From positions 1,164,977 to 1,228,976 of the forward strand of contig JAHBYP010000001.1 of the NCBI GenBank assembly GCA_019635875.1: a DNA stretch of 64,000 nt, written 5' to 3'. The notes under the pieces were generated by a model. The model made no database searches. It saw only the letters and a program-made list of their open reading frames with translations, and was not told the DNA's origin. Origin of the DNA: Alphaproteobacteria bacterium. Lineage in GTDB: Bacteria > Pseudomonadota > Alphaproteobacteria > Reyranellales > Reyranellaceae. Position numbers and translations under genes: made by a program. The first letter of the stretch is position 1, and each line of letters opens with the position of its first letter. Of this stretch, positions 1 through 64,000 are shown piece by piece.

Positions 1-2313
1 CTCGACGCGCCGCCGTCGTACGGCGATCGAAGACTCGTCAAAGATCGCAATGAGATGTTGCGGCCGCTTGGACAATGCGGTTTGGATGAGGCGGTCAAGG
101 TTCTCGTAAGTGTCCCGCTCGACGCGCAGTTCTAGCCTGCCGGCCGCGACCTTTTCATAGACCAGATCCTGGGCCTTTCCCTCAAGCGTGGAGGCCGCCA
201 TCAGGCGGTCGCGATGCTTGCCGGTGGCGACGATCGAGACGTCTAGTGCGGGCAACCGAGAGGGATTGTTGCGCGGGTCGTTTAGAAACTTGGTCAGCCG
301 CTCTAGCACGCGCGCCGGTTCGGGCGGATTGACAAGCGTCAATCGAAGCGGCCGCGGATGGTTCGGATAGAGAAGGACGTAGTGATCGAGCGCCAAGATC
401 AGTGTTTCGAGACCATCTGCGCTGCTCACGGCATTATGTAGGTTTTCGAAGGTCGCGAGCCCACAAATCGTGTTGGCAACCGGCAAGAGCTGGTCGAGAC
501 CTTTTGCCTCCGGCGTGGCACCCGTCCGAATAACGCCGAGGAATTGCTCGGGCCTGCGCAACTCCTCGATGATGACCTTGCGGTCGCTGTCGGACAGCGG
601 CCCGGCGTGGACGAGATCGCGCAGGACTTGGCCCAAGCGTTGATACCTCCAAAGGTGAAGCGGATGCAGCGGCAACATGACCGCCTTTGCACTTACGCCG
701 CCGTCGCTGCGGCGGATCCGCACCTGGACCAGATCGAGCGAGAGGATTGCATCAAGCGTCGTCTGTGCCCATTCCCTCGATTGATCCCAGACCGCCCGGT
801 AGTTCTGCTGGATCGCCTTGTAGAGCTCGGTGGTCGCCGTAAGATACTGGCTGCACCGCTCCTTCGCTTCGGGGTGCGTGTCGAGCCATTCGCGGGGGTG
901 GATGAGAAGCTGTCGAATGTCTTTCGCCAATGCTGAGCGCGCAGCAAGAAAATCGCGCCACATTGCTTCGATCGGACGGGCGCACGATTCCTTCACTGCG
1001 TCGACTTCGTCCCAAGCCTTGAGCAGTTGGTCGATCGAGTAGGTCAGACCGTTGTGCCGCCAGACCATTGCGGGATCAATGAAGACAGGATCGAACTCCG
1101 CGTATCTCGCAAGCGCTTGAGGTAAGTCGGAAACGTCAGTTTCCATGAGCCCGCCGAATCGATCGGCGGCACAGAAACCAGTGACCCAATCAATGATGCG
1201 AGGGTCGACTGCTTCGTCAATCCTTGCTACGCCCCGACTGGTCTCGCGATTGGATGCGAGATGATCGCCATTCTGATCGAACTCCGCCCAGGCATCTTCA
1301 AGCGCCTTGCCGATCGTGGCGAGGTCCTCGTCCCGGCCTTCGAGCAGCGCATCAACCGCCATATCGCGTAGATCCGGATCGTCCGGATCAGAATGGATTT
1401 GCTCGTCGTCGTCCGGCTGCTCGTCATCCGGCTCGTCCTTCGGTCGCTCGACAATCGGCAGAGCATCTGGAGGTAGCGTGACGAGTCGATCGGCGTCCTG
1501 CACGGTTAGCCCCGCATGGGGATCGCCGCGGCGGTAAAGTTCCAATCGATCCAGCGCCTGCGTGACAAGGTTCGAAGTGGTTTCGTCGCGATACCGCGCC
1601 GCTCGCAACCGACGCTGCCGGAGTTCGCCGGGGGAGAGAATGGTGACGCGCTCGCCGACGCGCAAATTGTGGAGGAGGCGCTTGGCGATATCGTCGGCTT
1701 CGAACAACTGCGGATCGGCCAAAAGCCCGAGCGCGGGCAAGGCGTCACGCGGTGCCTCGATCGCGCCCCGCGGTGCGGTGCTCCATTCGGCCAGGAAGTT
1801 CGAGATGCCTTCAAGCGAGCGAAGCGGTGCCAAAGCACGTTCAGTGCGGAGTTTCGAGAGGAGTGAGCGGTGCTGGGGTGTAGCAGTGAACTCAGCTACC
1901 CCCTCCGCCCAGTTCAAGAGATACCTGGCGAGTTCGCCCGACGAGGCTCGCGAGAAGAAGCGTAAGCCGTGGACACTCGGATTGTATCCCCGTGCTAAGG
2001 CGATGATCCGCCGATGGAGACCGCGGTCGTTGCGCCACTTCGTCGCGACGTGGAGGTCAGTCGTGACGCCTGCGAGATCGCCGAGACCTGCTGCGGTAAC
2101 GGAGGCCCGGGCTTTGTCCTCGCTGATGTCAAAACCGACAAGCGCCAGCGAGAATTGCTCTGCGGGGAGGCCACCTGCGACGAGCGCCTGTAGCAAGTTG
2201 TCGATATTGCAGCGCGGCAGGCCTTCCCGCGCGAAATCATTCTCATGATCAAGTCGGGTCAGAATCCAAGCAGCCAGCGCTTCGCCGACCAGTGAGGGCG
2301 CAGTTCGGGCCAT
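1..2313 (-). CDS. Large DptH/HerA-like defence protein, N-terminal 771 residues (cut by left edge)
   Basis: The frame is open from an ATG at 2313 to base 1 with no stop, so at least 771 residues are encoded and the C-terminus lies outside the window. Seen: a mostly helical N-terminus, an acidic linker near residues 290-320 (KDEPDDEQPDDDEQ), the motif LPLHPLHLWRYQRL near residue 570, then LTLVNPPEPARVLERL and HLIAIFDESS. From memory, a 'PLHPLRL' motif followed by 'NP' and 'FD' segments occurs in large HerA/FtsK-type ATPases such as DptH of phosphorothioation-linked restriction. The Walker motifs would lie beyond the edge, so the ATPase is inferred, not seen. It starts one base after the stop of the gene before it and is last in the visible operon. 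GC is lower than in the core genes to the right. Confidence 0.6.
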   Translation of the reverse strand, partial: MARTAPSLVGEALAAWILTRLDHENDFAREGLPRCNIDNLLQALVAGGLPAEQFSLALVGFDISEDKARASVTAAGLGDLAGVTTDLHVATKWRNDRGLHRRIIALARGYNPSVHGLRFFSRASSGELARYLLNWAEGVAEFTATPQHRSLLSKLRTERALAPLRSLEGISNFLAEWSTAPRGAIEAPRDALPALGLLADPQLFEADDIAKRLLHNLRVGERVTILSPGELRQRRLRAARYRDETTSNLVTQALDRLELYRRGDPHAGLTVQDADRLVTLPPDALPIVERPKDEPDDEQPDDDEQIHSDPDDPDLRDMAVDALLEGRDEDLATIGKALEDAWAEFDQNGDHLASNRETSRGVARIDEAVDPRIIDWVTGFCAADRFGGLMETDVSDLPQALARYAEFDPVFIDPAMVWRHNGLTYSIDQLLKAWDEVDAVKESCARPIEAMWRDFLAARSALAKDIRQLLIHPREWLDTHPEAKERCSQYLTATTELYKAIQQNYRAVWDQSREWAQTTLDAILSLDLVQVRIRRSDGGVSAKAVMLPLHPLHLWRYQRLGQVLRDLVHAGPLSDSDRKVIIEELRRPEQFLGVIRTGATPEAKGLDQLLPVANTICGLATFENLHNAVSSADGLETLILALDHYVLLYPNHPRPLRLTLVNPPEPARVLERLTKFLNDPRNNPSRLPALDVSIVATGKHRDRLMAASTLEGKAQDLVYEKVAAGRLELRVERDTYENLDRLIQTALSKRPQHLIAIFDESSIAVRRRRVE

Positions 2314-2314
2314 C

Positions 2315-3673
2315 TCAGATCAACTCTTCGGCGTTTATAGCAACGAGGGTAAGACCGTCCGACGGCTCGACGGCCAAGCCCAGGCGGATTAGCAGTGCTT
2401 CGAAGGCGGCGGCATTGGGGCGTAGATCGTCGTCCCGATCAAGGGGGCCGAAGCGATGCGAGCGCAGGAAATCGCCGTCATGCGCACGTGCGCCGACAAC
2501 AAGCGACCATGTCGATTGCAGCTGATCGGCGAATTCCGGCAGAGTGAGAACCTGCTCCTTTTCGAGGAGACTGAGGGCAAGAACCCGCAGCGTATCCGCC
2601 TGCAATTCGATATGTTTGTGCTTAGCAGCGCCGGAACGCGGCTGGGCTATCCCGATGCGAACAGCCAGATCGCGGAAGTGTTCGTCGAGGACCTGGCGCG
2701 ATTCGGCGGACGCAGCGAAGACGTTCCAATCTTTCTCGCTCACGCTTGAGTGGCCGGGTCCAGCGATGGCGCGGTCGTAGCTTACGGAGAAGAGGTCGAG
2801 AGCCCGAGTATAGCTCGTTCGGCTTTGCGCGCGAATGCGCAGATTGTCTCCCTGCAGCGAGTCGATCAGCAACACCGGCTGATCGCTCGACTGACGCAGC
2901 ATGTAGGCGAACAACCAGCAGCACAGACCGAGTACGATATAGCGAAGCGCATAGTTGGAGCGCTGGCGCTCGAGGTTGGACGCAAGCCGACCCACCGCGA
3001 TCGTGCAGTCGTGCATCATCGAACCGATTGCCGTGGCGCGCGCAGGCTCGATTGCACCGTATAGTTCGTCGTGTCGATCGGACCAGGCCTCCTCCTCGTC
3101 ATCGAGCAGCGGGGAGCCCAAAGCGGCCAGCGGAGGCGCCGGCATGTCAAGAAGCCGGCGGATCATGTCTAGAGCCTGCCGGCCTTCAGGGGTTGCTTCA
3201 AAGATAGTGAGGACGAAGCTTCCAGAATGTCCGTGGTTCTTAGAGGAATCCGAAATGTATTTGATCGACGGAGCGCTGTAGTCTGCGCCGAACGTCGAAT
3301 AGGGCGCAAACGACGCAGCCAGAGCAGAACCGTCATTATTGTAGGCCGCATTGAGATGGGATCGAAGCGTTCGGAAGCCGTCAAGCTCCACGGAAGCACT
3401 CATACGTTTGAGATCCACTAGCAGGGGGTGCAGTCGCTCGGACGGATACTCGTCGCGAACGCGCTGCGAATCCTTGGGCGCAACCTTCGGCACGGATGCT
3501 TTGTTTAGGTATTCTAGCCGTTGATAGCGTCGCGTTAGTGCCAGTAGAAAACTGGTCGCAAAATGAACCGGCTTCATCCGAAGTGGCTGGTAGCCAAGCA
3601 GGGCGCCATGAACGCGCCGTTCGGCCGCAGTGTTTTCGCGCCGTTCGGCGGCAGAAAAGGAAGGCTTAGGCAT
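2315..3673 (-). CDS. Unrecognised 452-residue protein of the defence operon (DptG position)
   Basis: I do not recognise this family. The protein has a basic N-terminus (MPKPSFSAAERREN), no signal peptide, and one hydrophobic stretch near residues 245-260 (LRYIVLGLCCWLFAYML) that could be a single membrane segment or a buried helix. The rest is mixed alpha/beta with a helical C-terminus. Its start overlaps the end of the NTPase gene by 8 bases and its stop is one base from the next ATG, so the genes are translationally coupled. By position and size (between a DptF-like NTPase and a DptH-like protein) it corresponds to DptG, which is also about 440-450 residues. That is a positional inference without motif support. 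Confidence 0.6.
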   Translation of the reverse strand: MPKPSFSAAERRENTAAERRVHGALLGYQPLRMKPVHFATSFLLALTRRYQRLEYLNKASVPKVAPKDSQRVRDEYPSERLHPLLVDLKRMSASVELDGFRTLRSHLNAAYNNDGSALAASFAPYSTFGADYSAPSIKYISDSSKNHGHSGSFVLTIFEATPEGRQALDMIRRLLDMPAPPLAALGSPLLDDEEEAWSDRHDELYGAIEPARATAIGSMMHDCTIAVGRLASNLERQRSNYALRYIVLGLCCWLFAYMLRQSSDQPVLLIDSLQGDNLRIRAQSRTSYTRALDLFSVSYDRAIAGPGHSSVSEKDWNVFAASAESRQVLDEHFRDLAVRIGIAQPRSGAAKHKHIELQADTLRVLALSLLEKEQVLTLPEFADQLQSTWSLVVGARAHDGDFLRSHRFGPLDRDDDLRPNAAAFEALLIRLGLAVEPSDGLTLVAINAEELI

Positions 3674-5240
3674 ATCTCCGAACCCCCTCGTACCGACGCC
3701 CGTCGGTGCTCAGGTTTACTTGGATGAGCTCCAAACTCTCGAGATGCACTGACCAAATCACGTCGCGCTGACTGGTCGCATGAGCCCCCAGCTTCTCGAG
3801 AAAGGCATCTAGCCGATGGATATCACGCTCCGGCACCAGCTTGCGCGGCAGACCGCGTCCCAGGCGGCGAAGCGTTCGCCACAGCGGGAAGTCGATCCGT
3901 AACCGCGGCGTCTCGGCCATGTTGATTGCGGTCAGTGCGATATGATCGGCACTGTAGCTGAAACAGTCTTCCAAGCGTGATGGTAGGCGTGGGATCTCAA
4001 GGGCGAACTGCTCGCTTGGGACTCGCTCGGCGGCAACAAACGAGCGCGAGGGTTGCTCGTGGAATCGGTGCCCGCTCCAAACATAGAGATGTTGATCGCG
4101 GGAATCGAAGCGCACTGGGCAATAGGATGCGTTGATGGCATCAACGAGCGATGCAACAGCAGCACGATCCGGGCCGCGACTCAAGAGGGCCTGGAAATCC
4201 TTAGTGTCTGGATCGGCCAACTCGAAAAGTTCTTCACCTTGTTCATGCTCAAAGTAGAAGCGACGCTTCATCGCCGCAAAATCCTCCCATTCTAAGGTCG
4301 GATGGGGTGGCGGCACCGGCGCCCGCAACGCCCAGCCTTGGCGCACTTTGGGGGCCTTAGTTTCGATTGCGGCATCCCACAGCGGATGACTGGTCGCCGC
4401 AGGGTCGACTGATTGGAGTGCGGCGGTCAGGTCGAAGCGGTCATCTCGGGCGAAGAGCGATTCAGAATACCAGTCGAGACGCTGGAAGTCGCCGCGTTCC
4501 ATCCGGCCAAAGATCATGCGAGATATCAGGATCCAAAGTTCCCGTACTGTGGCGCGATGACCGAGCGCGATCAGACGAGTTGTAAGAGCGCGAAGGCGCG
4601 TCCGTACCCTAGGGAGCGACAAAAGTTCGACATTGCGACGTGCGACTGGCTCGGTGGCGTCCGTGAGCGACGCTGTAAAGTCCGCGTCCGCCAGCAGCTT
4701 GTCGATCAACGCGTCGAAGAAGTTTGCGCTGAGCGGGTTGCGCAGGCTGAGATCGATCACGAGCACGTTGCCAGCGGCTTCTTCCTGTGATTTCGGTCCA
4801 TAAGCGAGTCGATGACGGCATTGTCGCGATACTTCTGAGAGATGTGCAGCAGCAGGGTCCGCCATCCGCAGCTGGTAGAGAGGATACTCATTCGCGGCGA
4901 TACAAAACGGACGAGCTTGCTCTATCGCTTTTTGCCATTCCGCCAGGATGGGTGCGGGATCGCCGCCTCGCATCAGCGCCGTTGCGTCCTCTACCACGAT
5001 CGCTCCGGCCGCCTCCAGGGCGGTGCGGGCGCGGCGCAAGAGATGGGTCTTGCCGTCGCCAGCATTGCCAGTCAGGACGACGCTTCGACCGGCGCGAACC
5101 TGATCGGCCAAGAAGCGCTCGATCTTTCCATCGATATGCAGCCGCTCGAAATCGTCGTCGCTCAAAGCCTCCGCGATTGCTTTGGGGCCCGCCGCAGCCA
5201 GCGTCCGCCAAAGCTCGCTGCCGTTCTTGTCCCTGTCCAT
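3666..5240 (-). CDS. P-loop NTPase, DptF-like
   Basis: A 524-residue protein with a clear Walker A motif, TGNAGDGKTHLLRR, near residue 50, followed by VVEDATAL and NVLVIDLSLRNPL, which could supply the Walker B/sensor part. The 'GNAGDGKTH' form of the P-loop and the length match my memory of DptF, the NTPase of DNA-phosphorothioation-dependent restriction (DptFGH/DndFGH). Other STAND/AAA-like defence NTPases are possible. I chose ATG 5240, with AGG-rich sequence just upstream. An in-frame TTG at 5273 would overlap the stop of the DruA-like gene by 8 bases and add 11 residues. It overlaps the next gene by 8 bases. Probable role: energy-dependent sensor or motor of the anti-phage complex (inference). 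Confidence 0.7.
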   Translation of the reverse strand: MDRDKNGSELWRTLAAAGPKAIAEALSDDDFERLHIDGKIERFLADQVRAGRSVVLTGNAGDGKTHLLRRARTALEAAGAIVVEDATALMRGGDPAPILAEWQKAIEQARPFCIAANEYPLYQLRMADPAAAHLSEVSRQCRHRLAYGPKSQEEAAGNVLVIDLSLRNPLSANFFDALIDKLLADADFTASLTDATEPVARRNVELLSLPRVRTRLRALTTRLIALGHRATVRELWILISRMIFGRMERGDFQRLDWYSESLFARDDRFDLTAALQSVDPAATSHPLWDAAIETKAPKVRQGWALRAPVPPPHPTLEWEDFAAMKRRFYFEHEQGEELFELADPDTKDFQALLSRGPDRAAVASLVDAINASYCPVRFDSRDQHLYVWSGHRFHEQPSRSFVAAERVPSEQFALEIPRLPSRLEDCFSYSADHIALTAINMAETPRLRIDFPLWRTLRRLGRGLPRKLVPERDIHRLDAFLEKLGAHATSQRDVIWSVHLESLELIQVNLSTDGRRYEGVRRYA

Positions 5241-5265
5241 CGTCCTGCTTGACCTCCGCCGCCGC

Positions 5266-7314
5266 TCATTCAATCGATTCTCCCGTTTCTTGTCTCGTTA
5301 GATTGCCTAAGGGCACAAAGCCGTCCAGCGGTAAGGCGCGCATGGTTGGTTCGTGGTTGAGTCGGCTAGCGAGCCAGCGGCGACACCAGAAGTCGGCGAT
5401 TCGCTTGGTAGCATCGACATACTGCTCCGGAAATTGAAGGTAGCCAGGGAGCAACGACGTGCGCTCGACGAGCCAATCACGAGCTTCCGCGAACAGCGGC
5501 ACGGCGTAGATCAGACGGTGCTGGCGATGCTGTAGCAGCTTGTCAGGATCGTATCCAAGTTTCCGCAACCCCATCTTTAGCTTTCGGAGCTTCGGACTGG
5601 TGCCTTCACCAAAGACACTGTTCACTTCGCGAAAGTCGTTTTGCGCGGAAAGAAAAGCGTCGATCGAACGGCTGGTATCCTGGGAGAACTGGAGCGTTCC
5701 GAATCCCGAAGTTTGGCCTATTGGATGGAATGCGATCTCGACCTGATCGGAAGCGATTACCCCCTTCGGAAGACGCAGCCTGTTATATTGGCTTGAACCG
5801 TGCACGTAGAGGCTGGTCGTGCCGAGGTAAACTAGGGCATTGTCTCGCGTGACCGGCCGGTTTCGCATTTGAGACGAAATGATCGACGGGTTGCTGTAAT
5901 TGCGCCGGTAGTCTGCGCCGATGCGCGGGCTCAGCATGAGCAGCGCGACGAGCTTGCCACCCAAGAGCCGACTGTAAGGCGGGATCGCGCCGCATGTAGT
6001 AATTTCCAGCAGATTTGCGCCCGCACGGCGACCCTTGAGCGCCTCGAGGATTATGTGGATGGCGCTGCGCACGGCTTCGATTTGAAGCACGGTGAGGGCG
6101 AGCGTGGGATCGGTTAGAGCCTCGCGATGGCGCGCGATCGTTATACGCGCCGACAAGAGCCGCGAAAGTGCCGTGGCGCGTTTCTTGGCGACTAGCTTCT
6201 TGCGAGCGCTGTGCATCCGGACATCTACGGATGCCTTAGGCTCGAGCTGTAGAATGTCGTCATCGACCGGTGGGGCATATTCGTCGGACCAATGGCCGGG
6301 ATCAAAGGCATCGCGGTCAGCACCAATGACCTCTCGCAACAAAGCTTCTCGCCTCTGCGCGAAGTCCTTACCCTGGCGCGCCAAACGACGTATGAGTTCG
6401 TCATCGGGCGCTGCGACCTGCTCGGGCGTGACGAGATTGGTCCAGTCGATCTCTTCCAGCGATGTCGCGATCTGTTGCTCAAGCCATCGCACCTCGACAT
6501 CCAGCGCTTCTGTGCCCTCGAACGACGCCTTGGTGAAGCGCTCAATGATGGTCTTCAAATGCCAGCCGATATAGGCTTCTCGCTTCTCGCCCATCTCGAG
6601 CGGACAATTGTTGAGCGCCGCGATGCCGATCACGGGGTGCGCGGGATGAGCTGCATCGCGGACGAGGTAGAGAAGCTGGCGGCCCGGCGTTGGCACTTGC
6701 GGGATTGACCAACTATAGCGGAAATACCGCCAGATCTCGCGGAGACGGCGCCCGGTGATCGCGTCGGCGGTGCCATCCGCCTCCTGAAGATAGGGCCGGA
6801 TTGCAGTGGCCAAAGCCTCTCTGCCTTCGTCTCTTGCTTTCGACAGACGCTGGGCCAGCTCCCGCCCTTCCGCCATTAACAGCCGGACGCTTTTTCGTCC
6901 CAGTCGATCCTCACCCTCCATCTTCGCAATGAAATCGATGATTGCGGGGTGGCGACGTTGCTCCTCGACGACCGGTCGAAGCTCGTTGCGAAGGGAATCC
7001 TTGTTGGCGATCGTTTCTTGCGCGGAGCCTCCCGTTACCAGCTCCTTGGGATTTTCGAGCGCGAAGCCATAACCTTGTTCAATCACCCGCCAGCGCAGAC
7101 GAGCAAGGTCGGTTAGCACCCTGACGCAAGCCTCATAGGCGAGCGCGGTCTTGCCGAGATTTGTTGCCGACCGGCACCAGGCGATCTCAGTTTCGAGGGC
7201 ATCAATCATCTCGTCTCTTCGCCCATTACATTGGGCGTTGGAGAGCCTCATTGCAAAATCGTGGAATCGCTCGGCAGACTCGCCGTCGAGTGGTGGGTAA
7301 AGCGGAACGATCAT
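5266..7314 (-). CDS. DUF4338 / DruA-like anti-phage protein
   Basis: A 682-residue protein. The middle carries VIGIAALNNCPLEMGEKREA followed by YIGW, and the C-terminal half carries TTCGAIPPYSRLLGGKLVAL, then NPSIISSQMRNRPVTR and LGTTSLYVHGSSQYNRLRLP. From memory, the order 'IG...RD.(W/Y)IGW', 'GA(V/I)PPYS.LL.GKLVALL', 'TTS..G.SS.YNRL' marks DUF4338 proteins, the family of DruA in Druantia anti-phage systems. The biochemical role of DruA is not known to me. No DruE-type helicase is visible; the downstream partners are Dpt-like instead. ATG 7314 is preferred; an in-frame TTG at 7350 is the alternative, and neither has a good Shine-Dalgarno sequence. First gene of the operon, 82 bases after the fumarase gene on the same strand with no terminator between. 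Hand count 5641-5700: 34/60 GC, against 43/60 in fumarase at 8341-8400. Confidence 0.72.
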   Translation of the reverse strand: MIVPLYPPLDGESAERFHDFAMRLSNAQCNGRRDEMIDALETEIAWCRSATNLGKTALAYEACVRVLTDLARLRWRVIEQGYGFALENPKELVTGGSAQETIANKDSLRNELRPVVEEQRRHPAIIDFIAKMEGEDRLGRKSVRLLMAEGRELAQRLSKARDEGREALATAIRPYLQEADGTADAITGRRLREIWRYFRYSWSIPQVPTPGRQLLYLVRDAAHPAHPVIGIAALNNCPLEMGEKREAYIGWHLKTIIERFTKASFEGTEALDVEVRWLEQQIATSLEEIDWTNLVTPEQVAAPDDELIRRLARQGKDFAQRREALLREVIGADRDAFDPGHWSDEYAPPVDDDILQLEPKASVDVRMHSARKKLVAKKRATALSRLLSARITIARHREALTDPTLALTVLQIEAVRSAIHIILEALKGRRAGANLLEITTCGAIPPYSRLLGGKLVALLMLSPRIGADYRRNYSNPSIISSQMRNRPVTRDNALVYLGTTSLYVHGSSQYNRLRLPKGVIASDQVEIAFHPIGQTSGFGTLQFSQDTSRSIDAFLSAQNDFREVNSVFGEGTSPKLRKLKMGLRKLGYDPDKLLQHRQHRLIYAVPLFAEARDWLVERTSLLPGYLQFPEQYVDATKRIADFWCRRWLASRLNHEPTMRALPLDGFVPLGNLTRQETGESIE

Positions 7315-7396
7315 TAGTGCGTCGGACGTTCGGCGAGTAGCCGCAGACAAGGCAAGCGGCTAGGAAGTTTGGCGGAAGGCGACACAGCGACCCTCA

Positions 7397-9013
7397 CTAC
7401 ATCTTCAGCTCGCTGAAGAAGTCGTTGCCCTTGTCGTCGGTGACGATGAAGGCCGGGAAGTTCTCGACCTCGATGCGCCAGATCGCTTCCATGCCGAGCT
7501 CGGGATACTCCAGCACCTCGACCTTGCGGATGTTGTTCTTGGCCAGGATCGCGGCCGGGCCGCCGATCGAGCCGAGGTAGAAGCCCTTGTGCTTCCGGCA
7601 GGCGTCGACGACCTGCTGGCTGCGGTTGCCCTTGGCCAGCATCACCATCGAGCCGCCGGCGGCCTGGAACAGATCGACGTAGGAATCCATGCGGCCCGCG
7701 GTGGTTGGGCCGAAGGAGCCCGAGGCCATGCCCGTCGGCGTCTTGGCCGGACCGGCGTAGTAGACCGGGAAATCCTTGAAGTACTGCGGCAGGCCCTGGC
7801 CGGCGTCGAGCCGCTCCTTGAGCTTGGCATGCGCGGAGTCGCGCGCGACGATCAGCGTGCCGCTGAGGCTGACGCGCGTCTTCACGGGATGCTTCGTGAG
7901 CGTCGCGAGGGTGTGCGCCATGCCCTTGTTGAGATCGACCGGCACGACCTCGCCGGAGAGCTGCGTCGGCTCGACCTCGGGCAGATACTGCGCCGGGTTG
8001 GTCTCGAGCTGCTCGAGATAGACGCCGTCCCGGGTGATCTTGCCCATGGCCTGGCGGTCAGCGGAGCAGGAGACGCCGAGCCCGATCGGCACCGAAGCGC
8101 CGTGCCGCGCCAGCCGGATCACGCGCACGTCGTGGCAGAAATACTTGCCGCCGAACTGCGCGCCGATGCCCATCTTGCGCGTGAGATCGAGCACCTTCTG
8201 CTCCATCTCGCGGTCGCGGATGGCCACGCCGTGCTTGTTGCCCTCTCCCGGCAGGTTATCGAGGTAGCGCGTCGAGGCGAGCTTCACCGTCTTGAGGTTC
8301 AGCTCGGCCGAGGTGCCGCCGATGACGATGGCGAGGTGATAGGGCGGGCAGGCCGCGGTGCCGAGCGTGCGGATCTGGGTGTCGAGGAACTTCAGCAGCG
8401 AGGCCTCGTTCAGCACCGCCGGCGTCTGCTGGTAGAGGTAGCTCTTGTTGGCCGAGCCGCCGCCCTTGGCGATGAACAGGAATTTGTAGGCGTCGCCCTC
8501 GGTGGCGTAGATCTCGATCTGCGCCGGCAGGTTGGTGCCGGTCTGCGCCTCCTTGAACATCGAAAGCGGCGCGACCTGCGAGTAGCGCAAATTGGTCTCG
8601 GTGTAGGTCTTGAACACGCCCCTGGCGATCGCCGCCTCGTCGCCGCCGCCGGTCCAGACCCGCTGGCCCTTCTTGCCCATGACGATGGCGGTGCCGGTGT
8701 CCTGGCACATCGGCAGCACGCCGCCGGCCGAGATGTTGGCGTTCTTCAGGAGCTCCAGCGCCACGTACTTGTCGTTGGCCGTCGCCTCGGCATCGTCGAG
8801 GATCGAGGCGAGCTGCTTGAGATGGCCGGGCCGCAGCAGGTGCGAGATGTCGTGGAAGGCGGCGGCGGTCAGCGTCGTGATCGCTTCGGGATCGACGGTG
8901 AGCACCTCGGCGCCGTTGAGCGTCGTGGTGCCGACGAAATCCGACGTCAGCTTGCGGTACGGCGTGGCATCGTCGCCGAGCGGAAACATGTCCTGATAAA
9001 CGAAATCGACCAT
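7397..9013 (-). CDS. Fumarate hydratase, class I ([4Fe-4S])
   Basis: A 538-residue protein with the typical length and sequence of single-chain class I fumarases (FumA/FumB type). These interconvert fumarate and malate in the TCA cycle in the cytoplasm, using an oxygen-sensitive [4Fe-4S] cluster. Seen: [20 protein letters not shown] and [18 protein letters not shown] in the N-terminal domain, and [20 protein letters not shown] in the C-terminal domain, which are family-typical. The ATG at 9013 is preceded by GGAGGGCGCG, a good ribosome binding site. Strong GC bias at third codon positions, as in core genes here. The candidate defence operon starts 82 bases downstream on the same strand, so read-through is possible. 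Confidence 0.95.
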
Positions 9014-9191
9014 CGCGCCCTCCGGGGTGGGCGTTGCCTACACGTGCCGGCCCGTCCAGGCAATGGCCGCGCGCCAGCCACGCCGCCCGATCACGATGGC
9101 GAGGAACGGGCGTCCTCTTCCCGGCCTGTTGTCGTGGTAGAGTGCTCGCCCGGTGGGCGCATGCCGACCGACCTCCAGTGGAGACGCGATC

Positions 9192-9632
9192 ATGTCCGAT
9201 CTGACGCCAGAGAATGTCCTGGTGATGCTGTCGCGGATCGGACTGAGCCAGAGCGAGGTGGCGCGCGTGGTCGGCGCGCAGGAGCGCACGGTGCGCCGCT
9301 GGCTGGGCGGCGAGCCCGGGCCCGATGGCGATGCCTTCCTGCCCTCGCCGCAGCACTGGCTGCGCCTGTTCAACCTGTGCAAGGCGCAGGATCGCGCCGC
9401 CGAGCAGGCGATGCGCCTGATCCGCCGGCTGCGGACCAACGCCGAGGAAACCGGCCGGCCGCTCGACCCGGTCAGCGTGCGGCTGGCACGCGACGATTCG
9501 GACGCGCGACGCGCCGGCATGCCGTTCCTGTCGGCCCATGTCGCCGTGGTGCGCCGGATCGTCGAGCGCTGCGAGGCGGAGCGGATTCCCTACGAGGTCG
9601 TCGCCATGGCGCCGTCGCCGCGGCGCGGTTAG
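9192..9632 (+). CDS. Small helix-turn-helix DNA-binding protein
   Basis: A 146-residue protein. Residues about 8-40 contain LSQSEVARVVGAQERTVRRW, which reads as a Cro/XRE-like helix-turn-helix: helix, GAQERTV turn, then recognition helix ending RRWL. The remainder is helical, basic and has no recognised ligand domain. ATG 9192 (MSDLTPENV) is chosen because GGAGA lies about 10 bases upstream; an upstream in-frame start would add only low-complexity residues. It diverges from fumarase with a 178-base gap in which I see no clear operator. The gene ends just before a palindromic repeat. Target genes are unknown; autoregulation or control of the divergent fumarase would be guesses. Confidence 0.75.
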   Translation: MSDLTPENVLVMLSRIGLSQSEVARVVGAQERTVRRWLGGEPGPDGDAFLPSPQHWLRLFNLCKAQDRAAEQAMRLIRRLRTNAEETGRPLDPVSVRLARDDSDARRAGMPFLSAHVAVVRRIVERCEAERIPYEVVAMAPSPRRG

Positions 9633-9659
9633 CGCATCGAGCGGTTGGTCGGACGCATC

Positions 9660-9726
9660 TGTCATCCCGAGCGCAGCGAGGGATCCAGGGAAGCTGCCTG
9701 GATTCCTCGCTGCGCTCGGAATGACA
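9660..9726. repeat. Palindromic repeat, family R1, copy a
   Basis: Two arms, TGTCATCCCGAGCGCAGCGA and the near-complement CGCTGCGCTCGGAATGACA, form a long imperfect hairpin. Similar copies lie at 14527-14595, 29071-29135 and, degenerate, 41198-41247. It sits between the ends of the HTH gene and sspB, which converge here, so it could also act as a bidirectional terminator, although it has no T-run. Confidence 0.85.
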
Positions 9727-9741
9727 GTGGAGGTGAAAAGG

Positions 9742-10299
9742 TTACTTCTTGCGGAAGGCGTCGAGGGCCACGACCTTGGCGTCGCCGTCCGTGGCCGGCT
9801 TGTCGTCCTTCATGTCCTCCGGCGTGACATGCATCGAGGCACTGTCGGCCGTCGCGGCGGTGCCGTCGGCCGGCGGCTGGTCAGTGCCGGGCGGGCCCGC
9901 CAGCGCCGGCAGCTTTTCCGGCGCCGGCAGCTGGCCGGCAGGCTGGTCGCGCTTCTCGAACTGCAGGCCGAATCGCACCGAGGGATCGACGAAGGCGAGC
10001 ATGGCGGCGAACGGCACCTTCAGCCGCTCGTTGCGCTTGTTGAAGCTCACCGTGACCTCGAACGACTCCTCGCCGACCTCGAGACCCCAGTACTGGTGCT
10101 GCAGCACGATGGTCATGTCGTCGGGATACTTCTCGCGCAGATAGTCGGGCATCTCCACGCCCGGCGCCGTGGTGCGGAAGCTGATGTAGAAATGATGCGC
10201 GCCGGGCAGGCCGTCGGCCGCGATCATGCTCAGCACCCGGCGAACCACGGAGCGCAGCGCATCGTCGACCAGCGCGTCGTATTGCAGCTTGTCTGCCAT
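9742..10299 (-). CDS. sspB: SspB-type ClpXP adaptor
   Basis: A 185-residue protein whose first 130 residues match the SspB fold: LRSVVRRVLSMIAADGLPGA, HHFYISFRTTAPGV, DDMTIVLQHQYWGLEV, and SFNKRNERLKVPFAAMLAFV followed by DPSVRFGLQF. SspB is a homodimer that binds ssrA-tagged proteins left by trans-translation and hands them to ClpXP. The C-terminus (about residues 135-185) is a flexible Pro/Ala/Asp-rich linker ending KVVALDAFRKK, consistent with the ClpX-tethering tail of the family. The tmRNA gene that makes the tag is 2.3 kb away on the same strand. Convergent with the HTH gene across repeat R1a. Confidence 0.93.
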   Translation of the reverse strand: MADKLQYDALVDDALRSVVRRVLSMIAADGLPGAHHFYISFRTTAPGVEMPDYLREKYPDDMTIVLQHQYWGLEVGEESFEVTVSFNKRNERLKVPFAAMLAFVDPSVRFGLQFEKRDQPAGQLPAPEKLPALAGPPGTDQPPADGTAATADSASMHVTPEDMKDDKPATDGDAKVVALDAFRKK

Positions 10300-10361
10300 T
10301 CTTTCGTCGGACCTCTAGGCTGAGACTTGGCCGCGCGCCGCGCCCATGTCAACCCGCGGCG

Positions 10362-12482
10362 TCACTGCTTGGTCCAGGTGATCCGGTAGATGCAACCATC
10401 GAGAAATTCCACCAGCGTGCTGCGCATGTTTCCCCCGTACGAGCGCACCGGCCGGCCGTCATAGGCGATGGTTACGGCCCTCAGCCCATCCTCGCCGATG
10501 CGGATCACCATCGGGCCGCCATAGGTCGTGCTCGCCTGCAGGACGCCGTTGGTCGCCGTGCCGGTGATGGTGAAGGAGCCCGTGCAGACGCGGCCGCGCG
10601 CATGGGTCTGCACGGAGGCGGTCGCCGACCAGCGCCCGTCGCCGGCATGCAGCGATGGCGGCGGCTTGCGCGCCGCCTCCTCGCGGCGACGGCGTTCGGC
10701 CTCGGCGGCGGCACGCCGACGCGCTTCCTCGGCCGCCGCCCGCGCCCGCGCTTCCTCCTCGGCTCTGCGCCTGGCTTCCTCCTGCGCGCGGCGTTGCGGA
10801 TCGTCGGCCGCCGCCTTGCGTCGCGCCTCCTCCTCGGCCGCACGACGGCGTGCTTCCTCGGCGGCTGCACGGCGTGCCTCCTCGTCGGCGCGACGACGTG
10901 CCTCCTCGTCGGCGCGGCGACGTGCTTCCTCGTCGGCGCGGCGTCGCGCTTCCTCGTCGGCGCGGCGGCGTGCTTCCTCGTCGGCGCGGCGGCGTGCTTC
11001 CTCGTCGGCGCGGCGACGTGCTTCCTCGTCGGCGCGGCGGCGTGCTTCCTCGTCGGCACGGCGGCGAGCTTCCTCGTCGGCGCGACGGCGCGCTTCCTCC
11101 TCCGCGGCGCGGGCCCGCGCGGCCTCCTCGTCGGCGGCGCGCTGGCGGGCAGCCGCTTCCTCGATGCGGCGACGCTCGGCCTCGTCGGCGGCGGCCTTGG
11201 CGCGCGCGGCTTCGGCGGCGAGGTCGGCCTGACGGCGCTCCTCGGCGGCGCGTCGCTCGGCCTCGAGGCGGCGTTGTTCAGAGCCGTCGAACAGGCCGAG
11301 CCCGCCGGCGAACAGCAATCCGCCGCCGATGCCCAGCAGCAGGACCGCGAGCGTGCCGACGATCAGCGGCCAGCGCGCGGGTCTGGCCGGCGGATCGGCA
11401 CGCGGCGAAAGGCGGCTGGGCGACTGCTCGCGCAGCGACGGCTGGCGGACCGACGGCTCGCGCATCGAAGGCTGGCGTTGCGATGGCAGCGGCGCGGCCG
11501 GCTGTGCGGGAGGCGCCATCGCCATCGCCTCCGACCTGCTCGAGCGCTGGCCGGCGATCACTGTCGGGAACTCGGCGCGGGTCGCCGAGAGGGTCGCGTC
11601 GGCCGGCATCGGCTCGTCGAACAGGATGGCCCGCCAGGCCGCCACCGATGGCGGACGGTTCTCCTTGCGCAGACCCAGCCCGGCATCGATGCCGGCAAGG
11701 AAGGAGTGGGGATACTTGCCCGCGGCCGCCTGCGCCGCCGGCACCATGCGGTCGTTGAGCAGGCGGGTCGTGGCGTCGGGCGGCGGCCAGCCTGTGATCG
11801 CCTCGTAGAGCGTCGCGGCCAGCGCGTAGATGTCGGTCCACGGACCCTGCTCGCCATCGGCGGCGTACTGCTCGGCGGGCGCGTAGCCCGGCGTGTAGAC
11901 GCTGGTCATGGCATGCGTGCCGCTGCGCCTGGAGATGCGCGCGGCACCGAAATCGACCAGCACCGGCTGGCCGTTCGGCCGGATCAGGATATTGCCCGGC
12001 TTGATGTCGCGGTGCAGATAGCCGCGCGCATGCACGGCCTCCAGCCCGCTCAACAATTGCCGCGTGATCGGCATCAGGCGGTCGGCGGCCATGGGGCCGT
12101 CGCGATCGAGGATCAGCGCCAGGCTGCGCCCCTCGATCAGCTCCATGACCATGTAGCCGGTGCCGTTGGTTTCCATGAAATCGTGCACGGCCACGATGTT
12201 GGGCGCGCTCATCGCCGCCAGCGTGCGCGCCTCGTCGACGAAGCGCTGCAGGCCCCACTGGTAGAGCCGCGTGTCGGACTCGGTGCGCGGGCGGATCGTG
12301 GTGTCCTGCTCGCGCACAGCGACGTCGGCCGGCAGGTACTCCTTGATGGCGACGTCGCGGCGCAGGGCTTCGTCGCGCGCCCGGTAGGTGATCCCGAAGC
12401 CGCCTTCGCCCAGAACCGCGCTCAAGGTGTAGCGACCGACACGGTAGCCCGTCGGCAGCGCCACCAGTCGACCGCCCTCCAT
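10362..12482 (-). CDS. Membrane Ser/Thr protein kinase with repetitive coiled stalk
   Basis: A 706-residue protein. Residues about 15-280 are a Hanks-type kinase: glycine loop LGEGGFGITY, catalytic lysine in VAIKEYLP (Lys47), HRDIKPGN (Asp159) and DFGAAR (Asp177); all key residues are present. A Pro/Ser/Arg-rich linker leads to one membrane helix (WPLIVGTLAVLLLGIGGGLL, about residue 370). Then comes a long Glu/Ala/Arg coiled stalk with about nine near-perfect EARRRADE repeats, and a C-terminal domain with two cysteines (GRVCTGSFTITGT, FLDGCIYRITWTKQ), probably periplasmic. This is the plan of a receptor kinase: cytoplasmic kinase, periplasmic sensor. The target is unknown. It differs from the T6SS kinase at 59,543. 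Start ATG 12482; no strong ribosome site seen. Confidence 0.88.
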   Translation of the reverse strand: MEGGRLVALPTGYRVGRYTLSAVLGEGGFGITYRARDEALRRDVAIKEYLPADVAVREQDTTIRPRTESDTRLYQWGLQRFVDEARTLAAMSAPNIVAVHDFMETNGTGYMVMELIEGRSLALILDRDGPMAADRLMPITRQLLSGLEAVHARGYLHRDIKPGNILIRPNGQPVLVDFGAARISRRSGTHAMTSVYTPGYAPAEQYAADGEQGPWTDIYALAATLYEAITGWPPPDATTRLLNDRMVPAAQAAAGKYPHSFLAGIDAGLGLRKENRPPSVAAWRAILFDEPMPADATLSATRAEFPTVIAGQRSSRSEAMAMAPPAQPAAPLPSQRQPSMREPSVRQPSLREQSPSRLSPRADPPARPARWPLIVGTLAVLLLGIGGGLLFAGGLGLFDGSEQRRLEAERRAAEERRQADLAAEAARAKAAADEAERRRIEEAAARQRAADEEAARARAAEEEARRRADEEARRRADEEARRRADEEARRRADEEARRRADEEARRRADEEARRRADEEARRRADEEARRRADEEARRAAAEEARRRAAEEEARRKAAADDPQRRAQEEARRRAEEEARARAAAEEARRRAAAEAERRRREEAARKPPPSLHAGDGRWSATASVQTHARGRVCTGSFTITGTATNGVLQASTTYGGPMVIRIGEDGLRAVTIAYDGRPVRSYGGNMRSTLVEFLDGCIYRITWTKQ
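10879..11100 (-). repeat. In-gene 24-bp tandem repeats (EARRRADE units)
   Basis: About nine head-to-tail 24-bp units, each containing CCTCGTCGGCGCGGCG-like sequence on the plus strand, encode eight-residue EARRRADE repeats in the stalk of the kinase. Units differ at a few third positions. Copy number could vary between strains and change stalk length without shifting frame. Confidence 0.9.
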
Positions 12483-12605
12483 CCGGCCTGCCTCCGTCCC
12501 GGCACCTCAGTCCAGAAACCTGAGCATACGCTCACAACGCCGGACAGGAAACATCACGACTGCGCCAGCGGTAAGGCGAGTCAGAGGCGAAGCGGTGGAT
12601 GAAAT

Positions 12606-12850
12606 CAAGTGGAGGGGCTTCTGTTGCCCGGTGCCCCTCCGAACCGCGCTTACGTCCGCTGTTTAGGCGGCAGCAGCGAGTGCAACGTCGTTATCGTTGG
12701 CACTTCTGGTTTGGCCCGGTAACGGCGGTACCATGCCGAGCGAAAACTACGCCTTTACTGCGTCCGTCGATCCTGTTTCGCCCCCTCATGGTGGAGGCGC
12801 CGGGTACTGCCCCCGGGTCCGAGCCGCCTATGTCACGCAGCGTTTATCGC
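12606..12850 (-). ncRNA. ssrA: tmRNA, circularly permuted two-piece form
   Basis: Read on the minus strand, the acceptor piece comes first: GGACCCGGGGGCAGTACCCG then GCGCCTCCACCA, with CCA encoded at 12791-12789. After only three bases (TGA, 12788-12786) comes the coding piece, starting GGGGGCGAAACAGGATCGAC at 12785. The 5' GGGGGCG pairs with CGCCTCC before the discriminator A, closing the acceptor stem. The tag frame is at 12701-12666, GCCAACGATAACGACGTTGC onward, giving ANDNDVALAAAA, with stop TAA at 12665-12663. A GGAGGGGC...GCCCCTCC hairpin near 12,638-12,609 closes the coding piece. The acceptor-first order is the alphaproteobacterial permutation. tmRNA rescues stalled ribosomes and tags products for ClpXP. 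The mature 5' and 3' ends are approximate. The flanks of the roughly 500-base gap between kinase and VWA genes hold nothing else I can name. Confidence 0.93.
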
Positions 12851-12982
12851 CATAGCCGGTTGCCCGGCAGGACCAATATAGGCGAGCGGGCGGGCGAAAT
12901 GAAGGCCGCTGCGCTTTGAAGGTCCGGCATCCACAGGCAATATCGTCGGTAGGCACCGCGGAGCCGTGGGGCGGCCGGGGAC

Positions 12983-14524
12983 ATGGACCAGCAAGAAGGA
13001 GACCAGCGGGAGAGGCTGCTCACCACCACCAGCGCGGCGATCCTGCCGCTGGGCGTCGACGGCCATCCGCTGCACGGCCGCCAGGACCAGATCCGCGCCG
13101 TGGTCGAGCGCCGCCTGGGCCGGCGTCACGCCCTGCTGCTGGCCGAGGCCGAGCACCGGCCCGACAGCGACATCACCGACTGGTATTCGCCGGCCGCGGG
13201 CGCGGCCATCGGCGCGGCGGCGATGGACGAGGAAGGGCGCAACGCCCTGCGTGGCGAGATCGACGCCCTGCTGGCGGACATCGACCGGCTGGGTGGCGAG
13301 CTCGAGCGCGCCAAAGGCGCCGCCGCGCAGGCCGCCGGCCGCCATCTGAGGCTGGCGGCGCGACGGTCGCCCGACGATGCCTTCCTCTACCGCGTCGGCG
13401 AGCAGCCGGTGCTGGTCGCCTGGGGTCATGACGACACGCGGCCGGCGGTGAAGGTCGCGCCGCCGGTGGCCGCGGCAACGCCGGCCGCTGCCGTGCCGGC
13501 CGTCGCCGCAGCGGAGCCTCCGCCGCCACCGCCACCAGCGCCGACGCCGTTGCGGGAAACTGAAGAGAAAAAGCGCGGCGTCTTCCCCTGGCGGCTGATC
13601 GCTGCCGGACTGGCCGCGTTCCTCGCCGGCCTCGGCACTGCCTGGATCCTGGCGCGCTTCATGCCGCCATCCATCGTGCAGGTCGCCGACGATCAGCGGC
13701 GCGTGGTGCCGGTAACCGTCGTGCTGCAGCGGGAGATCGACCGGCTGCGCGAGGAGGGCGAGCAGCTGCGCGCGACCCTGGCATCCCTGCGCCAGGAGTT
13801 CGCGCGCAAGCACGCGCTCTGCCCGCCGCCCGGGCTCAAGCCGCAGGAGGAGCGCGTGGTGTGCACCCGCCCGCCGCGGCGGGCGCGCATGGTGGTGATC
13901 TTCGACACCTCCAACAGCATGGGCCTGCCGACCGACAGCCCCGAGGACATCGCCGATCTCGAGCGCCGCTGGGGCGCGGGCGATGCCGAGGCGCAGCGGC
14001 GCGGCATGGAGCTGGTGCGCGGCCCCGGGCACAAGCGCATCGACGACGCGCGCGCCGCCGCGCTCGGCCTGGTCGAGGCCATGCCGCCCAACATCGATGT
14101 CGGGCTGATCACCTTCCTCACGCGCTGCGAGGTCGGCGTCGACGTGCGCCCCGGCGAGCCGCGCGCCGACGTCGCCGAGGAGCTGCGCCGCGTGCAGCCG
14201 CGCGCCAGCACGCCGCTGGCCGCCGCGCTGCGGCTCGCCGCCTCGCAGCTCTCGACCGACCCGGCGATCGCCGCGGCGCAATCGATCGTGGTGATCACCG
14301 ACGGCCACGAGGGCTGCGGCGGCGATCCCTGCGCCGCGGCGGCCGACCTGAAGGCGGCCTTCCCCTCGGTCAAGGTGCACGTCATCGACGTCGTCGGCAT
14401 CTCGCGCCTGCAATGCGTCGCCGACATCACCGGCGGCTCGACCGTCGGCGCTCGCGACACCGGGCAGCTCAAGGCCGCGATGCGCCGCACCCAGGCGGCG
14501 ATCGAGCAGGACGCCTGTCGTTAG
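12983..14524 (+). CDS. Membrane protein with C-terminal von Willebrand factor A domain
   Basis: A 513-residue protein. The N-terminal 150 residues are cytoplasmic by prediction and contain a short coiled coil (ALLADIDRLGGELERAKGAA). An Ala/Pro-rich linker follows, then a membrane helix (LIAAGLAAFLAGLGTAWILA, about residue 215), a second coiled coil, and a VWA domain from about residue 295. The metal-binding (MIDAS) start is VVIFDTSNSM, a DxSxS variant with Thr-Ser (DTSNS), and later IDVGLITFLTRC, RASTPLAAALRLAA and IVVITDGHEGCG are typical. VWA domains bind proteins in a metal-dependent way. The topology puts this one outside the membrane. It starts 22 bases after a GGAG-rich stretch and is divergent from ssrA. 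Partners are unknown. Confidence 0.85.
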   Translation: MDQQEGDQRERLLTTTSAAILPLGVDGHPLHGRQDQIRAVVERRLGRRHALLLAEAEHRPDSDITDWYSPAAGAAIGAAAMDEEGRNALRGEIDALLADIDRLGGELERAKGAAAQAAGRHLRLAARRSPDDAFLYRVGEQPVLVAWGHDDTRPAVKVAPPVAAATPAAAVPAVAAAEPPPPPPPAPTPLRETEEKKRGVFPWRLIAAGLAAFLAGLGTAWILARFMPPSIVQVADDQRRVVPVTVVLQREIDRLREEGEQLRATLASLRQEFARKHALCPPPGLKPQEERVVCTRPPRRARMVVIFDTSNSMGLPTDSPEDIADLERRWGAGDAEAQRRGMELVRGPGHKRIDDARAAALGLVEAMPPNIDVGLITFLTRCEVGVDVRPGEPRADVAEELRRVQPRASTPLAAALRLAASQLSTDPAIAAAQSIVVITDGHEGCGGDPCAAAADLKAAFPSVKVHVIDVVGISRLQCVADITGGSTVGARDTGQLKAAMRRTQAAIEQDACR

Positions 14525-14526
14525 GC

Positions 14527-14595
14527 TGTCATCCCGAGCGCAGCGAGGGATCCCGGCCAGCCGTAGATCCCTTGCTCGCTGCGCTCGGGATGACA
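14527..14595. repeat. Palindromic repeat, family R1, copy b
   Basis: TGTCATCCCGAGCGCAGCGA on the left is mirrored by CGCTGCGCTCGGGATGACA on the right. It begins three bases after the VWA gene stop and lies between two converging genes. Confidence 0.85.
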
Positions 14596-14601
14596 AGTGC
14601 C

Positions 14602-15153
14602 TTAGTCGAACCTGCGTTGCGGCATCGGCGGCGCCGGATAGCGGCCCATCATGAGGTTCCAATACGTCCACGAGCGCCCGTCAAAGACGCCGGGCGGCGC
14701 GTGGTCGAGCGCTTCGCGCAAACCGTCGTCATCGACATGCTTGCGCAGCATCTTTACGTCGGCAGGGGTTCCATAAGTCAGAGCGTAGGCGATGAAATGT
14801 GCCGGATTGTTCAACGTCGCGGCCGGCTCTTTGAACCAGACGGTATTTCGAGCAACGTCTAACAGGTCAGGAAAGGGAGGGAGTGCTTTCATCGCGGAGT
14901 ATCTGCGGCATTGAGGATCGGCGATAGACCCGGCAGCAGCCACGGCCGTTACGAGTCGTAGCCGTACATCGGCCGGCAATGTCGGCAGGTCGCCGTCTTC
15001 AAAGAAGCAAAGCGCCTTGAGCGGGATGAATGGATTGAAATGGGGCGCGTGGATGATTTCTGCGGCAGCCAGTGCCGTTGGCAGATCGATCCCCGCCATG
15101 ATGAACGAATCGATTTCCACATAGTCCCTGGCTTCTGCTCGGGACGCCGTCAT
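14602..15153 (-). pseudogene. Remnant of an AbiEii-type nucleotidyltransferase fused in frame to its small partner
   Basis: The frame opens at 15300 (232 residues), but the first 49 residues overlap the thyX leader and look non-coding, so I start at ATG 15153. Residues up to about 85 ([40 protein letters not shown]) resemble the C-terminus of AbiEii-like nucleotidyltransferase toxins; the catalytic N-terminal domain is absent. From ATG 14892, 96 residues (MKALPPFPDLLDVARNTVWF to the C-terminus) resemble the small protein usually paired with such toxins, ending in the SWTYWNLMMGRYPAPPMPQR type of tail. The two are usually separate genes. I infer a decayed toxin-antitoxin locus; the 96-residue part could still be made alone. 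Family assignments are from memory. GC is lower than in its neighbours. Confidence 0.5.
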
Positions 15154-15298
15154 CCACAACAGCCGCGCAGCACGTTCGATCGCAGGAGTGATCCATACGG
15201 TCGGAAGATCAGCACTGGGTTGGGAGATTGTTGTCGATTTCCCCGTTTCGGTCCGCCGGGCAACGGCGATAGATTGGCGGTCAACCAAGGAAACCGCC

Positions 15299-16237
15299 AT
15301 GCCCCTCTCGACCGACCAGAAAGCCGAAATCGACCAGCTGCGCGCCGACGCGACGCCGACGCGGCGTGCCGTGGCGCCGGCGCTGGAGGAGATCCTCTAT
15401 CAGGCGTTGCCGGTGCTCGACCACGGCTTCGTGCGCGTCGTCGACTACATGGGCGACGACGCCGCGGTGGTGCAGGCGGCGCGCGTGTCGTACGGGCGCG
15501 GCACCAAGAAGGTCAGCGAGGACAAGGGGCTGATCAACTACCTCATGCGCCATCGCCACACGACGCCGTTCGAGATGTGCGAGATCAAGTACCACGTCAA
15601 GCTGCCGATCTTCGTGGCGCGCCAGTGGATCCGCCACCGCACCGCCAACGTCAACGAGTACTCGGCGCGCTACTCGATCCTCGACCGCGAGTTCTACATC
15701 CCCAGGCCCGAGCACCTCGCGGCGCAGAGCAAGGTCAACCGCCAGGGCCGCGACGCGGTGCTGGCCGGCAGGGAGGCCGAGCGCGTCTTCGAGATGCTGC
15801 GCAAGGATTCCGAGCTGGTCTACGAGCACTACATGGAGATGCTCAACGAGGGCGAGGACGGCGCAATGCTCGATCCCGAGCGCTCCGGCCTGGCGCGCGA
15901 GCTGGCGCGCATGAACCTGTCGCTGAACTTCTATACCCAATGGTACTGGAAGACCGACCTGCACAACCTCATGGGCTTCCTCTCGCTGCGCGCCGACGCG
16001 CATGCGCAGTACGAGATCCGCGCCTACGCCGACGTGATGATCGACACGCTCAGGCGCTGGACGCCCTTCTGCCACGAGGCGTTCATGGAATACCGCATGG
16101 GCGGCGCGCATCTCTCGGAGAAGGGCCTGACGGCGGTCAGGCGCATGCTGGCCGGCGAAAGCGTCGATGCGAAGTCGAGCGGCCTGTCGGCGCGCGAATG
16201 GCGCGAGCTGATGCAGTCGCTGGGCCGCCAGGGGTGA
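15299..16237 (+). CDS. thyX: FAD-dependent thymidylate synthase ThyX
   Basis: A 312-residue protein that makes dTMP from dUMP, using methylene-tetrahydrofolate as carbon donor and FAD/NADPH as reductant; it is the alternative to ThyA. The ThyX signature [15 protein letters not shown] (RHRxxSxxxxSxRY class) is complete, preceded by [20 protein letters not shown] and RQW. The C-terminal half has the family-typical [20 protein letters not shown] and [18 protein letters not shown] 15299 is chosen because AAGGAAA lies 8 bases upstream. The protein is longer than the minimal 220-residue ThyX, as is usual in Alphaproteobacteria. No neighbouring dihydrofolate reductase gene. Confidence 0.95.
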
Positions 16238-16251
16238 GCTGTCATTTGCCT

Positions 16252-16371
16252 CCCTCTCCCCGCTTGCGGGGAGAGGGTCGGGGTGAGGGGTCGATTCAGG
16301 TTGCGCACGATGATGGTGCGCAACTCGATGCAGCCCCTCACCCCAACCCTCTCCCCGCTTGCGGGGAGAGG
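16252..16371. repeat. Palindromic repeat, family R3
   Basis: Two inverted arms, CCCTCTCCCCGCTTGCGGGG... (16252-16290) and the mirror ending CTTGCGGGGAGAGGG (16333-16371), flank a short palindrome TTGCGCAC...GTGCGCAA. Each arm is itself a hairpin. The motif CCCTCACCCCAACCCTCTCC is a widespread intergenic repeat in proteobacteria. It lies between converging thyX and membrane-protein genes. Only one copy was seen in the window. Confidence 0.85.
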
Positions 16372-16393
16372 GCGCAAGACGTGATTAAGCGAA

Positions 16394-18070
16394 TCAGCGC
16401 CCGTCCTCGAACTCCAGCGTGACGCGATTGGGATGGGCGGCGGCGAAGCGGCGCAGATCCGCCGCGATGCGCCGGGCGTCGGCGGGGTCGGTGACGTAGA
16501 TCGAGAAGGCGGCGTCGGGCGAGGCGACCGGCCGGCCGGTGGCGATCCGGGTGAAGGGCGGCGGGCCGCCGACCCATTGCGCGTAGTAGTCGTCGAACAG
16601 GATCGCCAGCTTCACCTCGCGTCGCCTCGCCAGCGCGCGCACCGCCTCGTTGTCGAGGCGGCGGGCCAGCACCAGCGCGGCCGCTTCCCGGTCGCCCAGC
16701 GCCAGGATGTCGGTCAGCTCCGGCGCGGCGCGCCACATCAGGGCGCCGATGTTCATCGCCATGACGGCGCTGCCGGACTGCGTCTCCTCGATGAAGTCGG
16801 CGGGCCAGAAATCGCGCTGCCAGACCGTGGCGGCGGCGGGCCCGGGATCGCGGTGCATGACCACGCCGCGATGGACCAGCAGGCCGCCGGCCAGCGCGGC
16901 GGCGGCCAGGGCGAGGATCGTGCCGCGCCTGGAGAAGGGGCGCGCCGGCGGCTCGAGATGGGCCAGCGCCACCGGCAGGTAGACGCAGAACAGCGCCAGC
17001 AGGTATGCCTCGTAGCGGCCGCCCCAGCCGAAATGGCCGAAGGTGGCGTGGATCCAGGCGCCGGCGAGCGACAGCGCCAGCGCGATCCACCAGGCGCGCC
17101 TGGCGTTCTCGCGATCGCGCGCCAGCGCCCACACCAGCACGACGGCGGCGACCGCCATCAGCGCCGCGAGCAGCGGCACATAGGCGACCAGCCGCTTCAG
17201 CGGATACCACAGCAGGTACTTGGCGAAGGCCCAGGCCGAGCCCTGCGCCAGCAGATCGCCGAGGCCCGATTTCACCAGGATCGGCGTCGGCAGCATCCAC
17301 CAGCCCTCGGACATCGCCAGGGCGCCGAAGACGTAGGGGCCGACCGCCGTGGCCAGCAGCGCGGCGAGCGCGAACAGCCATTGCCGCGTCGCCAGGCCGC
17401 CCAGCACGGCGAGCCCGCCCAGCCACAGGCTCTCGTAGCGCAGCAGCGGCAGGGCGAGGAGCGTGAGATAGAGCGCGATGCCGCTGGCCAGCTCGTCGGC
17501 GTCCGACAGGCGGCGCGCCACGGCGTCGACGCCGATCAGCATCAGCGCGGCATGGGCGACGTGCTCCATCGCGCCCAGCACCAGGGCGATCGGCGCCGTC
17601 GCCAGCATGAGGGCCACCGCGCCGGCGATCGCCCAGGACACGCGCCAGCGGCCGCCGACGGTCTGCCAGCGCGTGCCGCGCTGGGCGTTGGCCAGGCTCA
17701 CCGCGCTGTCGGCCGGCCGCGACAGCTGCTCGGCGGCGATCAGCAGCAGGCCGATGGCGGCGAGGATATTGAGCACGAAGGCCACGCTCTCGCCGACGCC
17801 GAACAGGCTGTAGGTCATCGACAGCGCCAGCACCCACAGCGGTGAGGACGACGCGGAGGTGAAGGCGCCCGGGGTGAGGCCGTAGACACTGTGCTCGGCC
17901 AGGCTGCGGGCGATCGCCATGTGGATATAGGCGTCGTCGAGCCACGAGATCAGCCGGCCGTCGCAGGCCTCGACCACCGCGACGATGGCCATGGCCATGC
18001 CGGCCGCGAACGCCAGCAGGAGCGCGATCGACAGCAGGAGCTGGGTGGGGCGTGTCAGGCTCGCGAGCAT
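16394..18070 (-). CDS. Polytopic membrane protein, probable GT-C type glycosyltransferase
   Basis: A 558-residue protein with about ten hydrophobic segments in the first 430 residues and a soluble C-terminal part. The first loop carries WLDDAYIHMAIARSLAEHSV, with an acidic pair (DD) just after the first membrane helix, then GAFTSASSSPLW. An acidic DD or DxD in the first extracytoplasmic loop is a mark of lipid-phosphate-sugar-using GT-C enzymes, so a role in transferring a sugar to an envelope polymer is likely, with substrate unknown. ATG 18070 (MLASLTRPTQ) is preferred; an in-frame ATG at 18121 adds 17 polar residues. Ends 22 bases from repeat R3, with no co-transcribed partner. Confidence 0.65.
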   Translation of the reverse strand: MLASLTRPTQLLLSIALLLAFAAGMAMAIVAVVEACDGRLISWLDDAYIHMAIARSLAEHSVYGLTPGAFTSASSSPLWVLALSMTYSLFGVGESVAFVLNILAAIGLLLIAAEQLSRPADSAVSLANAQRGTRWQTVGGRWRVSWAIAGAVALMLATAPIALVLGAMEHVAHAALMLIGVDAVARRLSDADELASGIALYLTLLALPLLRYESLWLGGLAVLGGLATRQWLFALAALLATAVGPYVFGALAMSEGWWMLPTPILVKSGLGDLLAQGSAWAFAKYLLWYPLKRLVAYVPLLAALMAVAAVVLVWALARDRENARRAWWIALALSLAGAWIHATFGHFGWGGRYEAYLLALFCVYLPVALAHLEPPARPFSRRGTILALAAAALAGGLLVHRGVVMHRDPGPAAATVWQRDFWPADFIEETQSGSAVMAMNIGALMWRAAPELTDILALGDREAAALVLARRLDNEAVRALARRREVKLAILFDDYYAQWVGGPPPFTRIATGRPVASPDAAFSIYVTDPADARRIAADLRRFAAAHPNRVTLEFEDGR

Positions 18071-18147
18071 CGGCGGATCACCATAGCGATGCGTCCCGCG
18101 CGCTGCCATAAACCCGCGCAAGAGGAAGAGCCGCGCGGAGACGCCCG

Positions 18148-18798
18148 ATGATCGACACGCCGCACAAGCCCATGCGCATCCTGCCGGAGCGCAAGCGTCA
18201 CGCCGCCGCCATCGAGGCGCTGGTCGCCGCGTCCTTCGGTCCCGACCGCATGCAGAAGACCGTCTACAAGCTGCGCGAGAACGTCAAACCGATCCGGCAG
18301 CTGTGCACGGTGGCGATCGACGATAAGGGCAAGCTGGTGGCCAGCCTCCGGTTCTGGCCGATCCTGATCAACGGGCAGTGGCCGGCGGTGCTGCTGGGGC
18401 CGCTCGCCGTGTCGCCCGAGCTGCGTGGCCTGGGCTTCGGCAAGGCGCTGATGTGGCATGCCCTGGCGCGCTGCCGCGAGCTCGGCATCGCGCGCATCAT
18501 CCTGGTCGGCGATCCCGAGTACTACAACCCGTTCGGCTTCCGCCGCGAGCTGGCGCTGCACCTGCAGCTGCCGGGCTGGGTCGAGGAGCGCCGCTTCCTG
18601 GCGCTGGAGACCATCGCCGGCTCGATGATCGGCGTGCACGGCATGATCGGCAAGGCCGAGCCGCCGCCGAAGAAGAAGCCCGAGCCCAGGAAAGCTCCAG
18701 CGAGGAAGCGCGACCGCATGCGCGACCAGGCGCGCAAGGCTCAAGCCAAGCGCCGCCTGGAGCGCCGACGCAAGGCGGCGAAGCGCAAGCGCGGCTGA
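18148..18798 (+). CDS. GNAT-family N-acetyltransferase with basic tail
   Basis: A 216-residue protein. Residues 8-150 form a GNAT domain: the acetyl-CoA loop is LLGPLAVSPELRGLGFGKAL (Q/RxxGxG/A class), followed by LGIARIILVGDPEYYNPFGF, the motif shared with YhbS-like acetyltransferases. The last 50 residues are extremely Lys/Arg-rich (KKKPEPRKAPARKRDRMRD onward) and may bind nucleic acid or be disordered. GGAG lies 9 bases before ATG 18148. Divergent from the membrane protein with 77 bases between. Substrate unknown. Confidence 0.85.
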   Translation: MIDTPHKPMRILPERKRHAAAIEALVAASFGPDRMQKTVYKLRENVKPIRQLCTVAIDDKGKLVASLRFWPILINGQWPAVLLGPLAVSPELRGLGFGKALMWHALARCRELGIARIILVGDPEYYNPFGFRRELALHLQLPGWVEERRFLALETIAGSMIGVHGMIGKAEPPPKKKPEPRKAPARKRDRMRDQARKAQAKRRLERRRKAAKRKRG

Positions 18799-18934
18799 GC
18801 GCAAGCGCGGCTTGAGCATCGGGCGCGTCGACGAATGACGCGTGCGCGCCGGCGCTGCGCTTGGCTTGAGCGCGGCCTGACGATGTCGCCCACGCGTCGG
18901 CGACGCGTGCCGCGGCCGTCAGAGAAACGCACGT

Positions 18935-18988
18935 GGGGAAAGGAAAGGAAAGGAAAGGGAAGGGAAGGGAAGGGAAGGGGAAAGGGAA
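18935..18988 (+). repeat. Uninterrupted purine tract of short tandem units
   Basis: About 54 consecutive purines: GGAAA units followed by GGGAA units (GGAAAGGAAAGGAAA, then GGGAAGGGAAGGGAA). It lies in the 238-base gap between converging GNAT and apbC genes. Such polypurine mirror repeats can form triplex DNA and are prone to slippage. Nothing else is evident in the gap. Confidence 0.9.
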
Positions 18989-19036
18989 CGGTATTCCGAC
19001 GGAGTCGGCCGCGCGGCGGGCGCGGCGCGATGGCTT

Positions 19037-20176
19037 TCAGCGGATGACGATCCGCGGCGCCGGCCGGCCCTGCTCGCCGCCCTCGAGCGCCGACCAGACG
19101 CGCTGGGCGATGTAGCGGTAGATGCGCGCATGCTCGCCCTCGGGCCGGGCGGCGACGATCGGGTTGCCGTCGTCGGAATGGCTGCGGATGTCGAGATGCA
19201 GCGGCACCTCGCCGAGGAAGGGCACGCCGAGCTTCTCGGCCTCGTGCCGCGCGCCGCCATGGCCGAAGATCTCCGAGCGCTCGCCGCAATGCGGGCAGAG
19301 GAAGAAGCTCATGTTCTCGACGAAGCCGAGCACCGGCACGGCGGTCTTGCGGAACATGTTGAGCCCCTTGCGGGCGTCGATCAGGGCGATGTCCTGCGGC
19401 GTGGACACGATCACCGCGCCGGCCAGCTTGACCTTCTGCGCCATGGTGAGCTGGGCGTCGCCGGTGCCCGGCGGCATGTCGACGATCATCACGTCGAGCT
19501 CGCCCCAGTCGACGTCGCGCAGCATCTGCTCGAGCGCGCTCTGCACCATCGGGCCGCGCCAGATCATCGGCGTGTCCTCGGCCACCAGGTAGCCGATCGA
19601 CATGGTCTTCAGCCCGTGGCGCTCGATCGGCGCCAGGATGCGGCCGCCCTCCCTGGGCTGCGGCTTCTCGGTGACCTTCAGCATGCGCGGCATCGAGGGG
19701 CCGTAGATGTCGGCGTCGAGCAGGCCGACCCTGCGGCCCAGCGCGACCAGGCCCAGCGCCAGGTTGACCGCCGTGGTCGACTTGCCGACGCCGCCCTTGC
19801 CCGAGGCGACGGCGACGATGTGCTTCACGCCGGGCGCCAGCAGGGCGGCCTGGGCGTCGCCGCCGGGTGCGGCGCGGCCGGCGCGCTGGCCGGCATGGTG
19901 GTGCGGCGCCGGCGCGCGCTGGGCGGGCCGCTCGGCGGTCATCACGGCGGTGACGCTCTGGGCGCCGGGAATGGCGCGCACGGCGGCTTCGCAGGCCTGG
20001 CGCAGCTTCTCGATGCCCGCGCCCATCGTCGGATCGACCTTCAGCGCGAACTGGACATGGCCGCCGCGGGTGGCGATGCCGTCGATCAGGCCGGCCGCGA
20101 CGACGTCCTTGCCCGACGCCGGATCGCGCACCGCGGCCAGGGCGGTCTCCACCGCCGCGCGGTCGATATCCGCCAT
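19037..20176 (-). CDS. apbC: Iron-sulfur cluster carrier ATPase, Mrp/ApbC family
   Basis: A 379-residue P-loop protein of the Mrp/NBP35 family, which binds a [4Fe-4S] cluster at a dimer interface and passes it to apo-proteins. Seen: an N-terminal MIP18/DUF59-type domain (VETALAAVRDPASGKDVVAA), then deviant Walker A VASGKGGVGKSTTAVNLALG, a switch DADIYGPSMPRML, DVMIVDMPPGTGDAQLT, and a CPHC pair (FFLCPHCGERSEIFG) for the cluster. All expected motifs are present. ATG 20176 has GGAGG 8 bases upstream. Divergent from hflK across 175 bases. Confidence 0.93.
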   Translation of the reverse strand: MADIDRAAVETALAAVRDPASGKDVVAAGLIDGIATRGGHVQFALKVDPTMGAGIEKLRQACEAAVRAIPGAQSVTAVMTAERPAQRAPAPHHHAGQRAGRAAPGGDAQAALLAPGVKHIVAVASGKGGVGKSTTAVNLALGLVALGRRVGLLDADIYGPSMPRMLKVTEKPQPREGGRILAPIERHGLKTMSIGYLVAEDTPMIWRGPMVQSALEQMLRDVDWGELDVMIVDMPPGTGDAQLTMAQKVKLAGAVIVSTPQDIALIDARKGLNMFRKTAVPVLGFVENMSFFLCPHCGERSEIFGHGGARHEAEKLGVPFLGEVPLHLDIRSHSDDGNPIVAARPEGEHARIYRYIAQRVWSALEGGEQGRPAPRIVIR

Positions 20177-20351
20177 GGTTCAGCCTCCGCCCGCTTGAAT
20201 AGCCACGCCAGCGCCCAATATCGACATCGGGCGCCGATCGTCCGGCCGCGGACGCTTCCTTGCGCCGCTCCGGTGCGTGTCATATAGGCGTCCCAGACGA
20301 ATGCAAGAAGGACGGAGCCCGTCGCGGGCCAGCCGTCCAGCGAGGGTGTGA

Positions 20352-21521
20352 ATGCCTTGGAATAACAATACCGGCGGCGGCGGTGGTCCGTGGGGCGGCG
20401 GCCAGGGTGGCGGACCCTGGGGCGGCAAGGACAACAAGCCGCGCGGCCCGTTCGGCGGCGGCCCCAAGCCGCCCGACCTCGAGGAGGTCCTGCGCAAGGG
20501 CCAGGACCGGCTGAAGAATCTCATGCCCGGCGGTATGGGCTCGATACGCGGCATCCTGCTGATCGCGCTCGGCGTCGTGACGGTCTGGCTGCTCACCGGG
20601 TTCTATCGCGTCGAGACCAACCAGCAGGCGATCGAGCTGGTGTTCGGCCGGCCGCGCGGCGCGCCGACCGGTGAGGGCCTGCAGTACAACCTGCCCGGCC
20701 CGTTCGGCCGCGTCATCAAGGTCGACGTGACCAACCAGCGCTCGGTGGTCATCGGCGCCGGCGCCCAGCCCGACCCGCGCATCACCTCCCGCGGCCCGCG
20801 CCAGATGGCGACGACCGAGAACCTGATGCTGACCGGCGACGAGAACATCCTCGATGTCGGCTTCGTCGTGTTCTGGCAGGTCGCCGACGCGGTGAAGTAC
20901 GTCTTCAACGTGCCCAATCCGGACGAGACGGTGAAGGCGGCCGCCGAATCGGCGATGCGCCAGGTGATCGGCCGCTCGCAGCTGCAGTTCGCGCAGACCG
21001 AGGGCCGCAGCCGCATCGAGCTGGAGACGCGCGAGGAGATCCAGCGCATGCTCGACAGCTACGGCGCCGGCATCCGCATCACCCAGCTGCAGCTGCGCCA
21101 GTCCGACCCGCCTTCCCAGGTGATCGCCGATTTCCGCGACGTGCAGGCGGCCCGCGCCGACAAGGAGCGCCGCATCAACGAGGCCAACGGCTACCGCAAC
21201 GAGATCCTGCCGCGCGCCAAGGGCGAGGCCGAGACCATCGTCCAGGCGGCCGAAGCCTACCGCACCGAGATCCTCAACCGCGCCCAGGGCGACGCCCAGC
21301 GCTTCATCTCGGTCTACACCCAGTACAGCGTGGCCCGGGACATCACGACGCAGCGCATCTACCTCGAGACCATGGAGCAGGTCCTGCGCAACGTGAACAA
21401 GGTGCTGATCGACAAGAACGGCGGCGGGGTCGTGCCCTACCTGCCGTTGCCGGAGCTCAGGCGCCTGCAGGGCGCCCCCGAGCCCGCGCCGCAGCAGGCG
21501 ACCCAGGGAGCCACGCGATGA
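20352..21521 (+). CDS. hflK: HflK, membrane regulator of FtsH
   Basis: A 389-residue protein. The N-terminus is Gly/Trp/Pro-rich (MPWNNNTGGGGGPWGGGQGG), typical of HflK, then one membrane helix (IRGILLIALGVVTVWLLTGF) and an SPFH/prohibitin domain (VETNQQAIELVFGRP; PRQMATTENLMLTGDENILD; VNPDETV region), with a helical Ala/Glu-rich tail. HflK and HflC form a large periplasmic cage around FtsH hexamers and restrict its proteolysis of membrane proteins. The gene overlaps hflC by four bases (ATGA), so the two are translationally coupled. Confidence 0.95.
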   Translation: MPWNNNTGGGGGPWGGGQGGGPWGGKDNKPRGPFGGGPKPPDLEEVLRKGQDRLKNLMPGGMGSIRGILLIALGVVTVWLLTGFYRVETNQQAIELVFGRPRGAPTGEGLQYNLPGPFGRVIKVDVTNQRSVVIGAGAQPDPRITSRGPRQMATTENLMLTGDENILDVGFVVFWQVADAVKYVFNVPNPDETVKAAAESAMRQVIGRSQLQFAQTEGRSRIELETREEIQRMLDSYGAGIRITQLQLRQSDPPSQVIADFRDVQAARADKERRINEANGYRNEILPRAKGEAETIVQAAEAYRTEILNRAQGDAQRFISVYTQYSVARDITTQRIYLETMEQVLRNVNKVLIDKNGGGVVPYLPLPELRRLQGAPEPAPQQATQGATR

Positions 21522-22414
21522 GCCCCCGTTCCGTCGCCCTGATCGTCGTCGTCGGCCTGCTGGCGATCCTGCTCCAGCAGTCCTTCTTCATCGTCGATCC
21601 GACCAAGCAGGCGCTGGTGACCCAGTTCGGCGCCATCGTCGGCAAGCCGCGTTCCGAGCCCGGCCTCTACTTCAAGTGGCCGCTGGTGCAGGACGTGGTG
21701 AAGATCGAGAAGCGCCTGCTGCACATCGAGGCCGAGGAGTTCGAGCTGATCGCCGGCGACCAGAAGCGCCTGGTGGTCGACGCCTTCGCCCGTTACCGCA
21801 TCACCGATCCGCTGAAGTACTATCAGTCGACCGGCAACAACGAGATCCTGTTCCGCGGCCAGCTCAGCAACCTCATCAACGGCAACATCCGCCGCGAGCT
21901 GGGCACCGTGCCGCTGCAGGCCGTGCTGTCGGAGCGCCGCGCGCAGGTCATGCGCGAGATCACCGACATGGTGCAGGGCGCCGCCCTGCGCGACTACGGC
22001 GTCGAGGTGGTCGACGTCCGGATCAAGCGTGCGGACCTGCCGCAGGCCAACTCCGAGGCGGTGTTCAACCGCATGAAGACCCAGCGCCAGCAGGAGGCCC
22101 GCCAGCTGCGCGCCGAGGGCGACGAGGAGAACCAGCGCATCCGCGCCAACGCCGACCGCGAGCGCACCGTGCTGCTCTCGGAGGCCCGCCGCAGGGCCGA
22201 GGTGCTGCGCGGCGAGGGCGACGCCACGGCGATCAAGGTCTATGCCGAGGCGTTCGGCCGCGATCCGCAGTTCTATGCCTTCTACCGCTCGATGGAGGCC
22301 TACCGGCAGGCGCTCGCCGGCAACGGCACGACCATGGTGCTGAGCCCGGACAGCGAGTTCTTCCGGTATTTCGGCTCGATCACCGGCAAGCCGCCGGAGG
22401 GCGACAGGAAGTAA
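21518..22414 (+). CDS. hflC: HflC, membrane regulator of FtsH
   Basis: A 298-residue protein with one N-terminal membrane helix (VALIVVVGLLAILLQQSFFI) and an SPFH domain (VDPTKQALVTQFGAIVGKPR; GLYFKWPLVQDVVKIEKRLL). It has the family-typical LVVDAFARYRITDPLKYY and the helical EARQLRAEGDEENQRIRANA segment, ending with the YAEAFGRDPQFYAFYRSMEA region. Partner of HflK in the FtsH-associated complex. Start overlaps the hflK stop. Immediately downstream is the left half of an IS-split palindromic repeat, so no terminator of its own is evident. Confidence 0.95.
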   Translation: MSPRSVALIVVVGLLAILLQQSFFIVDPTKQALVTQFGAIVGKPRSEPGLYFKWPLVQDVVKIEKRLLHIEAEEFELIAGDQKRLVVDAFARYRITDPLKYYQSTGNNEILFRGQLSNLINGNIRRELGTVPLQAVLSERRAQVMREITDMVQGAALRDYGVEVVDVRIKRADLPQANSEAVFNRMKTQRQQEARQLRAEGDEENQRIRANADRERTVLLSEARRRAEVLRGEGDATAIKVYAEAFGRDPQFYAFYRSMEAYRQALAGNGTTMVLSPDSEFFRYFGSITGKPPEGDRK

Positions 22415-22443
22415 GAGCAGTAGCGCACTACCTTCCCCCGGAG

Positions 22444-23941
22444 AGCCCGTGAAAGTATGCGGGGTTTTGGCGGGAGTTGGCGTGAGTTGAAGTGGGCATG
22501 GGTGGCGGTTGAAGAGGGGATTATTGGTACTGCGGGGTCATGGTGTGGCGGCCTTGAGGCGGTGGGCGGCGAGGATGTTGTTGGCGAGGGCGAACCAGAG
22601 CAGGACGGTTCGGACCTTCTCGACGCCGCGGACGAGGAACTGCCTGAGCCCCCATTGTCGGGCGCGGGCGTTGATGCATTCGCCCATGGTGCGGCGCTTG
22701 TAGACGGCCTTGCCGCGGGCGCTCCTCATGCGGCGGCGCCAGGCGGCGACGCCGGGCCCGTCGTCGGGCCGCGGCGCGTAGGGGTCGCTCTTGTGCTTGT
22801 TCTCGGTGGCGGGGACGTGGACGAGGACGCCGTGCCCGGCGGCCCACTCGGTGTCGTCGTTGTTGTGGAAGCCGCCATCGGCCAGGTAGCGGCGCGGCCA
22901 GTGGCTTTGGCGCTGGTGCAGGTTCTCCAGCATGGGGCGCAGCAGGCCGCGATCGGAACCGGTGGTGTCGACATCGAGGTCGACGATGATCTGGCCCTGG
23001 GAGACGGTGGCGAGCTGGCAGTTGTAGGCCGGCCGGAAGCCGCCATCGGCCATCTTCATGACGCGCGCCTGGGCGTCGCTGGTCGAGGCGCGCGGCGGCT
23101 TCTGCTTCTTGACCTGCTTGGCGTGCGTCCTGGCGCGCCGCTGGCGCTCGGCCTCGAGCTCGGCCAGCTTGTCCAGCGCGGCCGCGACGCGCGCCTCGCG
23201 TTCGCGCGCGGCGCGCTGCTGCGCCGCCTTGATGCGCCGGCTGCTGGCCTCGGGATCCGCGTCGAGCTCGCCCTTGAGCCGGGCCACGAGCCGCTGCGCC
23301 TTCCTGAGTTCCTTGTGCAGCGTCTTGCGCCGGCGGAACGAGGCGGCGCCGGCGCTGGCGCGCACCCGCACGCCGTCCTGCGTCACCTCGTCGAGATCGA
23401 TCACGCCGCTGGCCGACAGCGTCGCGACGTTCTCGCTCAGCAGCCGGTCGAGCAGCTCGCCATTGCCGCTGCGGAAGTCGGACAGGCCGTGATGGTTCAG
23501 GCTCACCCCGCCGCACAGCCAGCGATAGGCGTCACAGCTCTCGCACAGCCGCGCCAGCGCCCGCGCGCTGCCCACGCCCTGGCTCGTCGCGTAGAGCCAC
23601 AGCGCCACCAGCAGATGCGGGCTCGGCGGCGCCTGGCCCGGCGTGTGCTCGCGCGCCTCGATGGCGTCCTCCAGAACGCTGAGGTCCAGCCGCTCGACAT
23701 AGGCCCAGATCACCCGTGCCGGGTGGTCCGCCGCCAGCAGGCTGTCGAGATCCACCGCCCGCAGCGCCACCTGCCGGCGCTCCGGCTCGCGCATCCGCGG
23801 CCTGCCGCCGACCTTCACTTCCGGTGCCTTCATCTCGGCAAGCCCGCTGAACAATTCCTTGTCGGCCATCGACGCCTCCGCACCATCGCCGACCGTCGAA
23901 TCACCAATGACTCTTGCGCGCAAGCCAAACATTCACAGACT
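22444..23941 (-). mobile_element. IS1182-family insertion sequence, apparently intact
   Basis: About 1,498 bases. Ends: left AGCCCGTGAAAGTATG, and right, read inward on the opposite strand, AGTCTGTGAATGTTTG (12 of 16 matching). The element is flanked by direct repeats CGGAG (22439-22443 and 23942-23946), which also occur once at the same point of intact R2 copies, so it looks like a target duplication. It carries one uninterrupted transposase gene. The exact duplication length (4 or 5) depends on where the ends are placed. Confidence 0.85.
22538..23869 (-). CDS. IS1182-family transposase
   Basis: A 443-residue DDE transposase of the IS1182 type. Seen: an N-terminal domain with YVERLDLSVLEDAIEAREHT and SPHLLVALWLYATSQGVGSA (helix-turn-helix region), the first acidic residue in IDLDEVTQDGVRVRASAG, a long basic coiled insert (residues about 205-290), then IIVDLDVDTTGSDRGLLRPM and RYLADGGFHNND for the second acidic residue, with the C-terminal Glu in the YKRRTMGECINARARQWGLR region. 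No frameshift or stop, so it may be active. ATG 23869 (MADKELFSGL) lies inside the element; an upstream in-frame start exists at 23932. Confidence 0.92.
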   Translation of the reverse strand: MADKELFSGLAEMKAPEVKVGGRPRMREPERRQVALRAVDLDSLLAADHPARVIWAYVERLDLSVLEDAIEAREHTPGQAPPSPHLLVALWLYATSQGVGSARALARLCESCDAYRWLCGGVSLNHHGLSDFRSGNGELLDRLLSENVATLSASGVIDLDEVTQDGVRVRASAGAASFRRRKTLHKELRKAQRLVARLKGELDADPEASSRRIKAAQQRAAREREARVAAALDKLAELEAERQRRARTHAKQVKKQKPPRASTSDAQARVMKMADGGFRPAYNCQLATVSQGQIIVDLDVDTTGSDRGLLRPMLENLHQRQSHWPRRYLADGGFHNNDDTEWAAGHGVLVHVPATENKHKSDPYAPRPDDGPGVAAWRRRMRSARGKAVYKRRTMGECINARARQWGLRQFLVRGVEKVRTVLLWFALANNILAAHRLKAATP

Positions 23942-24247
23942 CGGAGGGGGAAGGTGCCCGAAGGGCGGATGGGGGATGTCCAAGACGGACGGCGGTATCG
24001 TTGCGACATCCCCCATCCGTCGCGCTTCGCGCGCCACCTTCCCCCTCCGGGGGAAGGCAAGGCGTTCCGCGTTCAACTACCGTTGCAAGAATGTCACCAT
24101 CACGAAAGTTTTAGCGTTCGTCCCGCATGCGCGGCCGCGCCACATTTGCGCCACCTCGGCCCCCCATGTAGGACTATCGGTCAATGGGTTTCGACGCGTT
24201 CCCGGCGGGCGGTTTTCGGCCCGGCAGGGAACCCTCGGAGGCTAGTC

Positions 24248-25786
24248 GTGAGCATCACATCCGTCTTGTCATCGGCCGACCTCCGGGGAGGGGGATCGGT
24301 TCGCGGCGTTTATTCCCTGGTCCGCGCCACAGCGTTCGCCGTCGCCGGCGCCTTCGCCCTGCTGGTCGTCCTGCCGGCAGGCGCGCGCGCCGCGCCGCCC
24401 AGCTTCGCCGACCTCGCCGAGAGGCTGTTGCCGGCCGTGGTGAACATCGCCACCACGCAGACCGCCGCGGCCGACCGCCAGCGCCCGCGCGACATGCCGC
24501 AGGCGCCGCCGGGCTCGCCGCTCGAGGAGCTGTTCCGCGAGTTCTTCCGCGACCGCCCGGGGCAGGGCCCCAGCCAGCCGCGCCGCGGCACCTCGCTGGG
24601 CTCGGGCTTCATCATCGACCCGCAGGGCTACATCGTCACCAATAACCACGTCATCGACGGCGCCGACGAGATCACGGTGCAACTGCACGACGACACGCAG
24701 CTCAAGGCCAAGCTGATCGGCCGCGACACGCTGATCGACATCGCCGTGCTCAAGGTCGAGCCACCCAACAAGAAGCCGTTGCCGTTCGTGAAGTTCGGCG
24801 ACTCCGACAAGACCCGCATCGGCGACTGGGTGGTGGCGATCGGCAACCCGTTCGGCCTCGGCGGCACCGTCACCGCCGGCATCGTCTCGGCGCGCGCGCG
24901 CGAGATCGGCGGCAGGTACGACGACTACATCCAGACCGACGCCTCGATCAACAAGGGCAATTCCGGCGGCCCGCTGTTCAACATGGACGGCGATGTCGTC
25001 GGCGTGAACACGGCGATCTTCTCGCCCACCGGCACCAGCCTGGGCATCGGTTTCTCGATCCCGGCCAACATCGCCCGGTCGGTCGCTGACCAGCTGCGCG
25101 AGTTCGGCAAGGTGCGCCGCGGCTGGATCGGCGTGCAGATCCAGGGCGTGTCGGAGGACATGGTCGAGCCGTTCGGGCTCGACAAGGCCCGCGGCGCGCT
25201 GGTCGCCGGGCTGACGCCCAATGGTCCCGCCGAGAAGGGCGGGCTGAAGCAGCGCGACGTCGTGCTGAGCTTCAATGGCAAGGACGTCGCGGATTCGCGC
25301 AAGCTGCCGCGCATCGTCGCCGACACCCGGGTGGGCGACACCGTCGAGGTCGTGGTCCAGCGCGCCGGCAAGCGCCAGACGCTGCGCATCAAGGTCGGCG
25401 AGCTCGAGGAGCCGGACAAGCAGGTAGCCTCGGCGCCCGGCCGCAGCCGACCGGGCGGGCCGCCGAAGGATCCCGACCCGCCGGGCACGATCGAGCCGTT
25501 CGGACTCACCGTCTCGCGTCTCACCGACCAGCTGAGGGAGAAGTACAATCTCGGCGACGCGCAGAAGGGCGTCGTGGTGATCGCCATTGCCGATGGCAGC
25601 CCGGCCGCGCAGAAGGGCATCAAGGTCGGCGACCTCGTGCTCGAGATCGCGCTGCAGGAAGTCTCCTCGCCATCGGAGATGAAGGCCAAGGTCGACGAGC
25701 TGGTGAAGCAGAAGAAGAAGGCCGCCGTGCTGCTCGTCGAGAGCAAGGGCGATCCGCGCTTCGTGGCGCTGCGGCTCGAGAAGTAG
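24248..25786 (+). CDS. Periplasmic serine protease of the DegP/HtrA family (Do-like)
   Basis: A 512-residue protein starting at GTG 24248, with GGAGG 6 bases upstream; the frame stays open far upstream through the antisense of the transposase, which is coincidence. A signal peptide (ATAFAVAGAFALLVVLPAGA then RAAPPS) is followed by a trypsin-like domain with the full triad: His134 (NNHVIDG), Asp164 (LIDIAVLK) and Ser239 (NKGNSGGPLF). Two PDZ domains follow (GWIGVQIQGVSEDMVEPFGL; YNLGDAQKGVVVIAIADGSP). The family degrades or refolds damaged envelope proteins. The hflKC genes upstream have a related quality-control role but are separated by the IS. A strong terminator follows the stop. Confidence 0.93.
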   Translation: MSITSVLSSADLRGGGSVRGVYSLVRATAFAVAGAFALLVVLPAGARAAPPSFADLAERLLPAVVNIATTQTAAADRQRPRDMPQAPPGSPLEELFREFFRDRPGQGPSQPRRGTSLGSGFIIDPQGYIVTNNHVIDGADEITVQLHDDTQLKAKLIGRDTLIDIAVLKVEPPNKKPLPFVKFGDSDKTRIGDWVVAIGNPFGLGGTVTAGIVSARAREIGGRYDDYIQTDASINKGNSGGPLFNMDGDVVGVNTAIFSPTGTSLGIGFSIPANIARSVADQLREFGKVRRGWIGVQIQGVSEDMVEPFGLDKARGALVAGLTPNGPAEKGGLKQRDVVLSFNGKDVADSRKLPRIVADTRVGDTVEVVVQRAGKRQTLRIKVGELEEPDKQVASAPGRSRPGGPPKDPDPPGTIEPFGLTVSRLTDQLREKYNLGDAQKGVVVIAIADGSPAAQKGIKVGDLVLEIALQEVSSPSEMKAKVDELVKQKKKAAVLLVESKGDPRFVALRLEK

Positions 25787-25808
25787 CCGCACCGAACCGG
25801 CAAGGAAC

Positions 25809-25841
25809 ACGGCCGGCCCGCGTGGCCGGCCGTTTCTTTTT
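25809..25841 (+). terminator. Rho-independent terminator after the DegP-like gene
   Basis: The stem ACGGCCGGCC / GGCCGGCCGT with loop CGCGT is followed by TTCTTTTT. It begins 22 bases after the stop codon and ends before the glk start. Confidence 0.9.
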
Positions 25842-25868
25842 GGGGCGCGTCGGCGCTAGGCTGGCGGC

Positions 25869-26819
25869 ATGACCGGCATCGCGGGCTCCATCCTCTGCGG
25901 CGACATCGGCGGCACCAACGCCCGCCTGGCGCTGCTCGCCGATGGCGCGATGGGCGCCGTCGCGACCCTGGCGGTGGCCGACCATCCGGACCTCGCCTCG
26001 GCGATCCGGGCCTTCCTCGGCAAGCATCCCGACGTCGACGGCGCCCTGCTGGCGGTCGCCGGCCCGGTGACCGACGGGCGCTGCGTGCTCACCAACAGTG
26101 GCTGGGTGGTCGACGCCGCCGAGCTCAAGCCGGCGCTGCGCGCCGAGTGGGTATCCGTGGTCAACGACTTCGAGGCCCAGGCCTGGGCCTTGCCGACGCT
26201 GGGTGCGAGCGACCTGGTATCCCTGGGCGGCGGCCCGATCCGGCCGGACCAGCCGATGGCGATGATCGGGCCGGGCACCGGCCTGGGCATGGCGTGCCTG
26301 ATGCCCAACGGCACCGTCATCGTCTCCGAGGGCGGCCACGCTACCCTGGCGGCGGGCGACGATCGCGAAGCGGCGGCACTCGCCTGGCTGCGGCGCGGCT
26401 TCGATCACGTCTCGGCCGAGCGCGTCCTGTCCGGTGACGGCATGGAGAACCTGCACGCCGCGCTCGCGGCGATCGACGGCGTCGCGCACACGCACCGCGA
26501 GTCGGTCGTCATCACCGCGGCCGCGCTCGACGGCTCCTGCGCGCGCAGCGCCGAGACCGTCGACCGGTTCTGCGCCATTCTCGGTTCGGTGGCCGGCGAC
26601 CTGGCGCTGCTGTTCGGCGCGCGCGGCGGTGTGTTCGTCACCGGCGGCATCGCACCGGCGATCCTGCCGGCGTTGGCGCGCTCGGCCTTCCGCGCCCGCT
26701 TCGAGGCCAAGGGCCGCTTCCGCGACTGGCTGGCGCCGATCGCGACCTCGGTCGTGACGCGCCCCAACGCCGCCTTCGCCGGCATCGCCGCAAGGCTGGC
26801 GTCGGGGCGCCGCGACTGA
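25869..26819 (+). CDS. glk: Glucokinase
   Basis: A 316-residue ROK-independent glucokinase of the Glk (E. coli) type, which phosphorylates glucose with ATP in the cytoplasm. Seen: phosphate-1 motif LCGDIGGTNARLALL, AVAGPVTDGRCVLTNSGWVV, the sugar-binding VVNDFEAQAWALPTL, and GPGTGLGMACLMPNGTVIVS, then SEGGHATLAAGDDREAAALA and the C-terminal GGVFVTGGIAPAILP adenosine motif. Length is usual. ATG 25869 is preceded by weak GGCGGC. It has its own transcription unit after a terminator and is followed by repeat R2b. Confidence 0.92.
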   Translation: MTGIAGSILCGDIGGTNARLALLADGAMGAVATLAVADHPDLASAIRAFLGKHPDVDGALLAVAGPVTDGRCVLTNSGWVVDAAELKPALRAEWVSVVNDFEAQAWALPTLGASDLVSLGGGPIRPDQPMAMIGPGTGLGMACLMPNGTVIVSEGGHATLAAGDDREAAALAWLRRGFDHVSAERVLSGDGMENLHAALAAIDGVAHTHRESVVITAAALDGSCARSAETVDRFCAILGSVAGDLALLFGARGGVFVTGGIAPAILPALARSAFRARFEAKGRFRDWLAPIATSVVTRPNAAFAGIAARLASGRRD

Positions 26820-26827
26820 GCCCACTC

Positions 26828-26949
26828 CCTTCCCCCGGAGGGGGAAGGTCGCGCGCAGCGACGGAAGGGGGATGTCGAAGACGAACGCGGGAGTCCGACT
26901 TCGGCATCCCCCTTCCGCCCTTCGGGCACCTTCCCCCTCCGGGGGAAGG
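26828..26949. repeat. Palindromic repeat, family R2, copy b
   Basis: Starts CCTTCCCCCGGAGGGGGAAG and ends with its inverted complement CTTCCCCCTCCGGGGGAAGG. Internal arms GGGGGATGTCGAAGACG and GGCATCCCCC pair too. It lies between converging glk and oxidoreductase genes. Confidence 0.88.
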
Positions 26950-26955
26950 CAGTGA

Positions 26956-27960
26956 TTAAGCGATCTTCACGATCAGCTTGCCGAAGTTCTCGCCCTTGAG
27001 CAGGCCCATGAACGCCGCCGGCGCCTTCTCCAGCCCGTCGACCACGCTCTCGCGATGGCGGATCCCGCCGGCCTTCAGGAGCCCGCCGACCTCGCTGACG
27101 AACTCGCCCATGCCGGCGATATGGTCGGAGACGATGAAGCCCTCGATGCGCAGGCGCTTCTGAACGATCGAGAACATCTTCTCCGGCCCGGGCCGCGGCG
27201 TGGCGTCCTGGTACTCGGAGATCGCGCCGCAGAAGACCATGCGGCCGAAATTGTTCATGCGCGCGAAGACGGCGTGCATGATGTCGCCGCCGACATTCTC
27301 GAAATCGACGTCGATGCCCTTGGGGCAGAGCCGGTCGAGCACCGCGCCGTAGTCGCTCTCGCGGCGGTGATTGAAGCAGGCATCGTAGCCCAGTTCCTTG
27401 ACCGCCCAGTCGCACTTGGCGTCGTCGCCGGCGCAGCCCACGACGCGCGCGCCGCGCAGCTTCGCCAGCTGGCCGGCGAGCTGGCCGACCGCGCCGGTGG
27501 CGGCGGAGACGAACACGGTCTCGCCTTCCCTGGGCTGACCGATGCGGACGATGCCATGCCAGGCGGTGTAGCCGGGCATGCCGAGGATGCCGAGATGCGC
27601 GGGCAAGGGCGCGGCGGCGGGATCGATCTTGCGCAGGCCGGCACCCGAGTGCCGGGTGTAGTGCGCCCAGTCGAGCAGGCCGACCACGGTGTCGCCGACG
27701 GCGAGTTTCGGGTTCTTCGACTCGACGATTTCGCCGACGGCGCCGCCGGTCAGCGGCTGGTCGAGCTCGAAGGGCGGCACGTAGGAGCGCAGCTCGCTCA
27801 TGCGCGGGCGCATGTAGGGATCGAGCGAGAGGTAGCGCGAGCGCACGACGACCTCGCCGTCCCCGGCCGCCGGAATCTCGGCGCTCTCGGTCCGGAAGTT
27901 GGCGGCCGTGACGTCGCCGGTGGGGCGACTGGCGAGCACGATGCGGGTGTTGGCGGCCAT
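26956..27960 (-). CDS. NADP-dependent oxidoreductase, zinc-independent MDR family (CurA-like)
   Basis: A 334-residue protein. The N-terminus NTRIVLASRPTGDVTAANFR and SLDPYMRPRMSELRSYVPPF are typical of the leukotriene-B4-dehydrogenase/CurA branch of medium-chain reductases, which reduce enone double bonds with NADPH. The Rossmann motif is VFVSAATGAVGQLAGQLAKL, and NRRxS-type NADPH contacts are seen in the FNHRRESDYGAVLDRLCPKG region, with IDVDFENVGGDIM. No zinc-binding cysteines, as expected. ATG 27960 has AGGAG 8 bases upstream; the longer frame to 28014 has no such site. Substrate unknown. Divergent from the OmpA-domain gene. Confidence 0.9.
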   Translation of the reverse strand: MAANTRIVLASRPTGDVTAANFRTESAEIPAAGDGEVVVRSRYLSLDPYMRPRMSELRSYVPPFELDQPLTGGAVGEIVESKNPKLAVGDTVVGLLDWAHYTRHSGAGLRKIDPAAAPLPAHLGILGMPGYTAWHGIVRIGQPREGETVFVSAATGAVGQLAGQLAKLRGARVVGCAGDDAKCDWAVKELGYDACFNHRRESDYGAVLDRLCPKGIDVDFENVGGDIMHAVFARMNNFGRMVFCGAISEYQDATPRPGPEKMFSIVQKRLRIEGFIVSDHIAGMGEFVSEVGGLLKAGGIRHRESVVDGLEKAPAAFMGLLKGENFGKLIVKIA

Positions 27961-28043
27961 GGAGGTTCTCCTATTCGTGGTGCGTGGATAGACGGCGCGC
28001 CGTTCACCGTCCACACTGAGGCAGGCATGGCGCGGGAGGAATC

Positions 28044-29057
28044 ATGAGGGCGTTTCGTATCGTGATGCTGGCAGCCTGCGCCGCCATGTCCGCCACGGCG
28101 GCGTCGGCGCAGATCGACCTGTCGCGCGATATCGCCGGCGCCAGGGACCATCCGCTGATCCCGCGCTACCAGGGCTCGGTGATCTTCGGCTACAAGGTCG
28201 AGCGCTACGTCGAGGCCACCATGCCGCTGGGCCCGGCGACCAAGTCGATCGAGGCCAGGCGCGGCTTCGAGCGGGTCGAGAAGCTCGAGGGGCCGCGCAC
28301 GCGCATCCTCTACCTCGCGCCGCCGCAGCGCACGTCGCTGGAGGTCTACCGAAACTACCGCAACGCGCTGGAGAAGCAGGGCTTCGCCACGGTCTACGAA
28401 TGCCGCGCCGACGAGTGCGGCGTGCAGATCGAGGACGCGATCTACTACGATTCGAAGGAGCGGCAGATCACCGGCAACCAGGTGGCCGAGCACGCCTTCA
28501 CCATGGGCGTCGAGGATCCGCGCCTGTGGGTCGGCAAGCTCGACCGCCGCGAAGGGCCGCTGTGGGTGCTGGTCTTCGCCGGCCATTCCGGCAACTCCGC
28601 CGACAGCCGCGCCGGCAATCGCGTGAGCGTGCTGGTCGACATCGTCGACAAGGGCGCGATGGAACAGCGCATGGTCACGGTCGACGCCGGGGAGATCGCG
28701 ACCAATCTCGGCCGCGACGGTCGGCAGGTGATCTACGGGATCCTGTTCGACTTCGACAAGGCCGACATCAAGCCGGAGTCCAAGCCGCAGCTCGAGCAGA
28801 TGGCGGCTCTGATGAAGACCAATCCGGCGCTCAAGGTCTTCATCGTCGGCCACACCGACAACCAGGGCGGCATCGAGCACAATCTCGGCCTCTCGCAGCG
28901 CCGGGCGGAGTCGGTGGTGCGGGCGCTCTCGACGCAGTACGGCATCCCGGCGGCGCGCATGGCGGCGCGCGGCCTGGGCCCCTTCGCGCCGGTGGCGACC
29001 AACGACACCGAGGACGGCCGCGCCAGGAACCGGCGCGTCGAGATCGTCAAGCAATAG
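28044..29057 (+). CDS. Outer-membrane-associated protein with C-terminal OmpA domain
   Basis: A 337-residue protein. A signal peptide (MLAACAAMSATAASAQ) is followed by about 200 residues with a DUF4892-like feel (IPRYQGSVIFGYKVERYVEA; two Cys in YECRADECGVQ, likely a disulfide). Then comes an OmpA/peptidoglycan-binding domain: GILFDFDKADIKPESKPQLE, VFIVGHTDNQGGIEHNLGLS and RRAESVVRAL, ending TNDTEDGRARNRRVEIVKQ. The Asp and Arg that contact diaminopimelate are present. It probably tethers an outer-membrane or periplasmic function to the cell wall. GGAGG lies 6 bases before ATG 28044. Confidence 0.85.
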   Translation: MRAFRIVMLAACAAMSATAASAQIDLSRDIAGARDHPLIPRYQGSVIFGYKVERYVEATMPLGPATKSIEARRGFERVEKLEGPRTRILYLAPPQRTSLEVYRNYRNALEKQGFATVYECRADECGVQIEDAIYYDSKERQITGNQVAEHAFTMGVEDPRLWVGKLDRREGPLWVLVFAGHSGNSADSRAGNRVSVLVDIVDKGAMEQRMVTVDAGEIATNLGRDGRQVIYGILFDFDKADIKPESKPQLEQMAALMKTNPALKVFIVGHTDNQGGIEHNLGLSQRRAESVVRALSTQYGIPAARMAARGLGPFAPVATNDTEDGRARNRRVEIVKQ

Positions 29058-29070
29058 GCACATGCGCCGC

Positions 29071-29135
29071 TGTCATCCCGAGCAATGCGAGGGATCAAGG
29101 CTGACCCTGGATCCCTCGCATTGCTCGGGATGACA
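29071..29135. repeat. Palindromic repeat, family R1, copy c
   Basis: TGTCATCCCGAGCAATGCGA and its mirror TCGCATTGCTCGGGATGACA. Two stem positions differ from copies a and b on both arms (AATGCG for GCAGCG), so pairing is kept. It lies between converging genes. Confidence 0.87.
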
Positions 29136-29141
29136 GCGGTT

Positions 29142-29579
29142 TCAGCCAAGCTCGATCTGGTAGCGGATGAATCCGCGGTTCTCCGCCACCTGATCGTACA
29201 GCCGCCGCGCCGTCGCGTTGGTGTGATGCGTCAGCCAGTGCACGCGCACGAGCTTGCGCGCGCGCGACCAGTCGCATACCGCCTCGATCAGCGCGCGGCC
29301 GACGCCTTGGCCGCGTACGTCGGCGGCGGTGAACAGGTCCTGCAGGTAGCAGACGTCGGGCCCCGACGTGCTGGCGTGCGGCAGGAAGTGCACGATGCCG
29401 ACCAAGCGGCCCTCGAGCCTGGCGCCCAGCGCATGCACGCGCTCGTCGGCCTGGAACGCCGCCCAGCAGCGGTCGTACTCGGCCTGCGGCAGGGTGCGCT
29501 CGTAGAAGGTGATGTAGCCGCGGAACAGGACCTCCCATTCGCCGCGGTCGGCTTCGGTGAGCTTTCCGATCGTGAGCAT
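29142..29579 (-). CDS. GNAT-family N-acetyltransferase
   Basis: A 145-residue single-domain GNAT. The acetyl-CoA motif is LQDLFTAADVRGQGVGRALI (RGQGVG), with WLTHHTNATARRLYDQVAEN completing the fold, a pattern common in amino-acid or small-molecule acetyltransferases. An aromatic-rich N-terminal half (WEVLFRGYITFYERTLP) probably forms the substrate pocket. ATG 29579; an in-frame GTG two codons upstream is an alternative. Downstream is repeat R1c; upstream, 57 bases away on the same strand, is serB. Substrate unknown. Confidence 0.85.
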   Translation of the reverse strand: MLTIGKLTEADRGEWEVLFRGYITFYERTLPQAEYDRCWAAFQADERVHALGARLEGRLVGIVHFLPHASTSGPDVCYLQDLFTAADVRGQGVGRALIEAVCDWSRARKLVRVHWLTHHTNATARRLYDQVAENRGFIRYQIELG

Positions 29580-29636
29580 GCTCACACGCTAGCGAGCCAT
29601 CATGGCCGCCACGAGCGCGGACTTGTATCGATCGCT

Positions 29637-30515
29637 CTATCGGCTGAACTGGCTGCGCTTGTATCCTTGCAAGTACAGGAGTGCGGTCAGGTCACCGTGG
29701 TCGATACGCGCCCGCACCGCCGCCGCCACCGCCGGCTTGGCGTGGAAGGCGAGGCCGGTTCCCGCCGCCTGCAGCATCGGCAGGTCGTTGGCACCGTCAC
29801 CCACCGCCATGGTCTCCTCCAAGCGCACGCCGAGCGCCGCCGCCAGCGACTGCAGCGCTTCGAGCTTGGCCTCCTTGCCAAGGATCGGCTCGCCGACCTT
29901 GCCGCTGAGCGTTGCGCCGTCGTCGAGCAGGCGATTGGCGCGGTCCTCGTCGAAGCCGACCTTCTCGCGCACCATCGCCGTGAAGAAGGTGAAGCCGCCC
30001 GACACCAGCGCGCAATACGCACCGTTGGCGCGCATCGTCGTCACGAGCTCGCGCGCGCCCGGCATGTAGCGGATGCGCTGGGCCGCTTCACCCAGCCGCG
30101 CGACCGGCAACCCCTTCAGCAATTCGACCCGCTCGCGCAGCGCGCCGGCGAAATCGATCTCGCCGTTCATGGCGCGCGCGGTGATGGCGGCGATATGCGC
30201 GCGCAGGCCGAGGAACTCGGCCAGCTCGTCGAGCATCTCGTTCTCGATGATGGTCGATTCCATGTCGGCGACCAGCAGACGCTTGCGCCGATGCGCGATG
30301 GGTTGCACGACGGCGTCGACCGGCCGGTTCTCCAGCGCGGCACGAACCGCATCGGAGGCGTCGGCGCCATCGAACGGCAGATCGACGGCGACGCCCTCGG
30401 CCAGCCAGGTCGCGGCGCCCGCGCCGACCCCCAGCGCCCGCGCCACGGCCTCGACGCAGGCACGGTCGATCGCCGGCCTGGCCGGGGCGGCAATCAGCGT
30501 CAGGACGTGGGTCAT
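29637..30515 (-). CDS. serB: Phosphoserine phosphatase
   Basis: A 292-residue HAD-family enzyme for the last step of serine synthesis. Residues 1-75 form an ACT-like N-terminal domain (MTHVLTLIAAPARPAIDRAC). The HAD motifs are VADMESTIIENEMLDELAEF (DMEST: nucleophile Asp with Glu for the second Asp, as in SerB), ALVSGGFTFFT (motif II Ser), and VGDGANDLPMLQAAGTGLAF (motif III). ATG 30515 is chosen because the domain begins there; the frame stays open upstream only through the antisense of miaA. Divergent from miaA with 87 bases between. Confidence 0.93.
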   Translation of the reverse strand: MTHVLTLIAAPARPAIDRACVEAVARALGVGAGAATWLAEGVAVDLPFDGADASDAVRAALENRPVDAVVQPIAHRRKRLLVADMESTIIENEMLDELAEFLGLRAHIAAITARAMNGEIDFAGALRERVELLKGLPVARLGEAAQRIRYMPGARELVTTMRANGAYCALVSGGFTFFTAMVREKVGFDEDRANRLLDDGATLSGKVGEPILGKEAKLEALQSLAAALGVRLEETMAVGDGANDLPMLQAAGTGLAFHAKPAVAAAVRARIDHGDLTALLYLQGYKRSQFSR

Positions 30516-30602
30516 TGCGACGGCTCTCCGCAAAGGCGGCGCAATATGGTCACCCGCCGTCGCCCCGTCCACCGCCACACCGCCGCGTGCTATGAGCCGC
30601 CG

Positions 30603-31532
30603 ATGAACGCCCAGCGACAGGCACTGATCCTCACCGGGCCGACGGCGTCCGGCAAGTCGGCGCTGGGCCTCGAGATCGCGGCGCGCGCGCGCGGCGTGAT
30701 CATCAACGCCGATGCGATGCAGACCTACGGCGCGTTTCCGATCCTCACGGCGCAGCCGACGGCAGCCGAACGCGCCGCCTTGCCGCATGCTCTCTACGGC
30801 GTGCTGCCGCTGACCGAGACGCTGAGCGCGCAGCGCTGGCGGGAGCTGGCGCTGGCGGAGATGGAGCGTGCGGTCGGAGCCGGTCGCATGCCGATCCTGC
30901 TGGGCGGCACGGGCCTCTATCTCAGGGCGCTGACCCGGGGGCTGGCGCAGGTGCCCGACGTGCCGTCGAGCATTCGCGATCGGGCCAATGCCGAGTGGCG
31001 GGAGCTCGGCGCGGCGGCGTTCGGCGCGCGGCTCGCGCGCCACGACCCGCAGACGGCGGCGCGGCTGAAGCCCAACGACCGGCAGCGGCACGTGCGGGCA
31101 TGGGAGGTCTGGCTGGCGACAGAGCGGCCGCTCTCCGAATGGCAGCAGGCACCGCTGGAAGGAGGACCGCGGGGCTGGCACTTCCGCACGGTGGTGCTGG
31201 CGCCGCCGCGCGCGGCGTTGCGCGCGAAGATCGCCGCCCGCTTCGACGCCATGGTGGCGGCGGGCGTCGTCGAGGAGGTCCGGCCGGTCTGGCGGGATGT
31301 GCGGGCAGGGCGGTTGCCGGCGAGCCTGCCCGGGCTGAAGGCGCATGGCGCACCGGAGCTGATGCGGCATCTCGACGGCGAGATCGACCTCGCGGAGGCG
31401 GTCCGCGTTGCTGTCGATCACACGAGACAATATGCAAAGCGTCAAACGACGTGGCTCAGGCATCAGATAATTGCGGATTTGATCATAGATGAGACATCTT
31501 CGGACAAGATCAGCAGCATATTGAAATTTTAG
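30603..31532 (+). CDS. miaA: tRNA dimethylallyltransferase
   Basis: A 309-residue protein that adds the dimethylallyl group to A37 of tRNAs reading UNN codons. Seen: P-loop LTGPTASGKSALGLEIA, NADAMQTYGAFPILTAQP (DSxQ-like site; Asp-Ala here), LGGTGLYLRALTRGL, the insertion domain, and the C-terminal QYAKRQTTWLRHQ signature. The last 80 bases are much more AT-rich than the rest and the tail DETSSDKISSILKF is unusual in composition. ATG 30603. Together with serB it forms a divergent pair. Confidence 0.95.
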   Translation: MNAQRQALILTGPTASGKSALGLEIAARARGVIINADAMQTYGAFPILTAQPTAAERAALPHALYGVLPLTETLSAQRWRELALAEMERAVGAGRMPILLGGTGLYLRALTRGLAQVPDVPSSIRDRANAEWRELGAAAFGARLARHDPQTAARLKPNDRQRHVRAWEVWLATERPLSEWQQAPLEGGPRGWHFRTVVLAPPRAALRAKIAARFDAMVAAGVVEEVRPVWRDVRAGRLPASLPGLKAHGAPELMRHLDGEIDLAEAVRVAVDHTRQYAKRQTTWLRHQIIADLIIDETSSDKISSILKF

Positions 31533-31542
31533 GACAATTCAG

Positions 31543-31581
31543 ATGCCCCAAACTTTACGTTTGTTTGCGATTTCGAGTTGA
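31543..31581 (+). CDS. Possible leader peptide upstream of ilvBN
   Basis: ATG 31543 preceded by AGGA eight bases upstream opens a 12-residue frame, MPQTLRLFAISS, ending TGA. It contains Leu-TTA, Leu-TTG and Ile-ATT, codons that are scarce in this GC-rich genome. It is followed at once by two hairpins, the second terminator-like, then ilvB. This is the layout of amino-acid attenuation. It is short and has only three branched-chain residues, so I hold it loosely. Confidence 0.35.
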   Translation: MPQTLRLFAISS

Positions 31582-31583
31582 CC

Positions 31584-31645
31584 CGGGGTTGGACCGTCGC
31601 TAAGGTCCGCCCCGCCGCGAAGCGCCTGCTTCGCGGCTCGTTTTT
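31584..31645 (+). terminator. Tandem hairpins with terminator just before ilvB (possible attenuator)
   Basis: Hairpin 1 at 31584-31614 pairs CGGGG/CCCCG and GGACC/GGTCC. Hairpin 2 at 31614-31637 is a perfect GCCGCGAAGC / GCTTCGCGGC stem with loop GCCT, then TCGTTTTT to 31645, a good Rho-independent terminator. It ends 15 bases before the ilvB ATG. It may simply end miaA transcription, but then ilvB would need a promoter within the same few bases, which favours regulated read-through. I found no clear antiterminator pairing. Confidence 0.7.
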
Positions 31646-31660
31646 CCAGTGGAGAGGGCC

Positions 31661-33430
<1,770 letters not shown>

Positions 33431-33507
33431 CGAGCGACCGCCATCCATGCGGGGCGCCGCGGCGACGCGGCCGCCCATCCCCAGACGTGCCTCCGGAATC
33501 CCCGATC

Positions 33508-34020
33508 ATGACCCCGCCACCGATCAACGAGCGCCACACCATCTCGGTGCTGGTGGACAACGAGCCGGGCATCCTCGCCCGCGTCGTCGGCCTGTTCTCC
33601 GGCCGCGGCTACAACATCGAGAGCCTCACGGTCGCCGAGACCGACCGCAAGCGCAACCTCTCGCGCATCACCATCGTCACCACGGGCACGCCGATGGTGA
33701 TCGAGCAGATCAAGGCGCAGCTCGACCGCCTGGTGCCGGTGCACACGGTGCACGACCTCACGGTCGAGGGCCCGCATGTCGAGCGCGAGCTGGCGCTGGT
33801 CAAGACCAGGGGCTCGGGCGACAAGCGCGTCGAGTCGCTGCGCATCGCCGACATCTTCCGCGCCAAGGTGGTCGACAGCACCAACGAGTCGTTCGTCTTC
33901 GAGGTCACCGGCGCCAGCGACAAGGTCGACGCCTTCATCAAGCTGATGGAGCCGCTGGGCCTGGTCGACGTCTGCCGCACCGGCATCGTCGCCCTGCTGC
34001 GCGGCCCCGACGGCGTGTGA
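33508..34020 (+). CDS. ilvN: Acetolactate synthase, small regulatory subunit
   Basis: A 170-residue protein with an N-terminal ACT domain (HTISVLVDNEPGILARVVGL; FSGRGYNIESLTVAETDRKR) that binds valine for feedback inhibition, and the family's C-terminal domain (RIADIFRAKVVDSTNESFVF; MEPLGLVDVCRTGIVALLRG). It activates and regulates IlvB as a complex. ATG 33508 is chosen as it starts just before the ACT domain; the frame is open further upstream only as a shadow of ilvB. Equivalent to IlvH in naming. Followed by repeat R2c. Confidence 0.94.
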   Translation: MTPPPINERHTISVLVDNEPGILARVVGLFSGRGYNIESLTVAETDRKRNLSRITIVTTGTPMVIEQIKAQLDRLVPVHTVHDLTVEGPHVERELALVKTRGSGDKRVESLRIADIFRAKVVDSTNESFVFEVTGASDKVDAFIKLMEPLGLVDVCRTGIVALLRGPDGV

Positions 34021-34038
34021 TGGGCGGCGGGTTCATCT

Positions 34039-34160
34039 ACCTTCCCCCGGAGGGGGAAGGTGCCCGAAGGGCGGAAGGGGGATGCCGAAGACGGACTCCG
34101 GCGTTCGTCCTCGACATCCCCCTTCCGTCGCTGCGCGCCACCTTCCCCCTCCGGGGGAAG
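34039..34160. repeat. Palindromic repeat, family R2, copy c
   Basis: Begins ACCTTCCCCCGGAGGGGGAA and ends with the inverted arm ACCTTCCCCCTCCGGGGGAA. The internal arms are GGGGGATGCCGAAGACGG and CGACATCCCCC. It separates ilvN from the LysE-type gene on the same strand and ends 17 bases before the latter's start codon, so it may affect its translation or expression. Confidence 0.88.
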
Positions 34161-34177
34161 GGAAGGGGAGAAGGCCC

Positions 34178-34804
34178 ATGGACCTGACCTACGGCCTGAT
34201 CGGCTTCGCCATCGCCCATATGCTGGCGGTCGCCAGCCCCGGCCCGAGCTTCGTGCTGGTGGCGCAGGTCGCCGCCTCGCGCTCGCGCGCCGCGGCGCTG
34301 GTGGCGACGGCGGCGCTGACCCTGGGCGCGGCGCTGTGGGCGGCGGCGGCGCTGTTCGGCCTGCAGTCGCTGTTCAAGCACGCCGACTGGCTGTACCTGG
34401 CGCTGCGCATCGGCGGCGGCCTGTACCTGCTGTGGCTCGGTTACCAGCTGATCCGCCACGCCGGAAGCGGCGATCTTGCGGCGCCGGCGGGCGGCGAGCC
34501 GGCGGCTGCCGACATGCGCGGCATCTTCTGGAAGGCGCTGCTGGTGCAGCTGTCGAACCCGAAGGTGATCGTCTTCTTCAGCGGCATCATGGCGGCCCTG
34601 CTGCCGCGCGATCTGTCGCCGCAGGCCGCCGCGATCGTCGTGATGGTCGTCGCCTTCAACGAGTTCGTCTGGTACGCGCTCGTCTCGCTGCTGTTCTCCG
34701 GCGGCCGCGCACGGCGGATCTACCGCGGCGCGCGGGCCTGGATCGAACGGCTCACCGGCGGCGTGCTCGCCGTCCTCGGACTTCGGCTGGCGCTCGACCG
34801 TTGA
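34178..34804 (+). CDS. LysE/RhtB-family amino acid exporter
   Basis: A 208-residue membrane protein with about six hydrophobic segments. The family signature near the N-terminus is present: GFAIAHMLAVASPGPSFVLV (ASPGPxF), then LYLALRIGGGLYLLWLGYQL and LVQLSNPKVIVFFSGIMAAL (NPK motif). These exporters pump out amino acids or homoserine lactones. It follows ilvBN in the same direction, so export of a branched-chain amino acid or intermediate is a reasonable guess. ATG 34178 has GGGGAG 9 bases upstream. Confidence 0.9.
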   Translation: MDLTYGLIGFAIAHMLAVASPGPSFVLVAQVAASRSRAAALVATAALTLGAALWAAAALFGLQSLFKHADWLYLALRIGGGLYLLWLGYQLIRHAGSGDLAAPAGGEPAAADMRGIFWKALLVQLSNPKVIVFFSGIMAALLPRDLSPQAAAIVVMVVAFNEFVWYALVSLLFSGGRARRIYRGARAWIERLTGGVLAVLGLRLALDR

Positions 34805-34807
34805 GGT

Positions 34808-35419
34808 CTATCTGCCCTGGATCATCTGTTGCGAGAAGAATTCGACAAACGTCTGGACGTCGCGTTCCATGCCGGGTGCGGTCTTTGCCGTCACCGAAAC
34901 CGGTTTGCCTTTGTAGCCGCGCGTATAGTGGGCCAAGATTGTCTGAGTTGACTGCCTGACTTGCTCAAATCCCCCACAATACCAGTCAACGCCGCCGATC
35001 GGGCACCGGGCGGTAGGCAAAATGCCCAATCGCGGAATATGGGACACGGTATATCTGCTCCCTCCCATCGCCTCCGACCAGTGATAGATCCCAACCATTC
35101 CCCGTTTGAACTCCATTTCAACGTCAGCGCTGTTAGCTCCATCAGCAACAGCGCGGTTGACCGTTGTCACGTCGATCGTGGCGCGTCCGTTGGCAAAGGA
35201 CGTGATTGAGACAGACCCACGCTTCTCGGTGCTCATTCGGCGAAATCCAGCAAGCCACTGCGGAAGAGCGAGCCCAGTGAATTCCTCCCTTGTCGTATCC
35301 GCTCTGTGTTGGCCGCCGGAGGTCGTTGCGGGAGCTTGCGCCGTTGGCGTGCACGCGGAAAGCGTTGCCGTGACTAGCGCAAATGCCAATGCACCAACGG
35401 GCTTCAAGCTATCAGTCAT
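34808..35419 (-). CDS. Putative lipoprotein, family not recognised
   Basis: A 203-residue protein with a lipoprotein signal, ALAFALVTATLSACTPT (LSAC lipobox, Cys about residue 23). The mature part contains EEFTGLALPQWLAGFRRMST and two cysteines in ARCPIGGVDWYCGGF that may form a disulfide. ATG 35419 has GGGGAGGTGA directly upstream; the frame extends further but lacks a signal. It forms a pair with the next lipoprotein gene 17 bases upstream in the transcript. GC is low: 30/60 at 34921-34980 against 51/60 at 34261-34320. I cannot assign a function. Confidence 0.75.
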   Translation of the reverse strand: MTDSLKPVGALAFALVTATLSACTPTAQAPATTSGGQHRADTTREEFTGLALPQWLAGFRRMSTEKRGSVSITSFANGRATIDVTTVNRAVADGANSADVEMEFKRGMVGIYHWSEAMGGSRYTVSHIPRLGILPTARCPIGGVDWYCGGFEQVRQSTQTILAHYTRGYKGKPVSVTAKTAPGMERDVQTFVEFFSQQMIQGR

Positions 35420-35436
35420 AGTCACCTCCCCAGGAA

Positions 35437-36063
35437 TTATCGCCCGACCTTCGTAGCGATTTGTCGAAGTGTTGTTGGCTCGCGGTCGAGCACGAACGGG
35501 ACGGCGGAACGCTGTGTCAAGCCCAGCACATCGCCGGTGGCACTCTCTCGCGTGCGGCGCAGGCTGAGGGCGGCGTAGCTGCAGTCCCATCCTGCGCCTT
35601 GGGAGCCTGTGACCGGGTTGTAGGTATTCGAGCCGTACCGATAGCACACGTGGACGATGTCCTGACGCGTTCCCCAAATTACGCCTTGGCGCCGCTCCAC
35701 TTTCCAGAAGCCTGGCAGGATGGCGTTGTTACCAGGGTACCAGAGGAACGAGCGACCGTCGGTGCTGGTGTAGTTGATCTGTGTCCCGTGGCCGGAGTCA
35801 TGGACGTTGCGCGTGCGGTCGCTCAGATTGGCGCGGGCTTCCTCCTCGGTCATGCCCATGACGGCGTCGACCACCAATCGCATCAGGGCTGGTTGCGCGG
35901 CGATCTCGCGTTCGGATTTCTCGGCCAGCGGCGCCAACGTTCGCAACATGGGCGTCGGTGGCATGAGGACGATTTCACGGGTAGGAACGGTGGTGGCGGG
36001 CAATGCGTCAGGCGTGCAGGCGGCCGCGAGCACCGCCACGACGGCCAGAAGAGGAGACCGCAT
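35437..36063 (-). CDS. Putative lipoprotein, family not recognised
   Basis: A 208-residue protein with lipobox signal LLAVVAVLAAACTPD. The mature part has an alpha-helical stretch (LAPLAEKSEREIAAQPALMR; LVVDAVMGMTEEEARANLSD), then a beta-rich part with NYTSTDGRSFLWYPGNNAIL, FWKVERRQGVIWG and two cysteines (VCYRYG, GWDCSY). Possibly a surface or envelope protein. First gene of the two-lipoprotein pair, read away from ilvC. Lower GC than its neighbours, like its partner. No known family recognised. Confidence 0.75.
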   Translation of the reverse strand: MRSPLLAVVAVLAAACTPDALPATTVPTREIVLMPPTPMLRTLAPLAEKSEREIAAQPALMRLVVDAVMGMTEEEARANLSDRTRNVHDSGHGTQINYTSTDGRSFLWYPGNNAILPGFWKVERRQGVIWGTRQDIVHVCYRYGSNTYNPVTGSQGAGWDCSYAALSLRRTRESATGDVLGLTQRSAVPFVLDREPTTLRQIATKVGR

Positions 36064-36180
36064 ACTCTTTGTTTCGCCCCCGGGATGCAGACCGGCGGCA
36101 CCTTAGCACGCGTCGCGGGTCAGACCAGCGAGCCAAGCGGCGGATCGCCGCTGGCTTTTTCCCCACCTGTTGAGTAGTAA

Positions 36181-37248
<1,068 letters not shown>

Positions 37249-37386
37249 CGTCCGAACTGAGGCGGCGCTCCGCCGCTCCCGTCACATTTTCAGTGGACGA
37301 GCCGTCATTCTCGCGTCAGGGTAACGCCCGATTTTCGAGAAATTCACGCGGACGCAAAGAATCAGAATACGGGAGGCTTCCGCGTC

Positions 37387-37423
37387 GAACGCCCGGGTCG
37401 CAAGACCCGGGCGTTCTGCTTTT
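37387..37423 (+). terminator. Rho-independent terminator downstream of ilvC
   Basis: A perfect 13-bp stem, GAACGCCCGGGTC / GACCCGGGCGTTC, with loop GCAA, followed by TGCTTTT. It lies 139 bases after the ilvC stop and 63 before the next start. Confidence 0.85.
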
Positions 37424-37485
37424 GCGGCGGCTTGCGCGCTGGCCATTCCCATGCGAACGTTCGTTAAGTTCGCAGGGAGGGCGCC

Positions 37486-39216
37486 ATGACCCGCTTCGAT
37501 CGCGTGATCCGCAACGGCATGATCGTCGACGGCAGCCGCGGCCCGCGCTATCGCGGCGACATCGGCATCAGGGACGGGGTGATCGCCGAGATCGGCCGCA
37601 TCGATCCGTCCGAAGCGCGCGAGGTCATCGATGCGCAGGGCCTGATCGTGGCGCCGGGCTTCATCGACCTGCACACGCATTATGATGCGCAGCTCTTCTG
37701 GGATCCCTACTGCACGCTGTCCGGCTGGCACGGCATCACGTCGGTCGTGATCGGCAATTGCGGCTTCGGCTTCGCGCCGGTGCGGCCCGACATGCGCGAG
37801 CGCTCGATGATGACGATGACGCGCGTCGAGGCGATTCCCATGCCCTCGATGCAGCAGGGCATGCCGTGGGACTGGGTGACGTTCCCCGAATTCCTCGACA
37901 GCGTCGAGCGCGCGCCCAAGGCGATCAACATCCTGCCCTATGTGCCGATCAGCCCGCTGCTGATCTGGGTGATGGGCTTCGAGGCCGCCAAGGCCGGCAG
38001 GCGGCCGACCGACGCCGAGCATCGCGAACTCTGCCGGCTGCTCGAGGAGGCGATGGATGCCGGCGGCTGCGGCTGGTCGGCGCAGCGCATGCTGCCGTCA
38101 GGTCCCGCCTGCGTGCAGCGCGACTTCGACGGCTCGCCGATGCCCACCGACGTGATGCACGACGACACCTGTCGCGAGCTCGCCAGGGTGCTGCGCCGGC
38201 GCAACGACGGCTTCATGCAAATGCTGCTGATCTCCGGCGACAACAGCAAGGACCAGGAATTCTACGAGGAGATGGCCGAGCTGAGCGGCCGGCCGATGAT
38301 CATGAACGTGGTGCAGGCCTTCGATCACCGCCCGGAGATCCACCGCCGCGTGCTGGCCTGGCTGAAGAGCTGCCGCGAGCGCGGCATCCGCGTCGTCGGC
38401 CAGGGCCTGACGACCGATGCCGGCTTCACCTTCACCTTCGAGAACTGGAACCTGTTCGATGACTCCCAGGCATGGTGTGATGCCACCACGGGTACCCTCG
38501 AAGAGCGCAAGGCCAAGCTGGCCGATCCGGCGCGCCGCGCGGCGCTGAAGGACAAGATGCCGCGCACGGCGACGGGTCCGCTCCCCGACATCGTCATCGT
38601 CGGTCCGCAGACGGAGCAGAACAAGGCGTGGCTCGACCACACCCTGGCGCATGCCGGCCAGAAGATGGGCAAGCATCCGGTCGACGTCATGCTCGACATG
38701 GCGGTCGAGGAGGACCTGAAGACCGAGTTCTTCGCCGCACCGCCCAACGGCAACATCGAGCACCTGCGCGAGATCGTCGACGATCCCTACGTGCTGTTCG
38801 GCGTCTCCGACGGCGGCGCGCACACCAAGTTCCTCACCGCCGGGCGCTATCCCACCGAGACCATCTGCAAGGTGGTGCGCGAGCACGGCATGATCTCGCT
38901 GGAGGAGGCGCATTGGCGGCTTTCCGCCCTGCCGGCCGAGGTCGCGGGCTTCACCGGCCGCGGCGTGCTGCGCAAGGGCGCGCCGGCCGACATCGTGGTC
39001 TACGACTACGACAATCTCGCCGTGCTGCCGGACGAGATCGTGCACGACCTGCCGGGCGGCGAGTGGCGCCGCATCCAGCGGGCGCGCGGCTATCGCTACG
39101 TGCTGGTCAACGGCGAGGTGACGATCCGCGACGACCAGCAGACCGGCACGCATTCCGGCATGCTGCTGCGTCACGGCACCGGGCGGCGCGCGCCGCGGGC
39201 GATGGCGGCGGAGTAG
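37486..39216 (+). CDS. N-acyl-D-amino-acid deacylase-like amidohydrolase
   Basis: A 576-residue metal-dependent hydrolase. The N-terminal small beta domain has FDRVIRNGMIVDGSRGPRYR and a typical APGFIDLHTHYDAQLFWDPY with the HxH metal pair. NCGFGFAPVRP matches the D-aminoacylase branch. The C-terminal GVSDGGAHTKFLTAGRYPTE supplies the last Asp ligand region, and GRGVLRKGAPADIVVYDYDN is the usual closing segment. It probably hydrolyses N-acyl-D-amino acids or a related amide; the substrate is not determined. A TetR regulator follows three bases later, probably in one operon. Confidence 0.85.
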   Translation: MTRFDRVIRNGMIVDGSRGPRYRGDIGIRDGVIAEIGRIDPSEAREVIDAQGLIVAPGFIDLHTHYDAQLFWDPYCTLSGWHGITSVVIGNCGFGFAPVRPDMRERSMMTMTRVEAIPMPSMQQGMPWDWVTFPEFLDSVERAPKAINILPYVPISPLLIWVMGFEAAKAGRRPTDAEHRELCRLLEEAMDAGGCGWSAQRMLPSGPACVQRDFDGSPMPTDVMHDDTCRELARVLRRRNDGFMQMLLISGDNSKDQEFYEEMAELSGRPMIMNVVQAFDHRPEIHRRVLAWLKSCRERGIRVVGQGLTTDAGFTFTFENWNLFDDSQAWCDATTGTLEERKAKLADPARRAALKDKMPRTATGPLPDIVIVGPQTEQNKAWLDHTLAHAGQKMGKHPVDVMLDMAVEEDLKTEFFAAPPNGNIEHLREIVDDPYVLFGVSDGGAHTKFLTAGRYPTETICKVVREHGMISLEEAHWRLSALPAEVAGFTGRGVLRKGAPADIVVYDYDNLAVLPDEIVHDLPGGEWRRIQRARGYRYVLVNGEVTIRDDQQTGTHSGMLLRHGTGRRAPRAMAAE

Positions 39217-39219
39217 GGC

Positions 39220-39885
39220 GTGGCGGTTTCCACAGCGGTCAAGGAGCGTCCGGCGCCCGAGGTCGACGGCGCCGAGGCGATGCTGCGCGTGGCGCTGTCG
39301 CTGTTCGTCGAGCAGGGCTATCACGGCGCCTCGATGCGCGATATCGCCACGCGCGCCGGCGTCAGCGTCTCGGCCGCCTACCACTATTTCCCGGCCAAGG
39401 CCGACATGCTGCGCACGATCATGGGGCGCGTGACCGAGGACCTGATCGCCGATCTCGAGGCGGCGCGCGACGGCGCCGGCGCCGATCCGGCGGCCCGGCT
39501 GGCCGCCATCGTGCGCGCCCATGTCCTGCTGCACACCAGGCGCCAGGACGAGTCGTTCGTCGCCAACAGCGAGCTGCGCAGCCTGGCGCCCGCCGAACGC
39601 CGCAAGGTCATCGCGCTGCGCGACCGGGTCGGCCAGGTGTTCAAGGATGTCGTCGCCGAGGGCTGCCGCCGCCGGGTGTTCGGGCAGCCCTATTCGCCCG
39701 AGACGGTGCGGGCGATCCTGACCATGTGCACGGCGGTGGCCGGCTGGTACCGCGCCCAGGGCGCGGACCAGCCGGAAACCATCGCCGATCGCTATGCCGC
39801 ACTGGCCCTGCGTCTGGTCGGTGCCGCGGAGTTCGATTCTACCTTCCCCCGGAGGGGGAAGGTGGCAGCGCGCGTAGCGCGATGA
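39220..39885 (+). CDS. TetR-family regulator with repeat-derived C-terminus
   Basis: A 221-residue protein starting at GTG 39220, three bases after the amidohydrolase stop. The N-terminal helix-turn-helix is ALSLFVEQGYHGASMRDIAT followed by RAGVSVSAAYHYFPAKADML, clearly TetR. The C-terminal ligand domain is of the common TetR_C type. The last 15 residues (STFPRRGKVAARVAR) are encoded by the beginning of palindromic repeat R2d, so the original stop was probably lost or the repeat inserted near the 3' end. It likely represses the upstream amidohydrolase operon. Confidence 0.9.
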   Translation: MAVSTAVKERPAPEVDGAEAMLRVALSLFVEQGYHGASMRDIATRAGVSVSAAYHYFPAKADMLRTIMGRVTEDLIADLEAARDGAGADPAARLAAIVRAHVLLHTRRQDESFVANSELRSLAPAERRKVIALRDRVGQVFKDVVAEGCRRRVFGQPYSPETVRAILTMCTAVAGWYRAQGADQPETIADRYAALALRLVGAAEFDSTFPRRGKVAARVAR

Positions 39886-39974
39886 CGGAAGGGGGATGTC
39901 GAAGACGGACTCCCGCGTTCGTCTTCGACATCCCCCATCCGCCCTTCGGGCACCTTCCCCCTCCGGGGGAAGGT
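39841..39974. repeat. Palindromic repeat, family R2, copy d
   Basis: ACCTTCCCCCGGAGGGGGAA at the left, its inverted form CACCTTCCCCCTCCGGGGGA at the right, and internal arms GGGGGATGTCGAAGACGG / CGTCTTCGACATCCCCC. The left 45 bases are inside the TetR coding frame. The remaining 175 bases before mreB should hold its promoter; no clear -35/-10 pair was picked out. Confidence 0.88.
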
Positions 39975-40092
39975 AATGGAGCGGGGGCTGCGCTCCAGTG
40001 CCGCACCGGGGGCCGCACGTTAGCCTCGGAAAGCTTGCCGGGTCGGCGAGGGCGGTCTAAGACGACGCCCGTTCGTGCCGCGGGCGGGGTGA

Positions 40093-41190
<1,098 letters not shown>

Positions 41191-41197
41191 GTGGTGC

Positions 41198-41247
41198 TGT
41201 CATCCCTCGCTGCGCTACAGGGGCCGCGGACGGCCCCGAGGATGACA
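41198..41247. repeat. Degenerate palindromic repeat, family R1, copy d
   Basis: TGTCATCCCTCGCTGCGCTA and CGAGGATGACA keep the R1 outer ends; the interior is a separate hairpin, GGGGCCG CGGA CGGCCCC. It begins 7 bases after the mreB stop, inside the mre operon, and could modulate the mreB to mreC ratio by stabilising or terminating the transcript. Confidence 0.7.
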
Positions 41248-41317
41248 GACAAACCACCTGCAGATGGCGTAGACTGCGCAACCTGCGGATCGCAAGCCGG
41301 GGGGATTGATCGGCACG

Positions 41318-42205
41318 ATGGCCTTGGGCGAGACCTTCACCCAGACGGCGGTGTCGTTGCGCGCTGTCGTGCAGCGGTTCTCGCTGGGCCTGCTCGTGCT
41401 CGCCGCCGTGGGCACCATGCTGATCGGCAAGGCCGACACCGTGCTGGTCGAGCGCGTGCGCTCCGCCGTCGCCGACCTGGTGACGCCGCTGCTCGACGCT
41501 GTCGCCCAGCCGGTGGCGGCGGTCAACGATTTCGTCGCCCGGCTCGAGGACGTCGCCAACCTGCGCGCCGAGAACGCCCGGCTGCGCGAGGAGAACGCAC
41601 GGCTGCTGGCCTGGCAGGGTGTGGCGCGCCGGCTCGATGCCGAGAACGCCGAGCTGCGCGGCCTGGCGAACTTCCAGGAAGGCCCGCCGGCCCGCTTCAT
41701 CACCGCGCGGGTGGTGGGCGATTCGGGCAGCGCCTTCATGCGCAGCATGCTGCTCAATGTCGGCCGGCGAGTAGGCGTGGCGCCGGGCCAGGCCGTGATC
41801 ACCGCCGAGGGCATGATCGGTCGGATCACCGATGCGGGCGAACACTCCGCCCGCGTGCTGCTGGTCACCGATATCAGCTTCCGCCTGCCGGTCATGATCG
41901 AGCGCACGCGCGAGCGCGCCATCCTGGCCGGCGACAACTCCAGCCGGCTGAAGCTCAACTTCATGCAATCCGTCGGCGGCATCCAGCAGGGCGACCGCAT
42001 CATCACCTCGGGCCATGGCGGCAGCTTCCCGGTCGGCCTGCCGGTCGGCGTGGTGACATCGGTGGGCGAGGACGGCATCCGCATCCGGCCGGTGGGCGAC
42101 CTGTCGCGGCTCGAGCTGGTGCGCGTGGTCGACTACGGCGTCACCGGGCTGGTGACCAATCCGCCGCCGCCGCCGCCGCCGCTGCATCCGGTGCGGGGCC
42201 GCTGA
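41318..42205 (+). CDS. mreC: Rod-shape-determining protein MreC
   Basis: A 295-residue protein: a membrane helix (SLGLLVLAAVGTMLIGKADT region), a coiled coil (LRAENARLREENARLLAWQG), and two beta domains (ITARVVGDSGSAFMRSMLLN; GVAPGQAVITAEGMIGRITD; LPVGVVTSVGEDGIRIRP). It scaffolds the elongasome in the periplasm and activates PBP2-RodA. It ends in a poly-proline run (eight prolines). I prefer ATG 41318; a TTG at 41306 sits too close to the GGGGGG motif. The stop overlaps the mreD ATG by one base. Confidence 0.93.
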   Translation: MALGETFTQTAVSLRAVVQRFSLGLLVLAAVGTMLIGKADTVLVERVRSAVADLVTPLLDAVAQPVAAVNDFVARLEDVANLRAENARLREENARLLAWQGVARRLDAENAELRGLANFQEGPPARFITARVVGDSGSAFMRSMLLNVGRRVGVAPGQAVITAEGMIGRITDAGEHSARVLLVTDISFRLPVMIERTRERAILAGDNSSRLKLNFMQSVGGIQQGDRIITSGHGGSFPVGLPVGVVTSVGEDGIRIRPVGDLSRLELVRVVDYGVTGLVTNPPPPPPPLHPVRGR

Positions 42206-42720
42206 TGGAGTTCCTGCACCGCCTCGACCGTGCCGCCTATGCGCTGGCGCCGGCCTTCGTGATCCTGGTGCTGATGCTGGCCAGCCTGATCCCGCTGCGA
42301 CTGCCGTTCCTGCCCTCGGTGGCCACGCTCCTGCCGTTGATGGCCGTGTTCCATTTCAGCCTGCACCGGCCCGACGCCATACCGGCGGTGGCGCTGCTGC
42401 TGTTCGGCCTGCTGTTCGACCTGCTGCAATACGGCCCCGGCGCGCCGCTCGGCATCTCGGCGCTGCAATTCGTGCTGGTCTGGCGCGTGGTCTCGGCCAG
42501 CCGCAAATACCTGCTGGAGGTCTCCTTTGCCTTCATCTGGCTGCTCTACGCCGTGGTGATCGGTGCCGCGGTGGCCGTGGCCTGGCTGCTGACCTCGCTG
42601 CTGCTGGCCAGCCTCGTCGACCCCTGGCCGGCACTGCTGCAATACGTCGTCTCGCTGTTCCTCTATCCCATCCTCGGCTGGCTGCTGGGCCGCAGCCGGC
42701 TGGTGGAGGCTGCGTCGTGA
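42205..42720 (+). CDS. mreD: Rod-shape-determining protein MreD
   Basis: A 171-residue integral membrane protein with about five hydrophobic segments. The family-typical LLLFGLLFDLLQYGPGAPLG (D-L-L...PLG) is present. It belongs to the elongasome and binds MreC. Its TGATG overlap with mreC and GTG-A overlap with mrdA show translational coupling through the operon. Confidence 0.9.
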   Translation: MEFLHRLDRAAYALAPAFVILVLMLASLIPLRLPFLPSVATLLPLMAVFHFSLHRPDAIPAVALLLFGLLFDLLQYGPGAPLGISALQFVLVWRVVSASRKYLLEVSFAFIWLLYAVVIGAAVAVAWLLTSLLLASLVDPWPALLQYVVSLFLYPILGWLLGRSRLVEAAS

Positions 42721-44636
42721 GGCGCGATCGCGACACCGACCGTCACGTCCGCTTCGGCCGCCGCGCCCTGCTGCTGGGCGTCGGCCAGGCGGCGCTGCTG
42801 GGCGGGCTGGGCGCGCGGCAGTACTGGCTGACCATGGTCGAGGGTGGCAAGTACAAGGTGCTGGCCGACGACAATCGCATCGGCATGCGCCTGCAGGCGC
42901 CCTCGCGCGGCCTGATCTTCGACCGCACCGGCGAGCCGCTGGCGGCCAACCGCAACAACTACCGCGTCGTCATGACGGCGGAGAAGCTGCGCCAGGCCGA
43001 GGAGGCGATGGAGCGGCTCGACAAGATCCTCGGCCTGGGCGAGGTCGAGCGCAAGCGTCTGCTCGGCCAGTTCCGACGCTTCACGCCGATCACGGTGAAG
43101 GAGAATCTGAGCTGGGAGCAGGTGGCGCAGATCGAGTTCAACGGTCCCGAGCTGCCCGGCGTCGCCATCGAGCTGGGCCAGACGCGCGACTATTTCCATG
43201 CCGAGCTGATGAGCCACATCGTGGGCTATATCGGCCGCGTCGATCGCAGGGACCTCGGTGAGGACGACGATCCGCTGCTGCAGCTGCCCGGCATGCGCAT
43301 CGGCAAGAAGGGCATCGAGAAGCGCTACGACGACAGGCTTCGCGGCAAGGCCGGCGCGGTGCAGATGGAGGTCAACGCCGTGGGCCGCGTGGTGCGCGAG
43401 CTCGACCGGTCCGACGGCGAGCCCGGCGGCAACCTGCTGCTGACCATCGACCTTGAGCTGCAGCGCTTCGTCGCCGAGCGGCTCAAGAACGAGAGCGCCT
43501 CCGCCGTGGTCATGGACGTGATCAGCGGCGACATCCTGGCCATGGTTTCGGTACCGGGCTTCGACAGCAATGTCTTCGCCCGCGGCATCACCCAGACCGA
43601 GTGGAACGAGCTGCTCAGCCACCCGATGAAGCCGCTGTTCAACAAGGCGGTGTCGGGCGCCTACCCTCCCGGCTCGACATACAAGATGGTGACGGCGCTT
43701 GCGGCGCTTGAGGCCGGCGTGATCGATGTCTGGACCCCGCTGCCGTGCACCGGATCGATCGACCTGCCAGGCAAGGACCAGAAGAAGTACTGCTGGATTC
43801 ATCCCGCCGGGCATGGCTGGCTCAACCTGCACGGCGCGCTGGCGCAGTCCTGCGACAGCTATTTCTACGAGGTGGCCAAGCGTGCCGGCGTCGAGCGCAT
43901 CGCCGACATGGCTTTCAGGCTGGGTTTCGGCCGACCGACGGGCGCCGGCCTGCCGGAGGAGTCCGCGGCGCTGCAGCCGACGCGCGCCTGGAAGCAGGAC
44001 ACCCAGAGCAAAGCCTGGAACGTCGGCGACACCTACAATCTCGGCATCGGCCAGGGCGACATGCTGGCGACGCCGCTGCAGATGGCGGTGATGACCGCGC
44101 GCATCGCCAATGGCGGCTACGAGGTCAAGCCGCGGCTGGTGGCCTCGGTCGCCCGTGCGCGCGATCAACTCACCGCTCCGCCGGTGCAGACCGTGCCGGA
44201 CGCGCCCAGCCTGCGCCTGAAGCCGGCCAACCTTGCCGCCGTGCGCCAGGGCATGGTGATGGCAGTCAATGGCGAGCACGGCACGGCCTGGTCCTCGCGC
44301 ATCACCCAGAGGGACATGGCGATGGCCGGCAAGACCGGCACCTCGCAGGTCAAGCGCATCACCGAGTCGGAACGCGGCCGCAGGATGAGCCAGACCGAGC
44401 TGCCCTGGCACCTGCGCCACCACGCGCTGTTCGTCGCCTACGCGCCGATCGACAATCCGCGCTATGCCTGTGCCGTGATCGTCGAGCACGGCATGGGTGG
44501 ATCGACCACCGCCGCGCCGATCACCAAGGACATCCTGCTGCAGACCCAGAAGCTCGACCCCTCGCGCAAACCCGGTCGCTTCAAGGGCGCCGCCGTGCAT
44601 GGCGTGCCGGACACCAGCGTGGCGGAACGCAAATGA
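42717..44636 (+). CDS. mrdA: Penicillin-binding protein 2 (elongasome transpeptidase)
   Basis: A 639-residue class B PBP. The GTG start at 42717 overlaps the mreD stop. Seen: an N-terminal membrane helix (ALLLGVGQAALLGGLGARQY), a pedestal domain (RLQAPSRGLIFDRTGEPLAA), and catalytic motifs GAYPPGSTYKM (SxxK), LAQSCDSYFYE (SxN position, Ser-Cys-Asp as usual in PBP2), and MAGKTGTSQ (KTG). It crosslinks peptidoglycan in side-wall growth, paired with RodA, whose gene overlaps it by four bases. Confidence 0.96.
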   Translation: MRRDRDTDRHVRFGRRALLLGVGQAALLGGLGARQYWLTMVEGGKYKVLADDNRIGMRLQAPSRGLIFDRTGEPLAANRNNYRVVMTAEKLRQAEEAMERLDKILGLGEVERKRLLGQFRRFTPITVKENLSWEQVAQIEFNGPELPGVAIELGQTRDYFHAELMSHIVGYIGRVDRRDLGEDDDPLLQLPGMRIGKKGIEKRYDDRLRGKAGAVQMEVNAVGRVVRELDRSDGEPGGNLLLTIDLELQRFVAERLKNESASAVVMDVISGDILAMVSVPGFDSNVFARGITQTEWNELLSHPMKPLFNKAVSGAYPPGSTYKMVTALAALEAGVIDVWTPLPCTGSIDLPGKDQKKYCWIHPAGHGWLNLHGALAQSCDSYFYEVAKRAGVERIADMAFRLGFGRPTGAGLPEESAALQPTRAWKQDTQSKAWNVGDTYNLGIGQGDMLATPLQMAVMTARIANGGYEVKPRLVASVARARDQLTAPPVQTVPDAPSLRLKPANLAAVRQGMVMAVNGEHGTAWSSRITQRDMAMAGKTGTSQVKRITESERGRRMSQTELPWHLRHHALFVAYAPIDNPRYACAVIVEHGMGGSTTAAPITKDILLQTQKLDPSRKPGRFKGAAVHGVPDTSVAERK

Positions 44637-45766
44637 CGCTGGCCGCCGCCGCCACGCCCGAGCTCACGCTGGGCGACAAGATCTGGCGCATCCGCTGGGG
44701 CCTTGTGCTGCTGCTGATCCTGATCGCCGGTGTCGGCACGCTGGCGCTGTACTCGGCCGGCGGGATGAAGCCCGAGCCGTGGGCGGCCAAGCACGCGATC
44801 CGCTTCGGCGTCGCGCTGCTGCTGGCGCTGCTGCTGGCGCTGGTCGACGTCCGGTTCTGGATGCGGCTGGCCTACCCATTCTACATCGTCTCGGTGCTGA
44901 TGCTGGTGGCCGTCGACTTGATCGGCAAGGGCGCGATGGGCGCGCAGCGCTGGCTCGATTTCAAGGTCATCCAGATCCAGCCCTCGGAGCTGATGAAGAT
45001 CGCGCTGGTGATGGCGCTGGCGCGCTACTATCACCACCTCTCGCGCGAGCAGGTCGAGCGCATCGTCTATGTCGTCCCGCCGCTGCTGGCGATGCTGGTG
45101 CCGGTGGCGCTGGTGATGGTGCAGCCCGATCTCGGCACCGCCATGGTGCTGCTGCTCGCCGGCTCGGCCATCATGTTCGTGGCCGGCGTGAGGCTGTGGA
45201 AGTTCATGCTCGCCGGCCTGCTCTGCGTCGCCTCGCTGCCAGTCGCCTGGAGCTTGATGCGCGACTATCAGCGGGGTCGCGTGCTGACCTTCCTCGATCC
45301 CGACCGTGACCCGCTGGGCGCCGGCTACCATATCACCCAGTCCAAGATCGCCATCGGCTCGGGCGGGCTGTTCGGCAAGGGCTTCGGCCAGGGCACGCAA
45401 TCGACGCTGAACTTCCTGCCCGAGAAGCACACCGACTTCATCTTCACCATGTGGACCGAGGAGACCGGCCTGCTGGGCGGCGCCCTGGTGCTGGCGTTGT
45501 TCGCGCTGCTGCTGGCCTACGGCTTCGCCATCGCCCGCTCCAGTCGAAACCATTTCGGTCGCATGTTGGCGATGGGCGTGACGATCAACATCTTCCTCTA
45601 TGTCTTCATCAACATCGCCATGGTCATGGGCCTGATCCCGGTGGTCGGCGTGCCGTTGCCGCTGGTCTCCTACGGCGGCACCGCCATGCTCACCGTGCTC
45701 TTCGCCTGCGGCCTGCTGCTGGGCGTCAGCATCCACCGCGACGTGGCGATTCCCCGCAACTCCTGA
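44633..45766 (+). CDS. mrdB: RodA peptidoglycan glycosyltransferase
   Basis: A 377-residue SEDS-family membrane protein with about ten helices. Seen: GAMGAQRWLDFKVIQIQPSE (family motif with the conserved W and QPSE), MVQPDLGTAMVLLLAG, GYHITQSKIAIGSGGLFGKG then FGQGTQSTLNFLPEKHTDFI (the SEDS catalytic Asp region: Asp in HTDF), and VPLPLVSYGGTAMLTVLFAC. It polymerises lipid II with PBP2. ATG 44633 overlaps the mrdA stop (ATGA). Confidence 0.96.
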   Translation: MTLAAAATPELTLGDKIWRIRWGLVLLLILIAGVGTLALYSAGGMKPEPWAAKHAIRFGVALLLALLLALVDVRFWMRLAYPFYIVSVLMLVAVDLIGKGAMGAQRWLDFKVIQIQPSELMKIALVMALARYYHHLSREQVERIVYVVPPLLAMLVPVALVMVQPDLGTAMVLLLAGSAIMFVAGVRLWKFMLAGLLCVASLPVAWSLMRDYQRGRVLTFLDPDRDPLGAGYHITQSKIAIGSGGLFGKGFGQGTQSTLNFLPEKHTDFIFTMWTEETGLLGGALVLALFALLLAYGFAIARSSRNHFGRMLAMGVTINIFLYVFINIAMVMGLIPVVGVPLPLVSYGGTAMLTVLFACGLLLGVSIHRDVAIPRNS

Positions 45767-45841
45767 AGCTTGCGCAAGCCGGAGGCCCTTGCTATATCGC
45801 GCGCCGCTTCGGGCGGTCAGGCCCGACAGCGCCTCCGGAAT

Positions 45842-46811
<970 letters not shown>

Positions 46812-46815
<4 letters not shown>

Positions 46816-48476
46816 CGCTTGCCCTCGATCGCCACCTCGACGAGATGCGGCTTCTTCGTCGCGAAGGCGGCGCGCACCGCGCCGGCGACGTCTGCGCCGC
46901 TGCTCACCAGCGTGCCGGCGACGCCCATACCGCGCGCCATGTCGAGGAAGCCCAGTTGCGGGCCGCCGAGATCCATATGCGGGTAGCCCTGGTTCGACAG
47001 CGCGTCGAAACGCTGGCGATAGGTGTCGAGGTTGTGCTTCAGCACGCGGTACTCGCGGTTGGCCAGGATGACGAAGACGATCGGCAGGTCGTGATGCGCT
47101 GCCGTCCACAGCGCCTGGATGCTGTACATCGAGGAGCCGTCGCCGGAGATGCAGACCACCGGCCGGTCGGGATGCGCCACCTGCGTGCCCAGCGCGCCGG
47201 CCAGGCCCTGGCCGATGCCGCCGCCGCGGCCGCTGTAGTAGTCGCCCGGCACGCTGAAGTCGAAGGTGCGCGCGAGGTCGACGTTGGCGGTGATCGACTC
47301 GTCGACGACGATGGTGTTGGGCGGCAGGCCGTCGCGGATGCCGGCCATGGCCCGCGCCATCGAGATCGGGGTGCGGTCCCAGCTCTTGCGCGCGCGCTCG
47401 GCCTGCGCCGCGGTCTCCGACTCCTTCAGCGCGGCGAACGCGGCGTTGCGGCGCTGCGCGGCGCTCTTGTACTCATCGGTCGCCACCGACTCGATCGCGG
47501 CCCGGATCGCCACCAGGCTGGCGCGCACGTCGCCGACGACGCCGGCGTCGGCGGCATAGTTGTAGGCCAGCCGCTGGTGCGAGGCCTCGACCTGGGCCAC
47601 CGCGCAGCCCGCCGGGAAGGGCAGGCCGGGCGCATACCACACCTCCTCGAAGAACGGGCCACCGACCATCAGCACGGCGTCGACGCCGTCGAAGGACTTG
47701 CGCATCGCCGCGGCGTCGAACGGCACCGCCCCCCGCGCGCTCGGATGGCGGTTGGGGAAATTGGTCTGGTGGCGCAGGCCCTCGACCCAGACGGCGGCGC
47801 CCAGCGCCTCGGCGAGTGCCACCATTTCGGGTACTGCGCCGGCGCGGCCGACATCGTCGCCGGCGACGATCACCGGGTTGCGCTTCGAGACCAGCAGCTT
47901 CGCCACGGCTTGCACCGCAGCGGGATCGGGCGGGGCGGCACGAAACAGTGCGCCGGGACCCTGCACGCCGACCTCGGTCTGCTGCTCCATCACGTTGATC
48001 GGCAGGGCGACGAAGACCGGCCCGGCCGGCGGGTCGTTGGCGATCTTGAAGGCGCGGCGCAGGATCGGCGCCATCTCGTCGGCCCGCTCGACCTGCACGC
48101 TCCACTTGGTCACCGGTGCGGCGATCGACGGCAGGTCGTGCCCGAGCAGCGGATCGCGCAGCCGCATGCGCGTGTCCTGTGCGCCCGCCGTGACGATCAT
48201 CGGCGAATTGGCCTTGAGCCCGCCGTAGATAGCGCCGATGGCGTTGCCCAGGCCGGGCGCGACGTGCAGGTTGACGATCGCCGTCTTGCCGGTGGCCTGG
48301 GCGTAGAAGCTCGCCGCGCCGGTGGCGACGCCCTCGTGCAGCGCCACGATGTAGCGCATCTGCCTGTAGTCGAGCAGCGAGTCGATCAGCGGACTCTCGG
48401 TCGTGCCGGGGTTGCCGAAGATCGTGTCGGCGCCGTGCGCCAGCAGGCTCTCCATGAACACCTGACGTCCGCGCAT
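46812..48476 (-). CDS. ThDP-dependent decarboxylase, benzoylformate-decarboxylase-like
   Basis: A 554-residue ThDP enzyme. Seen: FGNPGTTESPLIDSLLDYRQ, the catalytic Glu in VALHEGVATGAASFYAQATG, VAPGLGNAIGAIYGGLKANS, and the ThDP motif from CISGDGSSMYSIQALWTAAH to VFVILANREYRVLKHNLD. The GDGSSMYSIQALWTA form is characteristic of benzoylformate decarboxylase (MdlC)-like proteins rather than acetolactate synthases, so decarboxylation of an aromatic or other 2-oxo acid is likely. Translationally coupled to an alpha/beta hydrolase, which suggests a short catabolic route. Divergent from the deacetylase-like gene; ATG 48476. Confidence 0.85.
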
Positions 48477-48585
48477 GTCTCCTCCCCGCGTTTGCCGCGC
48501 CGACCTTAACGGAAGAAGCCGGCGCGCTGTCGTCTTTTGTCGACCGAGGTCCTAACATCGCTGCCATTCGCGAAGGAGGGGAGCG

Positions 48586-49488
48586 ATGCTCAAGCTGCCG
48601 TATCACGGACGCTACGACTACTCGGCGATCGTCAAGCGGCCGGCCTACGACTGGCCCGGCGGCAAGCGGCTGGCGGTCTGCGTCGCGCTCAACATCGAGC
48701 ACTTCGCCTATGCCGGCGGATTGGGCCATGCGCTGTCGCACGAGCTGCCGCAGCCCGACCCCAGGACTTTCGCGTGGCGGGATTACGGCAACCGCGTCGG
48801 GGTGTGGCGCCTGCTCGATGCGCTCGACGAGTTCTCCTTGCCGGCGTGCCACCTGATGAACACCACGGTGTTCGACCACGCGCCCGAGATCGCGCCGGCG
48901 ATCATGGCGCGCGGCGACGAGTTCGTCGGGCACGGCCGCACCAACGCCGAGCGCCAGGGCCAGATGTGGGAGGACGACGAGCGTCGCCTGATCGAGAGCG
49001 TGCGCGACGCCATCGCGGAGCGCACCGGCAGGAGGCCGCGCGGCTGGATGGGGCCGTGGATGTCGTCCAGCGCGCACACGCCGGATCTGCTGCAGGAGGC
49101 CGGCTTCACCTACGTGATGGAATGGCCGACCGACGACCAGCCGATCTGGATGCGCACGCGCGCCGGTCGCATCATGCTGGTGCCGTACTCGCTGGAGATC
49201 AACGACAGCCCGCAGATCCTGGTACGCCACCACACGCCCGAGCAGTTCCGCGACTTCATCATCGGCCAGTTCGAGGAGATGCTGCGGCTGTCGGAGAAGC
49301 AGCCGCTGGTCTGCGCCATCGAGCTGCACACCATGATCTTCGGTCATCCCTATCGCCTGCGCTGCCTGCGCGAGGCACTGAGGCACATCGCCCAGCATCC
49401 GCGGCGCGAGCGCGTCTGGTTCGCGCGGCCGGGCGAGGTCTACGACCACTGCGCGGCGCTGCCGCCGGGAACCGTCCCCGGGAGCTGA
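48586..49488 (+). CDS. Polysaccharide-deacetylase-fold protein (PuuE/allantoinase-like branch)
   Basis: A 300-residue protein with the NodB-homology barrel. The first metal motif is replaced by LNIEHFAYAGGLG, as in the branch that includes PuuE allantoinase rather than chitin deacetylases. Later GDEFVGHGRTNAERQGQM (His and Asn), RPRGWMGPWMSSSAHTPDLL and IELHTMIFGHPYRLRCLREA (the His ligands of the C-terminal motif) follow. It probably hydrolyses an amide in a small molecule. GGAGGGGAG precedes ATG 48586. Divergent from the ThDP/hydrolase operon, with about 110 bases between; possibly the same pathway. Confidence 0.82.
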   Translation: MLKLPYHGRYDYSAIVKRPAYDWPGGKRLAVCVALNIEHFAYAGGLGHALSHELPQPDPRTFAWRDYGNRVGVWRLLDALDEFSLPACHLMNTTVFDHAPEIAPAIMARGDEFVGHGRTNAERQGQMWEDDERRLIESVRDAIAERTGRRPRGWMGPWMSSSAHTPDLLQEAGFTYVMEWPTDDQPIWMRTRAGRIMLVPYSLEINDSPQILVRHHTPEQFRDFIIGQFEEMLRLSEKQPLVCAIELHTMIFGHPYRLRCLREALRHIAQHPRRERVWFARPGEVYDHCAALPPGTVPGS

Positions 49489-49585
49489 AGGCGCGGGCAC
49501 CTTGTGAGCGCGCGTGGCCGGCGACTACAATGGCCGCCAGCTCACACACCGGCTCAGCCGAGCACAAGGGCCATCACGGGGGGCC

Positions 49586-51061
49586 ATGTCGACATCGCCA
49601 GTCAAGCGCAGGCTCGCCGCGATCGTGTCGATCGACGTGGTGAGCTATTCGGCGATGATGGGGGCCGACGAGGAAGGCACCCTGCGCCTGCTGCGCGCGC
49701 ATCGCGCCTATACCGACAACGCCATCCGCAATCGCGGCGGCCGCATCGCCAACACCGCCGGCGACAGCATCCTGGCGGAGTTCTCCAGCCCGGTCGAGGC
49801 GGTGCGCTGCGCCGTCGAGATCCAGGCCGGCGTCGCCGACATGAACGCCAAGGTGCCGCCGGACCGGCACCTGCGCTTCAGGATCGGCGTGCATCTCGAC
49901 GACGTGATCGTGCAGGACAATGGCGACCTGATCGGCGAGGGCGTCAATATCGCCGCCCGCCTGCAGGCGGCGGGCGATCCCGGCGGCGTCATGGTGTCGG
50001 GCGAGGTCGCCTCGCAGGCACGCGCCAAGCTTCCCGATCTGGGTTTTGCGCCGGTAGGCGACTCGGTCTTCAAGAACATCCTGCGGACCGTCGAGGCGTT
50101 CCGCATCGTCACCGGTGCGGCGGCCCGCGACGTCGCCCGGGCGCCGGTCTCGTCGACCGCCGGCCTGACCTCGCGCCAGGCCAAGGCCGAGGGCGGCCGG
50201 CGCGGCGCCATGCCGGTGATCCTGATCGCCGCCGGTGGCCTGGCGCTGGTCGTGGCGGCGGCGCTGGTCTGGCTGTTCGTGCTGCGGGGCCCAACCGAGT
50301 CGACGGCCGAGGCGGAGGCATGGAACGCCGTCAGGCAATCGACGCGCAGCGCCGACGTGGCGGGCTTCCTCGAGAAGTTCCCCAAGGGATTCCGTGCAGA
50401 AGAGGCCAAGGCGCGGCTCGTCGCGTTGCGCACCGAGGAGCAGCGGCGCGCCGCGGCCGAGGCAGAGGAGCGGCAGCGGCTGGAAGAGGCTGCGCGGGCG
50501 GAAGCGGCCCGGGCCGAGGCGGCGCGAAAGGCGGCCGCGAGCGACGCGGCGCGACGCCGCCAGGCGCGCATGGCGGCGACCCGCCATCTTGACTGGAAGG
50601 ACGTCCCCTGTCCCCGGACGCGGCTGGTTACGGTCGCCGGCATGTCCTGCAACGCCACGTCGCCCTACGAAGGTCACGATGGGCGTGGACGATTTCAGCG
50701 GTCGGCCGCCGGCCTGCATTCCGGCGGCACATCGACTTACATCCTGCTGATCGAGGCCGCCGACGCCGAGTCGGCGCATGAGGCGCTCAATCCGGATGAC
50801 GAGGAGAATTTCATCGTCGAGATCAGCAACTTCACGCGCAACAACTCGCGTGGCTGGTCGGGGCTGGTCGGCCACGCCGGCGGATACTATGCGACGTTTA
50901 CCGCGCTCGACGGCCGCAGTTGCGTGGGCTTCGTCAAGCCCGGCCGACCACGGGGCGACGGGCTGGAATGGGTGATTCGGGCGTATCACTGCGTGCCGGC
51001 CGGCCGCACCCTGCAGCCGGACCAGATCCGCGCGGTGATGGACGCCCAAACTGCGCGGTAG
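49586..51061 (+). CDS. Membrane class III adenylate/guanylate cyclase
   Basis: A 491-residue protein. Residues 8-175 are a class III cyclase catalytic domain: LAAIVSIDVVSYSAMMGADE (first metal Asp), then GGRIANTAGDSILAEFSSPV (second metal Asp), FRIGVHLDDVIVQDNGDLIG and EGVNIAARLQAAGDPGGVMV (N..R transition-state pair). A membrane helix (VILIAAGGLALVVAAALVWL, about residue 215) leads to an Ala/Glu/Arg coiled segment and a C-terminal domain with three Cys. ATG 49586 follows ACGGGGGGCC; the 24-residue upstream extension looks non-coding. Probably makes cAMP. It lies 138 bases before tssK on the same strand. Confidence 0.87.
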   Translation: MSTSPVKRRLAAIVSIDVVSYSAMMGADEEGTLRLLRAHRAYTDNAIRNRGGRIANTAGDSILAEFSSPVEAVRCAVEIQAGVADMNAKVPPDRHLRFRIGVHLDDVIVQDNGDLIGEGVNIAARLQAAGDPGGVMVSGEVASQARAKLPDLGFAPVGDSVFKNILRTVEAFRIVTGAAARDVARAPVSSTAGLTSRQAKAEGGRRGAMPVILIAAGGLALVVAAALVWLFVLRGPTESTAEAEAWNAVRQSTRSADVAGFLEKFPKGFRAEEAKARLVALRTEEQRRAAAEAEERQRLEEAARAEAARAEAARKAAASDAARRRQARMAATRHLDWKDVPCPRTRLVTVAGMSCNATSPYEGHDGRGRFQRSAAGLHSGGTSTYILLIEAADAESAHEALNPDDEENFIVEISNFTRNNSRGWSGLVGHAGGYYATFTALDGRSCVGFVKPGRPRGDGLEWVIRAYHCVPAGRTLQPDQIRAVMDAQTAR

Positions 51062-51198
51062 GGGGCGGCTGCAGAGCGTGCGCTCACCTTTTCCCTTGTT
51101 CTTGCAGGCCCGTATCGCGCACAATTCAGAAGCGATTTATCCGGCGGTAGAAGGCGGGATCGTTTGTCGAATGGCTGGTGATCGGGTGAGGCCGCCGC

Positions 51199-52545
51199 AT
51201 GGGGACGAATAACCGCGTCGTCTGGGGGGAGGGCATGTTCCTCCGCCCCCAGCATTTCCAGCAGCAGACGCGCTACGTCGAGCGCATCCTGCATCAGCGC
51301 GTGCAGCCGGTGCGCGCGTTCGGCTGGGGATTCAGTTCGTACCAGATCGACCGCGCGGCGCTGTCGATCGGCAAGTTCGGCATCAGCTCGGCGGCTGGCG
51401 TCCAGGAGGACGGCACACCGTTCGCGATGCCCGAGGATGTCGAGCCGCCGCCGCCGATCGACGTGCCGGAGACGGTCCGCAACCAGCGCGTCTGCCTGGT
51501 GCTGCCGCTGGCGCGCGCCGGCACGCCCGACACCGTGCTGCGCGATCGCGACGACGTCGCCGCACGCTACGCCGCGGTCGACTACGAGGCGCAGGATGCC
51601 AATGTCGGCAGCGAGATCGCCACGCCGGTCACCGTCGGCAAGCCCCGGCTGCGCTTCGCCATCGAGGGCTTCGGCGATCTGGGCGGCTTTTCCTCAATCC
51701 CCGTGGCGCGCATCATCGAGGTGCGCGGCGACTCGCGGCAGGTGGTGATCGATGACCAGTACATCCCGCCCTGCCTGTCGATTGGCGCCGTCCAGCCGCT
51801 CTCGGCCTTCGCCATCGAGCTGCAGGGCCTGCTGCATAATCGCGCCGAGACGCTGGCGGCGCGCCTGAACCAGCCCGGCGCGCGCGGCGCGGCCGAGATG
51901 GCCAATCTGCTGCTGCTGCAGATTGCCAACCGCTACGCGCCGATCTGCGCCCACGTCGCCCAGACGCCGACGCCGCATCCGCAGGACTGGTTCGCCTTCC
52001 TGGTCGGCATGGCCGGCGAGTTCTCGACCCTGACCTCGCCACGGCGCCGGCCGCCGGAGTTCCCGGCCTATCGCCACGACGATCTGCAGAAGGTCTACGA
52101 TCCGGTGATCGCGGCCCTGCGCCAATTCCTGTCGGCGATGATCGACACCGGCGCGGTGCAGATCCCGTTGCAGGAGCGGCGCTACAACGTCCATGTCGGC
52201 GTCATCCAGGACAAGACCCTGCTGCGCAATGCCGCCTTCGTGCTGACCGCCAAGGCCGAGGTGTCGCCCGACAACATGCGCCGGATGTTCCCGGCCAGCG
52301 TCAAGATCGGCCCGGTCGAGCAGATCGCGCAGCTGGTCAACGTGGCGTTGCCCGGTATCAAGGTGGCGCCGCTGCCGGTGGCGCCGCCGCAGCTGCCGTT
52401 CAACGCCAACACGGTGTATTTTGAGCTCGACCGGTCCAGCGAGTATTTCCGCGGCCTGGCGAGTTCGGGTGGTATCGCGGTCCATGTCGGCGACCAGTGG
52501 CCCAAGCTCCAGATGGAGCTCTGGGCCATCAAGACCCAGGGCTAG
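51199..52545 (+). CDS. tssK: Type VI secretion baseplate subunit TssK
   Basis: A 448-residue protein matching the TssK (ImpJ/VasE) family from the first residues: NRVVWGEGMFLRPQHFQQQT then RYVERIL, a nearly universal N-terminus. Later segments (LSIGAVQPLSAFAIELQGLL; NVHVGVIQDKTLLRNAAFVL; YFELDRSSEYFRGLASSGGI) are typical. TssK trimers connect the baseplate to the TssJLM membrane complex. First gene of the visible T6SS operon, read in the order tssK-tssL-tssM-tagF-pppA-ppkA, the imp-type order known from Rhizobiales. Confidence 0.95.
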   Translation: MGTNNRVVWGEGMFLRPQHFQQQTRYVERILHQRVQPVRAFGWGFSSYQIDRAALSIGKFGISSAAGVQEDGTPFAMPEDVEPPPPIDVPETVRNQRVCLVLPLARAGTPDTVLRDRDDVAARYAAVDYEAQDANVGSEIATPVTVGKPRLRFAIEGFGDLGGFSSIPVARIIEVRGDSRQVVIDDQYIPPCLSIGAVQPLSAFAIELQGLLHNRAETLAARLNQPGARGAAEMANLLLLQIANRYAPICAHVAQTPTPHPQDWFAFLVGMAGEFSTLTSPRRRPPEFPAYRHDDLQKVYDPVIAALRQFLSAMIDTGAVQIPLQERRYNVHVGVIQDKTLLRNAAFVLTAKAEVSPDNMRRMFPASVKIGPVEQIAQLVNVALPGIKVAPLPVAPPQLPFNANTVYFELDRSSEYFRGLASSGGIAVHVGDQWPKLQMELWAIKTQG

Positions 52546-52566
52546 GCCGCGTCGACGGAGGGTGGG

Positions 52567-53979
52567 ATGACCCCGGCGGGTAACAATGACGATCCGTTCG
52601 CCGATCCGGCGGCGGGTGAACGCACGGTGATCGCGGGCGTGACGCCGCGACCCAGGGCGCCGGCCGCGCCGGCCGCCCCGATGCCTCCGCAGCAGCCGCA
52701 GCAGGCTGCGCCGAACCTCGCGCAGACCATGGCGCGAGGCAGCGGTGCCGCGCCGATCGACATGAACGATCTGATGCGCGGCATGGGCTCGGCCCTGGCC
52801 GCGGCCGCCGTGCCGCTGCTCGGCCTGGTCGCGCGTCTGCGCAACACGGCCGGCAACGTCAACGTCGCGCAGGTGCGCGAGCGCGTCTATCGCGAGTTGC
52901 ACACCTTCGCCAAGGCCGGTCGCGAAGCCGGGGTGCCCGCCGAGCAGCTGCGTGCGGCGCACTACGGGCTGTCGGCGGCGGTGGACGACGTGGTGATGAA
53001 CACGCCATGGGGCGCGCACAGCGACTGGCGCAACCGAACCATGGTCAACGAGTTCCACAAGGACACCGAAGGCGGCGAACGCTTCTATGCGTACCTTGCC
53101 AAGCTGATGGAAGCCCCGGCGCCCAATCGCAACATCCTGCTGTTGTATTACGAATGCCTGTCGCTGGGCTTCGAGGGCCGCTACCGCGTGCGCCAGCGCG
53201 GCCACTCGGAGCACGCCACGGTGCGCGAGAAGGTCTGGCAGACCCTGCGCGGCGTCCTGGGGCCGCTGGATCGCGAGCTGTCGCCGGAGTGGAAGGGCGC
53301 CAATGCGCCGGCGCGCGGCCAAAAGCGCCTGATTCCGGTCTGGCTGGTGGCCTCCGCCGCGGCGCTGGTCGGCTTCATGGTCTTCATGGGCCTGCTGTTC
53401 ATGGTCTCGCTGCGCGCCGAGCCGGCCGAGGCCAAGGCCGCCGGCCTGATGCCGCTGCAAACCATCAACCTGCCGATCAGCGCGCGCCAGCCGCCGCCTC
53501 CGCCTCCGCCGCCGCAGCAGAAGCCCAGCGCCGTCGACAAGTTCCGCGTCTTCCTCGAGAAGGAGATCGCGGCGAAGAAGGTGTTCGTCGACGAGGTCGG
53601 CCGCGAGATTCGCATCACCATCAACTTCGCCGAGATGTTCGCGCCGGCCTCGGCGACGCTGCGGCCGGAGCTGGACGAGCTGCTTCGGCGCATCGGCGTC
53701 GAGCTGAAGACCGAGATGCAGGAAAATCCAGGCAGCTCGGTGCGCGTCGTCGGGCATACCGATTCCGATCCGATCTTCACGGCGCAGTTCAGGAATAATC
53801 TCCAGCTGTCGAAGGCGCGCGCCGACAGCGCCGCAAAGATCCTGGTGGCGGCGATGGGCGACGCTTCGCGGCTGACGGCGATCGGCAAGGCTGATTCCGA
53901 GCCGGTCGGCAGCAACAAGACGGCCGAAGGCAAGGCGCGCAACCGGCGCGTCGAAGTCATCCTCGTGCGACCGGAATAG
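52567..53979 (+). CDS. tssL: Type VI secretion membrane protein TssL with OmpA domain
   Basis: A 470-residue protein: a disordered N-terminus (NNDDPFADPAAGERTVIAG), a DotU/TssL domain (VYRELHTFAKAGREAGVPAE; ALSAAVDD region; TPWGAHSDWRNRTMVNEFHK), one membrane helix (WLVASAAALVGFMVFMGLLF), a Pro-rich linker and a C-terminal OmpA-like peptidoglycan-binding domain (VVGHTDSDPIFTAQFRNNLQ; GKARNRRVEVILVRPE). This is the extended form of TssL. Thr20 in GERTVIAG is a candidate target of PpkA, since TssL of Agrobacterium is phosphorylated in this region. Confidence 0.95.
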   Translation: MTPAGNNDDPFADPAAGERTVIAGVTPRPRAPAAPAAPMPPQQPQQAAPNLAQTMARGSGAAPIDMNDLMRGMGSALAAAAVPLLGLVARLRNTAGNVNVAQVRERVYRELHTFAKAGREAGVPAEQLRAAHYGLSAAVDDVVMNTPWGAHSDWRNRTMVNEFHKDTEGGERFYAYLAKLMEAPAPNRNILLLYYECLSLGFEGRYRVRQRGHSEHATVREKVWQTLRGVLGPLDRELSPEWKGANAPARGQKRLIPVWLVASAAALVGFMVFMGLLFMVSLRAEPAEAKAAGLMPLQTINLPISARQPPPPPPPPQQKPSAVDKFRVFLEKEIAAKKVFVDEVGREIRITINFAEMFAPASATLRPELDELLRRIGVELKTEMQENPGSSVRVVGHTDSDPIFTAQFRNNLQLSKARADSAAKILVAAMGDASRLTAIGKADSEPVGSNKTAEGKARNRRVEVILVRPE

Positions 53980-54022
53980 GGCTTGGGAAGCCTCCGATCG
54001 CCAAGGTACGGGAGTTGAGACG

Positions 54023-57000
54023 ATGATTTCGCGGGTGCTCCTGAGCCGGTGGTTCCTGTGGCCCCTGGGCGGGTTGATCCTCTCGGCGCTGGTGTGGTTC
54101 GCCGGTCCGATCGTGGGCTTCGGCCTGCTCGACGAGTGGTGGGTCCGCCTGATCGTCATCGGCGTGATCTGGCTGGTCATCGGCATCATCCTGCTGGTCG
54201 GTTCGCTGCGCCGGCGCGGCAAGGAGAAGAAGCTCGCCGCCAACATCGCCGGCAGCGATCCCAAGGATCCGACCGCCGAGGCGATCGACGCGCAGCAGCA
54301 GCAGCTCCAGGAGCGGCTGAAGGCGGCGATCGCCGACATGAACAAGATGCAGGCGGCCAAGGGCGGCATGACGCTCTACGAGCTGCCCTGGTACACCATC
54401 ATCGGCCCGCCCGGCGCCGGCAAGACGACGGCGCTTCTGAACTCCGGCCTGCGCTTCCCGCTGGCCGAGCGGCACGGTGCGCAGGCGCTGCAGGGCGTCG
54501 GCGGCACGCGCAACTGCGACTGGTGGTTCACCGAGCGCGCGGTGATCCTCGACACCGCCGGCCGCTACACCACGCAGGACAGCGACTCGGCGGTCGATCA
54601 GGCCGGCTGGAAGCACTTCCTCGGGATGCTCAAGCAGACGCGCGAGCGGCAGCCGCTCAACGGCGTGCTGGTGGTGTTCGGCGTGCGCGAGCTGCTCGAA
54701 TCCTCGCGCGACCAGCGCATTGCGCATGGCCGCGCCGTGCGCACGCGCCTGCTCGAGCTGCAGGAGACCTTCGGCCTGTCGCTGCCGGTCTACGTCGTGC
54801 TGACCAAGCTTGACATGATCGCGGGCTTCACCGAGTTCTACGACGACCTCGACAATGACGGTCGCGAGCAGGTGCTCGGGCTGACCTTCCCGCTGGCCGC
54901 CGCCGATGGCGGCGATCTGCCGCAAACGCAGTTCGCGGCCATGTTCGATCGCATGATCGAGCGCCAGCGCACCCGCGTGCTCGACCGTCTGCAGGACGAG
55001 AGGGATCTGGCGCGCCGCACCCTGATATTCGGCTTCCCGCCGCAGCTCGCCTCGCTCGGTCAGCCGGTCGACGAGCTGCTCAAGGAGATGTTCAACGATT
55101 CGCGCTTCGCCAAGCGCTTGTCGCTGCGCGGCGTCTATTTCACCTCGGCGACGCAGACCGGCAGCCCGATCGACCGCCTGATGGGCGTGATCTCGCAGAA
55201 GTTCGGCGTCGCCCAGCCGCCGCCGCCGCCGCAGGTCGGCAAGGGACGCGGCTTCTTCCTCCGCCGCCTGTTCGACGACGTGATCTTCAACGAGGCCGGC
55301 CTGGTCGGCACCGACCCGAAGGTCGAGCGGCGCCTGAAGCTCATCCGCCTCGGCTCGTTCGTGGCCATGAGTGTCGTGCTCGTGGCGGCGATCGGTCTGT
55401 GGGTCGCGAGCTATTTTGACAACACCAGCCTGATCAGCCGCGTCAACGCCGCTGTCGACCGTCTCGAACCGCAGGTCCGCGCCGCCGAGCGCGTCCCGTT
55501 GGGCGAGGGCGATCCACGCCCGATCCTGCCGCTGCTCGACGAGTTGCGCCGTCTGCCGACGGGTTACGAGGTCACCAAGGCCGGCAAGAGCGAGTCGATG
55601 GGTTTGGGGCTGAGCGTGCAGGACCAGGTGTCGCTGCACACCAACGCCCTCTATCGCCGCGCGCTGCACAATCTGCTGTTGCCGCGGCTGCTGATGCGGA
55701 CGCAGCGTCAGCTGGCGCTGCGCATCGGCGATCCGGACTATGCCTTCGGCGCACTCAAGGCGTACCTCATGCTGGGCGACGCGAAGCGCTTCGAGCTCAA
55801 GTTTCTCGATCGTTGGCTCGACGACGACTACGGTGCGGCCGGCCTGTCGGAGTTCGAACGCCGCGAGCTCTCGGGACACCTCAAGGCGTTGTCCGAGGAG
55901 CCGTGGGCCTCGGTGACGCTCGATCGCAACCTGATCAGCGAGGCGCGTGAGCGTGTTGGTACGTTGTCGTTCGCTGAACGGGCCTTGAGTGCCTTCGAGG
56001 AAGGGCAGGCGGTGAAGGATTTGCCGTCGTGGAAGCTGATCGACAATGTGGGCCCGCAGTTGGAGATTGCCCGGCGCGTCGTCTTGCGGCGCTCCGGTCG
56101 GCCGCTGAGCGACGGGATTCCCGGCCTCTACACACGAAGCGGCTATTACGAGACGTTCTTGCCGGCGATCCCTGGCATTCTCTTGGAGGGGAACCGCGAT
56201 GCCTGGGTGCTTGGCCCCGAGGCCGAAGCGCAGGCTAGGACCGGCCGGCCGAAAGCGGACCTGATCCGCCTCTATACCAGCAAGTACATCAATCTGTGGA
56301 ATGACCTGCTGGACGACGTCACGTTCACGCAGCTAACGGACGTCCGCCAAGCAGCGGAAATCCTGGGCATCCTCTCCGACGAGAGTTCGCCGCTGCGCAT
56401 GATTTATCAGGGCGTTTCAATTCAGACGCGACTCACGGCACTTCCCGTGCCGAAGGGCGCGCTTACGGTGGTCGGCGCCGCATTGGAGAAGCTCATCCAA
56501 CAGGAGCACAACACCATGCGGGAGCTGTCCCGGGCAGCCGGCGACGGACGCGACCCGGCTCTGACCATCGAGAGGGGTTTTGCTACGCTGCATCGCTGGA
56601 CCGGCGCCGAAAACGCCCCGTCGACTCCCCTTGTCGCCTTCCTCAAGCAACTCGAACAACTGGCCAAGAGAGCGGGCGATGCGGTGCCGGTAGGCGGCTC
56701 GACGACTGGTGGCGGCGCCGCTGGAACCGCCGGCCTCAACCTCGCGCAAGTGGCGACCACGTTGTCGACCTACCTGGTGAGGCTGCCACTCCCGGTCAAT
56801 CGGGCAATGAAGGGGTTGACCGAGAGTGTCACCATCACCGGTCAGCGCGCGGCCTGGGAAGAGTTGCAGCAAGCCTGGAGAGCGGAAGTCCAGACCTTCT
56901 GCGAGCAAACCACGAAAGGGCGGTACCCTGTCGTGCGAGGCGCTGGAAGTGAGATCCCGTTGGGTGATTTTGGCAGGCTGTTCGGGCCGACTCAGCTGAT

Positions 57001-57508
57001 CGACAGCTTCTTCCAGGGCAACCTCAAGAACTACATCGACACTTCCAAGAAGCCTTGGAAGGCCAATGGGCCGTTCCAGATCTCGCCTGCGGCACTGGCA
57101 ATGCTCGAGAAGGCCGCTGACATCAAGGAGGCATTCTTCTCAGGAGGCCCGATACCTGGTGTTGCGTTCTCGATAGCGCCGTTGCAGGTCGAGATGAAGG
57201 GCACCGGCATCGAGATCGATGGGCAGGTCATGCAGCTCGACCCCGCCAACATGTCACCGTCGGCGATGCAGTGGCCACGCGGTGCGGGCGGCGCCAAAGT
57301 GCTGGGCGACAAGGGGCCGCTCAACGAGTTCACCGGAGCCTGGGCTTTCCTCAAGCTGTTTGACGCCGCCACGCTGGCGCGGCGCTCTGACGACCGCTGG
57401 GAGGCGTTCCTGCCCAACGGCGCGCGCCTGGAGATCCAGTGGAAGAGCTTGAAGAACCCGCTCTCCGCGCGCGCGGCGCTGAACAACTTCCAATGTGTCC
57501 CGCTCTAG
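54023..57508 (+). CDS. tssM: Type VI secretion membrane protein TssM (IcmF)
   Basis: A 1161-residue protein. Two N-terminal membrane helices (WFLWPLGGLILSALVWFAGP; LIVIGVIWLVIGIILLVGSL) flank a short loop. The cytoplasmic NTPase-like domain has a full Walker A (IIGPPGAGKTTALLNSGLRF), RNCDWWFTERAVILDTAGRY and VLTKLDMIAGFTEFY. A third helix (FVAMSVVLVAAIGLWVASYF, near 450) leads to a large periplasmic part. Not all TssM keep the Walker motif; here it is intact. From about 55,950 to 57,250 GC and codon use fall (31/60 at 56281-56340 against 43/60 at 54421-54480). The last 16 bases overlap tagF. Confidence 0.95.
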   Translation: MISRVLLSRWFLWPLGGLILSALVWFAGPIVGFGLLDEWWVRLIVIGVIWLVIGIILLVGSLRRRGKEKKLAANIAGSDPKDPTAEAIDAQQQQLQERLKAAIADMNKMQAAKGGMTLYELPWYTIIGPPGAGKTTALLNSGLRFPLAERHGAQALQGVGGTRNCDWWFTERAVILDTAGRYTTQDSDSAVDQAGWKHFLGMLKQTRERQPLNGVLVVFGVRELLESSRDQRIAHGRAVRTRLLELQETFGLSLPVYVVLTKLDMIAGFTEFYDDLDNDGREQVLGLTFPLAAADGGDLPQTQFAAMFDRMIERQRTRVLDRLQDERDLARRTLIFGFPPQLASLGQPVDELLKEMFNDSRFAKRLSLRGVYFTSATQTGSPIDRLMGVISQKFGVAQPPPPPQVGKGRGFFLRRLFDDVIFNEAGLVGTDPKVERRLKLIRLGSFVAMSVVLVAAIGLWVASYFDNTSLISRVNAAVDRLEPQVRAAERVPLGEGDPRPILPLLDELRRLPTGYEVTKAGKSESMGLGLSVQDQVSLHTNALYRRALHNLLLPRLLMRTQRQLALRIGDPDYAFGALKAYLMLGDAKRFELKFLDRWLDDDYGAAGLSEFERRELSGHLKALSEEPWASVTLDRNLISEARERVGTLSFAERALSAFEEGQAVKDLPSWKLIDNVGPQLEIARRVVLRRSGRPLSDGIPGLYTRSGYYETFLPAIPGILLEGNRDAWVLGPEAEAQARTGRPKADLIRLYTSKYINLWNDLLDDVTFTQLTDVRQAAEILGILSDESSPLRMIYQGVSIQTRLTALPVPKGALTVVGAALEKLIQQEHNTMRELSRAAGDGRDPALTIERGFATLHRWTGAENAPSTPLVAFLKQLEQLAKRAGDAVPVGGSTTGGGAAGTAGLNLAQVATTLSTYLVRLPLPVNRAMKGLTESVTITGQRAAWEELQQAWRAEVQTFCEQTTKGRYPVVRGAGSEIPLGDFGRLFGPTQLIDSFFQGNLKNYIDTSKKPWKANGPFQISPAALAMLEKAADIKEAFFSGGPIPGVAFSIAPLQVEMKGTGIEIDGQVMQLDPANMSPSAMQWPRGAGGAKVLGDKGPLNEFTGAWAFLKLFDAATLARRSDDRWEAFLPNGARLEIQWKSLKNPLSARAALNNFQCVPL

Positions 57509-58704
57509 GTACCGCCTCCGGCGGCGACCTGCGCTCGGCGGAGGCCGGGCGAGTGGGATTCTTCGGCAAGATGCCCGGCCGCGGCGACTTCGTGCGCCGC
57601 GACCTGCCCAACGCCTTCGTCGATGCCTGGGACGAGTGGCTTACCGAGTGCATCGCACGCAGCCGCGCGGCGCTTGGCCATCACTGGACCGATGCGTGGC
57701 TCTGCGCGCCGGTGTGGCGCTTCGCGCTGGGCGGCGGCCTGTGCGGGCCGACGGCGTGGGCCGGCGTCATGATGCCCAGCGTCGACTCGGCAGGGCGCTA
57801 CTTTCCGCTCACCCTGGCTGCGTCGGTCGCGGGCAGCGAGGTTCCAGTGTCGCTGCTGATCGGCGAATGGAGCGACGCTCTGGAGAATGCTGCGATCTCC
57901 GCGCTCGACGACGCAACTGGCTTCGACGGCTTCGCCAATGCGGTCTCGGCGCTGCCGGCGCCCACGCCACAGATCCGCGGGTCGTCCGACGTCGCGCGCT
58001 CGGTCGGCAGTGCGCTCGATCCGATGGGATTCGCCGGCCTGCTCGCGAGCGCGGGCGCTCTGCGCGGCGGACGTGCACTCTTCATCACGCGCGGCGCCGA
58101 GCACGTTGCGCCGGCGTCCATCCTGTTTCCCGGCCTGCCGTCGCCCTCGCGCTTCGCCTCGCTGATCGAGGATGGCGACAGCGAAGGCGTGATCGCCAAC
58201 GCGCTGCCGCAGGCGCCGGTCGCCGCGCAGATCATCCCGGTCGACGAGTTCCAGACCCTGGGCGCCGATCTGCCGCCGGCCCAGGGCGACACGTTGTTCG
58301 ATGAAGCGGCCTTTGCCGCGTCGGCAGCCGATGCCACGCCGCCCGGTGGCGGCGCCTTCGACGCCGGCGACAACAACGCCGTGCCGGAGGCGATGCCGGC
58401 GGGTCCTGCCGGCCCCGAATCGGACATCGTGCCGCCGAATTCCGGCAACACGCTGTTCGATGAAGCGGCCTTCGGCGAACCAACGGCCGACCCGGCCCTG
58501 CCCACGGGCGGCGCTTTCGACGACGGCGACGCTACTCTCAATCCGGCGAGCCGGCCGACGGTGAAGGGCGGGCCGGCGGCGTCCGAGGACGATCTGTTCG
58601 GCGGCGTGCAGCATCCGGCCATGGACAATCTGTTCGGTGACGAGGACGCGACGGCGGGGGCCGATCGCGATACCTTGAGCCCGTCGAGGGAGGCTCCGCG
58701 ATGA
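57493..58704 (+). CDS. tagF: T6SS post-translational repressor TagF, with long acidic tail
   Basis: A 403-residue protein. The TagF (ImpM) domain starts VGFFGKMPGRGDFVRRDLPN, then AFVDAWDEWLTECIARSRAA and GVMMPSVDSAGRYFPLTLAA, all family-typical, and ends near residue 200. The remaining 200 residues are acidic/Gly/Pro-rich with repeated (D/N)TLFDEAAF and DLFGG/NLFGDED motifs that I do not recognise. TagF holds T6SS inactive until relieved. ATG 57493 overlaps the tssM end by 16 bases. In some bacteria tagF and pppA are fused; here they are separate and overlap by four bases. Confidence 0.88.
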   Translation: MCPALGTASGGDLRSAEAGRVGFFGKMPGRGDFVRRDLPNAFVDAWDEWLTECIARSRAALGHHWTDAWLCAPVWRFALGGGLCGPTAWAGVMMPSVDSAGRYFPLTLAASVAGSEVPVSLLIGEWSDALENAAISALDDATGFDGFANAVSALPAPTPQIRGSSDVARSVGSALDPMGFAGLLASAGALRGGRALFITRGAEHVAPASILFPGLPSPSRFASLIEDGDSEGVIANALPQAPVAAQIIPVDEFQTLGADLPPAQGDTLFDEAAFAASAADATPPGGGAFDAGDNNAVPEAMPAGPAGPESDIVPPNSGNTLFDEAAFGEPTADPALPTGGAFDDGDATLNPASRPTVKGGPAASEDDLFGGVQHPAMDNLFGDEDATAGADRDTLSPSREAPR

Positions 58705-59546
58705 CGGAGGATCAGATGGCCCGGTTGGCGGATTCGGGTGATCCCGAGCCGACGACGGTCAATCCGTTCGCGGCCGCCGCCGCCGCGCGTCCCCGGCTGC
58801 GCGGGTTCGGCGCGACGCATCAGGGCAACGTGCGCAGCCACAACGAGGATTCGATGCTGACGCGCGACGCGGCCGGCATCTGGATGATCGCCGACGGCGT
58901 CGGTGGCGCCTCGGCCGGCGACTGGGCCAGCGCCCAGGTGGTCGACGTACTCAACGAGATGCGCGTGGCCGAGCGCGCGCCAGATTTCCTCGTCGAGGCG
59001 ATCGACCGGCTGTACGAGGCCAACACGCGCATGCTCGATCGCGCCTCGCAACGCGGCGGCGGCATGATCGCCACCACGGTGGTGCTGCTGCTCGCCCATG
59101 GCTGGCACTACACCTGCATCTGGGCCGGCGACAGCCGCGGCTACCTGCTGCGCGATGGCAGGATGGAGCAGATCACGCACGACCACAGCGAAGTCCAGGA
59201 ACTGCTCGACGCCGGCGCCTTGACAGCCGACGAGGCCGAGCGCTATCCGCGCGCCAACGTGATCACGCGCGCGCTCGGCATCTCGGCCGAGGTCGATCTC
59301 GATCGTGTCGCCGGCCGGCTGCAGGCGGGGGACCGCTTCCTGATCTGCACCGACGGCTTGACCAAGATGGTTCCGGAACCGCAGATCGCCGCTGTCCTGA
59401 CCGAAGAGGATCCCTCGCGCAGCCCGCAGATCCTGATGCAGATGGCGCTCGACGCCGGCGGGCTGGACAACGTCACGATAGTGGTCGTGCAGTGCGACGG
59501 CCCAGCGGGTCAGGGCAACGGCGCCGCGACTCCCGGAGAGTCATGA
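58701..59546 (+). CDS. pppA: T6SS PP2C-type protein phosphatase PppA
   Basis: A 281-residue PPM/PP2C phosphatase. The metal and phosphate motifs are complete: GATHQGNVRSHNEDSMLTRD, IWMIADGVGGASAGDWASAQ, CIWAGDSRGYLLRDGRMEQI, LICTDGLTKMV and GGLDNVTIVVVQ. It reverses PpkA phosphorylation in T6SS control. The start overlaps the tagF stop (ATGA) and the stop overlaps the ppkA start, so the three regulators are made together. The N-terminal 35 residues are a disordered segment (EPTTVNPFAAAAAARP). Confidence 0.93.
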   Translation: MTEDQMARLADSGDPEPTTVNPFAAAAAARPRLRGFGATHQGNVRSHNEDSMLTRDAAGIWMIADGVGGASAGDWASAQVVDVLNEMRVAERAPDFLVEAIDRLYEANTRMLDRASQRGGGMIATTVVLLLAHGWHYTCIWAGDSRGYLLRDGRMEQITHDHSEVQELLDAGALTADEAERYPRANVITRALGISAEVDLDRVAGRLQAGDRFLICTDGLTKMVPEPQIAAVLTEEDPSRSPQILMQMALDAGGLDNVTIVVVQCDGPAGQGNGAATPGES

Positions 59547-61741
59547 TGGCTGACGACAACGAAGACAACGATCCGTTCGGCGCATCCTCCGCCGCGACCG
59601 TCGTGCGCGCGGCGCCGCCGGCGGCGTCGCCGACATCGTTGCGGCCTCGCCAGACCACCGGCTCCGACCTGTTCGGCGGCCCGGCCGCCGGCGGGCCGCT
59701 GGCGCCGGGCACCGTGCTCAGCAGCACCTTCGAGATCGAGGAGCTGGTGGCGCGCGGCGGCATGGGCGAGGTCTATCGCGCGCGCCACCGCATCACCGGC
59801 GACGCCATCGCCATCAAGACCATCCGGCCCGAGCTGGCCGGCGATCCCAAGGTCGCCGAGCTGTTCAAGCGCGAGGCGCAGGCGCTGCGCAACCTGCGCC
59901 ATCCCGCGATCGTGTCCTACGAGGGCGTGTTCGACGACGGCACCGGCTCCCTGTACCTCGCGATGGAGTATGTCGACGGCCCCTCGCTTTCGAAGCTGAT
60001 GCACAACGGCGCGGTGCCGGCGGCCGACCTCGCGCGTCTGCGCGACCGCCTCGCCGGTGGGCTCGCCGCCGCCCATGCCCAGGGCGTGGTGCATCGCGAC
60101 CTCTCGCCCGACAATGTCATCCTGCCGGGCGGTCGCATCGACGATGCCAAGCTGATCGATTTCGGCATCGCCAAGCAGACCGAGGGCTCGAAGGCCACCA
60201 TCATCGGCACCGACTTCGCCGGCAAGTACGCCTTCGCCGCGCCCGAGCAGCTCGGCATGCACGGCGGCGACGTGGGGCCGCGCGCCGACATCTACAGCCT
60301 CGGCCTTGTGCTGGCCGCCGCGGCCCTGGGCGGGCCGCTCGACATGGGCAACTCGCCGGGCACCGCGGTGCAGGCGCGCCTGAAAGTGCCGGATCTGACC
60401 AAGGTGCCGGCGGATCTGCGGGCCGGTCTGAGCCGGATGCTGCAGCCGGATCCGGCACAGCGGCCGGCTTCGATGGCGGAGCTGGTCTCGCCGACCGGCG
60501 CGCGCCGCCCGGCCGTGAACCAGGCCAGGACTTCGGGCGGCGGCGGCAAGGGAGCGATCATCGCCGTCGCGTCGGCGCTGGTGCTGGTGGTAGCGGCCGG
60601 CGCCGGCGCGTTCGTCTTCCGCGACAAGGTCCCCTTCCTCGCCGAGCTCTTCGGCGGCAAGGCGGATGACCCCATTACGGGCGATCCCAAGACGGGCGAC
60701 CCCAAGACGGGCGACCCCAAGACGGCAGGCGATCCACCGGCCACCGACCCCAGGATCGCTGCCACGGATCCGAAGCCGCCGGCCATGGATCCCAAGCCGC
60801 CGGTAACCGACGTGAAGCCGCCGGCGACGGATCCCAGGCCGCCGGTTACCGACGTGAAGCCGCCGACGATCGATCCGAAGCCGCCGGTTACCGACGTGAA
60901 GCCGCCGACGACGGATCCCAGGCCGCCGGTAACCGACGTGAAGCCGCCGGCCACGGATCCCAGGCCACCGGTAACCGACGTGAAGCCGCCAGCGACCGAT
61001 CCGAAGCCGCCGGTCGCCGACGTAAAGCCGCCCGTCACGGATCCCAAACCCCCGGCCACCGAGCCGAAATCGACCGTCGCCACGGCGGCCCTCGACTCGG
61101 CGCGCTTGCGCACTTTGATGGATGCGGAGTTCACGAAGTACTCCTGTGCCGGGCTGAGCGGCCGGGTCGATCCGGACGGCTCCCTGCGCGTCGATGGTTA
61201 CGTCGGCAGCGAAAGCGACCGAACGGCATTGCTCAACGGCCTGCGCCAGTTGCCTGGCAGCCCGCTTGTTCAGTCGCGGGTTTCGGTCCAGCCGTGGCCG
61301 ATGTGCGAGCTGAACCGCGTCGCCGGCGCGGCGACCAATCCGTCGTTCCGTCTGATCCCCAGCAAGCCAGACCAAGCCTACAAGATCGGCGTCGACCGGT
61401 TGTCGTTCCGGGTCATGGCGCCACCCAGCCGGGGCGGCTTCCTCAACGTCGTGATCATTAATTCCGACGGTACCGTCGCGTCGCCCGGCTTCTGGTCGAG
61501 GATGCCGATCAAGCCGGGGGAGGCGCTTCCCTTCGGCGAGAGCGAGGCCGGCGGCGGCTTTCCGCTCGACCCGCCCCCGGGCAAGATGGTTCTCATCGCC
61601 GTCTTCACCGGCCGACCGCTCTACAACACACCCCGGCCGGAGGAAGAGGCGACCGCAAGCTATCTGACAGCATTGTCCGGGGCCTTGGCGCGCCACAGTG
61701 ATGCGATCGTCTCGTTCGTTGCCATAGACACGGTCAACTAG
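59543..61741 (+). CDS. ppkA: T6SS Ser/Thr protein kinase PpkA, membrane-anchored
   Basis: A 732-residue protein. The N-terminal tail NDPFGASSAATVVRAAPP precedes a Hanks kinase: ARGGMGEVYRARH, IAIKTIRPEL (catalytic Lys), VVHRDLSPDNVILPG (HRDxxxxN, with Ser for the usual Lys), IDFGIAKQ (DFG). After a membrane helix (GAIIAVASALVLVVAAGAGA) comes a stretch of (A/V/T)TD(P/V)(K/R)PP repeats over 60,750-61,070, then a BON-like region and a C-terminal DUF4384-like domain (LSFRVMAPPSRGGFLNVVII). ATG 59543 overlaps the pppA stop; the next codon is also ATG. PpkA phosphorylation triggers T6SS assembly, usually through an FHA protein, which is not in this window. Confidence 0.92.
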   Translation: MMADDNEDNDPFGASSAATVVRAAPPAASPTSLRPRQTTGSDLFGGPAAGGPLAPGTVLSSTFEIEELVARGGMGEVYRARHRITGDAIAIKTIRPELAGDPKVAELFKREAQALRNLRHPAIVSYEGVFDDGTGSLYLAMEYVDGPSLSKLMHNGAVPAADLARLRDRLAGGLAAAHAQGVVHRDLSPDNVILPGGRIDDAKLIDFGIAKQTEGSKATIIGTDFAGKYAFAAPEQLGMHGGDVGPRADIYSLGLVLAAAALGGPLDMGNSPGTAVQARLKVPDLTKVPADLRAGLSRMLQPDPAQRPASMAELVSPTGARRPAVNQARTSGGGGKGAIIAVASALVLVVAAGAGAFVFRDKVPFLAELFGGKADDPITGDPKTGDPKTGDPKTAGDPPATDPRIAATDPKPPAMDPKPPVTDVKPPATDPRPPVTDVKPPTIDPKPPVTDVKPPTTDPRPPVTDVKPPATDPRPPVTDVKPPATDPKPPVADVKPPVTDPKPPATEPKSTVATAALDSARLRTLMDAEFTKYSCAGLSGRVDPDGSLRVDGYVGSESDRTALLNGLRQLPGSPLVQSRVSVQPWPMCELNRVAGAATNPSFRLIPSKPDQAYKIGVDRLSFRVMAPPSRGGFLNVVIINSDGTVASPGFWSRMPIKPGEALPFGESEAGGGFPLDPPPGKMVLIAVFTGRPLYNTPRPEEEATASYLTALSGALARHSDAIVSFVAIDTVN

Positions 61742-61864
61742 GCCACTTTGGGCGGCTGCAAGCCGTTGGAATCACGGGCAAAGAGTGTCGCAATGCCTGT
61801 GGCAATCCGGCTGCGAATAGGCGATACTGTCAAGTGAGCCACGGGTCAGTTTTCCGGGGGAGTG

Positions 61865-63649
61865 ATGTCGCAGCGTGCGTCGTTGCCGAATTGCCCGTTC
61901 GTGGGCTGTCTACGCGCGCTCGCCCTAACGGTGGTACTCGCGACGACTTTTGCGCTCGCCGATTCGGGGATCTCACCGGCGCTCGCGCAGGCGCCGCCGC
62001 CGGTCCTGCAGGCACCGCCGCCGCTTGCCCCGCTACCGCGTCCGCCGGAGCCCGGCACGATCCCCGCACCGGCTGGCCCAGCCGCCCCCGGGGCGCCGCC
62101 GGGCGCCGAGAGCGTCACGTTCACGCCCATCGACATCCAGGTCGAAGGCAACACGATCTATTCGCGCGGCGAGCTCGATGCGCTGGTGCGCCCGCTGGTC
62201 GGCCGCCAGATTACCGCCAGCGAGATCTTCAAGCTCGCCGAGGCGATTCAGCTCAAGTACCGCGACGACGGCTACTTCCTGGCCACGGTGACCGTGCCAC
62301 CGCAGCGCGTTGCCGATGGCCGGGTGCGCCTGGTGGTGACCGAGGGTTACATCTCGAGCGTCGCCGTCGAGGGTGATGTCGGCCCGGTGGCGGAGAAGGC
62401 CAAGGAGTATCTCGAGAACCTCGTCGGCAAGAAGCCGATCAACATCAGCGACCTCGAGCGCTACCTGCTGCTGACCGAGGATCTGCCGGGCATCAGCGTC
62501 AAGGCGGTGATGCGGCCGGGTCGCGAGCCGGGATCGTCGGAGCTGATCGGGCAATTGACCCGCGAATGGTGGGACCTGTTCAACCAGACCGACAACCGAG
62601 GCCCAGACTTCACCGGCGTGCAACAGAACCTGCTCGCCGCCGGCTTCAACTCGTTCACCTCGATCGGCGATCGAATCGAGCTCAGCTACTTCACGACCTT
62701 CAACAGCGAGAACAACTTCGTCCAGGCCGCCTATGGCGGCCATATCGGCTCGGAAGGCTTCCGCTTCCGACTCTACGGAGGGTATGGGCGCATCCGGCCG
62801 GGCGATCCGATCAGCCAGACCGGCTATTTCGGCCAGGTCACCATCGCCGGCCTGCAGGTCTACCATCCGATCGTCCGTTCGCGTCGCATGAACGTCGCGG
62901 TGCACGGCAGCTTCGACTACTACCGCTCCATCGTCGACGTCTCGGGCGGTATCCGGCTGAGCGAGATCGACCTGCGCTCGGTGCGCGCCAGCCTCGACGC
63001 CAGCTACCGCGACCCGTTCAACGGCGTGACCTACGGCAACGTCCGGCTCAGCAAGGGGATCGATGTGCTGGGCGCCAGCAAGGCGGGCGACCAGCTGCTG
63101 CCGCGCCAGGGTTCCGATCCCAACTATTTCAAGGTCAATGGCGAGCTGTCGCGACTGCAGGGCCTGTACAGCGACGAGGATTTCACGCTCAACGTCTTCG
63201 TGTCCGGGGCCGCCCAGTACACCAACGACATCCTGCCGCCCAGCGAGAAGTTCTTCCTCGGCGGCGAGCGGCTGGGCCGCGGCTATTATGCCGGTCAGGT
63301 CACCGGCGATCGGGCGATCGCCGCGTCGATCGAGCTGCAACTCTCCTTCGCCGTACCCTACAGCGACGTCCAGCCGACTTCCTCGCCCACCAGCGTCTCG
63401 GGGCGCGTGCGCGGCCTTCCGCTGCAGCTCTACGCGTTCTATGACTATGGCAAGGCTTGGAACCTGGCGAGTTTCGAGACCCCGACAATTGTCGCAAGAT
63501 CGTTCGGCTTCGGCGTGCGGACCAATGTGGGCGACACGCTGACTGTTGAGGCCGAGGCCGTTCGCCGGCTTGATCTCGATGTCGATGGCGCGGCGGCGCC
63601 TCGCCTGAAACCTTGGGGTGCCTATTTCCGCGCGACCACCCGGTTCTAG
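61865..63649 (+). CDS. Two-partner secretion outer-membrane transporter (TpsB, ShlB/FhaC family)
   Basis: A 594-residue protein. After a signal sequence (LALTVVLATTFALADS...ALAQ) and a Pro-rich linker come two POTRA domains (IDIQVEGNTIYSRGELDALV; GRVRLVVTEGYISSVAVEGD), then a 16-strand-type barrel. The barrel's conserved FFLGGERLGRGYYAGQVTGD contains the RGY motif of loop 6, and the C-terminus ends in Phe (RATTRF), as outer membrane proteins do. It exports the TpsA protein encoded next. ATG 61865 with GGGGGAG two bases upstream (unusually close). Confidence 0.92.
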   Translation: MSQRASLPNCPFVGCLRALALTVVLATTFALADSGISPALAQAPPPVLQAPPPLAPLPRPPEPGTIPAPAGPAAPGAPPGAESVTFTPIDIQVEGNTIYSRGELDALVRPLVGRQITASEIFKLAEAIQLKYRDDGYFLATVTVPPQRVADGRVRLVVTEGYISSVAVEGDVGPVAEKAKEYLENLVGKKPINISDLERYLLLTEDLPGISVKAVMRPGREPGSSELIGQLTREWWDLFNQTDNRGPDFTGVQQNLLAAGFNSFTSIGDRIELSYFTTFNSENNFVQAAYGGHIGSEGFRFRLYGGYGRIRPGDPISQTGYFGQVTIAGLQVYHPIVRSRRMNVAVHGSFDYYRSIVDVSGGIRLSEIDLRSVRASLDASYRDPFNGVTYGNVRLSKGIDVLGASKAGDQLLPRQGSDPNYFKVNGELSRLQGLYSDEDFTLNVFVSGAAQYTNDILPPSEKFFLGGERLGRGYYAGQVTGDRAIAASIELQLSFAVPYSDVQPTSSPTSVSGRVRGLPLQLYAFYDYGKAWNLASFETPTIVARSFGFGVRTNVGDTLTVEAEAVRRLDLDVDGAAAPRLKPWGAYFRATTRF

Positions 63650-63727
63650 GCGGTCGCGGGGTCGGGGAGTGTATGCCGATGGAACGGGGGGAGAGGAAGC
63701 CCCGTCCATCCGCGAGGAGCGAAGGTC

Positions 63728-64000
63728 ATGTCAGAGCGACTGGTGATCGCCCGGTCACGGCGGCAGCGTGCGCGCCGTGCCGCAACGCCGGCTATCGCCC
63801 GGGCGTCAGTCCCCGCGATTTACCGCGCGCGCGGCGCGTTGCTTTCGGGCACGGCGTTTGCGGCGCTGGTCGCCTGCGGCCTGTTCGCCTTCAATGATCG
63901 GGCGCTGGCACAGGGCACCTCGCAGCTGCCGACCGGTGGCACGGTGGTCGGCGGCAGCGCGACGATCACGCAGCCCAGCGCCAACCAGCTGACGGTGACG
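63728..64000 (+). CDS. Two-partner secretion exoprotein (TpsA), N-terminus only
   Basis: Ninety-one codons up to the window edge. GGAGCGAAGG lies just before ATG 63728. A basic stretch (RSRRQRARRAATPAIARA) precedes a long signal peptide (GALLSGTAFAALVACGLFAF ... RALAQG), and the start of a TPS domain follows: QLPTGGTVVGGSATITQPSA NQLTVT. This opening is typical of filamentous-haemagglutinin-like adhesins or haemolysins. The class (adhesin, toxin, contact-dependent inhibition) cannot be told from this fragment. Seventy-eight bases after the tpsB gene, same strand, probably one operon. Confidence 0.88.
   Translation, partial: MSERLVIARSRRQRARRAATPAIARASVPAIYRARGALLSGTAFAALVACGLFAFNDRALAQGTSQLPTGGTVVGGSATITQPSANQLTVT

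Follow-up and report, generated by a model that had tools for sequence, protein, structure and literature searches.

The window analysed here is the whole 64,000-nucleotide stretch at positions 1,164,977 to 1,228,976 of contig JAHBYP010000001.1 (assembly GCA_019635875.1, Reyranellaceae), which forms the terminal part of a 1.23-Mb contig in a 6.2-Mb genome. Four touching open reading frames, all on the minus strand and in the order A, B, C, D, lie at its beginning. The overlaps are 8 bases between A and B and 8 bases between B and C, and C and D are separated by a gap of 1 base, which bears out the first-pass annotation of four one-strand genes that overlap or nearly touch. The features are as follows.

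5266 to 7314, minus strand: gene A, DruA (DUF4338), 682 aa from an ATG
3666 to 5273, minus strand: gene B, SspF-type P-loop protein, 535 aa from a TTG
2315 to 3673, minus strand: gene C, SspG-type protein, 452 aa
1 to 2313, minus strand: gene D, SspH-type core, residues 1-771 of 1,581, the gene being cut by the window edge
L002:15045-19790, minus strand: gene D, whole, 1,581 aa
L002:15045-17480, minus strand: part of gene D outside the window, with nuclease and RuvB-type motor
1 to 7390, no strand: window part of a 10,097-bp insert, genome C1:1162270-1172366

Alternative starts are a TTG at 7350 for A, giving 694 aa, and an ATG at 5240 for B, giving 524 aa. No marked RNA structure was found upstream of A (z -0.20), and around the end of D the number of promoter or terminator patterns found was 0.

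The four-gene operon sits on an acquired insert. A genome of the same genus (G660, locus L053) aligns as far as genome position 1162269 and resumes at position 1172367, leaving 5 unaligned bases between, and at this empty site our genome carries 10,097 bp made up of the four genes and about 350 bp. GC content is 0.604 in the insert compared to 0.684 in the left flank and 0.690 in the right flank. Within the window it is 0.600 for positions 1-7314 and 0.690 for positions 7397-64000, and together with the same-genus genome lacking the insert this agrees with the earlier proposal of a low-GC acquired island. In five further genomes of the family, inspected 6-10 kb beyond the same fumarase gene, the fumarase is present and there is no nucleotide match to the insert; because the neighbours of the fumarase gene differ in those five, only G660 shows the empty site itself. 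No integrase was seen in the insert and no target duplication at its edges, the longest shared direct repeat being 8 bases and lying away from the junctions, and no relative of C was found in the viral contig set or the phage set searched. A tmRNA gene (window 12572-12881) lies about 5 kb from the insert, not at its edge. Also in the window, a 706-aa open reading frame (10362-12482) has a protein kinase-like reading and a long run of RRADEEA-type repeats.

Gene A is a full-length DruA, as had been supposed when it was called DUF4338/DruA-like: Pfam DUF4338 matches at 5.2e-32 and PADLOC DruA at 2e-125 over residues 72-673 in the 694-aa version. Annotations commonly label DruA a defence protein; to our knowledge, no activity has been established for it. 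The predicted fold appears GNAT-like, with a helical insert interrupting it at about 243-434. Foldseek returned no row at E <= 0.001, and the GNAT-like rows include protein acetyltransferases. Across archaea and bacteria 57 columns of A are invariant. Comparison with Mu Mom using hhalign gave 0.1%, although a single Mom sequence gives this comparison low power. A had no match to the N-termini of long SspF proteins and no relative in a PDB sequence search. In two loci, L008 and L036, A and B are a single reading frame.

The GNAGDGKTH motif reported earlier for the second gene is present in B, and GxxGDGKT is invariant among 11 aligned F proteins. However, the earlier description of this gene as DptF-like had to be given up, as B is nearer to SspF (PADLOC 6.1e-15) than to DptF (NCBIfam E 0.033, 13 bits against a cut-off of 50). 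Profile-profile comparison with pooled references also placed B with SspF (E 6e-24, probability 99.6%; reversed control E 0.31). Gene C, described at first as a 452-residue protein without a known family, does lack any match at E <= 1 in Pfam, PADLOC and NCBIfam, and it had no relative in a PDB sequence search. The profile-profile match of C to SspG with pooled references had an E value of 2.4e-5 and a probability of 76% (reversed control E 0.28). That probability was 21% with a small separate Ssp profile, 64% against the SspG pool plus two MADS-like proteins, and 30% against SspG-long and mad7 alone. Archaeal G proteins match both the C profile and the SspG profile. With direct evidence that is moderate, C appears to be an SspG homologue, the least sure assignment of B, C and D.

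The reference loci for these comparisons were located using PADLOC SspF and NCBIfam DptH models, and eight were compared; their labels rest on gene order and partial protein scans, with genes called as longest open reading frames. L023 and L024 look like SspBCD-SspFGH, L029 is DptFGH and L025 is MADS-like, with a row of SspF-like, mad7-like, N6-methylase, 497-aa and 1,755-aa genes (L025:6907-19534). In L026-L028 and L030, NERD-kinase parts are fused to SspF, and SspF lies behind NERD nuclease and protein-kinase domains at L026:6820-10953, L027:6752-10891 and L030:6862-10938. The same fusion is described for some DndF proteins in the available text of PMC10853773. Membership of the operon in DptFGH was considered and rejected, since against one reference locus B resembled DptF faintly (16%) and the values for C with DptG and D with DptH were under 1%.

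The fourth gene had been read as a large HerA/DptH-like protein. It is large, with 1,581 residues and not the 771 inside the window, but the HerA part of that reading fails, as the protein consists of an SspH-type core, a predicted nuclease and a RuvB-type motor. Residues 448-1043 match SspH in profile-profile comparison with pooled references (E 1.3e-10, probability 97%; reversed control E 0.11), whereas the small separate Ssp profile gave 6%; the PADLOC SspH models had no match to D. Residues about 890-1140 are a predicted PD-(D/E)xK nuclease with a D...ExK motif and a nuclease fold, and Foldseek returned no row at E <= 0.001 for this part. Residues 1249-1566 form a RuvB-type AAA+ domain (Pfam AAA 1.6e-16, NCBIfam RuvB 1.8e-18), with a weak match to the RuvB winged helix (Pfam RuvB_C 9e-4). 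The ATPase motifs are intact and invariant, and the nearest PDB chains are RuvB (4.2e-8). RuvB is a branch-migration motor. The D motor scores 66.6 bits with NCBIfam RuvB compared to a cut-off of 282, so it is a relative of RuvB and not a true RuvB. Its RuvB-type AAA+ identity in Pfam, NCBIfam and the nearest PDB chains rules out HerA/DptH. A bridging locus, L032, connects the two kinds of protein. Its H protein matches positions 4-1178 of the D profile (8e-77) and, through its FtsK end, the SspH profile (6e-27); its G protein matches C (4e-14) and SspG (1e-9); and its F protein matches B (4e-64) and SspF (8e-17). The profile matches and these bridging proteins make D an SspH-type protein in which a RuvB-type motor stands in for the FtsK one.

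Searching genome contigs with 23 C sequences found 7 loci, 8 with the window. A precedes B at all seven loci whose contig reaches A (as a fragment in L004 and L008, and in two pieces in L007), and where the genes are visible B precedes C (7/7) and D follows C (7/7); L009 starts inside C and L010 stops inside C. The 7 loci come from five Pseudomonadota, one Acidobacteriota (Bryobacterales) and one Bacillota, and the return of the four-gene order in other phyla means that it is no chance. DruA and the F-G-H trio are therefore a conserved unit. The first-pass pairing of DruA with a Dpt-like trio stands as to the pairing, while the trio belongs on the Ssp branch and not the Dpt branch. The unit is rare, with our genome the one carrier among 385 of the class.

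Plasmids carry a sister form of the unit. Fifteen plasmid records match D, 9 over the RuvB part only and 6 over the core, and every one of the 6 core-matching records also has a DruA match. Inspection covered four of these six (L032, L033, L034 and L038) and L036, which was found through DruA, and all five have DruA, F, G and H matches together with an FtsK-type gene or end. This form, found on haloarchaeal and Bacteroidota plasmids, keeps DruA-F-G-H with FtsK as the motor. The genes of L034 are split, and in L036, a Hymenobacter canadensis plasmid, an IS3-type element separates the G-like gene from the H-like gene (L036:13157-14325). At L007:6369-8418 and L034:9776-20122, DruA and other unit genes are in several frames, through assembly errors or decay.

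In a tree of 19 F proteins, a single branch (100/100) sets apart the 11 that are DruA-linked, and the 7 RuvB-type proteins form one subgroup (100/99); in a tree of 20 motor-free H cores, 13 lie on one side (100/99) and the 10 RuvB-type proteins group together (100/100), though both trees contain several long branches that carry a warning of long-branch attraction, and their roots are for drawing only. The simplest reading would be one DruA-FGH partnership with a later single exchange of FtsK for RuvB.

Comparison with known systems suggests several shared parts and some clear disagreements. SspFGH, from the SspABCD-SspFGH phosphorothioate system (available text of PMC8092258), has the trio in the same order with homologues of B, C and D. 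However, its motor is of FtsK type rather than RuvB type, and its partner is SspBCD, whose genes are absent from the operon, where DruA stands instead. DndFGH/DptFGH has the same layout, combining a P-loop protein with one small subunit and one large subunit that carries nuclease and motor, but with a HerA/FtsK motor in place of RuvB; in PMC10853773, 'RuvB' occurs 0 times in the main text. That paper's available text also reports DUF4338 fused to some DndF proteins, which is the nearest arrangement to the one described here in the open-access literature searched. Druantia type I shares DruA, and DruE lies beside the relatives L004, L005, L032 and L033; in contrast, the operon lacks DruB, DruC and DruD and its genome lacks DruE. 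The MADS-like cluster L025 shares SspF-like, mad7/SspG-like and SspH-like genes in one cluster, but its partner is an N6-methylase and not DruA. BRC systems with HerA/FtsK, GNAT and TGT (available text of PMC12839542) also have a GNAT, proposed as a self-marking modifier, beside a DNA motor, but they have PglZ/BrxC-like parts, and 'DUF4338' and 'RuvB' each occur 0 times in the main text of that paper. Judged by its sequences, the operon is not a canonical Druantia, Dnd or Ssp system, and it is best read as an FGH-type restriction system whose partner, DruA, and whose motor are both new. In the Pfam, PADLOC and NCBIfam libraries no single known system covers all four proteins, and only pieces of the operon are detected. 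Searches of the open-access literature turned up no recognised description of DruA with an F-G-H system or of a RuvB-ended SspH-type protein, subscription papers and supplements lying outside the search, and as far as these searches go the four-gene system is undescribed.

A defence role is likely by analogy with relatives, and B, C and D very probably form a DNA-restricting FGH complex. In analogy with DndFGH and SspFGH, the three proteins would form one complex in which B would bind nucleotide as a switch and C and the D core would read DNA. Taking over from the FtsK/HerA pump, the RuvB-type motor would move or remodel DNA and feed the D nuclease. SspFGH without its mark damages host DNA according to the available text of PMC8092258. 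The operon has no methylase and no PT gene, and with this requirement of SspFGH for a mark DruA becomes the one self-signal candidate in it. Elsewhere in the genome, SspC was not found by a search that was positive in G582 and G462, DndC had no match in our genome (G000) while G634 was above cut-off in the same search, and SspB had no match in a search without a positive control. As a putative GNAT-like acyltransferase, DruA would modify host DNA so that the complex spares the host. This mark would take the place of the phosphorothioation carried out by SspBCD or DndBCDE, none of whose genes occur in the operon. A GNAT has been proposed as a self-marking DNA modifier in a different system (available text of PMC12839542). 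The whole chain, in which the FGH complex cuts invading DNA that lacks a mark and DruA is the predicted marking enzyme, is a tentative reading to which we give a probability of roughly 0.4. Its most specific version, with DruA a DNA acyltransferase that writes the self-mark in a first acyl-marked restriction-modification system and a captured-RuvB-driven nuclease complex that destroys unmarked DNA, is doubtful.

Possible, if rather unlikely, is restriction by a stand-alone FGH complex that uses no mark and senses features of the invader such as ends, forks or modified nucleotides, with DruA as a sensor, regulator or DNA-binding partner. DndFGH has been argued to be a stand-alone system in the available text of PMC10853773, and in L008 and L036 A is fused to B, which is sensor-like, as expected of a physical partner. 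However, the 57 invariant columns of A look catalytic, and the need of SspFGH for its mark to spare the host also speaks against this account. It is improbable that DruA acylates proteins, either serving as a back-up effector or activating B, C or D. This role was proposed for GNAT domains fused to DndF in the available text of PMC10853773, and the protein acetyltransferases among the GNAT-like rows for A fit it, but it leaves unexplained how the host escapes an FGH nuclease, and A is present at 7/7 visible loci of this lineage rather than being occasional.

Another origin, from a Druantia type I locus that has decayed or diverged and depends on DruE supplied in trans, would account for A scoring as DruA. 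DruE is directly 3' of D in L004 and L005 (L004:8095-13173, L005:16281-21353) and divergent from DruA in L032 and L033 (L032:1052-6475, L033:1074-6497), which suggests that two DruA partnerships sometimes stand together. Nevertheless, this origin is most unlikely. B, C and D match no PADLOC DruB, DruC or DruD model at E <= 1; DruE is missing from our genome (best score 24 bits, from a 531-aa frame), the window and the inspected flanks of L006-L010; and the DruA-FGH partnership forms a single group spanning two domains of life. Searching genomes for DruB gave no match anywhere and is uninformative. A non-defence module for DNA repair or plasmid maintenance built around RuvB, for which the branch-migration role of RuvB and the presence of several relatives on plasmids might speak, is scarcely credible given that the homologues of F, G and H serve as subunits of restriction systems and that the unit is rare and on an acquired insert.

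If the marking reading is true, a DNA mark made by DruA would give bacteria a new means of distinguishing self from foreign DNA, and an acyl mark would explain what DruA does and unite Druantia with the Dnd, Ssp and MADS restriction modules. The steady pairing of DruA with SspFGH-type proteins as one group in bacteria and archaea makes the function of DruA testable. The exchange of FtsK for RuvB shows that these machines can swap their motor for another ATPase class, which bears on whether they pump, scan or remodel DNA. Of the other DruA plasmid records, the three inspected (L035, L037 and L039) have no F, G or H match, and DruE is present in L037 and L039. On two Rhodobacterales plasmids (L035:3428-7182 and L037:6031-9773) DruA follows an ATP-binding protein without F-G-H, which is another DruA partnership, and the ATP-binding protein of L037 matches PADLOC MzaB (5e-20).
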